From NCBI RefSeq assembly GCF_002104995.1, contig NW_024468280.1, positions 1 through 64,000 on the forward strand: DNA of 64,000 nucleotides, in the 5' to 3' direction. The notes under the pieces were generated by a model that saw only the letters and a program-made list of their open reading frames with translations, was not told the origin of the DNA and searched no databases. Numbering within the stretch: position 1 is the stretch's first letter; each line of letters begins with the position of its first letter. Of this stretch, positions 1 to 64,000 are shown piece after piece. Position numbers and translations under genes: made by a program. Source of the stretch: Linderina pennispora (Eukaryota > Kickxellomycota > Kickxellomycetes > Kickxellales > Kickxellaceae).

Positions 1-935
1 CCTCGAGCTCATTCAGGAACATGACCTCCTTGGGCTATTGACCTTGGGCCAGTACCGGAGCATGGCCTTGATGATGGTAGTTGCCAGCGCCGGGTCCTTT
101 TCCAGGAACTGCACAGTGCAGTAGGTCAGCTGCGGGTGGTAGAGACCCATTGGCCGCGCCTTGTGCAAGGGCAACAGGACGCGATGCAAAAAGTTCTTGT
201 GCTCCTCCTTTAGCGGAACCGTGAACCCGTTGATAATGCTGCCTAGGATCTCGAGCAGCTCGGCAATTCCGTTGTGACGCTGCGTCTCGTATATGAACTG
301 CAGAAAGATGTTGTTGATGGAGCGCCGAATAAACGACCGCATGCCAAGCATCTTGCCGTATATCCGGTGCAACACTGTCTTCAGCAGCTCACGCTCGCGC
401 ACATCCTCGCAGTCAAACAGGTCCAGCAGCTGCGTCGTGAATGCCTGGTCGATAAACGAGCGTGCCAGCCCGTTGTTGAAATCCCCCGACTCGAGGAACC
501 GCAGGAAAATGTGGTACACTAGTGACAGATGCGGCCATGCCGGCTCGTCGCGCGGCTCATCCTCCTCGGGGTCGAACGGGTCGCCAAACGCATTGACCTG
601 GGGTGGGATGACGCGGAATATGTTTTGCCTGCACCATCTGAAAAATAGCCGGGTACACGTCGGCTGTGATTACGCCAGTGCGCGAGGTGATGTAGTCGTG
701 AATCTCCTCCAGAGTACTGCGCTTGGCCTCCTTGCCCTCCAGCTCTGCCTCCGGGTCCTGGAAGTCAAAGATGGTCACGCACTGGTATATCTTTTGGATG
801 AACAGCTGCTTGCGCTCTGCTTCTGTCAGGTCGTGGGCTACATATTTTGGCGCGTACCGGGCGGGTTTTTTAATACCATAGTGGTGGTTGGGCTTCGACA
901 CAAGCACTTGGCGCATTAAATGAAGGTGTGTGGTG
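1..935 (-). CDS. PP2A B56-type (B') regulatory subunit, partial, with one frameshift
   Basis: This is the regulatory B56 subunit that targets the PP2A phosphatase to substrates (yeast Rts1, fission yeast Par1). The HEAT-like B56 core is unmistakable: LFIQKIYQC and ITADVYP near the start, then [11 protein letters not shown], ELFDxED-like [38 protein letters not shown] and [11 protein letters not shown]. The gene runs off the left edge, so its C-terminus is missing. A probable 3' splice site lies at about 936; the first ATG after it is at 916, so the true N-terminus is either short or on an upstream exon I could not place. The reading frame changes at 623-626, where the coding strand has AAAA; with AAA the protein reads through as NIFRVIPPQ into the next segment. 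This is one base too many in a homopolymer, most simply a sequence error. Confidence 0.9.
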
Positions 936-2290
936 CTAAAAGGGTTGACAAATGAAAGCAAGGCGCTCCGTTGACAGGCAGTGCAAAAGGGGTGTAAAAG
1001 AAGGCGAGAGGCAGGAGCAGAAAGGAGAAAGAGGAAGTCGTCTGCATCCCAGGCCGCATGCCAGGTCATCAATGGGAGCAGGAAAACAGAATAACAAGGT
1101 GCGAAAGTAAGCGCACCAAGGGTTACTTGGCCACATCCCGCTTGCTCCTCTTTCCCTTCCCCCTCGACGAAATTACTGCACGTTCGTTTACTGCGCTCAC
1201 TAAACAACGGCAAAGAATTGCACAGGGAGGAGGCCAGCAGCAGAAAAGCCTGGTGTACCGGCCACGCCCGCGTAACGAGCAGTCCCTGGGAGCTGGTGGA
1301 GCTGGTGGAGCTGGTGGAGCTGTTGGCTTAGCGAGGGCCAAGCGACATGCTGACACAGGTTTGGACAATCCTAGCCCCTTCGGAATGGGGGCGAAGAAAG
1401 AAGCAGCAGACAAACTCAGGTGCAGAAAAATGAAACAGGACACCCGAATAGCACATGCACCTTTGCCCATGACAAGGCTCATGGGGTTCAGAGAAGCCTT
1501 AAACCCACACAAGCTGGTGGTTGCAATAGTGGTAGCGGTCCTAGCATGCAAGTAAAACCTACCTAGTATTTGAGGCAGCATCCGGAACTCGTGCTTGCCG
1601 CCAGTGCTGTGGCGCGACGATTGGGGTCTTCTTGCGACTCGCAGAGACGGAACCTCGTCAACCTGGGCGACGCTGAACCGCCCTCCAAGACCAGCCAGCG
1701 GCGGTGCATTGCGTGCACGATTGACCTTGGCCCGGCAACTCCCATTTTGCGGCCTACCAGTATTACCAAGGTTAGCAGCAGGACTCCCAGCATTGTTACA
1801 TGCCAATACACACTGGTTTATGCTTGGTTCCGTACCTTGCCTTGCTGTTCGAGCATAATTTGCGTAGTGGGGTTTAGGTGCAACAATGAGAAGTGAGAAG
1901 AAAGGAAGTGAGAAGTGAAGAAGGCGGCAGCTGTCTGTCCGTTTTCCGACCAGCCTGTATGCGTCAAGCGAAATAAGCTTTTGTGAGACCAGAGCAGCAA
2001 TTTGCACAGATTGCGTTCCAATCGAGCCAAATAGAAGTGAAAAAAACAGTAGTATTAGAGGGAGCAAAAGAAGAGAAAAACACCCGGAAAGAGAAGAGAA
2101 ACCCGCTATTCGCCAGCCCGTTCTTCTCGCCTGGTCACAAAACGCTCTCTTTTGCACTCGTCGACGCGCGAAACTTTGGCCTCGCTTCTGATTTTTTTTG
2201 GGACACTCGACCGGTCCCTGAGACGTCTGGCCTTGCGAGCTCCAGCCCAAGCCAATGGAACTCCAGCTTGCAGGGGTTTAGCTTTTAATA
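936..2290. other. Upstream region of the B56 gene, no firm gene
   Basis: Open frames cross this stretch on both strands but none resembles a known family. A serine/arginine-rich minus-strand stretch around 1563-1800, followed by a GTAGGT donor-like site at 1557-1562, could be a 5' exon of the B56 gene. Its phase does not join correctly to the exon ending at 935, so I do not call it. Confidence 0.3.
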
Positions 2291-3553
2291 CTTTTCGTTT
2301 AGCATTTGTTGCACTCGGGGCACCTTTTCCAGTCTGGCGCGCATACTGCAGGACACCTGTTGCTTGATGTCGGAAGTGTCACGTAGCAGCGACATAGCGC
2401 GTAGCCATGCAGATGCGTTCTCAATGGCGGTAGCGATGATAGTGTTTTGCTGCAAGACAATAGGCAGCGCAAGGGCTGGACACGAACCTACACCAGTTCA
2501 CAGTGCTCGCAAATGCACCTGGTAGATCTGTCACAGACGTTCAGTAGAATGTCTAAGCCTGAGGGGATCGACTAAAAAATCAGTGAATGTAGCGTTGGAC
2601 CACAATGCGAGCTGCTAGGAATCCTGGTCTTTTTCCTAGCTTATCCGGTCCCGTTTTTGCGGCGATCAATGGTCTATTGAAAGCAATGGCGGCTCCAGTG
2701 CTCCCCATGTTTCATGCATCGCCGGTTTATAAATAGGTCCACCGTCTGGGCACGAGTCCAGCGCTGCCATATTAATTTGATCTTCACAACGATTGTAGGC
2801 ACGATCAGTCCCTTGTGCCCCTATGCCTTGCAATAGCAGTGGCTACAGCAGTGCATTGAGGCATGAAGCTGGCCCTTATGCACCTATCTACGTGCACCTA
2901 AGGCTTCTGTGAGTAAAACACAGAGTGAGTGAAATTGGGTGGCTAATGTGTGTCAAATTTCCTAGACACTCGGTACACAAAAGTCAGCTCTGTAGAGGAC
3001 CTCAGGCATATAAGCACGACAGTCATCTACTTTTCAATGACCACTGCTGGCATAGATTTTTTTGTTGACCTCATGTTCGTAGTTCCATCTTCAGGGAGGC
3101 GCATGGCAGTTTCCCCTATATAAGTGAGCCATGTCACATGTAGACTGTCTGCTGGCGGTATATTTGCGTGCAAAGTTGGTCATCATAATATGTCGGTGTC
3201 AACGCTAGTGCGGACCATATGAAAATTCAATCTCAGTCATCGCTATAAAGTTGGAAGCTATTCTGTCCAGATACTAAGGCTAGTCACCAAATTACAACCA
3301 TTCTCGAAATTATTCTGTCAGAATTATTTATAGAATCCCAAAGCAGCAGAAGTTTGTTAATTGTTAGAGCGTAGTCGCTGCTGCCTGGTGTGGATGCAAC
3401 CCCAGCCAATATGCCTGCAGCCCCACGCACATTAACCTGGTATATTCAACAGCATATACAGTATCTGTGACTCAAGTTAATGGAAAAATTTCTAGCCTAT
3501 TGATGGCACAGCAATCGATAACGGAACTGTCTTTACTTTTCCATAAGGTTTCG
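2291..3553. other. Gene-poor intergenic DNA
   Basis: AT-richer than the coding blocks, with many stops in all frames and no recognisable coding, tRNA or mobile-element signature. I see only scattered short AT runs. Confidence 0.5.
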
Positions 3554-3751
3554 CTAGACTTGTGGCGGTCGCAATGCGGGCTTGGCATGTTTGTATAATG
3601 AGTAAAAGAATAAACCTGAAGAATCTATCTGTGTGGCCAACACATTTGCCTTTTATAGATGAGAATGAGGGGTACGGCCAGATCTCGGGTGATTCTGTCC
3701 GTGTGGTGGCCCGAACACCACAAGCTCGCATCGCGAGTGCCATAAGTCTAG
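3554..3751. repeat. Small inverted-repeat (fold-back, MITE-like) element
   Basis: Left arm 3554-3593 and right arm 3712-3751 are imperfect inverted copies of about 40 nt (roughly 80-85% identical by eye). Both share CTAGACTT, TGGC, TCGC, ATGCG and GCTTG in the same spacing. They enclose about 118 nt without coding potential. The element ends 19 nt from the stop codon of the kinase gene, so it could fold in that gene's 3' UTR. No target-site duplication was confirmed. Confidence 0.5.
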
Positions 3752-3770
3752 TAGATGTATTTTGGAGTGT

Positions 3771-6225
3771 TTAAAGAAAAGAACTGGACATTTTTCTAGC
3801 AATGCTTAGAGCATACATAAGGGTTGCGACAAGTGCGTCCTTTTCTCTCACTCGCTCCTCAAATGGGTCAAACCACATGTCATCAATACATACACATATA
3901 GCGCCTTTGGAACGATTGTCGCTGAGGATCGGGTTCCAAAACAGATTGGTGCAGATATCTCTTGCTAATGCTTGGACATCCTCGACATTAGGCTGGTCAC
4001 TGTTGAAATGACGGATAATGCACCATTCAAAGTCAGGAAGTGATGCCATAATCTCTAGCTTTAAATATCCGATGGTTTGAGCATCTCTTGTGTGCCATTT
4101 TTTAATCAGTAGACCATCCATATCTGCCTGAGATCGTTTGCGATCCTCTCTGACACCGACTGTTGCGAAATGGCACAGTAGGTAAAGTAGCGATTCCCAG
4201 TCGTCCAACTCTGTCCGTTCTATATCTGCATCCAGTAGGTTGTTGATGCTCCTGTAGGGGAGTGTCCCTACAGTCCCTGGATTCAGTGCTTGATGCTCAC
4301 TTACATCCACTGCGCAGCCGAAATCTATCAGTAGTCTACGGGGTTGTTTGCCCTCCTCACGCACGACAAGGATGTTGTTGTCTGAGATGTCGCGGTGGAG
4401 GATGTTGCACCGCTGCAGAACCTCGGTGTGGCAGCGCATCGCATCGCCTAGCACAACAATGAGCTCGTGGACAGGCTCGACGGTTTCCAGCGGTTCGCCA
4501 ATCGGTGACATAACCAGACGTTTATGGACGCGGAACGGAATTGCTGCATTGTCTGGCTTGCGCAGTGAGTAGAGCGGGCCCAGTGCATTTCTCGTGTTGT
4601 CCTCAAATCGACCCCCGTCAGTATCGAACGAAACGCGACCACCGGCTTCGAGCCTTGGATAGACCAGGTCCTCGACATTTGAGTTCGCAAGTTCCTCTGT
4701 GATTCTGCGCATAAACATCACCTCGTCCCGGGTGTCATCGTGATCCTGTAGAACCTCCGGCCATGCATCCTTCACAACAAACTTGGGCTTGATTCTGTCA
4801 CCAGCAGGGTCCTCATCTGTTGCCAAAAAGCACCTCGTGTGCCGACCGAAAAGGTTATCAGCTTTGGCAACTTCATCTCTGAAGTAGTACGCTTTTGTTG
4901 CCTGGCTGCCTGACGACTCACCTGGAGTGTCAGGGCACTCGATGATCCAGTACTCATGCTCTCTATCCCAGGTCATCGTCGGATCATACCCCAGCTGGTC
5001 TTTGTCGCACAGCGAGAGGTTCACCAGCAGCCCAATGTACCCCCGACGACCTGCGCTTGTTGACACGTCCATGGGGTTGCTTGCAAATATGCAGTCGTTT
5101 GAGAACAAGCAGACCCGCACTTCAGTTCCACAGGAGGTCTGTCCCAGAATAAAGCGGCGATTCGGCTGGGCGGCATACATGTGGCGCGAGTAGTCCACAA
5201 GCTGCTTGTATGCGTCATTCTTGTCCTTGCGGGTGTTTGAGTACTTTGCCTCGACAATGGCGAATATATCTGCATAGGACATATCAGGCAGCTGCTCTTC
5301 CAAATCGCCAGGTCGACAGGTGGTCAACCCGATGTCAATCTTGCGGTCGTCGTCGCCACATAGGGGCTTTCTGTTCGTCTTCGGATAGCAGATGATGCAG
5401 CGCTGATGAACAACAGAAGGGAAAAGCGTACCGAGACCAAGTTTGTCAAAGAGGAACTTGACAAATGGGGCAACAAAGTGAACGAAGGACTGGAAGGGGG
5501 TGTACAACTTCGTTTCTTTCTTGCCGCCGGCCTTGCCCTTGTTGTGATGGCGGACCCACACCTGCAGCTCCTCCAGGATTCCTCGCAGACTTTCGAGGAA
5601 CTCCCTCCTTTTAGCCTTATACCCTCTGGTTCGAAGTCGACGCGAGCGCGGCCTTTCGTCTTTGGCGTCCTTGTACAGCAGGTTCATGGTGTGAGTGAGT
5701 ATGCTGTTCGCATCAGAACCATCTGCATTGGGGTCCAGCAAATGTTCCAGCTCGAGGTGGATAATGTCGGCTATGGATGAAGAAACACTACCCGCCTCTC
5801 CCCTCGGAGCTATGATAACGTGGATTTGGTCGGCATCTTCGATGAGTTGGCCAGAGACAACGCCCTCGGCGAGCTCTTCGCGCTTTGCCTGGATCTCTTT
5901 TTTGGTTAAGAAGCGATTCTGCAGTTGGTCTTTATCCAGGGGCCTTTGCAGGAGCTCGGTCTGCCGGTGACGACGATGCTGTCTCTTCCCTTGTCCTCGA
6001 TTGCTGCCTATTTGTCAAGTGTTGTGTTAGTAGACATGCTCTTTTGGCTAAAAATGTACGAAGATGTTTCCAGTACTTACTGTTGCTGCTGCTGTTTTGC
6101 AACGTGTTGTCGTTTGGCGCTGACGGCACCGGTGAGTGACTGAGCGCTTTGCTCACGTCGCCCCCTCTCAGGCGCTTTCCTGGACTGTTCTTGAGTGAGA
6201 TACTGCTCGTGCGTTTGGCAGACAT
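3771..6225 (-). CDS. FunK1-like fungal protein kinase with a restriction-nuclease-like N-terminal half
   Basis: The model has two exons: 6225-6081 and 6007-3771. The 73-nt intron (6008-6080) starts GTAAGT, has a TACTAAC branch point and ends TAG, giving 793 residues. The C-terminal half is a FunK1-type kinase, a family expanded in fungi. It shows HRDISDNN (about 586-593, catalytic D588), DFG at about 610, a probable VVK lysine near 461 and the family-typical DDWESLLYLLC. The middle region (about 255-340) carries DIG (D273), VEAK (E301, K303) and a following KQL. This D...ExK arrangement is typical of PD-(D/E)XK nuclease folds and is seen in other kinase-linked eukaryotic effector proteins. 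The N-terminus is basic and low-complexity. Function is unknown. The family call is firm; the nuclease-fold reading is inference. Confidence 0.8.
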
Positions 6226-8425
6226 GGTTTAAATGTTAGGTGTAAGTATAAAAAACAATGCCCAAATGGCAAAAGTACAGGACACATAGGATGCTTGCGC
6301 AGCCAGGATTTGTAGGACGGCGACTGCAGCGGCACTGTCTACTGTACTTGCTTGAACTCACTCTGTCGGCAGTCCCTTTTTGCACATGCAGGTAGATGTG
6401 GCTTGTGTATATGCCGTGTTTCGGTGCACGACTAAGCTGCTGATGGTTTTTTGTCACTTCAATTAGCCATTGTACCTGCTTCAGTTCAGGTTATCGATGC
6501 ATTTTCCCATTTCCCCTGGCCTCTATCCATCGTTTCTGCATACCCATTTCTTTTATGTGAATACTAGCTCATTTACGGTTTGACAAATGTATTCATTTAT
6601 ATATAATTTGCTATATGTACATATCTAAATGCTCATGGACGCAGGTCGGCACCAACATTCCGTAGAGGTCACCAAAATGTCACTGACAATCTGCAACCCT
6701 CTAGGTGTCAGTGCCATCAAGTTCCTTTTCTGGAATAGAAATACTGATCAGCTATGGAGAACGTCAAGCCTGGCTGCACAGGCGAGTAAGGGGGCGCCTA
6801 CCTACATCGCCTCCGCCCACATTTCCCCAAGAGAGTGACATCTGGCCACAAATGTGGTCGGGGATACTTGCTACCCACACACAAGGAGAGCAGCAACACA
6901 TGTGATCAGCAAATGGGCTGCTGTCTATATTTGGATCCAGGGGTGGTTTAAGGCGCCCCAGATGCCACCCTCTCTGTGCTATAGAGCTGGGGCTAGGTTC
7001 TTGAGCCCAAAAAGGTGTGCAGCTCCTCCTGTGTACTATACCATCTGCTCGGTTTTTGCTGAATGGCGCTCATGCCGGCAGGCTGCATGAGCGATCGGTA
7101 AAGCCGCTTTGCCAAATCATGGTCATTTTGCGCTGTCCCTCTTTTCCAGACAAATCACTCGTTACTCAGTTGGCTTGTAGTTGTCGATGGTGACGTTTCT
7201 TATTTGCAACTCTGCTCCGCATATAGGTCTTGGGTGCTGCCACAGCGAATAAGGAGTGCATCCTGCCCTGCTCAAAAGGCTTGCAGTGCCATTTGCATTG
7301 TCTATTTCCATGCGGCTTACACAGTGTCTTGGCTGGAAATGCACGCCTGCTTTTATGCTGCTCACAGTCCATACTGTCAAAATCCCCTCCATCCCCTGCA
7401 TGCTCGAAGCAAGCAGAACAGCGGGTTGTCACTGTCAAGTGTTTTGTGCGTGGCCTTACGCTGCGTGCTGCTGCGGATCATTGTGTAGCTGCCATTTTCG
7501 GTTAATTAAGCTCCTGTTGCGCAACCAAAAATGCTTGTTCTGCTCATGCCAATAGTCCCTGATTTTGGAGCAGACTGACACCACATGCACGGTCATTGTT
7601 CATACTGATTCTCGCTGCTCCATCTCCGCATGCTTCAGTGCTAAACATTGTTTTTGGCCTGCCGGTGTGGAATTCGAGCGATGCCAAACTTTTATTGCTC
7701 GGGACTTTCAGTCCAAGCTCCGGATCCACATATACTGCAATGCATGCGTTGCCGCTGCTGCCCTTCAGAAGCAGTACAATGAGTCTTCTAGTGCAAATCG
7801 GCGTGCTCTGCGAAAGAATCGTTTGTCTAAGGTCCTAGTCAGGCAGTGGGCGCTATTTTTTTTTTCAAGTAAAGAGATCACTTCCATGTATGGATACTAA
7901 GTAGCAGGACCACCCACACCGATGTATGACAGAGAGAGAGAGAGAGAGAGAGAAAATATTAAAAATAACAGCACAGCACGGCACAGCATGGCACTTAGCC
8001 TTATATCTAACCTTGCATATTTTATATTCCTGTGAGCAGTCTGCAGTTATGCTCGTCGTAACCAAGGAACACCCTATGATGGATTCTCAGACAAATTCGT
8101 GCATCTAATCAGCCAAATTATAAACCAAGTTCCCAAGTGGCATGCGTCAAGTGGCATGCGCCAAGCGGCATGTTAAACAGGTTCCTCCTGGGAGGGTGAC
8201 TCGTCTGGATTCAGCTCTTGATCAATAAGCTGCGAATGTGCTGGGGACTCTGGTATGCGGCGGTTCAAATAGCTCAGAGAAATGATGGCCAAACTTCAAA
8301 GGTATTACTGCATTGATCGATAGTCTTGGCCCGACCAAAGTCACCAGGATATAGCTGTGGATGTAGTGGTGTGGAAGTAATATTGGAAGAAAAGGTCTGC
8401 AAATGAGCTAATCGCCGCTGTCAAT
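6226..8425. other. Gene-poor intergenic DNA with simple repeats
   Basis: No convincing gene on either strand; all open frames are short and lack family motifs. It holds an AG dinucleotide run at 7931-7953, GCACAGCACG-type short repeats around 7970-7992 and a near-tandem AGTGGCATGCG/AAGCGGCATG motif at about 8137-8172. Confidence 0.5.
7931..7953. repeat. (AG)n microsatellite
   Basis: Uninterrupted AG dinucleotide run of about 11 units in intergenic DNA. Confidence 0.95.
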
Positions 8426-11400
8426 CTAGTCAGCGAGAGCGCGGAACTGCTCCTCCATATCCTTCTGCAGCTGCGTGTACCGCTCGGCCAGAATATCCTC
8501 GCCATCGGCCGGGTCCTCGAACTTCATCGAGCTCAGGCGGTAGATGATGTCGCCCATGTTGTCGCGAATCTTGGCCCAGGTGACCTGGTTTGACGTGGCC
8601 TCGACAGTGTGCGTAGCCAGCTTGTAAAAACCGATCATGTTGCGCAGCATCCATGTGGTCTTGAAGAACGGGCAGTACCGGTCATAGTTGGAGTAGCCAT
8701 TCTGCTGCAGGAAATCGTCCTTGATGATGCGCGCGACCTCGAGTGTGATCTTGTCGGTTTCGGCCAGCGCCGACTTACCCACCAGCTGCACAATCTCCGC
8801 CAGGTCCTCCTCAGCCTGCAGGATCTCCTTGCACTTGGTGCGCAGGCTGATGAACTCGGGGTCAGAGCGCTCGTAGTACGGCTCCAGGGCGTTCAAGTAC
8901 TTGGAGTAGCTGAGCGACCAATTGACTGACGGGAAGTGCTTGCGCTGGGCGAGCTTCTTGTCCAGACCCCAGAACACCTGCACGATGCCCAGCGTGGCCG
9001 AAGTAACAGGGTCGGAGAAGTCACCACCCGGAGGCGACACAGCACCGACCACCGACACACTACCAAAGCGCTCGGGTCCACCCAGGCACTTGACCTTACC
9101 GGCACGCTCGTAGAACGAGGCCAGGCGGGCACCCAGGTAGGCAGGGTATCCCGAATCGGCAGGCATCTCGGCTAGGCGACCTGAAAGCTCACGCAGCGCC
9201 TCAGCCCAGCGCGATGTCGAGTCAGCAATCATGGCCACATGCTTGCCCTGGTCACGGAAGTACTCGGACACGGTGATACCAGTGTAGATGGATGCCTCAC
9301 GTGCCGCGACTGGCATGTTGGACGTGTTGGCGATCAGCGTCGTGCGCTGCATGATCGGCTCATGGCGACCGTCGATTTCGGTAGTAAGCTGTGGGAAGTC
9401 CATCAGGACCTCAGCCATTTCGTTGCCTCTTTCACCGCAGTTGTGCACCAATGCCATGTTGGACAGAAGGAACTGGTGGTCGGAGCCATCGGCCAGGGTG
9501 ACACCAAAGTAGTCGTCAGCTTCAAGCTGAGTAATGTCGAAAGATGTGGCCTGTGCCTTGCGCTCAACGCTGCTGGGGGCAGGAACAGTGTTGCTGGGGC
9601 TGGCACATTTGCTCAGTACAGAGGCCAGTGCACTGTCGCCCGCCAGACGAACAGTCGACGACTCAGCCGTGGCACGGATACCCAGCGAGCGAGCCAGCTT
9701 AACCACACCGCCACAGACAGATGCGCTGTCAGTGCTGATGCTGGCAGCAAGAGTCCTACCCTTCAGGACATGACCGTTGGAATCGACAAGGCCAGCCAGG
9801 AAGTGCTCGCGCACAGTCATCGACTCGCGAGCTAGCGACGAAGGCACGCTCTTGGATCCATCGGTGCTGCGGACACCGGTCTCCTGGACCATCTGCCAGA
9901 ACAGCTTGCCGTTCAGAACAGCACTGGTGTCGGTCTTGGTGGTCTCGAGGCCCATCGTCTTACCAAAGGCAGCAATGCGGTCGACCAGCTCAGTAGAGAA
10001 TTGAGCACGGTCCTTTGATCCGCCAGCAACCCACAGACCGAGCAGATAGGCAGCCTCAGCAGCGACCTTGCCGTTGGCACCGGCCTTCTCCAAGCGCTTG
10101 GCCAGGGCATCATCCTCAAAAAGCACCGGGCTGATCATCTGCCGGGTGGCCTTGAGCACCTGCTGGTCCAGCAGCTCAACGTCCCGGGCCTCAATGGTCC
10201 ACTCAATGTCCTGCTGGCTGATAGCCTCGGCGAACTCGGACGCGCCGCCGGTAGTCTGATCAAAGAAGCGGGTGCCGCGCTTGACCAGGCTGACGGTGCG
10301 GTTGGTCGACTCGATAGTCTCATCAGATACGTGGAAGTAGGACACGGCAGTGTAGGGCTTGCCCTCAATAACCTGATCAACAACTTCGATCTGCTGTGGG
10401 GTCTTGACCACCAGCAGATGCGCGGCGTTGCAGGTAAAGGCAACGTCGTCGGTTTGGATGCGGTACATAGTGTCGTTACCGCGAGGCAGGGCTACCACAG
10501 CGCGGGGCTGGCCATCCTGGCCCATGACCTGGTCGCCAACCTGAATGTCCTCAACCTTCTTGTCCGTACCGTCGGCCATCATGACCTCGGTTCCCTTGGC
10601 GAAGCACCCCACGTAGACAATAAAGTCCGAGTTGGAGTATTTGGACAGGGACTGCGAAATGACAGTCTTACCGCACCCGAACGCACCTGGAATAGCAGTG
10701 GTACCTCCCTGGATGCACGGGAACAGCGCATCGAGCACGCGCTGGCCAGTGAGTAGCGGGTGGTCGGCAGCCATCTTCTCTGTGACAGGGCGGGGCATAC
10801 GTACAGGCCACACCTGCATCATGGTGTGCTTGGTGGTAACGCCCTCAAACTCGGTCTCGAGCACAACGTCGGCCACAGTGTACTTGCCCGCCGGGGCAAT
10901 GTAGGTGATGGTACCACGCGCGTTGGGCGGCAGCATGATGCTGTGCTTGCGCAGCAGCGAGTTCTCATACACGGAGCCGAACATGTCGCCGCCGGCAATG
11001 TGGTCGCCGGTCTTGAGGTTGCCGGGCTTGAACTCCCACTCGAGCTTCTTGTCCAGTGCCGGCGTGTCAATGCCACGCGGGATGTAGATACTCTGCGACA
11101 CCTCCTGGATCGCCTTCAGCGGGCGCTGGATTCCATCGAAAATGTTGGAGCTGAGACCTGGTCCGAGCTCGACCGACAGTGGCTTGCCCGACTTTAGCAC
11201 CGGATCGCCGACCGTCAGGCCGGCAGTCTCCTCGTAGACCTGAATGGTGGCCTTGTCGCCCTCGATACGAATGACCTCACCGACCAAGGCCTCGTGGCCG
11301 ACACGCACCAGCTCGTACATAGCTGATCCAGTCATGTGCTCAGCGATGACGACTACAAAGCAAAAAATAATGAATTAGCTGCACTGCAGTATGTGGATGC

Positions 11401-11617
11401 ACGGCCGTGGCTGGGTCGCGGTCTGTGCGCACTTACCGGGTCCAGAGACCGAAAAGACGTAGCCGAAATCCGACTCATTGGCGTCCTCATCGAGGTGTCT
11501 AAGGTCCCTCGCGGCGTTCTCAAGTGCTCCGGCCTACAGCGTTCGTGAGAAAAAAGTTTAGGTGCGTGCTACCCTGTTGCACTGCCTCATCTGCCGCTGG
11601 CCTGCTGTTCTTACCAT
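8426..11617 (-). CDS. VMA1: V-type proton ATPase catalytic subunit A, interrupted by an intein
   Basis: VMA1 is the ATP-hydrolysing subunit of the V1 sector that powers proton pumping into vacuoles and endosomes. The model has three exons: 11617-11615 (the ATG alone), 11533-11437 and 11352-8426. Introns are 81 and 84 nt, with GTAAGA and GTAAGT donors. The joined protein is 1008 residues. It begins [10 protein letters not shown], passes [15 protein letters not shown] and [10 protein letters not shown], and shows the P-loop GAFGCGKT before the intein. It resumes with [12 protein letters not shown] after the intein and ends near FRALAD. The 389-residue intein (9440-10606) splits the conserved YVG/CGERG site, the same site used by the yeast VMA intein. 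Without it the protein would be 619 residues, a normal length for the family. The exteins look fully functional. Confidence 0.97.
9440..10606 (-). mobile_element. VMA-a intein with splicing residues intact and a degenerate LAGLIDADG endonuclease
   Basis: This in-frame protein intron has 389 residues, against 454 for the yeast PI-SceI (VDE) element at the same position. It begins CFAKGTEV (Cys1), has the block-B FTCNAAH motif with its histidine, and ends ALVHN with penultimate His and final Asn before Cys+1 of the extein; all self-splicing residues are present. The two endonuclease motifs are recognisable but altered: LLGLWVAGG where VDE has an acidic residue before the last Gly, and LAGLVDSNG where VDE has Asp. 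The positions matching catalytic Asp218 and Asp326 of VDE are therefore Gly and Asn. The element should still splice but should not cut DNA. Base composition looks like the host gene, suggesting long residence. Confidence 0.93.
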
Positions 11618-12065
11618 TTGTTTATCTGCTCAGACGAGTAAATTTAATAGAATAGATGGGCTAAATTATAGGGGAAAAAGGTGGGGAGGAATAGTGTTGC
11701 TCTCGATGTGCAGGTGTGCAAAAAGGGCCAGCAGGATATAGGTGCAGCTTTCGGCTCTCCTCGACTCCCCTGGCCCAGCTGTGGTGCTCAGCAGCATCGC
11801 TGTTTTTATCGCAGCTGCTGCCCATGGCCGAATCTGCACCACTGGCCATATCGAGCCGAGCCGAGCCGATTTACGCGTCATCAGCAGCTGCCCATTTGCC
11901 TCAGGCGGAGCCGCTGGCTGCAGCGCCTCGCTGGCTCGACACCGAGTGGTGCGTAATACACTGGGGGGTTTTTTTATTTTGCAGCTTTCACCTCTAGACA
12001 ATTCATAAACTGCCTTTTTACTTTATTTAAACCCCTTTCAGCACAGGATTTGGACGATTGCGACA
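11618..12065. other. Divergent intergenic region between VMA1 and RPT1
   Basis: Shared upstream region of two divergent genes. Short open frames occur on both strands without motifs. A CGAGCCGAGCCGA-type repeat lies near 11850-11865. I saw no exact Rpn4-type GGTGGCAAA box. Confidence 0.5.
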
Positions 12066-13569
12066 ATGCCGAACGAGAACTGGGAAAAGTGTATGTGTCG
12101 CAGCACCATGCCGTTTAGAGGCAGAGGACTGAGGGTGGGGCTAGAGAAGCGATTCCCGGACATTGGACGCATTACTAACCAAAGGCATGCCATTGCTTTC
12201 CATGTAGACAAGAAGCCAATTGACGACCTGGAGGAGGAGAAGGTCAATGGTAAGTAGCATGGGCGGTAAGCCGCGTTGCAGGTCTCGGCAAAGCGAGTGA
12301 GACACAGCCTGCTAACATGCACAGCGCTGCTATACTGTAGTCCTCGATGAGAAGGATATTGAGCTGCTCAAAGCCTACGGCGAGGGACCCTACGCTAAGG
12401 AAATCAAGCTGCTGGAGAAGTCCATCAAGGACATGCAAAAGTCGATCACGGAGAAGATTGGAGTGCGCGAGCTCGACACTGGTCTTGCGCCGCCCAACAT
12501 GTGGGATTTGCCAGCAGACAAGCAACGCCAGCGCGAGGAGCAGCCGCTGCAGGTAGCGCGGTGCACAAAGATCATTGGCGAGGGCGACAGCGCTAAATAC
12601 GTCATCAGCGTCAAGCACATTGCAAAGTTTGTGGTTGCACTGGCGCAGCGTGTATCGCCGACAGATATCGAGGAGGGCATGCGCATCGGCGTTGACCGCA
12701 CCAAATACCAGATCCAGCTGCCGCTTCCGCCCAAGATTGACCCGTCAGTGACCATGATGCAGGTTGAGGAGAAGCCCGATGTCACATACAGCGATGTGGG
12801 TGGCAGCAAAGAGCAGATCGAGAAGCTGCGTGAGGTGGTGGAGCTGCCGCTGCTCGAGCCTGAGCGCTTCATCAATCTGGGTATCGATCCGCCCAAGGGC
12901 GTGCTGCTGTACGGACCGCCGGGAACCGGAAAGACCCTGTGCGCTCGTGCGGTGGCCAACCGGACCGACGCCACCTTCATTTGCGTCATTGGGTCTGAGC
13001 TTGTACAAAAGTACGTGGGAGAGGGAGCGCGTATGGTGCGCGACCTGTTCGAAATGGCGCGGACCAAGAAGGCATGCATCATTTTCTTTGATGAGGTTGA
13101 CGCCATCGGCGGAGCCCGCTTTGATGATGGCGCGGGCGGTGACAACGAAGTGCAGCGTACCATGCTGGAGCTGATCAACCAGCTTGACGGCTTCGACCCG
13201 CGTGGCAACATCAAGGTCATCATGGCCACTAACCGTCCCGACACGCTTGACCCCGCGCTGCTGCGCCCCGGTCGTCTTGACCGCAAGGTCGAGTTTGCGC
13301 TGCCCGACCAGGAGGGCCGCGCGCACATCCTGCGCATCCACGCGCGCAGCATGAGCGTCGAGCGGGATATCCGCTACGATCTGATTGCTCGGCTGTGCCC
13401 GAACAGCACCGGGGCTGAGCTGCGCAGTGTGTGCACAGAGGCAGGCATGTTTGCCATCCGTGCCAGGAGAAAGGTGGCCACCGAAAAGGACTTTTTGGAC
13501 TCGGTCAACAAGGTCATCAAGTCGTATGCCAAGTTCAGCTCGACACCAAAGTACATGACCTACAACTGA
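12066..13569 (+). CDS. RPT1: 26S proteasome regulatory particle ATPase Rpt1
   Basis: One of six AAA+ ATPases of the proteasome base ring that unfold and translocate ubiquitinated substrates. Exons are 12066-12090, 12208-12249 and 12341-13569 (431 residues). The first intron uses GTATGT with a TACTAAC branch point; the second uses GTAAGT with GCTAAC. The identity as Rpt1 (PSMC2) rather than another Rpt rests on [23 protein letters not shown] and [13 protein letters not shown]. It shows Walker A GPPGTGKT (about 214-221), Walker [10 protein letters not shown], the second region of homology [19 protein letters not shown], and the C-terminal MTYN of Rpt1 orthologues. Length is normal and nothing is missing. 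Confidence 0.97.
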
Positions 13570-13938
13570 AGGGCCCTTTTTCGCCTCTGCTCTTCCTCAA
13601 TGCTCTTCCTCCTTTTCTCTCACATCTCATGTATGTCACTGTGCCCTGTGTGCTGACAAAACATCCAGCTGCGCGGGCAGTGTGGCAGCATTTGGCTCAA
13701 TACAACTCAGAAATGCTTGTTCAGATTAACCCCGTGATTGGCTCATCGCCAAATTATTTTTTCCTCCAGAATTTTTTTGTTGAGCAAGAGAAAAAAAACC
13801 CATGCACGCCGTTTTTCTTCCTTAGCTCTCTCCTCTCCGACTATTAGATCCTGTTCGTCGTGCGCGTGCACATAGACACACACACACGCATATACCGCGC
13901 CACCTATAGCCCTCAATTCAATCTACATACTACATATT
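13570..13938. other. Intergenic, RPT1 3' end to USP36-like 5' end
   Basis: Pyrimidine-rich, with a short CA run near 13874-13888. It is probably the RPT1 3' UTR and the promoter of the next gene. No gene seen. Confidence 0.5.
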
Positions 13939-16071
13939 ATGTCACCCGGGATCACAAAGATGGCATCGGCCAAGGGCGGGCGCGTTGACGCGCTGCTGGC
14001 AAAGCAGGGTAAAGCCGACAAGGTATTGCTCCGGCGGCGCATAGAATTCCGGCAGGCAACGCAGTCAGACGGCAAGATGGACCTTCTGCGCAAAAAGTAC
14101 CGGCCGATTAATGCAGCAGCAGAGGCCAGCAAGCACAGCACGGGCAAGGCCGGATTGAAGGGCAGCAAGAAGGGCACCAGCGAGGCGATTCCGGGCACCG
14201 GCGGGCTGGTGGACAGCAGCGGGTTCCGTCGCGCCGAAAACTCCTTGTTTGCAGGCGAGCGGCTGTCTGAGGGCTGGCGGTCGGTGCGGGCAATTGGACC
14301 GGGGCTGAACAATCTGGGCAACACATGTTTCCTGAACTCGGTCCTACAGTGCCTGACATACACGGCGCCGCTGGCCGAGTACCTAATGGCGCACGAGCAC
14401 TCGGGCAGCTGCCGGATGGGTGACAGCTGCATACTGTGTCGGTTTGAGGCGCAGGTGACACACGCGCTGGCGAAGCGCAGCGGGTCGGCGGTTTCGCCCA
14501 AGCCCATAGTGGGGCGGCTGAAGCTGGTGGCCAAGCACATGCGGATTGGGCGGCAGGAGGACGCGCACGAGTTCCTGCGCCTGCTGGTGGACTCGTTCCA
14601 GCGCAGCCTGCTGCATGGCATTGATCCCAAGATCGACCGGCGGGTGCAGGAGACTACGCTGGTGCACCAGATCTTTGGTGGGTATCTGCAGAGCCAGGTG
14701 ACGTGCAGCAAGTGCGACTACGACTCGAACACATTCGATCCATTGCTGGACATCAGCCTGGATATCCAGTCGGGCAGCTCGCTGACCAAGGCGCTGCGGG
14801 CGTTTACGCGGCCTGAGCACCTGGTGAAGGCAAACCGGTACAAGTGCGAGAAATGCAGCAAGCTGGTGGACGCGACCAAGCAGATGTCGGTGTACAAGCT
14901 GCCGCGCATCCTGACGCTGCAGCTCAAGCGGTTCTCGATCTTTGGCGGCGGCAAGATCAACCGCTTTGTCGAGTTCCCGCTGCACCTGAGCATGAAGAAC
15001 TATGTCAGCAGGAATTCACCCGAGCACGGGCCCTATGATTACAGCCTGTATGCGGTGCTGGTGCATGCTGGAGGCACATCACGGTCGGGTCACTACTACT
15101 GCTTTGTCAAGTCGCCAGCAGGTGTGTGGTACGAGATGAATGACAGCATGGTGAGGCAGGTCAGCGAGAACACGGTGCTCAAGCAGACTGCGTACCTGCT
15201 GTTCTATGAGCGCTCGGCGAAGGGCAAGGATGGAGTGCCCGATAAGCACAAGAAGTCTGCAGCTGAGTCCAAGCCAGCAGTCGTTGCTGATGAGTCCAAG
15301 TCCAAGCCCAAGCCTAAGCATACAGCCAATGGCTCAGCCAAGGCCAGCGGCAAGATCGCTGCTGCCTCCGACGACATGGAGCTGGAGCTCGGCAAGTCCC
15401 TGGCACGCGCCAGCAAGCTCGAGGCCAAGAAGCTGCGCAAGAAGGCCAAGAAGCTGGAGAAGCAGCGCGAGAGGCAAAAGAAGGCAGTGGCGCAGGATCC
15501 CAGTCTGAAAAGTGCCTCACAGGAACTGGGCCGGCTGGTTGCACCAGCTAGTAATGCCGCACCGGCTAGTAATGCCGCACAGTCGGCCGGGCAAACACAG
15601 GAGGCTGTGACCAAAGCCATCTCCCAGGGCATTGCGTCCGATGAGGCATCGTCCGACTGGGTTGTACGCAATAAGCGCGGGCCGTCCGATGCTCCGGCGT
15701 CGCCGGGCAAGCGGGCCAAGACCAGCGGGCCGGGGGTCGCCGTCGTCGAGTGGGATGAGGACACAGCAAGCAAGCGCGCCAAGGCCACGGCGCTGGCCGA
15801 GCTAAAGTCGTCCAAGTGGAGCGTCAAGGAGATGCGTCTGAACCGCAAGTCGCAGTATGGCGCGGCTGTCTCGTCGTGGGATGGCTCGGAGGCAGCGCCA
15901 GCCGAGACCGACCGCAAGCACAAGAGCAAGAAGATGCACCGGCCTGACACTTGGAATGCCGAGTACGACCGCGGCCGTGTCAAGAAGGTCAAGAAGGGCA
16001 AGCGCAAGGTGTTCACTGACACCATCAACCCGTTCCAGGTGCTGGGCGAGCGCCAGTCGGCCAAAAAGTGA
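13939..16071 (+). CDS. Ubiquitin carboxyl-terminal hydrolase, USP36-like, probably nucleolar
   Basis: A single-exon gene of 710 residues encoding a cysteine-protease deubiquitinase. The Cys box GLNNLGNTCFLNSVLQCL places the nucleophile at C130. The His box SRSGHYYCFVK places the base at H385, followed by YEMNDSMV. Two CxxC pairs (CSKCDYD and CEKCSKL) form the usual zinc site of the fingers subdomain. The domain is flanked by a basic N-terminus and a long lysine-rich tail (about 420-710) ending in INPFQVLGERQSAKK. This layout matches the USP36/USP42 group, which works on nucleolar and chromatin ubiquitin. The nucleolar location is inferred from the basic tail. A second in-frame ATG lies at 13963; the upstream one is used here. 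Confidence 0.9.
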   Translation: MSPGITKMASAKGGRVDALLAKQGKADKVLLRRRIEFRQATQSDGKMDLLRKKYRPINAAAEASKHSTGKAGLKGSKKGTSEAIPGTGGLVDSSGFRRAENSLFAGERLSEGWRSVRAIGPGLNNLGNTCFLNSVLQCLTYTAPLAEYLMAHEHSGSCRMGDSCILCRFEAQVTHALAKRSGSAVSPKPIVGRLKLVAKHMRIGRQEDAHEFLRLLVDSFQRSLLHGIDPKIDRRVQETTLVHQIFGGYLQSQVTCSKCDYDSNTFDPLLDISLDIQSGSSLTKALRAFTRPEHLVKANRYKCEKCSKLVDATKQMSVYKLPRILTLQLKRFSIFGGGKINRFVEFPLHLSMKNYVSRNSPEHGPYDYSLYAVLVHAGGTSRSGHYYCFVKSPAGVWYEMNDSMVRQVSENTVLKQTAYLLFYERSAKGKDGVPDKHKKSAAESKPAVVADESKSKPKPKHTANGSAKASGKIAAASDDMELELGKSLARASKLEAKKLRKKAKKLEKQRERQKKAVAQDPSLKSASQELGRLVAPASNAAPASNAAQSAGQTQEAVTKAISQGIASDEASSDWVVRNKRGPSDAPASPGKRAKTSGPGVAVVEWDEDTASKRAKATALAELKSSKWSVKEMRLNRKSQYGAAVSSWDGSEAAPAETDRKHKSKKMHRPDTWNAEYDRGRVKKVKKGKRKVFTDTINPFQVLGERQSAKK

Positions 16072-16234
16072 GCGCTCTTAGATGATCTGTAATACACTGG
16101 AGATTTGATTTGCGATAAGCAGGCAGAGATATTTGTGTCGGGGAGGCCATAGCTGGACTGCCAATTGGCAGCACCCCCCTTTTCACCTCCAATTCACTCT
16201 GTGTCTATTCTCCATTTACATATACTAGAAGGAA

Positions 16235-16744
16235 ATGCTGTCACGTCTGGCCACCCAGCGCATTGCGCTTCGCAGTATTGCTCGCCCGTCGGCGATTCCC
16301 ACTCTGCGTTTCAAATCTACCCACATTGAGGCTTCCGAGGTGCCCGAGTCGGCAGTTCAGCAGGCGCCGAACCGCGACACCACCTGGACCGAGAGCCAGA
16401 ACCCGCGCTCGACATTCATCGAGGACCCGCGCTTTATCGGCATTGATTTCGACGGCCAGCCGCGTCCGATGGCTGCCATTGACCTGGTTGCCGAGGAGCC
16501 GGTGCGTCAAATCGAGGGCCGCCTGGCGTGCTGCGACGGTGGAGGCGGTGCCATGGGCCACCCGCGTGTGTGGATCAACCTGGACGAGGGCCACCCGCAG
16601 AGCTGCGGTTACTGTAAGTTGCAAATGCCTGGTGTCTGGCACTGTCCGTGTGCATGTCTGTTTTGTGTGTGCTAATTTCATTGCTTTTCCCGTGTGTATT
16701 ATGTAGGCGGCCTGCGCTTCCAGATGAAGCCCCACCACCACTAA
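16235..16744 (+). CDS. NDUFS6: NADH:ubiquinone oxidoreductase subunit NDUFS6 (13 kDa, zinc-binding)
   Basis: Accessory subunit of mitochondrial complex I needed for late assembly. Two exons, 16235-16613 and 16707-16744, with a 93-nt intron (GTAAGT...TAG), give 138 residues. The N-terminus ([18 protein letters not shown]) is a typical arginine-rich mitochondrial presequence. The zinc site is complete only after splicing: [19 protein letters not shown] plus the CGYCG motif that spans the splice junction (TAC T|GC GGC). The protein ends RFQMKPHHH. Presence of this subunit shows the organism has complex I. Confidence 0.95.
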
Positions 16745-17005
16745 GTCTTTCTATTTTTGTTTCTGCCAGTTTCTCTGAAATATACACCCAACACCGCCCG
16801 CCTCTGCCCAAACATATGCCAGTGATGCTGTGACCGCCGCTTGGAATTGCGATCATGCTGGGGTCACGTGTAGTGCGCTCAGCTGTTGTGTGTTTTTGTA
16901 TAGTAAGGTCGCTCCAAAATACCCTGCTGCTGGCACCTTGCACGCTGCTGCATTTCTCTACACTCTTACTTTTAATCGACACTTGCTTCCTTTTTTTTCT
17001 TGCAA

Positions 17006-17896
<891 letters not shown>

Positions 17897-18079
17897 GGTC
17901 AAAAGCCGTTCAGCACTCTCCGGTATATGAACCTGTCTTGTCAGATTTTTTTTTGGGATCACTTAACCCCTAATGCCCCTCGAATATACCCGAATACCAT
18001 TGTCTGACCCAGCGCCAGCTGAAATCGCCTCGATATTCCATATATACGTATCTTTCTCGCCACTTTGTCTTGAATAACC

Positions 18080-18427
18080 ATGAGCGCTTCGACGTCAAAG
18101 AGCAAGGCGGACATGTCGGCACAGGAGCTGCGGGCCCTCGAGGAGGAGGAGTTCAACAGCGGTCCCCTGTCGGTGTTGCAGATGGCCGTGCGCAACAACA
18201 CACAGGTGCTGGTCAGCCTGCGCAACAACCACAAGCTGCTGGCGCGCGTCAAGGCATTCGACCGCCACTGCAACATGGTGCTCGAGAACGTCAAGGAGAT
18301 GTGGACTGAGACGCCCAAGGCTGGAAAGGGCGTCAAGCGCGCTGCTGCCATCAACAAGGACCGGTTCATCAGCAAGATGTTCCTGCGCGGCGACTCGGTC
18401 ATTGTCGTTCTGCGGAGCACTGCGTAG
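18080..18427 (+). CDS. SMD2: Small nuclear ribonucleoprotein SmD2
   Basis: A core Sm-ring protein of spliceosomal U snRNPs, 115 residues, single exon. The Sm1 motif is [20 protein letters not shown] to [17 protein letters not shown]. The Sm2 motif is [13 protein letters not shown]2-type insert ([18 protein letters not shown]) separates them. It is complete, of normal length and convergent with RPL23 about 120 bp away. Confidence 0.97.
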
Positions 18428-18476
18428 TGAGCCCACGCTCAAGAGTAGCCCTTGTCGTCACAAAACCAATACATTC

Positions 18477-18482
18477 AATAAA
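18477..18482 (+). terminator. AATAAA polyadenylation signal for SmD2
   Basis: AATAAA lies 50 nt after the SmD2 stop codon, in the short gap before the convergent RPL23 gene. Confidence 0.55.
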
Positions 18483-18548
18483 CAACTACACCGTAGAGTG
18501 GCATTTTATTTTGAAACCAACAAGGTTCCCGAACTGGGAAGGCGAAGT

Positions 18549-19193
18549 TTAGGCGACGGTACCCGAGTTGGAGGCAATACGCGGCCAGAGATCGGCGCAC
18601 TCCTTACCGACGGGGCCGGTAATGGCAGAGCCCTTCATCTCACCCTTCGGGTTGACGATGACACCGGCGTTGTCCTCGAAGTACAGGAAGACACCATCCT
18701 TGCGGCGCCACGACTTGCGCTGGCGGACGACGACAGCGGGCATGACCTTCTTGCGGAGATCGGGCTTACCCTTGCGGACAGTGGCGATGACCATGTCTCC
18801 GACACCGGCGGCGGGCAGGCGGTTAAGGCGACCCTTAATGCCAGCAACAGCGATGATGTTCAGGTTCTTGGCACCCGAGTTGTCAGCGCAGTTGATAACG
18901 GCGCCAACGGGCAGACCAAGGGTCATACGGAATTTGTTTCCAGAGGCTCCTCCGCGTCCTACAGGTTGTGCAAAGTTGCAAGATGCAAATGGAGAGGGGA
19001 GAACGAATTTAGAGAAATCTGCCATGCCATCCCCTTCCCGAATTTGTCTTCATTGGCAAACGGCCACCGCGGTCCTCCTCCGTTTTCGCCACCCCAAGCG
19101 GTTCTGCGCTCCGTCTCGCTCTGCCGCGATTCACATCCGCTGCGATGGATACGCCGATATTCCGGGACTATGATACGTACCACGCTTCGACAT
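18549..19193 (-). CDS. RPL23: 60S ribosomal protein L23 (uL14)
   Basis: A universally conserved large-subunit protein at the factor-binding face of the ribosome. Two exons: 19193-19181 (13 nt, MSKR+G) and 18958-18549, with a 222-nt intron (GTACGT donor). Total 140 residues, exactly the family length. Diagnostic stretches are [52 protein letters not shown] and [12 protein letters not shown]. An intron right after the first few codons is common in fungal ribosomal protein genes and may help drive expression. Confidence 0.98.
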
Positions 19194-19608
19194 GATTGAA
19201 ATGTATTTATCTGAGGTGTTCAGAAAGAAAGGGCGAATCCAAGGCTTAGCGACAAGCGCACCCAAGTTTGCCTTTCCCAGCAGCTAGTCGAATGGCTGGA
19301 GCCGGAATTTCGAGGCTCGCCCACAGCACTGATTGTGATCCGCAGATCAGTAATTCGCGGCTACAGCGTGATCGATCAGGCCATTTTCGCATGTTCTCAC
19401 ACCCTCGCCGGTCTCACGTGCTGGTCAAGGATAATTAGGAAATGCCCCGCCCCGCGCACGCATTCTGGCTCCAGCGTGCCTGTCTGGCGTGCCTGCCTGC
19501 CTGTTGCGGAGCGCTCAGCCCTTTCCCTGGACTGATATTGCCTGCCAATTTGCCCTCTGCCGACACTCCCACGCATCTCTCCTTCACTCCCGTTTTCTGC
19601 TCCAAACC
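19194..19608. other. Divergent intergenic region between RPL23 and thioredoxin-like gene A
   Basis: Short open frames only. Pyrimidine-rich just before the next ATG. No distinct element recognised. Confidence 0.45.
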
Positions 19609-20914
19609 ATGCTTTTCTCTACGCGTCTTCTCAAGGGCATAGCGGCTGCTGCCACCATCATTGTCGCGCAGGCAGCCGGCGCCACAGCACAGCACAACAA
19701 TGTCGACGAGTTTGGCGTGCCCATCAACGCCGACGGCACCATCATCCCTGAGCGGGGCATCAAGGAGATTGCCAAGGCTGAATTCGTCGAGTTCCTCGAC
19801 AGCAAGTCGGAGAGCCTGCTGATTCAGTTCTACGACACCGACATTGACGAGTCCAAGGCCGCGATGGAGGAGTACGAGGTGTTTGCCGAGAAGGCAGCTG
19901 CCAGATACCCGGACCTGGTGGTGCGCAAGGTCAACTACAAAAAGGACAACTACCTGACTGCGCGGCTGCTCCTGATGCAGTAAGTACACCCTGGTACTGC
20001 CAGACCCCGCCACGAACCAGGTGTGCAGGAAAAGGCATGGCGGCTGAACTCCCGACTCTGCATGGGCTGCTTTATTCTGTAGGATTCCAGAGCTCCGTCT
20101 GCTCATCAAGGGTGAAGGTAAGCAGCACATCTGCACGGCGTGCACCGCTGGTACCGCCGGAAGGGGAAGACCCCGTTGCGAACGAACGAGCGCGCCAAAT
20201 CATCGTCGCCTATTTTTGGACCGTTGGAAACCTGAATTCGCCCACTGCCCGTGCATGTTGCGACGCTGTTTTGTCTTTCTCACGAACATGATGGACATCC
20301 CTCGGCTCTGCCCATCGATGGCGATCGGACTTGCGTTTCCCCACCACCAAATCAGAGGGACCCGCGGCTAATCGGCTTCCGTCTTTCTGTTCTGTAGATG
20401 GCCAATGGTCTGCGTACGGCCCGGAGATGGAGGACTTTTCGGCGGAGGAGCTGTTCGAGTACCTGGACAACCAGCAATGGCTGCTTGATCCCCCGATTGG
20501 CGATGCGCGCCAGGCGTACTGCTCGCCCTTTAACTTCTGGTAAGCAGCAGCAGCAGCAGCCCGTGGAGAAACAACATATCATGCGACGCGGTCTGCTTGC
20601 TAACCAATCTGTATTTGAACCTGTGTAGTGGTCGCACGCTGGCCTGGATTGCGGATTCAGCCAGCTTCCTCGAGGACATCATCCCGCTGCCCAAGTGGCT
20701 CGCGATCGTCATCATCCCAGCCATGATCACCTTTGCTGGCCGCTTCATCATCGAGGCCATGTACGGTGCTGAGGAGGTTGTGCGCGACTCGATCAGGTCT
20801 CTGTCTGGCAAAGACAAGAAGAAGAAGAAGAAGAAGGTAAAGGTGGTCAAGGAGGAGGCCAGTGAGGAGGCTGGCGCAGCCAAAGACAAGGACGAGAGCA
20901 AGAAGACGCAATAG
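19609..20914 (+). CDS. ER membrane thioredoxin-like protein lacking the CxxC site (copy A)
   Basis: The model has four exons: 19609-19979, 20083-20117, 20398-20539 and 20629-20914, giving 277 residues. Layout: signal peptide (about 1-27), a thioredoxin-like domain (about 50-150), one membrane helix near LAIVIIPAMITFAGRF, then a lysine-rich cytosolic tail ending KKTQ, a dilysine ER-retrieval signal. It is a paralogue of the gene at 21602. The strands align at LIQFYDTDIDES against LEFYADWCEAC, and both have a PxNxCG segment before the helix. Where copy B has WCEAC this protein has DIDES, so it cannot be a disulfide oxidoreductase. A binding or scaffold role in the ER is possible but unproven. 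Domain identity is supported mainly through copy B. Confidence 0.8.
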
Positions 20915-21601
20915 CGCATCCAAGGCATTTCCCAGTAATCATTTCCCCTATGTTTGACTACGCTAATAATCTTTTACATCTGCACCACCATGCGCGCTAG
21001 CCTGCACTTGCCAGGGCAATATCAGCACAGGATCCATTTTCATATTTTATTTTTGTACCATAATCTGGCTGTGGCTCCCGGCGGGTAGTCCTGAAATCGC
21101 TGGGCGAGGAGATTGGGGGAAAAATCGAACAAACAAATCCAAAAGCGCGCATTATCAGCTTAGAGTTCACCCATCCACTGGTGTCCTACTTCGTTCCAGC
21201 TCGCGAGATTGGCCAAGGTTAATCGACCACGGCGCGGGCATTTAAAACCATTGCAAGTGACCGCTAGGGAGGAATTGTGATGACCGAATTGCCCAAAACT
21301 CCATATCCACACCACCACAAAAGACTACAAGAGACTGCGAGAGAGGGGCAGCTGGGCCAGGCCCGTCTGTCCGAAGCAATGCCGCCGAGCGCGCGTGCCT
21401 CCTTCTCCGCCAGAGCGCTAGCAAGGCGCCATGATGGGGGAGAAATTGCCCTCTCTCGCGCCAGAGCGGTTTGGGGGAGCAAATCCAGGAACTGCCGCTT
21501 CTGGGATCTAGGCTCCAGCGGTTTTCCGTCAGAGAAGCGCCTCTCTTCTGCCTAGCGCATTATTTTTATATCTGGCACTTGCCTGCTTTCTGTACTAGAT
21601 A
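20915..21601. other. Intergenic between the two thioredoxin-like genes
   Basis: No gene seen. Contains short GC-rich runs (around 21390-21480) with related GCCAGAGCG pieces. Likely promoter of copy B. Confidence 0.45.
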
Positions 21602-22462
21602 ATGAGACTGTTTGCATTACTGCCCGCCATAGCCATTGCGATCTGGAGCACCGCGGCTCTTGGCCAGGATGCCGCTGCAAGCGACGAGCTCGAGGGCGCA
21701 GAGTCCACGGTCGGCCAGACCATCAAGGCGGTCCCCAAGGCCGACAGCATCGTCGAGTTCAACAAGACAACGTACCTGGATGCACTGAAGACGCACGACA
21801 CAGTCCTGCTCGAGTTCTACGCCGACTGGTGCGAGGCCTGCCACTACCTGTCGTCCGAATTCAACCGGTTTGCCGAGACTGCACAGAAGGAGCACCCGGG
21901 GGTGCTGATTGCCCGCGTCGATATCTCGGAAGTCGAGTACCTGGCGTCGAGCTACCTCATCGACACGCTGCCCGAAATTGCCTTCCTGAGGCGCCCGCAG
22001 CCCGGAGCCACCCATGAGGTGCGCTTTGTGTCGGCTGAGTTCAGCGAGCCTGCGCTGATAAAGTACATTGAAGGCGAGTGGGTAAAGGACAAGCCTGTTG
22101 GCGGATACAAGACGGTGTGGTGCACGCCTGTCAACCTCTGCGGCCATCTTGGCGGAAAGATCGGCGAGAGCGTCGTCTACTTGGACGCAAACTTCAACAC
22201 CTTCAATATGCCGCCCTGGGCCTTCATGGGTATTGTTGTCACCTTGCTCTATGCTGTTGGCCAGATTCTCGTCATGTTCCTGGGCCGTCTGACCCGCCGC
22301 AAGCACCGCGAGCGCATCTACAAAAAGTACGACAAGGCACCGGGCATTGTTGGCTTCGACGAGTACAGATCGGATCTGCCCAAGAAGGACGCCGATGCAG
22401 CGCCCAAGAAGAGCGCCAAGGCGCACAAGGGTAGCAAGCCGAAGAAGGCCAAGAAGGACTAG
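21602..22462 (+). CDS. ER membrane thioredoxin-domain protein with CEAC active site (copy B, TMX-like)
   Basis: Single exon, 286 residues. Signal peptide (about 1-21, ending ALGQ), a thioredoxin domain with active site WCEAC (C77, C80) in EFYADWCEAC, and a probable cis-proline in DTLPEIAFL. One membrane helix follows (about 204-228, FMGIVVTLLYAVGQILVMFLG). The charged cytosolic tail ends KAKKD, which fits the KxKxx form of the ER-retrieval signal. This is the layout of TMX-type membrane protein disulfide isomerases: catalytic domain in the ER lumen, tail in the cytosol. It sits in tandem with redox-inactive copy A on the same strand, so the two probably arose by duplication. Substrate unknown. 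Confidence 0.85.
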   Translation: MRLFALLPAIAIAIWSTAALGQDAAASDELEGAESTVGQTIKAVPKADSIVEFNKTTYLDALKTHDTVLLEFYADWCEACHYLSSEFNRFAETAQKEHPGVLIARVDISEVEYLASSYLIDTLPEIAFLRRPQPGATHEVRFVSAEFSEPALIKYIEGEWVKDKPVGGYKTVWCTPVNLCGHLGGKIGESVVYLDANFNTFNMPPWAFMGIVVTLLYAVGQILVMFLGRLTRRKHRERIYKKYDKAPGIVGFDEYRSDLPKKDADAAPKKSAKAHKGSKPKKAKKD

Positions 22463-22531
22463 GTGCCGTCACTGTCTCCAGTAGATACCGTTTTAATAGA
22501 AAAGACATGCATAGTAGAATTCAAAGGCCGT

Positions 22532-23562
22532 CTAGGCAGACTTGGTCGTGGCCGCAGCTGCCTTGGGCACGGATGGCTCGACATCGGCCTTCTCCTTGGC
22601 CTCGCTAGCCTTCTCGGCCTCCCGGTTCTCGATCTTGTTGTTGATCAGGTCATGCAGCGCAATGATGGCGCGCGCCATCGACGACACATAGATGAGTGCA
22701 TACTCGTCGTTGGTCTGCACTGTGAACGCCGGCGCATCCTCAGGAATAGCCAGGTTGGGCAGGAGGTTAAAGATGTCCTGCAGGTTCTGGATGATCTCGC
22801 CGTTGACCGGTAGCTGGTCGTCCAGCACCTTTTGCAGATACACGCGCACCTCTGTGAGCCGCTCCGCCAGTCCGCGCAGTGACGTCAGCTGGTGGGTGAC
22901 GCGCGTTGCAAGCGTGCCCGTCGCGTTGTCCTTGATGTCGCGCAGCAGGTGCTCCACACCAATCTCCTCGGCCTCTTCCGCTGTAATCTCGGATGGCACA
23001 TGCTCGAACGTCTTTGTCGCCGCTGTGCCATCGTCGTGGATCTCGTCCACCGCAAAGTATGCGTTGGTCGGAATACCAATGTCCTTGGGCTGCACGTCAA
23101 TCACCACCAGGACAGGGTTCGCTGTATACCGCTTGAACAGCTCGTTGATCTGCAGGTCCGACGACCGCAGCTTCGGCCCGTTGTGGTACCACCCGATCAG
23201 CTTCTCCTTTGCGTTGACCTTCTTGAACATGTCGCGCATCGTCTCCACGTAGTTGTGGTCCAGGAACCACACTGATGGGTTCTTTTCGTCCTCCTCAAAG
23301 GGAACTACACAGGTAACGCAATGGTGTCAGCTATTTGGTGTGCCGCGCATTACGCAAAACCGCCACTCTGCCTCTCCGACTGCTTACCCGCAAAGCTGTT
23401 GGCCACATTGACCGTGTTGCCCTCGACCTGTCCGAGCAGCACTCCAACAACCCGCTTCTTTGTGTTCTTCGCAACGCGATTGTAATGATCTACTACTGAC
23501 AGCAGCACCAGCGGGTGCACCTCGACCTTGGTCGGATTCGCAGCAGTCTCGAGTGCAGGCAT
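22532..23562 (-). CDS. RPN8: 26S proteasome non-ATPase subunit Rpn8 (MPN domain)
   Basis: A lid subunit that pairs with the deubiquitinase Rpn11. Two exons, 23562-23388 and 23304-22532, with an 83-nt intron (GTAAGC donor), give 315 residues. The MPN domain reads [35 protein letters not shown] (across the splice), [20 protein letters not shown] and [13 protein letters not shown]. The JAMM metal motif needs H-x-H, but here the sequence is YHNGPK, so it is catalytically inactive, as in all Rpn8 proteins. The C-terminal half has the conserved [14 protein letters not shown] and [16 protein letters not shown]. Complete and of usual length, without the long lysine tail of animal forms. Confidence 0.97.
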
Positions 23563-24360
23563 TCTACTGTATATTGGGAAACAGGCGTGGTGTATGAAAA
23601 AATGAATTCGAAAGCGCAGAGACGAGAATGCTGGTCGAAATTGGAGCGTCCAGTTGCTGCCAGCTGGTTGCGTAGACGCATCTTCAAAGTGTACGTCACT
23701 GATTACTGGTGATCCCCGATCACATGTAGGATTAGCCATGCCGCCTAATTATGCCTGGCCGAGCGCACATCGTGGCAGAAGCACCAGGTTTCGGCACATG
23801 GTAGCGGTCCCGTGTGGTCTTCAATTGGGCTGTTCAGCGAAAGTACATGCGCTCTTTGTACTGGCATCGATGCCCAGATGTTATCTGAACTGCTGTAATC
23901 GCATTGAAAGGCGCATCGGCATGTATCGGCTCCTGGATAACCGCCAATTATCAGCTGACAATAGCTCCAGGGACAGTGGCCCGGAGCAGACAGTTGCGAC
24001 TATTGCCGAGTGCGTAGAGCGTTTTCAGCACCAGCTATAAACAAAGCGTCTGAATGCAGCCATCATCCCCCACAAACCTCGGCAGCCATGGCAAGGCAAG
24101 GTGATAATCGGTTGGACTGGCCACCCATCCAATAGCACACCCTTTTTCTCAAATTTCCATGTTGGAATGCGTGCATGTGAGCGCAGATCCCTCTACCCGT
24201 AGCGGCTCTACAAGTGTTTCACAAGTGACCTTGCCTCTGGCAGCTGCAGTAGGGAAGGGTGTGGGGCTGGCTGTCGGCGCGCTATAAATGCACGCACAGA
24301 GCCGACCTCGTACTGCTTTCCCTAAATCCCAGCAACAATCCCATTCCATTACTCTTCAAC
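23563..24360. other. Divergent intergenic region between RPN8 and the acyl-CoA synthetase gene
   Basis: About 800 bp without a gene. It contains the TATA box of the right-hand gene at 24283-24288 and nothing else I can name. Confidence 0.5.
24283..24288 (+). promoter_or_regulatory. TATA box of the 4CL-like gene
   Basis: TATAAA in the context CGCTATAAATG, 78 nt before the ATG at 24361. Spacing fits a TATA-driven start in the short 5' UTR. Confidence 0.55.
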
Positions 24361-26004
24361 ATGCCTATTTCGTCCACCTACCAGAGGCTTGATGTTCCCA
24401 ACGTCGACCTTCCGTCGTACTTCTTTGGTACCGTGAAGAAGCAGACAGTGTACGGACAGAAGCCCCACCTGCCATTTCTGATCAGCGAGTCAAAGACGCT
24501 GTCATTTGCTGATCTCGAAAAGCTCACCCATGGAATTGCCTCCGGCCTGTTCAACAGCGCCGGTCTGAAGAAGGGTGACACGCTGCTGGTCGTCCTCCCT
24601 AACAACATCTACTACCCTGCAGTCACCCTGGCAACGCAGATGGTCGGTGCTGTGGTCAGCACCGCCAATCCACTGTACACTGCGCGCGAGCTTGCCCACC
24701 AGATCGAGCTGACCGGCGCAAAGATGGTGGTCTCGATTGATGCCAAAGTCCCTGTCGTCAAGGAGGCCGTGCGTCTTGCCAACTCGCCTATTCCTGACAG
24801 CCTCATTTTCACTTTGGACGGTACCAATCGGATCTTCGACATTGTATCTCCAAAGCCCTTCCCGCGCGTCTATCTACGCACCGAGGAGGAGACAGCGAGT
24901 GCGCTTTCATTTATCGTGTTTAGCTCTGGCACCAGCGGCAAGCCCAAGGGCGTCATGCTGAGTCACAGGAACATTGTGTCCAACATCGTGCAGAACATGA
25001 GCTTCGAAGACGCCGACGAGTACCTGACTGCAAGGTTTTCGGGCATCGAAGAGACACCCCACATGATCGCCGTCCTCCCGTTCTTCCACATCTACGGCCT
25101 GACATGCATTCTTCACTTGCAGCTGTGCCAGGGGCGCCCACTTGTGATCATGCCCCAGTTCGACCTTGAAAAGTTCTGCCAGCTAGTGCAGCAGTACCGC
25201 TGCCGCGCTGCCCACCTGGTGCCGCCTATTATCCTTGGTCTGACCAAGAGCCCGATTGTCAAAAAGTACGACCTGTCGAGCTTCATTTTTGTCAACAGCG
25301 GAGCTGCCCCACTGACCAAGGAGCTGCAGCAGGAGGCACAGAAGGTCTTGGGATTCCCGATTTGCCAAGGGTACGGCCTGTCCGAGTCGAGCCCAGCCAT
25401 CACCCGTGTTCCCCCATCTAACATTGTGTATGGATCGTCGGGCCGCCTGGTGCCGAACATGGAAGCCAAGGTTATTGACGACGATGGCAAGGAGGTTGGT
25501 CCTGGCGAGGTCGGCGAGCTGTGCTACCGTGGTCCTAACATCATGCTGGGGTATTTGAAGAACCCAGTCGCTACTGCCGAGACCCTGGACTCTGAGGGCT
25601 ATCTCCATACTGGAGATGTTGGCTATATCGACAAGGACGGCTACAATTTCATCACCGACCGCAAGAAAGAGCTGATCAAGTACAAGGGCTTCCAGATCCC
25701 GCCTGCCGAGCTCGAGGGTCTGCTTGTTGACCATCCAGCGATTTTGGATTCAGCAGTCATTGGCATCTACGACGATGTGCAGGCAACCGAGGTTCCCAAG
25801 GGATTCGTCGTTATCAAACCCGATGCTAGCAAATCGGGCGTTGTTGACGAAATTCACTCATGGCTGAACTCGCGCGTCACTCATTACAAGCGGCTGCGCG
25901 GTGGAATTGAGGTCATCGATGCCATCCCCAAGTCAGCAACCGGAAAGATCCTCCGGCGTATCCTGAAGGAGCGCGAGTCGCAGAAGCGCAAGGCCAAGCT
26001 TTGA
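24361..26004 (+). CDS. 4-coumarate-CoA-ligase-like acyl-CoA synthetase, peroxisomal
   Basis: A member of the adenylate-forming enzyme family that activates carboxylic acids to acyl-CoA in two steps through an acyl-AMP. Single exon, 547 residues. The AMP-binding core is clear: SSGTSGKPKGVMLSHRN (P-loop), GYGLSESSP, GELCYRGPNIMLGY, HTGDVGYID, the hinge ITDRKKELIKYKGFQIPPAELE and the catalytic-lysine motif PKSATGKILRR. The protein ends KRKAKL; the final AKL is a good PTS1 signal for import into peroxisomes. Together this points to fatty or aromatic acid activation for beta-oxidation. The exact substrate cannot be read from the sequence. Confidence 0.93.
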   Translation: MPISSTYQRLDVPNVDLPSYFFGTVKKQTVYGQKPHLPFLISESKTLSFADLEKLTHGIASGLFNSAGLKKGDTLLVVLPNNIYYPAVTLATQMVGAVVSTANPLYTARELAHQIELTGAKMVVSIDAKVPVVKEAVRLANSPIPDSLIFTLDGTNRIFDIVSPKPFPRVYLRTEEETASALSFIVFSSGTSGKPKGVMLSHRNIVSNIVQNMSFEDADEYLTARFSGIEETPHMIAVLPFFHIYGLTCILHLQLCQGRPLVIMPQFDLEKFCQLVQQYRCRAAHLVPPIILGLTKSPIVKKYDLSSFIFVNSGAAPLTKELQQEAQKVLGFPICQGYGLSESSPAITRVPPSNIVYGSSGRLVPNMEAKVIDDDGKEVGPGEVGELCYRGPNIMLGYLKNPVATAETLDSEGYLHTGDVGYIDKDGYNFITDRKKELIKYKGFQIPPAELEGLLVDHPAILDSAVIGIYDDVQATEVPKGFVVIKPDASKSGVVDEIHSWLNSRVTHYKRLRGGIEVIDAIPKSATGKILRRILKERESQKRKAKL

Positions 26005-26219
26005 TATCGCCGTAGATGCTATATCCATTCATGATGGTAGGCTATGTGCTGACATGTAGAAAACCACCCCGCCTGCCGCGTAGATATACGAGATAGCAGC
26101 TGTGAATAATTAAAACGGAAATTTAATAAACAAGGAGCAGAACCGGAGAAACGAGAGAGAAAGAAAGTAGGAAGGTGGTCATAGGCGATATATATGTTCA
26201 GGAACTCACAGATGCACAC

Positions 26220-28265
26220 TCAATTCTGGTTAGCGATTGCAAACAAATTCTCGTTCACAACGGACAGACGTGTGCCTTCGGCACCGTTGACAGTGCTGGA
26301 GTCTGGCCGGGCCATTGGCAGATCCAATGCGACATCCTCCAGCTGGATAGCATTGCTGGGGCCATCCCCTGCCAACTCGGCCTCAATCTGGGCATACTCC
26401 TGGTCGCTATCTACCTCGTTCTCCTCCTCTTCGATAATTCCACCGGCATTGCTCTGAACACCAGTGCCACGACGCGCCCTGAACATGGGCCCTCTCTCTG
26501 AAATCGTCAGCCTACGGGAAAGATACGGCTCATTGCTATCGCTATCGTCGATTACACGCGTATGGCGCATGTTGTTGCTGGCCGCTGACAAAGTTTCTCG
26601 GTCAGCGCGTAGGCGTCTAAACGTGACGCTTGGACGGCTATTGCTTCCAGTCACAGTGGTCGTGGCACCGTCCGACGATGACGCAAGGTCACTCGGGTGC
26701 TTCGAACTGCCGTCAGCAGACCGCAGAATCTTGTCAATTGGGTTGGCTATCGATCCCAGAGGGTTGACAGATGAGCCAGGACGAGACGCGTCGGCACTGG
26801 GGCGGATGCCGCGCGCAATGATGGTGGCTTTTTCGTCTTCGACGTACTCGTCGTTTGGATAGTAGTCGGAGCTCCTGCTGCCTTCGGCATAGCTCTTGAC
26901 CATTGAGCGGATGCGGTCGCGCGCAGCATTTGCCCGCGCATTCACCCGGGAGTTGGCTCTGGGCCGCTTGGATACCAGCTTCCAGCACTCGCGACTCAAA
27001 TAGTACAGCGCTATGGCTCCAACAATCACGAGAAGGGCTATTTGGATACCCATGACGCCTTTGGTCTTGCCAGTGGCCTCTATGTACCAGTGGACATCTA
27101 GGTCCTCGCGTGAAATGCCGTCAGGTGAGTACGTGTCAACGAAGGTCTCTCGCTTGATGTCGTAGAAATAGATGCCCTCGTCTCCTTGGTTACCCAGGAA
27201 CCCGTTTGTGATTATGAGGTAGTGACCTAGTGTTTTCATATCGTGCGCGTACCTTTCTGTCGGCGCACCAGGAGTCGGCATCCGTTTCCACGTCCATGTC
27301 GAAGTATTGAGCATGTACAGGTCATTGTACAGCATCCCCCAGTTGGACACATTGACTCCACCAAATATGAACAGCGAGTCCTTGTAACGCGAGCCAGGCA
27401 TTGCGCCGCGCCCAGGCGGGACTTGGCCACCGCACTTGTGCGTAGACCAAGTGCGTGTATCGACGTCATATACGTGTATTTTGTCCATCGGGACATTGGT
27501 GGCGGTGTTGGTGTCCTGCTCCCAAACGCTGCCTCCAACAATAACCATGTCCTTGTCGTTGAAAATAACCGCAGCATGCTGGTTAACTTGCGAAATACCA
27601 GCAGGCGGAGCCTCGCCATCATCCTCCTTGATGGTGCTGGCCTTGACTGGCGTGTCATCCTTACCGAGAATCCTCGCATAGTGCGAGTGCCGGTAGCTGT
27701 CAAGGACCATCCGGATCGGGTTAGTCCAGCGTGCAAAGCCCTGTCCGTTGGTGGTTTCGTCGCTGGCGCCTCCGAAAATAATCATGTCGCCCGAGCGCTC
27801 CTGCAACACAGCCGTGTGTGTATACCGCCGCGGCGCGCTGTCAATAAATGTCGACGCGCCCCATGCCTGGTACATTGAGCAGAACACCGACATGCGGTTG
27901 ACCGCCGAAAAGCCCACCACGGTCTGTCCACCATACGGCACGATGACATGGTTCAGGCGGTCGTATACAGACGAGTGCTGCGCTAGCGGCGGCATCGTGA
28001 ACTGCGATGACGAGCGCAGGTCCTTCCAGAATGGGTCTTTTCTGTCAATAGACTTGGTCACGTCGACGCACCGGTGGTCTATGAGGAAGTCGGTCAGGTT
28101 AGTGCCTGTGCTATGCGACTTTCCGCCGTATACGCATAGGTGCCCGTTGACAATCTCTGACTTGTGGTGGAACCGAGGTACTGGCTTCAGGTGGGCCTCA
28201 GCGGCCCCCACAAGCAGTAGCGCCATGTACGCTAGCGACGCTAGGCTGAAGCTTGCACCAGGCAT
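26220..28265 (-). CDS. Secretory-pathway single-pass membrane protein with kelch repeats
   Basis: 681 residues, single exon; the ATG at 28265 is used because the signal peptide starts there (MPGASFSLASLAYMALLLVG, cleavage near AEA). The luminal or outer part holds kelch-type repeats with typical glycine pairs: CVYGGKS, IIFGGASDE, VIVGGSVW and LFIFGGVNVS, followed by YNDLYMLNTSTWTWKRM. These form a beta-propeller. One membrane helix lies at about 403-424, then a serine- and arginine-rich cytosolic tail of about 255 residues. Related fungal proteins act in cell-surface or polarity functions, but no orthologue with known function is evident. The start is preceded by an A/G-rich leader. Confidence 0.85.
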   Translation of the reverse strand: MPGASFSLASLAYMALLLVGAAEAHLKPVPRFHHKSEIVNGHLCVYGGKSHSTGTNLTDFLIDHRCVDVTKSIDRKDPFWKDLRSSSQFTMPPLAQHSSVYDRLNHVIVPYGGQTVVGFSAVNRMSVFCSMYQAWGASTFIDSAPRRYTHTAVLQERSGDMIIFGGASDETTNGQGFARWTNPIRMVLDSYRHSHYARILGKDDTPVKASTIKEDDGEAPPAGISQVNQHAAVIFNDKDMVIVGGSVWEQDTNTATNVPMDKIHVYDVDTRTWSTHKCGGQVPPGRGAMPGSRYKDSLFIFGGVNVSNWGMLYNDLYMLNTSTWTWKRMPTPGAPTERYAHDMKTLGHYLIITNGFLGNQGDEGIYFYDIKRETFVDTYSPDGISREDLDVHWYIEATGKTKGVMGIQIALLVIVGAIALYYLSRECWKLVSKRPRANSRVNARANAARDRIRSMVKSYAEGSRSSDYYPNDEYVEDEKATIIARGIRPSADASRPGSSVNPLGSIANPIDKILRSADGSSKHPSDLASSSDGATTTVTGSNSRPSVTFRRLRADRETLSAASNNMRHTRVIDDSDSNEPYLSRRLTISERGPMFRARRGTGVQSNAGGIIEEEENEVDSDQEYAQIEAELAGDGPSNAIQLEDVALDLPMARPDSSTVNGAEGTRLSVVNENLFAIANQN

Positions 28266-28744
28266 AGTGATGCTGGCGGTCTGTGGGGGAATAAAAAGCA
28301 AAGAGCGTAAAATAGAGTGCGAGAGAACTAGAGAAAAGCAGGCAAAGAGAGCAGGTGGCCAGGGAGGAGACAAAGGGGGAGAGACGACATGCGCTGTGAT
28401 GCACTCGCTTTGTCGCTGCCAAAAAGAGGAGGAACAGCGCATGGGCATTATTTCTTTTGCCCCTTTAATCCCTGGCGAAAACTGACAACCCTTTCTAAAT
28501 TTAGCAAAGGCAGTGTCAGAAAATCAGAAACTCGGCGAGGCCGATCCCAACAAGCCATGGCCACTCGCTGGCACCCGAGCTGCTGAAGTATCACACGAGC
28601 AGAGACATACACGGCATGTACCGACCGATATGCTCATGTAGGACCCCTCTATATATGTAAGCATATTGGAAAATGGAATTTACTGAAGAAAACTGCGGGT
28701 TTGGTGGTGGTGGAGCTGTATGGCTTGTCCACACATTACCCGAT
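28266..28744. other. Intergenic between kelch gene and nucleoporin gene
   Basis: Upstream region of the kelch gene and 3' end of the nucleoporin gene. Purine-rich near 28300-28390. No gene seen. Confidence 0.45.
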
Positions 28745-31700
28745 TTAGTGCTTGCGACGGGTACGAGGCTGGGCAATGCGACGACCCTGGCTGGTGTTGG
28801 ACGCGTTTGAGCCATTGCCCGATCGGCCCATCGCAAACCCGCCAGCGCCAGCGACACTGCCAGAGCTGAAACCGCCGAATCTCTGGGCTGGTGTAGCCGA
28901 GCTGCTGGCCTGCCCCATGCCGAATGCCGGGGCGTTTCCGCCCATAGCCTGCTGGTTCGGCTGGGCACCAAAGCCGAATCCACCCGACACCGGCGTGCTA
29001 CCCGACTGGAAGTTGGCCATCGGCACGCCAGTGTTTGACTGCGTGCCAAATCCAGCACCGCCGCTGGGCTGGCCAAACGACGGCGCCGCGCTGCTTCCCT
29101 GGCCAAAGCCAGTGTTGGCTCCAAACGCCGGCGTAGCGTTGCCCGAACCGAAGCCAGCACTGGGCGGTGCCCCAAATGACGGCGTCGCGGTACCAGAGCC
29201 AAAGGCAGGCGCTGCGTTGTTAGCCTGCCCAAATGGCGATGCTGTAGTGCCTGCCTGGCCGAATGACGGTGCTGCAGTGGTTTGGGCCGACGACTGGCCA
29301 AACGAAGTCACGGCAGCAGCAGCAGTGCCAAATCCGCCAAAAGTCTGGGCAGGTGCTGCCGAGGGCTGAGTAGAGGTTTGGCCAAATGCAAAGCCGGTGC
29401 TGCTGCCAGTGGCCGCACCGCCGGTGCTGCTACCAAAAGCGAATCCACCCGAGGCAGGTTTCTGTGCCGTAGTGCCCGACGAGGTACCAAATGCAAAACC
29501 GACAGACGGCTTGCTCTCAGCAGCAGTTGCAGGAGCACCACCGCCAGTGTTGCTGCCAAACGAAAATCCGGTCGAGGGTTTGGCTTCAGCAGCCGGCTTG
29601 GAGCCAAACGCGAAACCACTTGTAGGCTTGTTGTCGCTGGCAGGTGTGCTGCCGCCGAATGCAAAGCCAGGCGTGGCGGGCTTCGTCGTTGCCGGAGTTG
29701 CACTGGAGCCAAATGCGAAGCCGCCTGTTGTAGGTGTACCTGTCTCGCCAGGCTTGCTGCCACTAAATGTGAAGCTCGTCGATGTAGCTGCGGCTGCCTC
29801 AGAAGGTTTGCTGGTACCGAATGAAAATCCACTCGTGGTAGGCGTAGTGGTCACGGCAGGCTTGTTGGCACCAAATGCAAAGCCGGTCGGAGCAGTCGCT
29901 GCTGCCTCGGTAGGCTTGCTAGTACCAAACAAGAAGCCGCCTGTAGCAGCTGGCTTGCTATCAGCGGTAGCTGCACTGGCACCAAATGCAAAGCTGGTCG
30001 GAGCAGTCGTCGAAGCAGCCGTAGTCGTTTCAGCAGGCTTGCTATCAGCGGTAGATGTACTAGCACCGAATGCAAAGCTGGTTGGAGCAGTTGTCGGGGC
30101 AGTCGTCGCTGTCTCAGCAGACTTGGTACCGAACGAGAACCCACTCACGGTAGCTGGCTTGCTATCAGCGGCAGACGTGCCAGTGCTGCTGCCAAAGGCA
30201 AAGCTAGTCGGTGCGACCTTCTTTTGCGCAGAGCTCGTGCCGAACTTGAATCCACTCGCTGCTGGAGCATCCGCCTCGGCAGGCTTGCTTGTCTCAGTCG
30301 GCTTGCTAGCACCAAAGGCAAAGCCAGAGCCGGTGCTGGCAGCTGGCTCTGTCTTGGTAGCAGCCGATGACGGTGGATCAGAGGCGAATTGGAACGGCGT
30401 CTTCTTCTCCTCCGTCTTGGTGGTGGCACCGAAGGCAGGGGTAGAGGGAGTGCTGGTCAAGGATCCAAATGCGAAAGCAGGCTTCTTGGCTGTGGGTTCA
30501 TCGTCATTTTTGGTCGAGGCAATGCTGAACGCGCCAGTCGAGGCCGGAGCAGCCGCTGAAGCTGCTGCAGTCTCTGCGGGACTGGTTGTGATTAGCGGCT
30601 TGCCAGCACCAAATAAGCCGAGCGAAGGAGCAGCAGCTGTGGTCGTCAGGTCGATAGTCTTCACAGGAGCGGCCATGCCGGTGCTGGCTGCAGTGCTCGA
30701 TCCGAATGCAAAACCTGACGACTCAGAGGCCGACGGAGCCTTGCCGAATGAGAACCCAGTCGATGGCGCAGGCTTATCCACAGCCTCCTTGACGGGCTCA
30801 GTGGTCAGCGTTGAACCGAACGGGCTCATCTTGGACAAGGGCGCGGCAGTAGCGGTCTCTGTAGGAGCTGCAGTGGTGGCTGCACCAAAAGCAAACAGCG
30901 GCTTCGAAACAGCAGAATCCTTGGCAGGCTCCGCCTCGCTGGTATCGTCGTCAGCACTGCGCTTTGAGCCGAGGCGACTAAGTATGCTGCCACCAGCCGG
31001 TGTTGCAGACTCTGGCTTGTCGGCCTTGGTACCGAATGAGAATGATACCTTAGGGGGCTCAGTCGCAGCGGTAGAGGTCGCAGGAGCGGTACCAAACGAA
31101 GCCGTAGGCTTTGGCACCTCGACTGAGGCAGCAGGCTTTTCACCAAAGCTGAACGAGACGGACGCAGCAGGCTTAGTCTGAGAAGGCACACCCGTGGCAG
31201 CAGCAGCAGCAGCAGCACCAAAGCTAAACGACGGAGCCTTAGCAGAGTCGTTCTTCTCTGCGGCAGGGGTTTGCTCAGTAGGCTTTGACGACACACTGCC
31301 AAGCAGGCTACTGGTAGCAGGGGCAGCAGCGGGCGCGGCCTTGGCAGCAGCAGCAGCCTCAGCCGCAGCCATGTCAGCCTTGTACTTTTCCAGCTCCTCC
31401 CGTGCCCCGACCTTCAGCGGCTTGCGATCAATACCGAAGCAACTCAGATGCGCAGGGATGTGCTCGGTTGGCCGCGGCGGCTTTGTCTCCACAGGCTGAG
31501 GCGGGCGCAGCGATAAGCCGATCAGCTCACCGCCCCGGATCTTCTCGCGCGGCACCTTGGCCGAAACTGCCTGGCGTTCCTTGTCGCTGACGTCGCTGTC
31601 GTCAGAGTCGCTGTCGTCAGAGTCCAAGCGGGCTGAGAACCGCCACTTGACCTTTCCGTCGGTAGCCGACATGGCCCGTCCAACATAGCCCAGCCGACGG

Positions 31701-33025
31701 CGCCGCGCGTACTTCAGGCGCCGCTGCCTCGAAATCTCTGCCTCAATAACGGCGGCTTCTTCGTTCTCTTGCTCTTTGCCGGTTACCTTGGCTGCCTTGT
31801 CACCAGTAACACGACGGCGCTTGACCCTCTTGCGGCCAGGCCCACTTGTGTGCAGACGACGCACGCCTGCCAGCTGGGGTGGCTCCTCCATGTCCTCGGA
31901 CTCAAACATGTCCTGGTCAGAAAGGTCTTCGGCAGCGTCCTCAACGATCGGCTCCTGCTCGACCACAGGCTCATTGGCTTGGACTACATCGTCCTCACTG
32001 TATGCCATGGCGTTGTTCACCCGTTGGCTCAAGGCAACCCGCTCAGCAACTGCCTTGCGCGACTGCTGCATTTGGATGGCACGTGCCAGGCTCGGAACCG
32101 CGGTTTGCCGGCGAGACAGCTCGCGCAGACCCATAGTCCTCTGCATCGCCTCTGCCTCGCGACTGGCAGCACTCGCATGGGCTGGCCGCCTCGTGGGCCG
32201 AGCTGACATGCTATCCATGGTCATAGTTGACACTGGCAGACGGCGCAGGGGCATTGGCATAGCCCTATTCCCCGGCTGCATCTGGGCTGCGTTATCGCTT
32301 GCCAGGCCACCCGCGGCTGAGTAACTGCGTGCATTCTGGACTGGTGTGCTCATCGCATTAATGTTTTCAAGCAGGCGCTGCACGTTGCCCCGAGTCGCTC
32401 CAGCAGACATGTTCTGGTAGGAGGAAGCTGGTACCGCAATTAGGCATGACGAATCCGTCCAGCCTGCTGTATGCCGCCGCAGCCGCAGCGGATGACGCTT
32501 CTGCCCCGGTTCCACAAACCGCAGCTTTGCGATTGTCGGCTTAACCACTGCTACGCGCCGGTCGTATATAAACGGCGGTACGTCGTAAGCTCCCCTGGCC
32601 AAGCTGGCGTGGCGGGCCACTGCAGCCGGCTGCTGCGCAGATGTGCCATTTGCCTCTGGTGCCGGCTCCGGTACAACGCTGGGCTCTACCTGCGTGGTGT
32701 CATCCGTGGCGGATTCAACTACTTCCGCTCGCTCCACCCCAGCAGCGTTTGCGCTGTTCGGTACTGTCTCGCCCTTTGCTGTCTCGACCGCCGATGTGGA
32801 ACCAGTCGTGGCCTCTGGTGTAATCGCTGCACCCCACAAACGCGAAACAAGGCTTTTCATTCCCTTCAAAAACCCTGCTTTTGCTGGAGTCTTGTACGTC
32901 TCCTTGGCCGAGTCTGCCCTGCTGTAGGGCTTCCTCACACGCCCAGCCAGCGCTCGCCGCTGATTACGAGCCGCACCGTGCGGGTGATCTGACGTGTGCA
33001 GACCAGGCGTTGCTGCATTAGACAT
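28745..33025 (-). CDS. FG-repeat nucleoporin (Nup1/Nup153/POM121-like)
   Basis: 1426 residues in one exon; ATG at 33025 (MSNAATPGLH). The C-terminal two thirds (about 560-1400) is a low-complexity domain packed with FxFG, FAFG and some SFG/PFGQ repeats spaced by Ser/Thr/Ala/Lys, the selective phase of the nuclear pore that binds transport receptors. Near the N-terminus AGFLKGMKSLVSRLWG (about 50-65) can form an amphipathic helix like the membrane-binding helices of Nup1, Nup60 and Nup153. A basic patch (RKRVKRRRV) is a likely nuclear localisation signal, and the end is basic (RTRRKH). This layout places it on the nuclear basket or membrane side of the pore. Which named nucleoporin it matches is uncertain. 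The plus-strand open frames opposite are shadows. Confidence 0.88.
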   Translation of the reverse strand: MSNAATPGLHTSDHPHGAARNQRRALAGRVRKPYSRADSAKETYKTPAKAGFLKGMKSLVSRLWGAAITPEATTGSTSAVETAKGETVPNSANAAGVERAEVVESATDDTTQVEPSVVPEPAPEANGTSAQQPAAVARHASLARGAYDVPPFIYDRRVAVVKPTIAKLRFVEPGQKRHPLRLRRHTAGWTDSSCLIAVPASSYQNMSAGATRGNVQRLLENINAMSTPVQNARSYSAAGGLASDNAAQMQPGNRAMPMPLRRLPVSTMTMDSMSARPTRRPAHASAASREAEAMQRTMGLRELSRRQTAVPSLARAIQMQQSRKAVAERVALSQRVNNAMAYSEDDVVQANEPVVEQEPIVEDAAEDLSDQDMFESEDMEEPPQLAGVRRLHTSGPGRKRVKRRRVTGDKAAKVTGKEQENEEAAVIEAEISRQRRLKYARRRRLGYVGRAMSATDGKVKWRFSARLDSDDSDSDDSDVSDKERQAVSAKVPREKIRGGELIGLSLRPPQPVETKPPRPTEHIPAHLSCFGIDRKPLKVGAREELEKYKADMAAAEAAAAAKAAPAAAPATSSLLGSVSSKPTEQTPAAEKNDSAKAPSFSFGAAAAAAATGVPSQTKPAASVSFSFGEKPAASVEVPKPTASFGTAPATSTAATEPPKVSFSFGTKADKPESATPAGGSILSRLGSKRSADDDTSEAEPAKDSAVSKPLFAFGAATTAAPTETATAAPLSKMSPFGSTLTTEPVKEAVDKPAPSTGFSFGKAPSASESSGFAFGSSTAASTGMAAPVKTIDLTTTAAAPSLGLFGAGKPLITTSPAETAAASAAAPASTGAFSIASTKNDDEPTAKKPAFAFGSLTSTPSTPAFGATTKTEEKKTPFQFASDPPSSAATKTEPAASTGSGFAFGASKPTETSKPAEADAPAASGFKFGTSSAQKKVAPTSFAFGSSTGTSAADSKPATVSGFSFGTKSAETATTAPTTAPTSFAFGASTSTADSKPAETTTAASTTAPTSFAFGASAATADSKPAATGGFLFGTSKPTEAAATAPTGFAFGANKPAVTTTPTTSGFSFGTSKPSEAAAATSTSFTFSGSKPGETGTPTTGGFAFGSSATPATTKPATPGFAFGGSTPASDNKPTSGFAFGSKPAAEAKPSTGFSFGSNTGGGAPATAAESKPSVGFAFGTSSGTTAQKPASGGFAFGSSTGGAATGSSTGFAFGQTSTQPSAAPAQTFGGFGTAAAAVTSFGQSSAQTTAAPSFGQAGTTASPFGQANNAAPAFGSGTATPSFGAPPSAGFGSGNATPAFGANTGFGQGSSAAPSFGQPSGGAGFGTQSNTGVPMANFQSGSTPVSGGFGFGAQPNQQAMGGNAPAFGMGQASSSATPAQRFGGFSSGSVAGAGGFAMGRSGNGSNASNTSQGRRIAQPRTRRKH

Positions 33026-34838
33026 TATTCCCTGCGACGTCGAATTCAATGGGTAGTGGAAATATAGATTTAGAGGGGCAGTGTCAACACAAAAGTAGGT
33101 GGCTGCGAGTTTGCACGAATACTAGCAACCGGCGTTCGTTGAAAAGCGAATAAGAGGATAAAAGAGGCAAGATTCTTTGTGAAGAGAAGGAACCCAAGCG
33201 TCAGCTCCCAGCAACACCACCAAGTGGCCACTGAAAATTTTCTGCTGGATTCAAAATGGCCGCATTGTCTCGTTCAGCAAAGCCCAGATCGCTGATCCGC
33301 ACTAATCGACCGATCCAGCGTGATCACTGTCTTGCCGACAATGTAGGCTGGAAACGTGCCAAGCGGGTCTTCGCATCGCTACGTTGGGCGCACCTGGGGC
33401 ACTGTCAGGGCTTACCAGTATATACGAGCATATTGGCCAATACTCGAGCGGTGCAGCCATGGATACGCCAATGGTATATCCCTTTGTTAGCAAGAAAAAA
33501 AACTGCTTTGTTACGAGTCCAGCAAGGCGAGCCCCACGGTTCCATGTCTGGATTCAGGTATATCAAGGAAAACCAATGAATAAATCCAATGGTAATTTGG
33601 TGGCCATAGCGCACTGCTACCTATTATAATATCCACAAGTAATACGTATAGAAGAATATTGATTCTCATTGAACCCACCAGTTGTGTGGATATATGCTCT
33701 CATGTTGTATTCGAAATAGGGAGTGGAATATTACATATATCTACATGCCGCCATAACGCTCGAACAGACATATTCATGCTTTACAGTGGCTGGTATATAT
33801 CCGAAATTATCTTCCTATGGATCAACCTTCAAAGCATAAGAGGTGAGGAGTGTACCGGTTCCCCAGCAAACTTCTAGTCAAATGATACTTTATCCCTACT
33901 GGCCCTTCACCCATTTGCAAAAAATCATTTACATTTCACCGCTCCAGCGACGAAGGGAAGGTATTCTAGTGCACCAGGCGAATCGTAGGCGAAGGTGGCC
34001 ATTGGTAGCTGCAGTGTAGCAAGTCTCTATCATCAAAGTCACCACCATTGGATGATAGAAAGGGTGACTTCTAGCTACTAGCAACACCAGCATGTGGCTC
34101 ATGCTTTTACAGCATATTTATTTAACCAAGAAAAGTTGGCAATAAGTTATTCCTGCTGAGGTGCCAAAGAGATATCAGATTGCCATAGGCAGTCTGGGTG
34201 TTTTGAGGCTTCACTGATAAGCACAAGACCAGATTCGATGTACATAGTGCGTTGCTAATTTAGTCAAATGTTGCACTCAGATAAATGTATTGAGGTGATC
34301 AGAACAAGCCCCTTTTCTCTGTGACAGTGAGATGCGCCTATAAGACTACAGATCCCACATATAGGGTCATTGGCTCAGTCGATCCTCAACCTTAGTCAAT
34401 GATGCGTCTCTCCTTTCTGACATTCCGGAGAGATGATACAGATCAGATCCCACAGCAAAGTATAGGTAAAGGAGCAGGCCGTCTTTGTAGTCAGCCGATG
34501 CTCATTTACAGACAAACACAAATATTTGCTATGACAATAAGCCCTGCTGCAGCCGGGATCATATCCTCATTTCCACCTCTGTATATGTGCACATTTTCTC
34601 TACCTAGGAGAGTGGCATCCTCCACTGCTACATCACGTTCACCGCCTCAATCAAGCTGCTCGAGAAGGAGAAGGGAATAGGCTCTAAACAGTCTCTCATT
34701 GTATCTCGGTTTGATGGTGACAACAGCAGACTCTAGGGCACCGTATGAAATTTCCTGTACAAGACAATTGTGGTTAGGTATGCAGATAGAGTCACTTAAA
34801 GTGACAATGCTAGCCGCTGGCTGTCTGGAGTTCAAGCT
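33026..34838. other. Gene-poor intergenic island
   Basis: AT-rich DNA with no convincing gene. Many short direct and inverted motifs (for example TCTATCATC and GATGATAGA around 34030-34060) but no intact element. Confidence 0.45.
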
Positions 34839-35039
34839 GCCTGGCTTTCCCTCCAAAGCTCTCCTGTGCAGACTCAGGTATTGTGCCGCAGTGTAACCGG
34901 GATGCCAGGCAGCGGCAGGGAGCACCGTGGTGGACATGGTGTCTCTGCCTCTTAGCCAGGGTTCATTTAATTTGATAATCTGTGATCCGCTCGAAAAATG
35001 CATGTAAACAGCTTTGACGCGTGGTTCAGCATTTGTTTT
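34839..35039 (-). repeat. Dispersed ~200-bp repeat, copy 1
   Basis: About 85% identical by eye to 47036-47236 on the opposite strand. Shared blocks include AAACAAATGCTGAAC, GCATTTTTCGAGCGGATCAC, ATGTCCACCACGGTGCTCCC and AGGGAAAGCCAGGC. In both copies the same end faces the 5' end of a gene 90-100 bp away (TPX2-like here). Both copies keep an open frame starting MSTTVLPAAAWHPGY of at least 34 codons. Confidence 0.8.
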
Positions 35040-35129
35040 TGCCTTTCAACTGAGCCACCTTTGACTAGTTCCTTAGCTTCTGTTTTTTTTTAAATTAGTG
35101 TATGCAAGCAAGGTATCAGCGCTGAAACA

Positions 35130-36995
35130 ATGGACAATAGAACACAGCGGCCTACAACACGACGGAGCCCAGGCAGCGGGCAGCATACGTCCAAAACAAC
35201 ACCTAAGAAATCGCCAGTGCGTGGCAAATACAATGGCAAGGCAGCCGACGTGTGGGAGTTTGACGCGCCGCGGTTTTACGACTTTCAGAACACCCGGACA
35301 CCCGGCAAGGCAGATAAGTGGTTTGGTAGGTAGCTTTGGCTATTTGAGAGTTGGAGAATGCCAAGGGAAATTGAGCTTGGTCACTAAAGAGCACGCTTAT
35401 TTTGTAGATATTTCGCACCCGACGCCAGCAATCAAGCCGACAAAAGCGTCGCGCAACTACTCGAATGATATCTTCTCGCCAGATAGCGTAGACAGCTTCA
35501 CACCGAACCGACCATCATTGACTCCATCCCGGGTGATCGAAGCGGACGGAAAGCTTCTGTATGACGAGTCGAAGGATAGCCCGGGGCCTGTAGGCGGTGT
35601 GGTCATCGAGGACGTGCAGTTTTCAGATTCAGACGAGGAGCAGGAGTACGAAAAGTGGAAACAGAGGCAACCGCTGGCGCAGAATATGTCAGAGAGCGAT
35701 AATGAAGGGACGGTGGAGCTCGCCAGCATGTATGACCAGGTGCCAGAGAAGCAGAGTGGCATTACAGTGGGGCCCTCTGCTAAACCGCGAGCGTTGAAGG
35801 CGAGGCGGCTGGTGCCGAAGCCCGCGCCAAAGAAGGGATACAAGCCGCTGACGGTTCCGGTTGAGCGAGGGTTTATGCGGCCAACCAAGGGCGCGCAGAG
35901 CCGGCTACTGCAGAAGCAGCACGAGAATCTGGCGCAGCAGGCGGCACTCGAGGCCATTGCGCGGGCAAAACGGCGGAGTAGGGCGGAGCAGCCTGGAACA
36001 CTGACGGTCCCTAAGCCATTCCAGTTCCACGAGAACGCACTTAAGGAGGGGGAACGGGAAAAGCAGGCAGAGTCGAGTCGGGGGACAAAGCGCAAGCAAA
36101 CCGAGGAGACAGAGCTGGAGGATCGGCCGCGTCCAAAGGCACTTCGGCCCACGGTGCCCAAGACACCGCAGTTTGCAACATCCCTGCGTGTGCGGCGAGC
36201 AGCGGCGGAGCCGATCAAGACAGCACTGAAGCCCAGCACGGCGAAATCGGCAGCTAGTGCGATTCTTGCACGGCTGTCGCCGCTGCGGCCGACGATCGCC
36301 AAGCCATTTACGTTCCGCAGCGATGCGGTCGTGGAGAAGCACCTGCAGCGGCTGCGGGCGGAGATGGCGAAGCTACGAGCAGAGGAGGAGGCGCGGCGAC
36401 AGTTCCAGGCACAGCCGCTACCCGAGTTCCCGACACCGCAGAAGCCGGCGAGGCGAACAGTAGTGCCTTTGCAGGCGTCGCCGTTCAACCTACAGACGGA
36501 GGTGCGTGGGGCGGCGTACCAGCGGCAGCTGCGGGCGCGGCTGGAGGAGCCTAGAGGAGCGGCAGCGGAAGCGGCGGGAATTCAAAGGCGCAGCCAATTC
36601 CTGAGTCGCTGGACCGGCCGTTTGTTCCAGCAACGGTGCCGGCCAAAGTGACGCAGCCCGAGGAGGTGGTTTTGCAGACGGAGGAGCGCAGTGAGGAGCG
36701 GCGGGTGTTTGACGAGGACCGAATGCGGCGCGAGCGAATTCGCGAGGAGGTGCTGGCACGCAAGCGGTTGGAGGACGAGAAGCGGGAGGAGGCGGAAATG
36801 CGGCAGCTGCGGAAGCTGCTGGTGCATAAGCCTGAACCGATCCGGCAGTACCGGCCCACGGTTATCCAGCCGTCGGACCGGCCACTGACGGTGCCCAAGA
36901 CGCCCAAGTGGCACGTGCGCAGGCGGCGAACAAGCACGGCCGACAGCGCAACCGACGTAGAGAGCGATGCGGCGCCGGAGAGCCCGCCGCAGTAG
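35130..36995 (+). CDS. TPX2: TPX2-family microtubule/spindle protein, with two apparent frameshifts
   Basis: Spindle assembly factor of the TPX2 family. Exon 1 is 35130-35325 (MDNRTQRPTTRRSP, with the early WEFDAPRFYDF motif). An 82-nt intron follows (GTAGGT...TAG); exon 2 starts at 35408. Repeated TPX2 motifs are visible: VPKTPQFATSLRVRR, KPFTFRSDAV, FQAQPLPEFPTPQKP, SPFNLQTEVRG and, at the end, IRQYRPTVIQPSDRPLTVPKTPKW. The frame must shift twice: an extra C at 36550-36551 and an extra A at 36584-36586. With both removed the sequence reads LEERQRKRREFKAQPIPE and continues into PFVPATVPAK. Both shifts are single bases in runs and lie in a region with similar shifts in neighbours, so sequence error is likelier than a dead gene. 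Total would be about 594 residues. Confidence 0.82.
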
Positions 36996-37037
36996 ACAGT
37001 TTTACAGGAAGATATATTAGAAGTCCCATTGCTTCAG

Positions 37038-37587
37038 TCAAGCTTGCTTGGTGCCGTCTTTGAGCCCGAGGCTGTAGCCGATCATAAAGCCGCGCTGGTA
37101 GTCGTCGCCCAGCTCAAGTGGCTCGTGGAACGGGTTGACCGGGAACAGCTCGCGACGCGTCTTCTTTTGGTTCTCCTGCTCCAGCTGCAGGTTCTCGTAC
37201 CATTCGTGCAGCTGACTCGGACTGTCGTCGTATGACTCGCGGACGCGGATCTTTGACCCGTTGAGCGCCGATCCGTCGCCATTGCTGATAGCCTTCTGGA
37301 CCATGAGCCCGACTGCCTCAGTCTCATCCTGTGTAGGCGGCGGGAGGATGGGCGGCGTGCCTGGTGTGTATTCGCCTACGTAGAACCGCACAATAGCCTG
37401 TTGCAGCAGGCGGCCGGAAACATGCGATTCGAGTGGGATCACGTCCCAGACGCTGCCGTACTGCTCAAAGTGCTGCTTCAGGTCAGCTGCAGTTGTCTTT
37501 AAGGGTGCCGTAGCGGACGTGGACAGAGAGGCTGGCGAGACCGCGTGTACCGAGGCGGTGTACAATTTGTGTTGTCCGGCGAAGCAT
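37038..37587 (-). CDS. Mitochondrial RRM-like protein, paralogue 1, with an apparent frameshift
   Basis: Starts at ATG 37587 with an arginine-rich presequence (MLRRTTQIVHRLGTRGLAS). An RRM-like fold follows, with KTTAADLKQHFEQYGSVWDVIP and a degenerate second half. It ends DDYQRGFMIGYSLGLKDGTKQA. To join presequence and body, one extra A in the AAA run (TTT at 37498-37500 on the plus strand) must be ignored. It resembles the gene at 37857 in presequence (RGLAS), RRM start and a glycine-tyrosine C-terminal motif (GYxxGxxDG). Role probably in mitochondrial RNA handling; this is inference from presequence plus RRM. About 182 residues. Confidence 0.65.
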
Positions 37588-37816
37588 TGGTAATAAAAAA
37601 GTAAGCAGGTGAATAGGAAATAATTGGGCCACAGAGACAGGAGAAGAAGGATTCCAGAGGCTGGCTGGTCTGGGGTTCCAGGATCAAGCTGATCTGTTTA
37701 TCTTTGGCGCGACTTTTTTTGAGCTCAGCATAAAGGAGGGCGAAAATTTTCTGCTCACTGCAATCGCCCTAGAAATGCAATCTCGATCCGCTTTGCTTTC
37801 TCCCTCTCCTCTACGC

Positions 37817-37828
37817 TTTTATATATAT
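37817..37828 (+). promoter_or_regulatory. TATA-like element before mitochondrial RRM gene 2
   Basis: A TTTATATATAT run about 30 nt before the ATG at 37857. Unusually close, so the 5' UTR would be very short, or the true TATA function is elsewhere. Confidence 0.35.
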
Positions 37829-37856
37829 CTGACTTCCGCACAACCAGACACCAAAA

Positions 37857-38415
37857 ATGTTCGGCACCACCCTTCGCACTGTCGCCACCACCGCTATGCG
37901 CACGCAGCGCATCCAGACGCGCGGGCTCGCCTCGAGCATCCTGTACGTGACCAACCTGCCCCTGGGTACGACCGAGGAGAAGCTGGCGCCGTTGTTTGAG
38001 AAGTACGGTCCCGGTCTACGAGTACCACTTCCCGCAGGCGCGCAACCAGCAGCCGTACGCGAATGCGTTCATCAAGCTGTACAGCGGCGATCTGCCGTCG
38101 ACGATCGAGGAGCTGGCGGCGCTGCCGGCGCCATCGGCCATTGAGGTCAGCGATGTGGCGAAGCGCGGCTCCGACGCCATCGCCGAGCTCAACCAGCAGG
38201 ACTTTGGCGGCCGTCCGCTGCGCGTGGGCTTTGCTCACAAGAACATGCCTGATGCGATCCAGTTCCATGCACGTATGACGCTGCGCAAGAGCGCCGACCC
38301 CGAGTTCGCTGCCAACATCAACAAGCGGCAGAACGAGAAGGGCGGCTACTCGGCTGGCTACAAGGACGGCTTCAGGGACGGCCTGGCACAGGCCCAGAAG
38401 GACGCCAGCCAGTAA
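37857..38415 (+). CDS. Mitochondrial RRM protein, paralogue 2, with an apparent frameshift
   Basis: Starts MFGTTLRTVATTAMRTQR with a mitochondrial presequence ending RGLASS, then the RRM RNP-2 strand ILYVTNLPLGTTEEKLAPLFEKYGPV and the RRM body PYANAFIKLYSG to FGGRPLRVGFA. It ends GGYSAGYKDGFRDGLAQAQKDASQ. The frame shifts at 38010-38014 (CCCGG where CCCG is expected); without the extra G the protein reads KYGPVYEYHFPQARN. About 185 residues. Divergently arranged with its paralogue at 37038-37587, about 270 bp apart. Possibly an RNA-binding factor of the mitochondrial matrix. Confidence 0.7.
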
Positions 38416-38464
38416 AGACACTTGAGAGTTACGTAATAAAATCATTTATGTGGTCTATCTTTCT

Positions 38465-39669
38465 CTATTGCTGCTGGCACTCGGGCTGCGCGCCAGCGTA
38501 GGCTGTCGTAGGCGTCGGCTGCTTCCCCACCGAATGCGTGCCGGTTGGCCCGCACACGTGCCTTCGAACTCATCGGTCGAGATGGGCTTGGCTGTGACTG
38601 CATCCACTTCAGCGTCCTTGGCGGGCTCCGGCCAGCGAGTCTTTCGGCAGCATGTTGACCAGCTCTGCAGCTGGGCTTCCACGCGCGGTCGGGGAACTTG
38701 ACGCTGAATTTGACAAACAAATCGCCCGAGTCGCGCGGCCGCTTAGCCCGCGGCATGCCCTCGTTCTGGATGCAGACCACGTCCCCCGGCTGGATCACGC
38801 CCGCATGCGTGACGTGCAGCCCACGGCCATCGAGGCTGGTGAGCAGCACGCGCGACAGCCCACACAGCTGCCTCGGCCAGATCGATCTCCACATTAGCCA
38901 CCAGGTCGTCGCCGGACCGCTCAAACACACTATGCGGCTTCTGCTGCAGCACAAACATCAGGTCGGCTGGCTCCTTGCCCGGCTCCTGGTCGCCCTTGCC
39001 CTGGAGCAGAATCGTCTGCCCGTCAGCCATGCCCCGCTCGATTAAAATCTCCACTGTATCCTTCTCATCCATCACCCGCTCGCCCTTGCACTTGCGGCAG
39101 CGGTACTTTTCTGGGATGATCTTGCCAGAACCATGGCACGCCTGGCACGAAACCTGCTGCTGCGAGATCAGACCCGGCCCGACCTGCCGTGCTGCCACCC
39201 TGAAGCCCTTGCCATCGCACGTGATGCAGTCCCGCAGAACCGACTTCTTGCCGCCCAGGCCCTTGCAGTGCTTGCAGGGCACGGAGCGCACCAGCTTCAT
39301 GCGCATGCGCTTGCCCTTGTATAGGTCCTCAAGGCTCACGCCGAGCGGGTGCCGTTCGGCCCGCGGCCCCCGCGGCGGCATATTGAACATTCCGCCCTGG
39401 TCGAAGAACTCGGAGTACATGTCGTTGAATCCGAAACCATCGGCGCCGCCACTGGGCATCCCATCGGGGCCGTACTGGTCGTACGCTGCGCGCCTGTCTG
39501 GGTCACTAAGGGTTTCGTACGCATGGCTGATCTCCTTGAACTGGTCTGCGCCCTCGGGATTCTTGTCCGGGTGGTACTGCATGGCCAGCTTGCGGTACGC
39601 CTTCTTTATGTCGCTGTCCGTTGCTGTCGGCTCAACCCCCAGCACGTCGTAGTATGATTGAGAAGACAT
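38465..39669 (-). CDS. YDJ1: Type I DnaJ/Hsp40 co-chaperone (YDJ1/DNAJA-like), 3' third with several frameshifts
   Basis: Hsp70 partner that stimulates ATP hydrolysis and delivers unfolded clients. From ATG 39669: J domain [20 protein letters not shown] with HPD, a G/F region (GGADGFGF), and four zinc-finger repeats [24 protein letters not shown] and CRKCKGER. Client domain I runs intact to VEIDLAEA at about 38870. Beyond that the family sequence continues but jumps frame at about 38868, 38685, 38665, 38632, 38552 and 38500. Following it through, recognisable pieces are [38 protein letters not shown] and a last segment ending PECQQQ at the stop at 38465, a plausible CaaX farnesylation box as in Ydj1. 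All changes are single-base indels with no nonsense codons in the followed frame, so I favour sequence error over a pseudogene. Confidence 0.8.
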
Positions 39670-39977
39670 TGTATATTCTATAAAGTGAAGAGTGAAGGAG
39701 AGCTGACTGGGTCGCAGGAACGGCGCCCATCAATGCAAAAAGCAGCAAAAAGTGTGGAACCAGGATTTCATAATCAAGCATCTGCGATCATCGCCCGCTT
39801 CCAGCCAGCTCCAGCGCGCGCTGCTGCGAACATAGTAGTGTGTTCAAGGTGCCTTCGATTCTTTTAGCCGTCTGAGTTTCAAAAAAGATGTCTGTTCACT
39901 AAAACGAAGAAAGAAAATGATATCTAGGCCGGCAGCATTGCCATCCGCACAAGTAGCGACGCGACAGAGATTGCCGT

Positions 39978-40729
39978 TTAGTCGTGCTGGACGAAACCCT
40001 TGCCAGCGTAGCCCTCCGACGAGATACCGCTGATGGGGTTCATGTTGGCCTCGCGGGCAATCTCGTTCGAAGCCTCCTGCCACTCCTTGTTCAGCGTGCG
40101 CTGCTTGGGAACTACAGCAACAGAAAGAACGGTCACATTTAGTGCGGGGTCATAGATACCGCCGAAACACAGATGCCGTTACACCCACGTGAAGCCAAAG
40201 TGGGAAAAATCCGGGCTCTTATCAAGTGATGATAGTCATGGCCGACAAAAAATCTCCCCGGCCTGGATCGATGATAATCGAAGCCGCTGAGAATGAATTA
40301 TGTACTTACCCGACGAGCGGACCAGAGACGAGATGGTGAAGCTGACCGCGATGGTGGCGATGACGCCGATGGCCACCTTCATGTTGTCTCCCTTCTTGAC
40401 GTGCGGGCGGCGGTAGTTGTGCGGGCCGTACGTAGCATAGTAGACTATTGCGAGAGATGTCGTTAGCCAAATGTGCCCCGCTGAATTTGCCCTGATTCAC
40501 CACCATTGCAAAAGTCCTGTCTCTACTTACTGGCCTTCTTGTCCTCAGCGGAAACCTTGGTCCAGTCTCCCTTCATGACCTCGTTGAGCCGCTTGATAAC
40601 CTGCACCTGCTCGGTCTTGGGCAGAGTCGCAAAGGTCTGCTCGGCCTGGGCCAGGACGGGCGCCGAGGCAGTCGACTGGAAGCGACGGCCAGAGAGCTGG
40701 GCAGCACGGACAGCAGCGTTGCGGAACAT
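39978..40729 (-). CDS. COX5: Cytochrome c oxidase subunit IV (Cox5-type)
   Basis: Nuclear-encoded subunit of respiratory complex IV. Three exons: 40729-40531, 40444-40310 and 40111-39978, with introns of 86 and 198 nt, giving 155 residues. The presequence MFRNAAVRAAQLSGRRFQS is typical of mitochondrial import. The body shows VIKRLNEVMKGDWTKVSAEDKKA, then YYATYGPHNYRRPHVKKGDN across the splice. One membrane helix follows (MKVAIGVIATIAVSFTISSLV), then the intermembrane tail TLNKEWQEASNEIARE. The subunit IV family layout is clear; fungal names vary (Cox5a/b). Confidence 0.88.
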
Positions 40730-41446
40730 TTTTGAAAGGAAAGTCTTTTGCGTAAATGAAAAAACGTAGACAAGGAAAAAGAAGGAGCCGAATTGAGAAT
40801 TCGAAAAAAACAAAAAAGATTTGAGATTCGGCGTCTAGCTCGATTTTCTTGTTCAGCGATTATAGCGCAAAATCGCCTCTGGGCCCATGCAGCTGGCGAT
40901 TTCAGCGCAACTGGGGCCAGACCGGCGCGCTTTGGGCCTCCCCACCCGCTCCCCAGCGCATAGGGCCGGAGATAACGATCAGCAGGACGAGATTAGATGG
41001 CGATCTGATCACGGGATTAGGAATTGGGCCACGCCGAATCTGTGCTGACGAATTCTCCCTCCATCAGCAAGACTTTTGACGCCGCCCAGGCGATATGTTC
41101 GCGGGTTGCAGCGGGTGTGGAGCTGGCTTTGCTGCAGAGGCAAAAGAGCGCTAAAAAAGCCGACAGCCCAAGAATAAGCCCTTTGAACCCCTCGTTGGTC
41201 GCATGCACCTTTCTCTCCCTCCCATACACTTTTCTCTTGCCAACTTTTTAAAGCGCCCTTCTCTTGCCCAAGCTACCACCGTGTCTCCCCACACGTTTTC
41301 ATTGTACAAGGGGTTTCTCGCTCTACTTTCCCACCACGCTTATTTTTTTCGTTTATTTCTCTGGATTCCTGGAAACAGCATAGGCACGCTCCAAGCACAC
41401 GGACACATACAAAATTACTAATTTGCAACAGTAAAATAGCACCACA
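40730..41446. other. Divergent intergenic region between COX5 and the USP10-like gene
   Basis: No gene seen. T/C-rich runs near 41200-41350 precede the right-hand start, a common feature of fungal promoters. Confidence 0.45.
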
Positions 41447-43567
41447 ATGCCGGCGAATTGGGCTTCCGTAACAAAGGTATGGTGTCGGATTCAGCCAACT
41501 GTGCCTTGGGGATTTCGCGGCCAGTGCAAATGTGACTAATGTGTGCAAGCAATCTATTAGAGTGGAACTACGCAGACTGCCAGCAAGCCCACAGCGGCGC
41601 AAAAAGAGCGGAAGCACCAGCAGCAGAAGACTGCTCCTAGAAACAATTACGCACCCAGCATAGCGGTACCCCAGATCAATCCGGACATTGAGCAGTCGCT
41701 GCTCAAAATCGGCCGGCTCGCAATCAACGTTGCCAAACACCAGCGAGATGTTAAGGTAAGCGAGAAATTTTTACCAGCGCACCAAAATTTTCAATGTGCT
41801 GGATTTTTTTGTTGAGCCCACCGCTCCCCCGCTCAGCAGCATGATGACTAACAGCCATACACCGTCCTCCCTGCCGTATTATGTAGCTCCCGCTCTATAT
41901 TCCTGACGATCCAGGTAAGGATTCGGAGCAGATGAGCATTGCTAGCAGAAGCACCCTATGTAGCGCAAGTACAATAACGTCCTCACTTATCTTAATTACC
42001 CTGCTGCATGCATCCGCGTTTACACACAATAGTCTACTGGAAAAATCAGCTGAACCAGCGCCGACTGCGTAAAAAAGCCAGGCGTGACCGCAGCAACGGC
42101 ATTGTCGCGCCACCAGCGGCAGGCACAAAACCGCAGCCCAAATCAGAACAGCAGCCAAAGGAAAGGCCAGTAGACACAACCAACCCGCCCGAGTCCGAGG
42201 CTAAGCCTGCACCAGCGCCCAAACCAAAGCCCAGCAGCTGGGCACAGTTGATAAAAGATGGTCTGCCGCCCCCCAGCAGCAACCCCGCAGCCAATGCATC
42301 GAAGCCTGGTACCAACGGTGTAGCAAATACATCAGGCATTGCGGGACAGGGCAGCGGAATGAAATCTGGAGGATTCAGGTCTCTGGAGGAGGCACTGGAG
42401 AACTGGGCTGTCGCATTTGACGCGCCGCCGGTCCAGCCGCGCGGGCTAGTCAACACAGGCAACATGTGCTTCATGAACGTGGTCCTGCAGGCCCTGCTGT
42501 ACTGTGCGCCGTTCTACAACATGCTGTGGAGCATCAAGGAGAACGTTGCATTCAGCTTCAACACATCCACACCGTTGCTAGAGGCTCTGATCCAGTATGT
42601 GCACGAGTTCAAGCGAGATCGCACAGCGCTGGCTCAGCTGGCCAGTGAGCTGGACGAGCCATTTGTTCCAGAGAACGTGTATGAGGCACTGCGGAAAAAG
42701 AACGTGTTCCAGACCCTGCGTGGGCAGCAGGAGGACGCGCAAGAGTTCATGAGCTATCTTGTCGACGGAATCCACGATGAACTGGCGTCGATAATGCAGG
42801 TGTACCAAGCAAAGCGGCAGGGTGCTGCGGTGGCTGCCAACGGCGCAAATGTGGCTGCAGACAGCGATGACTGGCTTGAGGTCGGCCACCAGAACAAGGC
42901 CAGCCTCGTACGTGATGGCGGCGCATCAACCAGGACGCCGATATCGCAGATCTTTGGCGGCTCGCTGCGCTCAACCCTGAGCATCCCCGGCGCAGCCCTG
43001 GCTGGGATCAGCAGCGGCTCAATCTCCCGCGCGCCGCAGAGCTCGAATCGCGAGCCGTTCCAATGGCTGGCACTGGACATCTCGTCGGACAGCGTCGAGT
43101 CGATCGAGGACGCCTTTGACGAATTTGTTGCCCCCGAGGTCATTGAGGGCTACATGCCGCTGCCTGGTGGCAGTGCTGTGGATGCCACCAAGCAGGTGCT
43201 GCTCGAGAGCCTGCCACCGGTGCTGATGCTGCACCTGAAGCGCTTTGTGTTCTGTCCAAACGAGGGTGTGCAAAAGGTGCACAAGTTTATCGAGTACCCG
43301 GCCACCCTGACGCTGTCGCCCAAGTGGTTTGCCAAGGGTGCCAACGTGGCAAAGTACCGCAACGCAAAGTACCGCCTGACCGGCGTCGTGTACCACCACG
43401 GCTCGCATGCGTCGGGCGGCCATTACACATGCGACCTGCTCAGGGCCTCAAACGAGTGGCTGCGCTTTGATGACGTTGACATTGACTGTTTGAGCTCAGT
43501 CGACGATGCACTGGACGAGAAGAAGGACCGCACTGCGTACATTCTGTTCTACACGATTTGCCATTAG
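41447..43567 (+). CDS. Ubiquitin carboxyl-terminal hydrolase, USP10/Ubp3-like
   Basis: Deubiquitinase of the USP10/Ubp3 type, which acts with Bre5/G3BP in vesicle transport and selective autophagy in other organisms. The model has four exons: 41447-41476, 41561-41755, 41887-41914 (28 nt) and 42033-43567, giving 595 residues. The N-terminal third is disordered and Pro/Lys-rich. The catalytic domain starts at GLVNTGNMCFMNVVLQALL (nucleophile C230), with QQEDAQEFMSYLVDGIHDEL typical of USP10 and a His box HASGGHYTCDLL (H548), then WLRFDDVDI. The domain ends within ILFYTICH. An insert between 280 and 330 (ADSDDWLEVGHQNK) is also seen in this subgroup. Introns all sit in the non-catalytic N-terminus. 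Confidence 0.9.
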
Positions 43568-43749
43568 ACTATTCTCAATTGATGCCCTAGCCTCTATGTC
43601 CCTTATGAACACGTGTATGTAATCATTTGAGCGCATGCTGGTGTCCTGGTCCAGTGCCAATGCCATCCACGGCTGCTGACTTTTTTTTTATAGATAGCTG
43701 AGACTTGAAACAGTGAAGAAATACGGGGGAAGATGCTAGATATGCCCAA

Positions 43750-46700
43750 CTATCTTCTGCGGGCGCGCTTTTGCGGGTGCTCATTGTCGCTGTCGCCAGG
43801 GACACCGCGCTTGTCGTCGTACGCCTTGGCCTTCTTCTCCAGCTCGTCCCAGTCCTCGCCCGACTCCTCGTCCTCATCAACGTCGCTGTCAGAGGCATCG
43901 CTTTCGGTGCCAAAGTCCGACTCTTCCTCCGACGACTCGGACTCGGACTCGTCAAATTCATCCTCAGACACGGTGAACTCGCTCTCCTCCTCCTCGGACG
44001 ACTCGCCCTCAGCATCTGAGTCGTGGGCCAGGAACCCCCAGCCGCCGTCCTCGAAGAACCCAGCGGGGTCCTTGTTGACCGTCTTCATGATCTGGGCCCA
44101 GTTGAGGTTGACCGGACCCTCAGTGTAGGCCAGGTTGACAGAGTCCAGCCACTCCTTGACGTTGTCGAGCTGCTTCATCGGCACCGTGTTGACGTGCACA
44201 GGCGCACGCTTAAAGTCCTTGAACACAAACACCATGTCAAAGTTCTTGAGGCCAAACTGCACGCGCTCCAGGTGCACAATCTCGACGTCGGCCACGGTGA
44301 TAATGAAGAAGGGAGTGTCGCTAAGGTGGACCAGGCACTCAACCGTGGGCTGCAGGAACACGTTGGCGCGCGCAGGCACACCGTTGAACCCGACCTCGCG
44401 GAACGGAGTGTCGACCTCGACCTCGTGGTTGCTGGCTTCGGCGATCTTGCTGGCGAATTCCTTGAACTCCTTGTTGAGCTGGCGGCGGCGGCGGCGCTCC
44501 TCCTGCTCAGCCTCAATCTCGTCCTCGTCGCCATAGCGGAAGCGCCGGCGGCGGTTGCCGGTCTCGTCGAACGACGCGTCCGACGCTTCACGGTAGAACT
44601 GGATGTCTTGCATCTTCTTCTTGCCCAGCATGATCGGGTTCTTCAGGTGCACATGGATCAGCACCAGCAGCTCGTTGTCGCATGGCTGGAAGAACAGATG
44701 CCGCACGTTGTTGAACAGAATGTCGATCGTTGCATTGTTGTGGCGCCCGGTTGACAGGTACCGGAGACCGTTGTTGTGGATCTCCAGTGCCGATGGGAAC
44801 CGCTTGCCATCAACCACCGGCCGCATAAACACATCAGGCAGTCGGATCGGCCGCCGGCCTGTGATCGGCACGAGACGGTCCTGCTGGATGATGTCGGCCA
44901 TTTGCGCTTTTTCGGTCTCACGCTTAATCTGGTCGCGCTTCAGCGACTGGATGCTGTGGAATATCTCGGCCATCCGCACCGCGTCGGTCGATCGGAACGT
45001 AAGAGAGCGCACAAATGTCGCCGTCGGGTCGTCAGTGGGCAGGTTTTCCTTCTTGCCCACACCCTGACCCGGCGACACCATGTTCAGGCGCAGGTAGACG
45101 TACTCGCCTTCGTCATTCTTGCTGATGTTCTTCAGCGCCGAGATGTGGAACGGCACCGCCATACCATAGATGGGCAGGACAATTGTGTCGGCGCGCTCAT
45201 CGACGATGATGCGGCAGCTCTGGGCCTCGCGCGGAAGAGCCGTCTCGCGCTTGTAGCTCTCAAACTTCTTGATAACCTGCTTTTCCTCGCCATCGTCGCC
45301 CTCATCGCCGGCAAAGCGGCGACGGCCGTCAACCAGCAGCTTGGAAATCAGCTCCTTCTGGTGCTCGCGGCGCTTGCGCATGCTGGACTCCTCCTCCTTC
45401 TCCTCGCTGCGGAACTTGGAGGGCAGAATGGCGGAGGTGCGGGTTACTGGCGCACGGCGGCTCGCAGAGCTGCTGGCACTGCTCTTCTCGCGCTTGGCCT
45501 CGCTCTTTGCTGCAGGCGTCGACTCCTCGTCGTTGAAGAAGAACAGCACGTCGTTGGGCTCTTTGCTGCAGACTGTCAGAAACTCGGCCCCCGACTCCTT
45601 GACCACCACCGTATCGACAAGCTGGTAGGAATAGGTGCGCGACTGGCTGTCCTTCGCCTTGGGGTTGGTCATGTTCTCCAACCCCACGCGTAGAGTGAGG
45701 ACCATGTTGACCTGCACAACCTCGTCGCATGTCGCCGAGATTATGTTGGTACCGTCACTCATCTCGATTCCAGTCACAAATCCACAGTTTTTGACAAAGT
45801 TTTCTGCGAGATCGGGCCGGTGCTCACGCACATACGCTACAGCCTGGCTGTAAATAGCACCCATCTTGACACCGGGCTTGACCCAGTCGAGCATCTGCTT
45901 CTGCAAGGTGAGCAAAAGCCCGTAGTTCCTCTCTTGCTCAGGCGTCGGATCCACCAGGAACGTACGCGAGATAGATGCGCTGTACATAAAGTACCGCATG
46001 CTCAGGGTGCACACCACGGTGCCTGCATGCAGCTGCGCTGTATCTGAGGCACCAGACGGCGACAGGTCATAGCGCCCGCCGCTCTGAACCACCGGATCAG
46101 TACTCCATTCGACCATGTCGAGCATCTTCACCTTGGAAAATAGCCGCTTGGACAGCTTGTCGTTGGTCAGCACACCCGTGATCCGCTCCGACATCTTCAT
46201 ATTGCTGACCTTCTTCTCTTGATCGAATGTGTTGGCCATGTCCTCGATAAAGAAATCCTGCATCACCGTCGAGCAAATCGATGCAGCTGTTTTTTCATAT
46301 TGGAGCTCCCCATCCTCCTTAAGCGCCAGCACGCGCGACAGCCCGTGGCTTACGTCAACCATAGTCATTGAGCCTTTGCTCGGCTCAAATGCTGTGTTCC
46401 ACTCGTCGACCAGCTTGCCACTGCTGGTGTCCTTGGCCACCACACCGACATTCGGCCCGGCCTCCTGGATGGTCGCAATCGTTTGATCGAATACCGTCTG
46501 GTTCTTTGCCGCGTCTTTGCCGTGGATGAGAATCTCAATAGGCACGCCGCCTGGCACGCCCTGCAACGGTTGCAGAATCTTGGCCTTCTTCGGGCTGGCA
46601 ATGATATACAGCTTGCTCTTCGTGAACAGCATCAGTGTGTTAGGGAACTCGTAGCCCAAGAGCCACATCTGCGTTGCAATCGTCTTTGTGTACGAGTTGG

Positions 46701-46935
46701 TCTCGTCAGACCGCCCCTGAAGTAGCAACACTGTGTCGACATCCGAGCCCTTGCTACCAACCAGGCCGTTATTCTAACACGCGCCAACAAGACAGTTAGT
46801 TCACGCGTGAAACCCTCTGCTGCTGGCCTGTAGCCTGCTTTTCCACTGATTTCTAACGAAACTCACCTTCCACGAATCTAGCAGGCGCTTTGCGCGGCGG
46901 TGAAACGCCTTTGTGTCTAGCTCAACCTCGGACAT
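43750..46935 (-). CDS. SPT16: FACT complex subunit Spt16, histone chaperone
   Basis: Large subunit of FACT, which reorganises nucleosomes during transcription and replication. Two exons, 46935-46867 and 46773-43750, with a 93-nt intron (GTGAGT donor), give 1030 residues. Order: N-terminal aminopeptidase-like lobe (MWLLGYEFPNTLMLFTKSKLY to FTVCSKEPNDVLFFF); dimerisation domain (RAPVTRTSAILPSKFR); middle domain (PIYGMAVPFHISALKNISKNDEG and FHSIQSLKRDQIKRE). It closes with a histone-binding acidic tail rich in Asp/Glu/Ser (about 920-1010) and a final basic KRARRR. All domains are intact and length is typical. Confidence 0.97.
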
Positions 46936-47035
46936 GTTTGTAGCTTACTGGTGGAATATAGAATAGGAAATGGCAATGGGGAAATAGAAGAGAGAAGAGA
47001 AGCGACTGAGCGCAGCGAATTGTCGGCACCTGGTC

Positions 47036-47236
47036 AAAACAAATGCTGAACGACGCGTCAAAGCCGTTTACGTGCATTTTTCGAGCGGATCACCAATTAT
47101 CAAATTAGATTGACGCTGGCTACGAGAGAGATGCCATGTCCACCACGGTGCTCCCTGCCGCAGCCTGGCATCCTGGTTACGCTGCTGCACAATGTCTGAA
47201 TCTGCAGAGGCGAGCTTTAGAGGGAAAGCCAGGCGG
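47036..47236 (+). repeat. Dispersed ~200-bp repeat, copy 2
   Basis: Inverted relative to copy 1 at 34839-35039. Begins with AAACAAATGCTGAAC about 100 bp upstream of SPT16 and ends at GGGAAAGCCAGGC. Beyond both ends the two loci are unrelated, so the repeat has definite borders. I could not find terminal repeats or a target duplication. The shared ATG-led open frame (MSTTVLPAAAWHPGY) is kept here too. Confidence 0.8.
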
Positions 47237-48749
47237 CATCTGTACTTTGTTTTCCTATCTTCCATTCGCTTCCCTGCATCATGTCTATATATACACCTCT
47301 CACAGCCAGTTATCCAGCAAAGTACTCCCAAGGATGCTGAGTGTATTCCGAAGACTCAGCGAATGTTTGCAGTACTATCAGCGCCACACACACCACTGAT
47401 GATTTGAATGGATGACTGCCCATGATAGCTGTAGCTGATAGCCATTGTCTCATCTGCTGGTATATCAGGCGTGCCGTTGCGCTCGATGGACGGTATGAAA
47501 TAAAGCTATTGCCGATACTGAGCGAGAAAATGCAAAGCGAAGAGGAAGAACGCATTATGGCCGCAACGACATGCCTATATAATCTGTTGCCTGGCTGTTG
47601 TGGCACCTTTAGCGACAAAAGTAACAGTATGTGGCAATGCCTACGATGTGGTCGATTTGTGTGCCCATAAATCACTACTTGCTACATCCATCGAGTACGC
47701 TGCAGGGTGGGCCACGTTGGCGCCAGTCACAGCGTCTTCTGAGCCACCATGGATGATGGCCCTGGGAACAACGGCTTCGGGCATGCGCCTGTTGACATTG
47801 GACCACCAGCATAAGCTAACACTACTCTGGGCACACCGAGACTCAAAATTCAGGTGGACTGACCATTGTCATCCCAAGCAATCACTTGTGATTCCACGGT
47901 CACTGTAGCCACTATTCCAATGGCCACAACAAAAATGGCCACCAATGTGGCTACAAGAGTCAATACCACTCAAGCTCCTTCAAAGATGGCGATAGTTAGC
48001 CAGCCACACCCCATTGGGGGCCTTTTGGCTGCCAACCTACCGTCTTCAACGCTTGCTACATAAAGTTTAGCTAGTATTAATTTTAAAACGCGTGAATATT
48101 TTGAAATCCATTGGTTCTCGAGCTACACTTTCCTGGATTTCTTTACCTTTATACAAGATTTTATAGTCCAAAAAGTGTCCGACCGTCCGCTAGAACCTTT
48201 TTAATTGATTAAAAGATAAAACTTTTAAGCTTCAACACGGGTTTGAGTGACTTGCTCTGTAAACTCCTTTTTGATCTTGTGCGGCATCTGACCTCATCGG
48301 TGAAACCAGGGTGACAAGTTGTTATTGTAGTGGTCACAGGTCTCCACTGGATATCTCCATTGGTTCAGCGCAAGAGCTGCTCTCATTGTCGGTCGGCCTG
48401 ATAACCTCCATGGCATCGTCATGTTGGTCATCACTGGCTGCGCAACACTCTTAGGATATTCATTCATGAGCACCTATTGAATGAGGCCATATAGCTCTTC
48501 TAGCGGTCATACGATATTTGTGGATATATTTTATAAATTAATTTGTCTTATGAACATGCGTAAGCGGTAGTATTTGGGCCACAATGGACCCAGCCAGTAT
48601 AGACTGATTCAAGAGACTGTATCAGTGCTAAGGGCCCCAAGAACCATGCAAGCCAGATCATTTTTAATAAAAAGTTCTTAGTGCTATGCATCTGCAATAA
48701 AGCAAAACTGAACAGCATCATTTCTCTTCTTGCATATTGAATTTCTCAA
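47237..48749. other. Gene-poor DNA upstream of the Fanzor gene
   Basis: AT-rich with only short open frames. A CATTGG/CCAATGG-type motif recurs (for example 47918-47924, 48107-48113 and 48358-48364). No transposase, inverted terminal repeat or target duplication that would mark the Fanzor element's left end was recognised. Confidence 0.45.
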
Positions 48750-51182
48750 ATGAATATTACCCGCAGCACTACTGTCATAAAGAAATCACTTGGTGGTATT
48801 GGCTTCCGTGATTCTATGTTGCCCCGCCTAGAGCAATTTGTACACTGTGCCAATATCATCAAAGAGCATACATACATGCTTGCACGATGGATATTACTCC
48901 ATCAACTAACTGACGATGATGCTTTTGACCCTTCAATACTTGTGAAAAAGGGATTCTTTCGTTCAATTTATTTATTCATTTATCACAACCTGAAGGCGAA
49001 GACTGTCATATCTGCCGAGGATTTCGTCAACCGGAAGGACAAGTCAGAACTGTCGAACGCAGAGTTTAGTGATGTAGTTGGATACCATATTTATGATTAT
49101 CTATTGCATAATGGCGATATCGAGCTACATGGTGTACGTGAAATGAATCAGGTAGCGACATACGTAGATACCGAGCTGATGACAGCATACAAGAACAACA
49201 TTGTGTTGCACTATGGCAGTTGCCTACAGCGGATTCTGGCCAAATTGATTGATATTCGCAGCCGCAAAAACACACTGCGCAGTACAATGGGCAATGTGTC
49301 TAAGGCCGAGTTCAATGACGCATGTCAAGTGTATATTTATACGCCTGCACAAAAGCTCAACCAGACAGTTGCCTCTAGGCACCCTGATCTCAGTGTGCTC
49401 ACCCCACCGGTGCTTGCAATCTACAACAAGCTGGCACCAGTCCTTAATGCCTATGATGCCAAGGCAAATCCACTTAAGCATCTGTATGCATACATTCGCC
49501 TATGCCAGCTTATCGAGAATGAGCAGTTTGGCAAGTCTCCTCCCCAATGCTTGCCTCTGCGGACATCATGGATCCCAGGCCATGTGCGCTTCGACAAGCA
49601 AATAATCAAGCAGGTGTTTGTTTCGAAAACACGCGCGCAGGTTACCAAGATCAACGCAGCAAAGAGGGCAGCAGCAGAGGCAAGGAAAGCAGCAGAAAAA
49701 AGCGAAAACTTAGCCAAGAAGGCTGCACGCGAAGCAGCGAAGATGCCATCAGATGAAACAGAGGCCACTGCAGCAACTGCAGCAGTAGCGGCTGATTCGC
49801 TTGCTGCTGCATCGGCGGCAGCAGCAGACACTGTTGCAGCACTTAACAATGCATATGCACCAGCACCCCCAGTCTGTGCACAGGAACCGGTCCAAGGGAT
49901 CATACAATCTGTGTGGGATGTGTGGGGCCGGGTCGCAGATCTAACATCAAAGCCATTTAAGGCGCATGGTGATAGAAAATTCCACGGAATGGCAACAACA
50001 GATGGTGTAACGATATGCATTCTGTTACAAGACAAGGTACCTAAGGCTGATGCTGCGGGAGGCAATGCTGTGGGAGGCAATACTATAGCTGACTGTCGCT
50101 ATATCCACCAAATCCCACAGCCAGAGCTGTAGAATCTGAAAGGCCGCTGTGTATTCATCGATCCAGGTCGGGGCGATTTACTGTATATGATGCACGAAAA
50201 TAGCAGCAATGGGAAAGAGGGTGAAAAGATGCTCTACCGCTACACACGGCAGCAGCGCAATAAGGAGCTCAAGCTGCACCACTATGGCAGGATTTGTCGG
50301 GGTATAAAGGATCAAGTCCCAGAAGATGCTGTCCGCAGAGCAGAGGCAGAGCTTTCCAAGCACTGCTGCCGGACCCTTAGCCCAGCAAAATTCCGTGCCT
50401 ACGTTGCTGCCCGTGCATCTGTGCGGTGTGTCCTAGCACCGTTTTATGCCAACACGATGACAGCGCGAAGGTTACCAGAGCAGCAGCTCACTAAGTCAAA
50501 CAAGTAGCACCAGAGGCGCTGGAAGGCCCATCCGGGTGTCGGGACCAGTCCCAAGGTGTACCCGCTTCACCGCAAGCTGCGCCTTGATTCATTCATGAAC
50601 CAGGCCCGTGCAGACCACAGGCTTGCCGTGAGACTCCGGAGCAAGTTCGGTCCAGATCCAGTGCTGATCATGGGCAATTGGAGTGCGCCGATGGCCCGAT
50701 ACCATGCGCCAATTCGTGGCAAGGGATGGCGCGACAAGTTCAAGCACCATGGCTTTGAAGTCTATCTGATCGACGAATTCCGGACATCGTCGATGTGCCC
50801 ATTCTGCTGCGAAAAGTCGCTGCAGACATTCCGGCATGTTCCCAGTCCGCGGCCCTACCAGAGATCGAAGAACCCAACTGTGAAGTGCCATGGCCTTCTC
50901 CGCTGTACAAGCGAGTCATGTAGGCGGGCCATGGCACAATACAGGCAGGCCTATTCGTCTCGGCTCTTGAACCGCGACCTCGCAGCAACTCTAAACTTCA
51001 GACTCATTTTCCAGCCACTCTGTGATTCAGGCAGTATTCCTGAACAATTCTATCGTTCTACGACCATTGCTGCCAGTGCTTCTGGCACCACCCCTGAAAC
51101 AAAGAACCCGCGCAAGAGGCGTGCAGCAGCAGGCGATTCTGTTGCCAGCAGCAGCGAGCCAGCGCTGAAGCGCCTACGCTGA
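48750..51182 (+). pseudogene. Fanzor (eukaryotic TnpB-like RNA-guided nuclease), interrupted by two in-frame TAG codons
   Basis: One reading frame of 811 codons runs from ATG 48750 to TGA 51182, broken only by TAG at 50130-50132 (codon 461) and 50505-50507 (codon 586). The C-terminal part carries the split RuvC nuclease of the TnpB/Fanzor family: RuvC-I Asp in VFIDPGRGD (D471), RuvC-II Glu in LIDEFRTSS (E676), a zinc ribbon beginning MCPFC (C683, C686) with later cysteines in CHGLLRCTSESC (713-724), and RuvC-III Asp in NRDLAATLNF (D743). The N-terminal 300 residues match the expected recognition lobe. An alanine/lysine-rich coiled-coil-like insert spans about 300-375. The C-terminus carries basic nuclear-localisation-like clusters (PRKRR, LKRLR). 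All catalytic residues survive. Both stops would be Gln (CAG) after one C-to-T change. No partner transposase was found. Confidence 0.88.
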
Positions 51183-51683
51183 GCAGGCCACCAAGATGGG
51201 AGATGTCCATGATCGCTATTACACCAACAACCATCCGACACGTTCAAATGACCGGTTCGCCGTGATGCTCTTATCGACGTGTCAACCCATGCTGACTAGC
51301 AGCCGAGCTCGCATCACGAGCAGAGCAATTCTGGTATAAAACTATTGTATGTAGGTTTGAAGTAGAATAACAGAAGAGAAGGAAAAGGAAGGGGGTGGGC
51401 TTTTGGGATATGTCCACATCCTCGCCAGACACAGTGCAACACCATTTGCTTGATGTAACCGGTGCGCCTGATGAGGAGAGGCGATTTTCAGAGTCAGAGG
51501 TCTGGATCTAACCATCTATTGTATGCAGCAAGGTCTGAATGCCCATCGCCATACATTTGTCCCGGGACATTGCCATCGGCCATGGTGTTAGCATCGATGC
51601 CCGCGCCGGCCCTAGCAACAAACTGAATATCATGATTTATTTCTAGGCATGAAGCCTGAGGCGAAATGAAAATAATTAGGCTG
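51183..51683. other. Intergenic, downstream of the Fanzor gene
   Basis: No gene. In related elements the guide RNA scaffold lies over and just beyond the nuclease 3' end, so 51100-51350 is where it would be sought. I see no diagnostic primary sequence. Confidence 0.35.
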
Positions 51684-52481
51684 CTAGACGATTGGAGTTG
51701 CAAGGTTGTAAATCTTGGCACCATCGCTGTAGTCTGCACCGTCGATGCGCTCATACTCAGGCGGGAACCTGACACGCTTGTCCTGGTAGTACTCGTCACG
51801 CTTATATCCCTCGCTGGCTCGGTTGTATGTCATGTAGAGATTAGCACGGTTTGTATCAGACATGTTGTCCGCCGACCGATGTGCAATGTACGATCCGAAA
51901 ATCAGGATATCGCCAGAATTGCACTCAATCGGGACCCATTCATGCTCATCGCACCATTTCTTGCTAATCGACCCGTCCGCCTCCTGCGGCAGCACGCCAT
52001 CCTTGTGGCTCCCGGGCACTGCATACAGACACCCATTCTCAATGTACGATCCATCAACAGTGAATAGCACCGTGGCATGGTTGACCTGTCCTAGGTGGAC
52101 AAACGCTGGCGCGTCCTGGTGCGCAGGGAATGCTCCGCCGCCGGGGAGCTTGGCGTTGATTTTCTCCTTGAACAAAACGTACGGCTCGCCGGAAAGCTGC
52201 TCAAGTATCGACATGATGCGCGGGCCGGTGACCGTTTCGCGTACAAAGTCGTGGTAGGGGGTGAAATTTTCCGTGCGGCACAGCTGCCGCTCGCCGGTCT
52301 TCTTATTGACCTCGTAGTAGTTCATCCATTTGCCTGGCGTGTCCGGCCATGACTGGATCTCGCGCACTGAAGAGACAAGCTGAGCGGCCTCGTCCGGTGT
52401 GATGAGGTCGGTGATCTTGAGGAACCCCTGCGAGTGGTATGACGCAAGCTGCTCGGGAGACAGAGTGTATGTTGCCGGCAT
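51684..52481 (-). CDS. phnY: PhnY-like Fe(II)/2-oxoglutarate dioxygenase (PhyH family)
   Basis: 265 residues, single exon. It fits the phytanoyl-CoA dioxygenase superfamily with the metal triad H121-x-D123 (AFPAHQDAPAF) and H201 (SYIAHRSADN), and the 2-oxoglutarate-binding Arg in TNRANLYMTYNR (R212). The KINAKLPGGGAFPAHQDAPAF stretch is typical of bacterial PhnY, which hydroxylates 2-aminoethylphosphonate at C1. Its divergent neighbour at 53333 is an HD-domain oxygenase of the PhnZ type, the enzyme that uses the PhnY product. That pairing is the main reason for the name; on its own the protein could act on another small substrate. Upstream is a TATA box at 52568-52574. No targeting signal is seen, so it is probably cytosolic. 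Confidence 0.75.
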   Translation of the reverse strand: MPATYTLSPEQLASYHSQGFLKITDLITPDEAAQLVSSVREIQSWPDTPGKWMNYYEVNKKTGERQLCRTENFTPYHDFVRETVTGPRIMSILEQLSGEPYVLFKEKINAKLPGGGAFPAHQDAPAFVHLGQVNHATVLFTVDGSYIENGCLYAVPGSHKDGVLPQEADGSISKKWCDEHEWVPIECNSGDILIFGSYIAHRSADNMSDTNRANLYMTYNRASEGYKRDEYYQDKRVRFPPEYERIDGADYSDGAKIYNLATPIV

Positions 52482-53332
52482 GATGGGTGGATGAGCTAGC
52501 GAAAAAAAAAAAGCCTCTTGGTTAGACGAGTCTGCTGCATGTCAGTACAGCTGGGATGCAGCCGGTATTTTATATGGCGGTTCTGGTGGTTTCCTGCCAG
52601 CCACATGGTCGCACTGGCCCGGGAACCTGCATCCCACGCTGCCTGCCACAGCTGCACACTGGTCTGTGATGGATGGCAGTGTTTGTCGCTAACACGAAAC
52701 CGAACCCTACCGAGTCAGGGGGTATGCCAGCGTTGAAGGAATTTTTAAAAAAAAAACATACATTTGTCGATCAGTCTGGCGTGGAACAACCTGGGCCGCC
52801 CCGATACCCTCGTGGTCGCCGATCCTGGAATCTTACAGGCCGGGCATGGGAAAAATATCCTCCCTGCAACCTGGGACAGATTGGGCTCGGTACTTCAAAG
52901 CCGGTGAGGGGCTGCGACTCACGGCTGTGTCTGCAGCCTTAGTGTAGTCATTTTAGTATTTCAGCGAGCCGCAGCTCGAAGGGGCTGGCCCGGGGCTGAT
53001 TGGCGCTTAACGTCATTGAGCACCAGCCTGATATACAGTTGGCATATTCCTGTGCAGACTGTCATCCTCCAGGTGCACACACGTGTGAATGCTAGATGGT
53101 AAAACAAAGATCATGCACTGGCTCGGTGACAAGATGGACTGGCATGCAAGTGGGGGTGTGAGTCTGTGTCTAATGCTTCTCTTTGCTCCCCTTGTCCGCG
53201 ACCCTTCGTGTCGGTGCTGGGCTACTGTAAAATAGGATCAGGCCTGCATTCAGGCTCTATGAAATTACACCACTCGACATCTCTCTCCATCGCCGCACGT
53301 AAGATTTTCTAATATCTCTCTATCCCTCAAGC
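52482..53332. other. Divergent intergenic region between the PhnY-like and PhnZ-like genes
   Basis: 851 bp separating two divergently transcribed genes of one presumed pathway, so it may hold shared control sites. A TATA box serves the left gene. A run of A near 52503 and 52747 and no open frame of note. Confidence 0.45.
52568..52574 (-). promoter_or_regulatory. TATA box of the PhnY-like gene
   Basis: TATAAAA on the minus strand, 87 nt before the ATG at 52481. Confidence 0.5.
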
Positions 53333-53974
53333 ATGACTACCCTCACGCCCGAAGCCACAGTTGACTCGGTCTTCCAGCTCCTGGAGGCTGGCAGCAAGCA
53401 AGGATATATCGGCGAAAACATCTCGCAGCTCGAGCACGCCCTGCAAGCCGCTCTTCTTGCAGCAACTGCTCGCGCAGACGAAGAAACAATCTTAGCCGCT
53501 CTCCTCCACGACATCGGCCAGTTCTGCTCCGCCAAGGAACTTCAGCGCATGCTAGTCGAGGACCTTGGGCAGGATGAAATCGATCTGCAAGGCCTCAAGC
53601 GGTCCAAAGACGGGTCGACTAATGTTGGCGTCATGGGGCACGAGAAGCTTGGCGCCGAGTACTTGCGCAAGCTCGGGTTCTCTGAGAAAGTGTGCGAGCT
53701 TGTTGAATCCCACGTCGTCGGGAAGCGCTATCTCACGGCTGTTGACGAAAAGTACTATGAGGCATTGAGTTCTGCGAGCAAACTGTCACTAAAGTTCCAA
53801 GGCGGGCCGTTCTCGAAAGAGGAGGCGCAGAGGTTTGAAACCGATCCTCTTTTTGCCCAGAAGGTGCAGCTGCGCAAGTGGGACGATGCAGCGAAGCTCG
53901 TTGATTACAAGACGCCCGACCTTCAGTCGTATCGTGGCATGGCTGTCCAGCACCTCAAGGCGCAACTTGTGTAG
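53333..53974 (+). CDS. phnZ: PhnZ-like HD-domain mixed-valent diiron oxygenase
   Basis: 213 residues, single exon. The HD-domain ligand set matches the PhnZ/MIOX-type oxygenases: H35 (QLEHALQ), H59-D60 (ALLHDIGQF), H103 (GHEKLGAEYL), H127 (ESHVVGKRYL) and D184 (RKWDDAAK). Spacing between H35-H59, H103-H127 and H127-D184 equals that of bacterial PhnZ (24, 24 and 57 residues). The substrate-side Tyr and Glu of PhnZ are also present in GYIGEN (Y25, E28). PhnZ cleaves the C-P bond of 1-hydroxy-2-aminoethylphosphonate to glycine and phosphate. Compared with PhnZ there is an insert of about 22 residues after D60. With the PhnY-like gene next door this suggests phosphonate use as a phosphorus source. 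Confidence 0.78.
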   Translation: MTTLTPEATVDSVFQLLEAGSKQGYIGENISQLEHALQAALLAATARADEETILAALLHDIGQFCSAKELQRMLVEDLGQDEIDLQGLKRSKDGSTNVGVMGHEKLGAEYLRKLGFSEKVCELVESHVVGKRYLTAVDEKYYEALSSASKLSLKFQGGPFSKEEAQRFETDPLFAQKVQLRKWDDAAKLVDYKTPDLQSYRGMAVQHLKAQLV

Positions 53975-54400
53975 AATACAGTGCATCTAGGGAATAAATC
54001 CACTGCGACACGCAGTGAGCAGAGGAATCTATTTTTGGAATGTGCGCTCTGTTCCCTTTACAGCCTGCATTTCTGCATAGCCAACCCACCACTCGATGTA
54101 CGTCATACGTGGAGTTGTTTGAGGATACCAGCACGTGTTGAGCGGGCTATCGGCTTATCCTTTGCTGCCAAAGGTGCCGTTATACCTGCTGGTATATTTA
54201 GTGTTATCCTGAAGCGATTTCTAGAAGCGCTATGGTTTCGTCATTAACACCAGTCCGAAGGTTAACTCGGTATATATAAAGCTAGCAGAGACGACTGCTT
54301 TGCCATCTAAACACCCAACCTCAACAACACGCTCTCTACCACTGCAGCTAGATTCAAGAGATTGCATAGCCTACCTCAACATCCTCGCCATAATTTACCA
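53975..54400. other. Intergenic with a TATA box
   Basis: No gene. The TATATATAAA at 54271-54280 lies 121 nt before the secreted-protein ATG at 54401. Confidence 0.5.
54271..54280 (+). promoter_or_regulatory. TATA box of the secreted repeat protein gene
   Basis: TATATATAAA, 121 nt upstream of ATG 54401. The facing gene at 55658 has a matching TATATA at nearly the same distance. Confidence 0.55.
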
Positions 54401-54987
54401 ATGCGTATCGCTAGTACTGCCGCATTTGCTCTCTTCGCTGGCACAGCTGCTGGAGCCTACCAACCTGGCCCCGGTACTGACAATGCTATTACATCTCCTT
54501 CCAGCTACCATACTGAAGGGCTCAGACACGATATTCCTGATTTCACTGGCAAAATTGAGGCAGCCTCAGACCAGCGTGGCAAAGGGCCTAATTCTGAGTT
54601 GGGAGTCGACTTTGCCAACTCTTTGCTCCACCTTGGCCTTCAGCAAGCTCTCAGCAATGCCAACCAGCGCGATTCAGCGTATGTAGACCCTGGAAGCGAG
54701 AATTCCCACGACTAACGCAAACGCAAAGGCAAAAAGGGCAGCAAAGGCGGCAGTGGTGGCAAAAACAACAGCGGTGGAAGGGATCGCAAGAACCACAAGG
54801 AACTCAAGGAATGGGGTAAGAAGTATGGATCCGAACTGGGAGTGGATCTCGTCAAAATGCTAGTTCAGTTTGGAATTGACCAGGCTGGCACCAGCGGCAA
54901 GTGGCGTATCAGGCATGCAGAGGAAAGGCCCATGGCTTTAGGATCTCGCATCCTTATATCTAATCACCCAAGTCGAGAAATACAATG
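54401..54987 (+). pseudogene. Small secreted repeat protein, reading frame interrupted by one TAA
   Basis: ATG 54401 opens a signal peptide (MRIASTAAFALFAGTAAGA) and a short mature protein to TAA at 54713-54715 (104 residues). The same frame then stays open for a further 90 codons to TGA at 54987. Those codons look coding: a Lys/Gly-rich linker (KRKGKKGSKGG) and a second copy of a motif present before the stop (NSELGVDFANSLLHLGLQQA before, GSELGVDLVKMLVQFGIDQA after). So either the TAA is a recent nonsense mutation or the first part alone is the product. Shared features with the facing gene (signal peptide, DNAI, QRG) suggest a small family. Function unknown. Confidence 0.65.
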
Positions 54988-55148
54988 AGCTGGTGGTTTA
55001 AAACAACAGTATAATGTCGCATAAAATGCATCTTGTCATATAGAGCATAGTAGATAAAAAGTAGTGTCATGGTGTATTGGTGATGTAATGCTGGGTGTGG
55101 TGGAAATACAAAATGTGTTGATGCTAGCCGCCGAATCTGCTGTTAGGT

Positions 55149-55658
55149 TTAGAACATAATCTCGTGGTTACGGTACTTCCGGGCAAGAGAAGGGTTGCGG
55201 CGGAGCCAATCCTCCGACGGAGCCACAAAGGCAGCAGGGCCCCTCTTATTGACACCACCGCGCTGGTTGTACGTATCCTCGTAGTCGTAGTCATCCTCGT
55301 AGCCACCGCGCTGGTTGGTCTGAACACGCCTGGCCGGGATGGTGGTGCCCTCAGCTAGATACCCTAGGATGTCAAAAAGCGCGCCATACCCGCCACCACG
55401 CTGGTTGTTTTGGATATGCTTGGCCGGGACAGTGGTGCCCTCAGTCAGAAAATCGAGGATATCGATAAGCGAGCCAATCCCACGACCACGCTGGTTGTTG
55501 GCGCCGTCGTAGCCGTTAAAGTCATAGTCCAGGTCGAATGACCTGGCAGCCTGGTTGTACGAGGGCTCAAAGATAGCGTTGTCCTCAGGCTCCGCAGCCT
55601 GGTTTGCAACAGCAGTGGCTGCGAGGAAAGCAGTTGCAGTGGCGAATGGAAGACGCAT
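55149..55658 (-). CDS. Small secreted protein with QRG repeats
   Basis: 169 residues with a signal peptide (MRLPFATATAFLAATAVANQA). The mature part has two near-identical ~29-residue units, NNQRGRGIGSLIDILDFLTEG and NNQRGGGYGALFDILGYLAEG, each followed by TTVPAKH or TTIPARR. Two more NQRGG cores and a KRG site (possible Kex2-type cleavage) follow, near the C-terminus. Faces the secreted gene at 54401; a TATA box at 55778-55783 lies 120 nt upstream. Could be a surface protein, an effector or a precursor of processed peptides. Not recognised from any named family. Confidence 0.75.
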   Translation of the reverse strand: MRLPFATATAFLAATAVANQAAEPEDNAIFEPSYNQAARSFDLDYDFNGYDGANNQRGRGIGSLIDILDFLTEGTTVPAKHIQNNQRGGGYGALFDILGYLAEGTTIPARRVQTNQRGGYEDDYDYEDTYNQRGGVNKRGPAAFVAPSEDWLRRNPSLARKYRNHEIMF

Positions 55659-56173
55659 AGTTTAGATGCTGGTGTCGATGCAGATGCAGGTGGTTGAAAA
55701 AGTGAAAGCAGGAGGGAAACTGAAAGATACAGCTATTGATGATGGTAGGCATTGAGAGGTTGGCAGTGCCAGGGGATTATATACCCATTGTCTTCTAGAA
55801 CCCAGGATATCTCTAGAGCGCATGCCATCATTCAGGGAAACCGATTTAGAAACCAAGAGGCAGCACGCTAGTCGTCAAAAGAAAGTGGTATTTTTAGAAT
55901 CATCCAGAATTCTTGGCAATGTGTGTTGATCTCCTCGAGGTATCCCCAATCTCACCAGTTGCATCCATGTTAAACCCGAGTACTGGCATTTGCCAAGCGA
56001 TAGCCTACGCTCTACAAAGAGAGCCCAAAGAAAGCCTGTATCCGTAAATACCCCTCGGGGTGTAGAATGGCGAGGAAAGGGGCGGCTTGACCAACTAAAA
56101 TTATGATAGCCCTCAGCATGGCTGGTAAAGTAATATTGGCGGCATGCTTATACCGATGGCAAATCAGAAAAAG
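55659..56173. other. Intergenic, promoter of the QRG-repeat gene
   Basis: Holds a TATA box on the minus strand and no open frame of note. The F-box-like gene ends just to the right. Confidence 0.45.
55778..55783 (-). promoter_or_regulatory. TATA box of the QRG-repeat secreted gene
   Basis: TATATA in the context GGGTATATAATCC on the minus strand, 120 nt before the ATG at 55658. Confidence 0.5.
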
Positions 56174-57823
56174 CTAAAACCTTCTACAGTCCTCGCACAT
56201 ACTCAAATCACGTAGGTGCGACACATCGTTATTGTGTGCGCCTTCGCTGCACAATATCTGGTCGAATAGTTTGGCAACATAGTCCATATGCCTTGAGAAG
56301 ACGCGCTCGTGTTGCCACCTAAGTAGAGACGGGAGACGGGCAATAAACCATGCCACGCGCTCGACATACATGGGCTCCAGATCTAGCCATGTTGGCGCTA
56401 AGTTTAAAAACTCGAGTGACTTGCTGACCGGTGCGAGGCTGTTCTTTATCGATGGGCCTAGCACTGGAGTAGGGCCCAATTCGCGTTCGCTTGCGATATA
56501 AACCACGAGCTTTTTGAGCTTCGGCAGGCCAGAGAGCATGTCGATGATGGACACACTAAAGGAGGTTCTGGAAATATCAAGCTCTTCCAACATGCTGCAT
56601 CCGTATGTATCCTGTGGGAGTCTGATGTTGGACTCAGAGATAAGCACCAGGGTCCTCAGCGGCGATGGGGTTAAGAATATCGGAAGCGCCATGTCCGCGT
56701 TTCCAAGCAGTTCTGCATCTTCTGCCGACATATCCAGCACCAGCGACAGCAGCTTGGGCATCTTTGAGACATCGATACAGCTAGAGTTCAACCCTCTTTT
56801 AACTGCAAGGGAATTAAGCTGGTGGACAGGGAACATTGACAAAACCGTGAGTGCATCCAGCCTGTGGATGTGGATCTTGAGATCGGAGAGCCTTGGGAAC
56901 TCTGGCCAGTTCACAGCGCTGGCTTCCAGAGAGTCAAAGGGATCCTGGCCTTCGTAATTAAACAGAATGCTCAAATCCACAAGCTCCGTAAATTCGACTG
57001 GGCCGAGGATGCTGTCGTCGAAAAAGAGATCCTGCAGTGCCTGTCTTCCAATCCGATCGAGCGTTAGCGACTTGAGCGACCGAGCAAAGAATTTAGGGAA
57101 CACCGTGGTCGTGCTGTGCGGCCCCACACCGTACCTGAGCGATGTTAGCGTTTTAGGCAGCAAGTCGATTCCTAGTCCATGGGGGGCATCGGTTTCAAAA
57201 TCCAGCTCTGTAAGCGATCCAGCCCTCTCCTTGATGAAGTCCCCAATCAGCGGCTGGCCATAAATGCTGTCGAGGTAGACAACATAGCGTATACCACAGA
57301 CATTGGGCAGCGCATCGAGCAGTTTTCTGTTCAGGTCGGAAACTGCGCCATCTCGAAATGTCCCTGTCTGTTGCATATCATAGTGGTCGAATATGACTGT
57401 CAGATCACGGACTGCAGACCAGTGGGCATCAAAGAACCCGTACCTTGCCAGTCCGCTTATAATGCTGTCAGGGTCGGCCAGGTTGCCGAGGAATATAGTA
57501 AGCGACTTTGTCAAACTGGTTTGGCCATGGGCGATAATAAATGGGATATTGGAGCATGTTTCCAACGCGATCAACCTATCTGCTGCTGTCCCATCGTCAT
57601 TCTCGTTGCGGTCAAACAAATCTGGGCGGTCCTCGTATACATCGAATATGGCATATCGGCAGTACATCTCTGATCCAAGTCGCCTCCAGAGGCGATTGAC
57701 ACGCAGCAGAGGGAGCACAGACTTGTACGATGATATGTTGGTTAACGAGGGGTGGCGAATGGGCGCCAGAAATACTCCAAGTATACGGCGTATCACAACT
57801 GATGGGAGGTTTCCTGCAGACAT
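56174..57823 (-). CDS. F-box/LRR-like protein, fungal-specific family
   Basis: 549 residues from ATG 57823 (MSAGNLPSVVIRRILGVF). The N-terminal LPSVVIRRIL and LLRVNRLWRRLGSEMYCR have the look of an F-box, a Skp1-binding motif of ubiquitin ligases. The rest has many degenerate leucine-rich strands (for example LTELDF, LKSLTLDRI, LSDLKIHIHRL and LEELDISRT). Such F-box/LRR-like proteins form large families in early-diverging fungi. Substrate and partners unknown. The family call is moderate since no strict motif scores by eye. Confidence 0.65.
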   Translation of the reverse strand: MSAGNLPSVVIRRILGVFLAPIRHPSLTNISSYKSVLPLLRVNRLWRRLGSEMYCRYAIFDVYEDRPDLFDRNENDDGTAADRLIALETCSNIPFIIAHGQTSLTKSLTIFLGNLADPDSIISGLARYGFFDAHWSAVRDLTVIFDHYDMQQTGTFRDGAVSDLNRKLLDALPNVCGIRYVVYLDSIYGQPLIGDFIKERAGSLTELDFETDAPHGLGIDLLPKTLTSLRYGVGPHSTTTVFPKFFARSLKSLTLDRIGRQALQDLFFDDSILGPVEFTELVDLSILFNYEGQDPFDSLEASAVNWPEFPRLSDLKIHIHRLDALTVLSMFPVHQLNSLAVKRGLNSSCIDVSKMPKLLSLVLDMSAEDAELLGNADMALPIFLTPSPLRTLVLISESNIRLPQDTYGCSMLEELDISRTSFSVSIIDMLSGLPKLKKLVVYIASERELGPTPVLGPSIKNSLAPVSKSLEFLNLAPTWLDLEPMYVERVAWFIARLPSLLRWQHERVFSRHMDYVAKLFDQILCSEGAHNNDVSHLRDLSMCEDCRRF

Positions 57824-58542
57824 CAGCAATAATATCAGGTGGTGTAAGGGGAGATGGGATTTTCACAACATCAGCCACCGGCCGGAGCGTCCTTTTAGGC
57901 GGTGTCTGGCGTGAATCTGCAGCGACGGACTTTGTGGGATTTGCCTGAGCATTCGCCAGGCATGTATGTGAGCACAATCGCCATCACCGCCGCAACACTG
58001 GAGGCACATACCGGCCACCACCACCACTGCCACCACCAGCGCAGCAGTGCGCGGTTAAATCTGAGCAAACCCTGGCCCCGAATCATCGCAGATTATTTTT
58101 CAGGTCTGATCAAGGCCTGTGGAATTAGGCCTGGGTTCTGGCAGTTTTTTTGGGGGCGGAAAGGTCGACTTACGACACTCGGCGAGTGCCATATAAAAAT
58201 TCAGGCTCGAAAACCAGCACTGGCCGGCCAACTTTTCTCTTCTCTCTCCCTATTACTACTCTGGAAAAGCTGAGCAAACTTCCACAAACCATTTTATATT
58301 ATTATTTCTCCCTAGCCACTCGAGAACCACCCCACCCGCACGAGTGTGTCTGTTTTTCTTTCATTCTGTGCTCACCCTAATCACGTTTCCCTCTTTCAAT
58401 TTATTGCCTGGCCTCACTGACCAAAAAATATCAGCAGGTCCACCATCACACGCGCGTGCTCCGCTACAGACTGTTTTTAACCAGCCCTCCCTTCCAACAC
58501 CCAAACTCACCAGCGAGGAGAGCGCTCTTGGCTTGAAGGCAA
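57824..58542. other. Divergent intergenic region between the F-box-like gene and XPO1
   Basis: No gene seen. A CCACCACCACCACTGCCACC run lies near 58017-58036 and T/C-rich runs precede the XPO1 start. Confidence 0.45.
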
Positions 58543-61500
58543 ATGGAGGTAAGCCCTGCGTGGGAGGTCCAATATCTGCATCGTCCGACACTGCGTGTTT
58601 GTGACGACACATTGCTAACATCATTGATAATGTCCGCTTGTAGGCGATTCTTGACTTTAACCGCGACTTTGATGTCCCGCTGTTTGACCGCGTTGTTGAC
58701 GCGCTGTTCACCGGCAGAGGCGATGAGGTATGTGTTCCACTTGGTTCTATTTGTGCCAGGGAGAAAATCGCTTTTAGTTGTTTTTGTTGTGACAACAGTT
58801 TGCAGCTCAACCCTGGCCCGGCCCAACCCAACCCTATTCCACCTCCTGGCGATTGTTTTGATTAATAACCCACAGTTTGTGCGTGTAGCAAAAGATGGCC
58901 CAGCAGGTCCTGACCGAGTTCAAGGATCACGAGCTGGCATGGACCCGGGCAGATGGAATTCTGACAGTATCCAGCTCGGTGCAGTCAAAGTTCATTGCGC
59001 TGCAGGTGCTGGACAAGCTCATTCAGACACGGTGGAAGATTCTGCCTGCGGACCAGCGCAACGGCATCAAAAACTTTATTGTTGAAGTGATCCTGAAGAC
59101 AGCATCAACTGAGCAGTCGCTGCGCCAGAACCGGGTGTTCCTGAACAAGATCAATCTCAGTCTTGTCCAGATTCTGAAGCAGGAGTGGCCGCACAACTGG
59201 CCGTCGTTTATCCCAGAGATTGTGCAGACCAGCAGGTCGAACCTGTCGCTGTGCGAAAACAACATGGCGATCCTGAAGCTGCTCAGTGAGGAGGTGTTTG
59301 ACTTTTCGGCCGAGCAGATGACGCAGGCCAAGACGAGGAACCTCAAGCAGCAGATGTGCGGCGAGTTCAGCTCGATCTACACGCTCTGTAACGAGATCCT
59401 GCAGAAGGCGGTGCAGCCCAGCCTGATTAATGCTACGCTGGAGACACTGCTGCGATTCTTGAGCTGGGTCCCGCTCGGATACATCTTTGAGACAGACCTG
59501 ATCGACAACTTGTGCACACGCTTCCTGGGCCCAGAGATTACACGCAGCGTTACAATCAAGTGTCTGACTGAGATCGGCGGCTTGAGCGACGGCAGCGATC
59601 AGTATAACGCGCGCTTTGTGCAGCTGTTTACGATGGCGATTGCGGGTCTGCGCGAGATCATGGGGCCGAACCCGGACATGGCCTCCAGCTGGGATAGCTA
59701 TGGCGACGTTGAGCAGGGCTTTATTCAGAACATGGGCCTGTTCCTGACCAGCTACCTGACCACCCACTTGCGTTTGGTCGAGGCGCAGGCGCAGCGCGAC
59801 GACGTGATTCAGGCTCACCAGTACCTGCTGCTCATCTCCCAGATCGACGAGCGCGAGGTTTTCAAGGTCTGCCTTGAGTACTGGAACATGCTGGTGCGTG
59901 GGCTGTACGAGGACGGCCGTACTTCGTCGTTCAGCGGCTCCAGCGGGCTGCTGAACCTGGGCACCAACAGCAGCAATGGCAACACGGGATCACTTTCGTT
60001 TGAGCTCCGGCGCCAGATGTACTCCAAGGTCCTGACCGGCGTGCGCTACGTCATGATCGATCGCATGGCAAGACCCGAGGAGGTGCTTATTGTTGAGAAC
60101 GATGAGGGCGAGATTGTGCGTGAGTTCATCAAGGAGACAGATACGATCACGCTGTACAAGGCGCAGCGCGAGTGTCTGATCTACCTGACGCACCTGGACT
60201 CGCAGGACATGGAGAAGATCATGGTTGAGAAGCTGAGCAAGCAGATGGACGGCAGCGAGTGGTCGTGGAACAATCTGAACAAGCTGTGCTGGGCCATCGG
60301 CTCGATCTCGGGCTCGATGGGTGAGGACCAGGAGCGGCGGGTGCTGGTGATCATCATCAAGGACCTGCTGAGCCTGTGCGAGCTGAAGCGCGGCAAGGAC
60401 AACAAGGCGGTCGTGGCGTCGAATATTATGTATGTGGTCGGCCAGTACCCGCGGTTCCTGAAGGCGCACTGGAAGTTCCTGAAGACGGTCGCCAACAAGC
60501 TGTTTGAGTTTATGCACGAGCTGCACGAGGGTGTGCGCGACATGGCGTGCGACACGTTTGTGACGATTGCGCAAAAGTGCCGTCGCCACTTTATCGTGAA
60601 TCAGCCCGGCGAGGAGCGTCCATTTGTCGAGGACATCATCCTGAACCAGAACGCGATCACGTCGGATCTCGAGCCGCACCAGGTCAACCGGTTCAGCGAG
60701 GCCGTTGGCTACCTTATCAGCGCCCAGATCAACGCCGAGGCGCAGGCGGAGCTGATCACTGGGCTGATGGAGCCCTCCAATGCCATGTGGGACCAGCTGG
60801 TGACCCGCGCTAGCAGCAACATCAACGAGCTGCGCAACGTGGACCTTGTGAAGCAGCTGGGCAACATCCTGCGCACTAACGTGTCGGCGTGCGGCGCCAT
60901 TGGCAAGGGATTCATCAACCAGATTGGGCGCATCTACATGGACATGCTGGGCCTGTACAAGGCGGTGTCGGAGCTCATTTCGCAGTCGATTGCGCAGGGC
61001 GGCGAGATTGTGACGCGCCACGCCGACATTCGCGCCATGCGCACGATCAAGAAGGAGACGCTGCGTCTGGTCGACACGTACGTCAAGCACTGCGAGGGCG
61101 AGGTAATGGCGGTCAACACCAACATGGTTCCGCCGCTGCTCGAGGCCGTGCTGGCTGACTATGCGCAGAACGTGCCGCCTGCCCGCGACGCCGAGGTGCT
61201 GAAGACGATGAACACGATTGTCAACGAGCTGGGCAGTCTGATGACAGACAAGATCCCGATCATCTTTGACTCTCTGTTTGAGAGCACAATGGGCATGATC
61301 AACCAGGACTTCACCGAGTACCCGGAGCACCGTCTCGCTATCTACCAGCTGCTGCGCACGATCAACCAGAAGTGCTTCAACGCGACGCTGAACCTGCCGC
61401 CGCCACAGTTCCGGTTCATGGTGATGTCGGTGATGTGGGGCTTCAAGCACACGCTGCGCGACATTGCCGACATTGGGCTGACGATTGCCCTGGAGATGGT

Positions 61501-62017
61501 CAACAACTTCAACATCAGCGACCGCAACATCTCGAACGTGTTCTTCCAGACGTACTTTGTTGAGCTGCTGAACGAGGTCATTGTTGTGCTGACCGACAAC
61601 GACCACAAGAGCAGCTTCCGGCTCCAGTGCATGGTGCTGGCGCGCATGCTCCACCTGATCGAGTCGAACCAGGTTGCGGCGCCGCTGTTTGACCCGTCGA
61701 ACCCCGAGTTTGCCAACATGACCAACAGCCTGTTTGTGCGCCAGTCGCTGGCAGGCCTGCTGACGACGGCGTTCTCCAACCTGACGCAGCGCCAGATCGA
61801 GGTGTTTGTTGAGGGCCTGTTCAAGTTCAACGACGAGTTTGAAAAGTTCCGCACGCATGTGCGCGACTTCCTGATCCAGACCAAGGAGTTCGCCGGCGAC
61901 GTGGCCGACCTGTACCTGGAGGAGACAGAGCGCGAGCTCGAGGCCAAGAGGCAGGAGGAGAAGGAGAAGGCCAAGGCGATTCCGGGCATGATCAAGCCCA
62001 GCGAGATGGAGGAGTAG
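58543..62017 (+). CDS. XPO1: Exportin-1 (CRM1), nuclear export receptor
   Basis: Karyopherin that exports NES-bearing proteins and snRNA/ribosomal cargo with RanGTP. The model has three exons: 58543-58548 (ATG GAG only), 58644-58727 and 58889-62017. Introns are 95 and 161 nt (GTAAGC and GTATGT donors). Total 1072 residues, matching animal CRM1. Marks: FDVPLFDRVVDAL, QILKQEWPHNWPSFI (CRIME domain), NNMAILKLLSEEVFDFS, PLGYIFETDLI, ASNIMYVVGQYPRFLKAHWKFLK and DMACDTF. The NES-groove residue matching human Cys528 is Cys (C527, in DLLSLCELKRGKDN). It is intact, with large minus-strand open frames opposite that are only shadows. Confidence 0.97.
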
Positions 62018-62199
62018 ATGCGGCAGAGCCCAGGCTTCCCGGTCGTTGATCTTGATTCGATTTCCATTTTCTGTGATGAGTAAAATTTTCAAACTTTTTT
62101 TCGCTGGGAAAAGTTGCTGGTGTTGGGATCGCTGAGGGCGCGCGCTTCTTTTATTCCTGCTCAGCAAAATACCCTTCTATTTCAATTCATACAGCAGCA

Positions 62200-63066
62200 A
62201 TGGCAACACTCTACAAGACGGCAAAGACAGAATACAAGGACGTCGAGGACCTCATTGAGGAGAAGGACAAGCGCTCAAACATCAAGCAGCGCGTGCTGAT
62301 GGTGGCGAGCCGCGGCGTGACGTTCCGGCACCGGCACCTGATGAACGACCTGGAGGCTCTGCTGCCGCACTCGAAGAAGGAGTCCAAGGTCGAGGCGAAG
62401 CAGGACATGGACGTGCTAAACGAGCTGGCCGAGATCCACAACTGCAACAACGTGTTTTACTTTGAGGCGCGGAAGCACACTGACCTGTATTTGTGGATGT
62501 CGCGCGCTCCGTCGGGCCCGAGCTTCAAGTTCCACGTGCAGAACATCCACACGATGGACGAGCTGAAGATGACGGGCAACTGCCTGAAGGGCTCGCGGCC
62601 GATCCTGTCGTTTGACTCGAACTTTGATTCGCAGCCGCACCTGCAGCTGCTGAAGGAGGTGTTTACACAGACATTTGCTGTGCCGAAGGGCGCGCGCAAG
62701 AGCAAGCCGTTCTTTGACCACGTATACACGTTCAGCATTGTGGACAACCGCGTGTGGTTCCGCAACTTCCAGATTGTCGAGAAGGACCCGGAGACCGGCG
62801 GCGACATGGGGAAGGACGCGAAGCCGACGCTGGTCGAGATTGGGCCGCGGTTTGTGCTGAATCTGATCCGCATCTTTGAGGGCAGCTTTGGCGGACCGAC
62901 GCTGTACGAGAACCCAAGGTACATTTCGCCGACGGCTGTGCGCTCGGCTGTGCGCAACCAGAAGGCGACCAAGTATGATGCCCACCTGGCAGCCAAGCAG
63001 GAGCGCGAGGCGCGGCTCAAGGAGAACCCGCTGCCTGTGGATCCGCTCAAGGATGTGTTCAACTAG
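62200..63066 (+). CDS. BRX1: Ribosome biogenesis protein Brx1 (Brix domain)
   Basis: Nucleolar factor for assembly of the 60S subunit. Single exon, 288 residues. The Brix domain is recognised from IKQRVLMVASRGVTFRHRHLMNDLEALLPHSKKESK, NCNNVFYFEARKHTDLYLWM, GPSFKFHVQNIHTMDEL, CLKGSRPILSFDSNFD and ITP-like PTLVEIGPRFVLNLIRIFEGSFGG. The C-terminus is basic and ends PVDPLKDVFN. Starts 182 bp after the XPO1 stop on the same strand. Complete. Confidence 0.97.
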   Translation: MATLYKTAKTEYKDVEDLIEEKDKRSNIKQRVLMVASRGVTFRHRHLMNDLEALLPHSKKESKVEAKQDMDVLNELAEIHNCNNVFYFEARKHTDLYLWMSRAPSGPSFKFHVQNIHTMDELKMTGNCLKGSRPILSFDSNFDSQPHLQLLKEVFTQTFAVPKGARKSKPFFDHVYTFSIVDNRVWFRNFQIVEKDPETGGDMGKDAKPTLVEIGPRFVLNLIRIFEGSFGGPTLYENPRYISPTAVRSAVRNQKATKYDAHLAAKQEREARLKENPLPVDPLKDVFN

Positions 63067-63219
63067 GCGCTTCTACAATATATCGGTTCACCGAGCCTAG
63101 AGGGTATGTGTGGGAGGCAATGTTGGTTAAAAGATAGCGAATGTTGAGGGAAAAAGTACACTTAGAATTGGAAGTTTGAGAAAAGTAGAAAATAGGACAT
63201 TGGGAAAAGGCGGCCCGCT

Positions 63220-64000
63220 CTAGACGGTGGGCTTTGAGAAGCGGCGAAGACGGCGGGCCGGCGGGATCGGGCTGGCTGTGGCGCTACCGCCATTGGCGAC
63301 AGCGTTGATGTTATGCGCCAGCGCAACGCCGTTATGCGCCAGCGCAGCACCATTGTGTGCCAGCACGCTGGGGTTGAACACCGACGGGATAGGTGGCACC
63401 GCGTTGCTGTGCGCACTGGCTGCGGCAAACATCTTTCCACGGTTATAGTGCGACGCCCCGCTGACGGTGTTGCGGCGGGCCAGGCCGCTGCCTCCGCTGA
63501 TCGTGCGGCGACGGCTCAGGGTGCCAGCAGGCGAGCCGGTGATGTCAGCCATCTTGCTGTCGGGGTTGAAGTACCTCATGTCCGATGCCTCAAAATGGTA
63601 CTGCTTGACATGCACGAGCTCGTTGGTGCGCAGGTCCTCGAGCGCCTGCTTGGCGAGTCCGGGGCTGGTGAACCAAGCAATGGCACGGTTGCGGTTGAAC
63701 CACTTGATGCGCACAATGTTGTCGTCGCGCTTGTATGCAACAAAAAGCCTCTGCAGATCCGTGGTCTCGAGCGGGCACGGGAAGTCGTGCAGCTCGATGG
63801 TGACCTCGGGGCGGTACTTGTAGCGGATGTGCTCCTCGTCGAAGGCTGGGTACGGCGAACCGGTCTCAGACTGGTTGACCGAGGCCGTGGCAGACGTGGC
63901 GTTGGACCGCGGATGGTCGTACTTTTTGTTGAAGTCGGCGAGATCGCTGGGCTGGAACACGTAGTGCTTGGCTTTGGCCAGCTGGCTGGTGCTCAGATCG
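63220..64000 (-). CDS. R3HCC1-like RNA-binding protein, C-terminal part only
   Basis: Runs off the right edge, so the N-terminal part (where an R3H domain would lie) is not in the window. Visible is an RRM-like domain TIELHDFPCPLETTDLQRLF to NIVRIKWFNRNRAIAWFTS, the layout of the C-terminal domain of R3HCC1-type proteins (compare their EIYDFPP...KTEDL). After that comes a low-complexity tail with a near-tandem AHNGAALAHNGVALAHN and an arginine-rich end (RRLRRFSKPTV). Reading frame is open to the edge. Function in RNA metabolism is inferred from the domain. Confidence 0.6.
   Translation of the reverse strand, partial: DLSTSQLAKAKHYVFQPSDLADFNKKYDHPRSNATSATASVNQSETGSPYPAFDEEHIRYKYRPEVTIELHDFPCPLETTDLQRLFVAYKRDDNIVRIKWFNRNRAIAWFTSPGLAKQALEDLRTNELVHVKQYHFEASDMRYFNPDSKMADITGSPAGTLSRRRTISGGSGLARRNTVSGASHYNRGKMFAAASAHSNAVPPIPSVFNPSVLAHNGAALAHNGVALAHNINAVANGGSATASPIPPARRLRRFSKPTV

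Follow-up and report, generated by a model that had tools for sequence, protein, structure and literature searches.

A Fanzor1 gene with two TAG codons in Linderina pennispora very probably lies in a decayed Helitron copy of a multi-copy, non-autonomous family

Introduction

Fanzor1 genes carried by non-autonomous Helitrons were already described in Chlamydomonas in 2013 (Bao and Jurka, PMC3627910, in the portion of the paper available). The families CRe-1, CRe-2 and CRe-3 reported there are of the Helitron2 type: both ends bear hairpins, the terminal inverted repeats are asymmetric, insertion occurs after TTTT, and 5′ truncation with target duplications is frequent. The same source gives the motif of Fanzor and TnpB proteins as D-X(125-275)-[TS][TS]-XX-C4 zinc finger-X(5-50)-RD. 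Rolling-circle elements of fungi include FoHeli of Fusarium, for which tandem insertions were reported and which is Helitron2-like with non-canonical ends (PMC5148889); in the available part of that text, TnpB occurs only in a reference title.

Solved Fanzor1 structures include those of PpFz1 from Parasitella parasitica (PDB 9cf0-9cf3) and SpuFz1 from Spizellomyces punctatus (PDB 8gkh). In known Fanzor systems, the RNA maps to the 3′ end, with the flank serving as guide (PMC10432273, available excerpt). The TAM is ATN for PpFz1 (PMC11423790) and CATA for SpuFz1 (PMC10432273), according to the accessible parts of both papers; one sentence of PMC11423790 gives the motifs of GtFz1 and SpuFz1 in the opposite order.

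Here, we analysed a window, i.e. the whole stretch of 64,000 nucleotides, in which a first-pass annotation had placed a nearly intact Fanzor gene interrupted by two TAG codons. The host, Linderina, is a fungus of the Kickxellales with a saprotrophic life. Its Fanzor-carrying family is likewise non-autonomous, shares its 5′ end with RepHel Helitrons and is present in many copies, as are CRe-1, CRe-2 and CRe-3. Unlike these, its elements begin with TC and end with CTRR, have a single clear hairpin on the 3′ side, insert at A/TA (the slash marks the point of insertion) and occur in tandem with RepHel-type units. The ends also set the family apart from FoHeli. The differences from the known Fanzor1 Helitrons thus concern the Helitron type, the host and the tandem RepHel partner. 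No earlier report of this Linderina family was found in the open-licence literature.

Results

Fanzor1 Identity of the Interrupted Gene

The fungal origin assumed for the gene was confirmed, since a query of 500 residues from the neighbouring SPT16 gene matched that of Linderina pennispora with 98% identity and 96% coverage. Re-reading of the plus strand also confirmed a single frame of 811 codons, TGA at the end included, that is free of frameshifts and interrupted by TAG at codons 461 and 586. The features of the gene are as follows.

48750–51182, plus strand: Fanzor1 gene, broken by two TAG codons and a 13-residue in-frame deletion
about 49452–49466, plus strand: where 13 residues of the open copy L023 are missing in frame, placed by pairwise alignment
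50130–50132, plus strand: TAG at codon 461
50160–50162, plus strand: RuvC aspartate D471, aligned with SpuFz1 D383
50505–50507, plus strand: TAG at codon 586
50775–50777, plus strand: RuvC glutamate E676, aligned with SpuFz1 E541
50796–50921, plus strand: zinc ribbon region (CxxC ... CTSESC), from the motif; the Pfam Cas12f1-like TNB match is below the cut-off
50976–50978, plus strand: RuvC aspartate D743, aligned with SpuFz1 D606

The RuvC triad, the zinc ribbon and the Fanzor family membership proposed at first sight all held on closer comparison. D471, E676 and D743 align with the RuvC residues D383, E541 and D606 given for SpuFz1 in the available part of PMC10432273, and the window copy contains the whole motif of Bao and Jurka, with [TS][TS] 208 residues past D471 followed by CxxC, the second cysteine pair and RD. 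In a search against the PDB, the C-terminal piece alone matched Parasitella Fanzor1 with an E-value of 3.5e-40 and SpuFz1 with 1.4e-27, while the corresponding values for the open copy L023 were 3.5e-83 and 1.1e-34. Homology extends beyond RuvC into the REC/WED part, where residues 7-302 of L023 match Parasitella Fanzor1 with 91 bits. Judged from this combination of triad, motif and homology outside RuvC, the protein is a Fanzor1. The Pfam search with pieces of the broken window gene gave only matches below the cut-off.

PpFz1 is the closest solved relative, with homology along most of the Linderina protein, whereas the homology to SpuFz1 is mainly located in the C-terminal part. All three proteins share the same RuvC triad and the same zinc ribbon; the Linderina protein, whose nuclease activity is a prediction, differs by its own Ala- and Gly-rich linkers. 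Coemansia Fanzors are 33-41% identical. One protein of Coemansia biformis (P0003, 576 aa, named Transposase) combines a DDE_3 match below the cut-off with a Fanzor-like part, and is possibly a Fanzor within another transposon type.

The description of the gene as nearly intact proved too generous. In comparison with L023 (876 aa), the window copy lacks 13 residues in frame, in a segment whose aligned residues are present in Parasitella Fanzor1, and also about 53 residues of the Gly/Ala-rich linker.

Helitron Ends and Insertion Sites

The gene is real but was originally delimited on its own, while it forms part of a larger element of 3.2 kb, whose features are listed here.

48140–51334, plus strand: whole Fanzor-carrying Helitron copy, with a 5′-TC start and a 3′ CTGG end, and boundaries common to the fetched copies
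48140–48219, plus strand: 5′ terminal 80 bp common to RepHel Helitrons
51219–51310, plus strand: conserved noncoding block, candidate guide-RNA (omega RNA) scaffold
51307–51321, plus strand: Helitron 3′ terminal hairpin, with a 6-bp stem and a 3-nt loop in the majority of the family and one mismatch in the window copy
51335–51336, plus strand: host TA directly after the element

Where a 5′ end could be located in a fetched copy, it begins with TCTTTACC or a variant of this sequence; the first bases are altered in some copies (e.g. L019, L022, L024 and L048), and of the 30 positions of the pattern, 2 differ in the window copy. At the opposite end, CTAG follows the hairpin in most copies and CTGG in L016, L022 and the window copy. 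The dinucleotide TA then follows in all 21 copies that were found via the Fanzor core and hence without the end pattern; the total of 40 out of 40 distinct flanks includes 19 found with a pattern itself ending in TA. Paired flanks read A/TA in 28 of 32 cases, G/TA in three and T/TA in one, namely the window copy. For this count, a rule removed TCTTTA runs and short partial repeats lying before the start, and four duplicate sites as well as three tandem sites behind a RepHel-type end (L014, L019, L024) were left out.

At the 5′ flanks, T occupies position -2 in 29 of 38 cases and A position -1 in 32 of 38. A target-site duplication of TA, as suggested by 5′ flanks ending in TA, was ruled out by the unfilled paralogous sites, of which two were found for the 26 joined sites submitted (40 of 111 candidates scored). 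The site C58 shows neither gap nor duplication, but a T to A mismatch at the junction, and the site C206 has 11 more bases (an 11-bp difference) and no duplication. Membership in Helitron2 was likewise rejected: in all four copies tested, the first 40 and the last 80 bases share no asymmetric terminal inverted repeat of 6 bases or longer, and the 5′ end has no clear hairpin, only a weak one of 5 bp (-1.5 kcal/mol with RNA parameters).

With its TC start, hairpin plus CTRR end and A/T insertion without duplication, the element is a canonical-type Helitron (Helitron1). An A/T insertion site is the usual preference of canonical Helitrons. The element is non-autonomous, as no transposase and no non-Fanzor frame of more than 215 codons was found within 48140-51334. 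TCTTTA, the first six bases of the element, is repeated in runs before the start of L018, L020, L025, L028, L043, L089 and L096, as if the 5′ end had been repeated or had slipped during insertion. Directly downstream of the element, the window contains a gene of the phytanoyl-CoA dioxygenase family (51690-52541, minus strand; PF05721, E 6.2e-28).

Copy Number and RepHel Partner

The genome searched comprises 26.17 Mb in 222 contigs. Allowing up to three mismatches, by which more diverged copies are missed, the 3′ end of the element was found at 176 places and the 5′ end at 128, the Fanzor core at 93 (codon-461 region) and 100 (codon-586 region); backwards controls gave 0 each. These counts include segmental duplicates of one insertion, such as C162 with C1 and C175 with C57. 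In a similarity search, 40 of 221 candidates were scored, and each of the 40 was at least 94% identical over 1,045-1,052 bases. The Fanzor-Helitron family thus has roughly a hundred copies in the genome.

PF14214 was detected at seven loci of this genome and in none of 14 control genomes. Six of the loci form one RepHel family, and the seventh (C68) is weaker. In the family, the HUH motif is in frame at four of six loci, being preceded by a stop in L033 and changed in L034; the Y2 motif pattern is found in five of the six pieces read, one of them changed (L030); Walker A is found at five of six loci, and one locus gave Pfam matches to PIF1 helicase domains. None of the six loci has an intact RepHel copy in the parts read, owing to stops, truncation, changed catalytic residues or a copia-like insertion. 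This last lies in L034 (C171), where the RepHel gene is interrupted by a retrotransposon frame (1993-3327, minus strand) which we take to be copia-type from its sequence features.

The 5′ terminal 80 bp of the Fanzor copy L021 are identical to those of the RepHel element C212 at all 80 positions, and shorter stretches of the same 5′ end were found at four more RepHel loci (L043, L045, L046 and L047). Between the 3′ ends of the RepHel-type unit (C212) and the Fanzor unit, similarity is confined to 16 nt of the hairpin (87.5%), the hairpin of the RepHel element being similar with a changed stem. A RepHel-type 3′ end was found downstream of all six loci of the RepHel family and at eight places altogether, and at all eight a Helitron 5′ end follows directly, in three cases with altered first bases; these places are not all independent, as C157 1.12 Mb and C171 have a common 5′ flank. 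Fanzor sequence was read after the RepHel-type end at three of them (L014, L019 and L024).

Both genes, RepHel and Fanzor, were read at one locus (C157 8-20 kb; L019, L030, L042), and by coordinates they also occur together at C212 and at C157 1.11 Mb, about 4 kb apart in the latter. A RepHel composite (C112:886107-891907) and a solo Fanzor element (C208:23882-27178) have both flanks in common and seem to sit at one insertion site within duplicated regions; recombination of the repeated 5′ ends with each other, or a later insertion, would give such a pair. Near the intact Fanzor gene of L023, toward the RepHel unit, lies an open frame of 543 aa (6284-7915, plus strand) without a Pfam match.

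Selection on the Family and Decay of the Window Copy

The search of the genome for an uninterrupted gene, as proposed initially, was successful: a complete ORF of 876 aa was found in L023, one of 21 copies examined, of which 17 were read from near the start codon and four only over the last 1.5-1.6 kb. In addition, L021 has kept the frame and lost the stop codon, L009 has kept a frame of 823 aa with a different beginning, and L012, one of the four shorter reads, is open over the piece read and rearranged in its 5′ half.

By pairwise comparison, pN/pS amounts to 0.33 for the RuvC core (210 pairs), 0.42 for the N-terminal part (120 pairs) and 0.79 for the C-terminal tail (210 pairs). In 13 full-length copies, private changes comprise 188 nonsynonymous, 93 synonymous and 8 stop changes, with N/S of 2.02 compared with the neutral value of 2.27, whereas changes common to at least two copies comprise 73 nonsynonymous, 79 synonymous and no stop changes, with N/S of 0.92. 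The difference between private and shared N/S is significant with a statistic that ignores kinship and exchange between copies (Fisher p 1.4e-4). At the level of comparative sequence, shared changes are thus under protein-level constraint, and private changes are near neutral. This fits a Fanzor protein that would have been under selection while the family spread, and copies that decay once inserted.

The two TAG codons of the window copy are ordinary decay. The first-pass annotation had argued that a decayed element would normally carry more damage and had proposed a very recent inactivation, cytosine-deamination damage or stop readthrough. However, the window copy has the highest number of private substitutions (61) of the 13 full-length copies, which contradicts a very recent inactivation. 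Of these, 45 are coding, with 33 protein-changing, 10 silent and 2 stop changes. At a neutral stop fraction of 3%, derived from the observed private-change spectrum, 45 coding substitutions predict about 1.35 stops, and 2 were seen (binomial p 0.39); the argument from missing damage therefore fails numerically.

The remaining family members have Gln at both codons almost throughout. Codon 461 is TAG at 2 of 93 genome places (the window and C189) and Gln (CAG or CAA) at the other 91, and codon 586 is TAG at 2 of 100 (the window and C9), Gln at 97 and Lys at 1. A further 20 fetched copies all have CAG at codon 461; at codon 586, CAG is found in 18, TAG in one and AAG in one. Therefore, the family does not use the two stops. 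In the tree, the two copies with TAG586 are not sisters, because L009, the copy nearest to that of the window, has CAG, and C189 with its TAG461 falls into another clade. One shared ancestral stop thus receives no support from the tree as a case of simple inheritance, and a single old stop is less likely than recurrent mutation or sequence exchange among copies.

Three other accounts of the TAG codons were considered beside ordinary decay. If they were read through or decoded as Gln, the window copy would be an expressed gene, and the frame is indeed open on either side of each TAG. This is extremely improbable in view of the Gln codons in nearly all other copies, of the other stops borne by other copies (8 private and 0 shared in the 13 copies), and of the 13-residue deletion and the private N/S of 33/10 in the window copy itself. 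An otherwise intact copy altered by sequencing errors, cytosine deamination or RIP would agree with both TAGs being C-to-T changes in a CpA context and with the presence of TAG461 in a second, distant copy, C189. Against such damage, C9 also has TAG586, and the 61 private substitutions have an ordinary spectrum of 47 transitions and 14 transversions (C>T 10, G>A 19). Moreover, CpA is not the favoured context, with 29 private C-to-T changes at 292 CpA cytosines compared with 43 at 146 CpG cytosines in the 13 copies, and we regard error or damage as very unlikely. The presence of introns in some Fanzor genes (Chlamydomonas, available part of PMC3627910) could place the TAGs inside introns of a spliced gene. 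Yet the open copy L023 reads through both places in one frame of 876 aa, and the alignment with Parasitella Fanzor1 spans codon 461, which leaves this account with a negligible probability.

Conserved Block at the 3′ End

The 92-nt block at 51219-51310 has a pairwise diversity of 0.0134 in the 13 full-length copies, compared with 0.0658 for 5′ noncoding sequence, 0.0602 for third codon positions, 0.0962 just after the stop codon and 0.101 for the last 22 bases. The block, whose edges were chosen after viewing the alignment, varies 4.5 times less than third codon positions and ranks 15th of 776 overlapping windows of equal length. Over the whole element, variation among stretches of 92 nt is lowest within the coding region, before codon 586 (50308-50399), with a diversity of 0.0033 over all codon positions in the same 13 copies.

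By its position, the block matches the placement of the RNA in known Fanzor systems (PMC10432273, as far as available), and we consider it a candidate guide-RNA scaffold from its conservation and location. Folding and covariation gave no significant signal of a structured RNA at the 3′ end of the element. The block folds no better than its shuffles (z -0.40, with 60 of 200 as good), and of 56 pairs a single one is compensatory, which falls into the coding tail instead of the block. In Rfam, no match above the gathering score was obtained over 48100-51420; two isrG matches on the other strand, far below that score, were taken as chance.

Alternatively, the block may be only a signal for Helitron transposition, without any guide RNA. 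A 36-mer from it occurs at 191 genome places (up to three mismatches; 0 in the backwards control), close to the 176 of the 3′ end and above the 93-100 places of the Fanzor core, so the block could serve transposition. At least one deletion derivative of 1.4 kb (C1:580723-582086) retains the block, and the absence of a significant fold points in the same direction. However, the one RepHel-type 3′ end compared has the 16-nt hairpin match and lacks the block; in turn, this end may never act alone, with a Helitron 5′ end next to it at all eight places. On balance, we give the transposition-signal reading somewhat less than an even chance.

Discussion

Combined, the window feature is, with high confidence, one decayed member of a multi-copy family of non-autonomous Helitrons that carry a Fanzor1 nuclease gene. 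RepHel would have moved the element in trans by rolling-circle transposition, and intact copies would have made a Fanzor that binds RNA from the conserved 3′ block. Host sequence past the hairpin would have served as the guide, and the nuclease may have helped the element to persist and spread, by cutting the matching unfilled site or in some other way. Each copy would then decay after insertion, which would have given the window copy its two TAGs. The lack of an intact RepHel in the parts read of the six loci counts against this explanation as regards present mobility.

The arrangement recalls IS200/IS605, in which an HUH transposase (TnpA) accompanies a TnpB-family nuclease and a 3′ RNA lies by the host flank, the latter being a candidate in Linderina. 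In contrast, IS200/IS605 has a Y1 TnpA within one element, while Linderina has a Y2 RepHel and two tandem units, and its RNA is putative. The A/TA insertion site fits both the ATN of PpFz1 and the CATA of SpuFz1, but canonical Helitrons favour A/T in any case. It is conceivable, though we consider it rather unlikely in full, that Helitron (HUH) and Fanzor form a eukaryotic counterpart of TnpA-TnpB. In that case, the A/TA target would double as TAM, the scaffold would end at the 3′ hairpin, each insertion would automatically supply a guide to its own site in the unfilled state, and selection on Fanzor would have kept the family spreading until RepHel decayed.

The two TAGs in one copy are by themselves ordinary decay; it is the family that is worth follow-up, for the RNA and TAM readings. 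The role that Fanzors play for many unrelated host transposons can be approached well in the Linderina family. Its copies, about 100 in 26 Mb, share the genome with a transposase partner and include at least one Fanzor gene without interruption; they also show a signal of selection during their spread and bear a short conserved candidate RNA at the edge of the element. The similarity of the insertion site to known Fanzor1 TAMs would make re-cutting of unfilled sites by Fanzor directly testable in this fungus.
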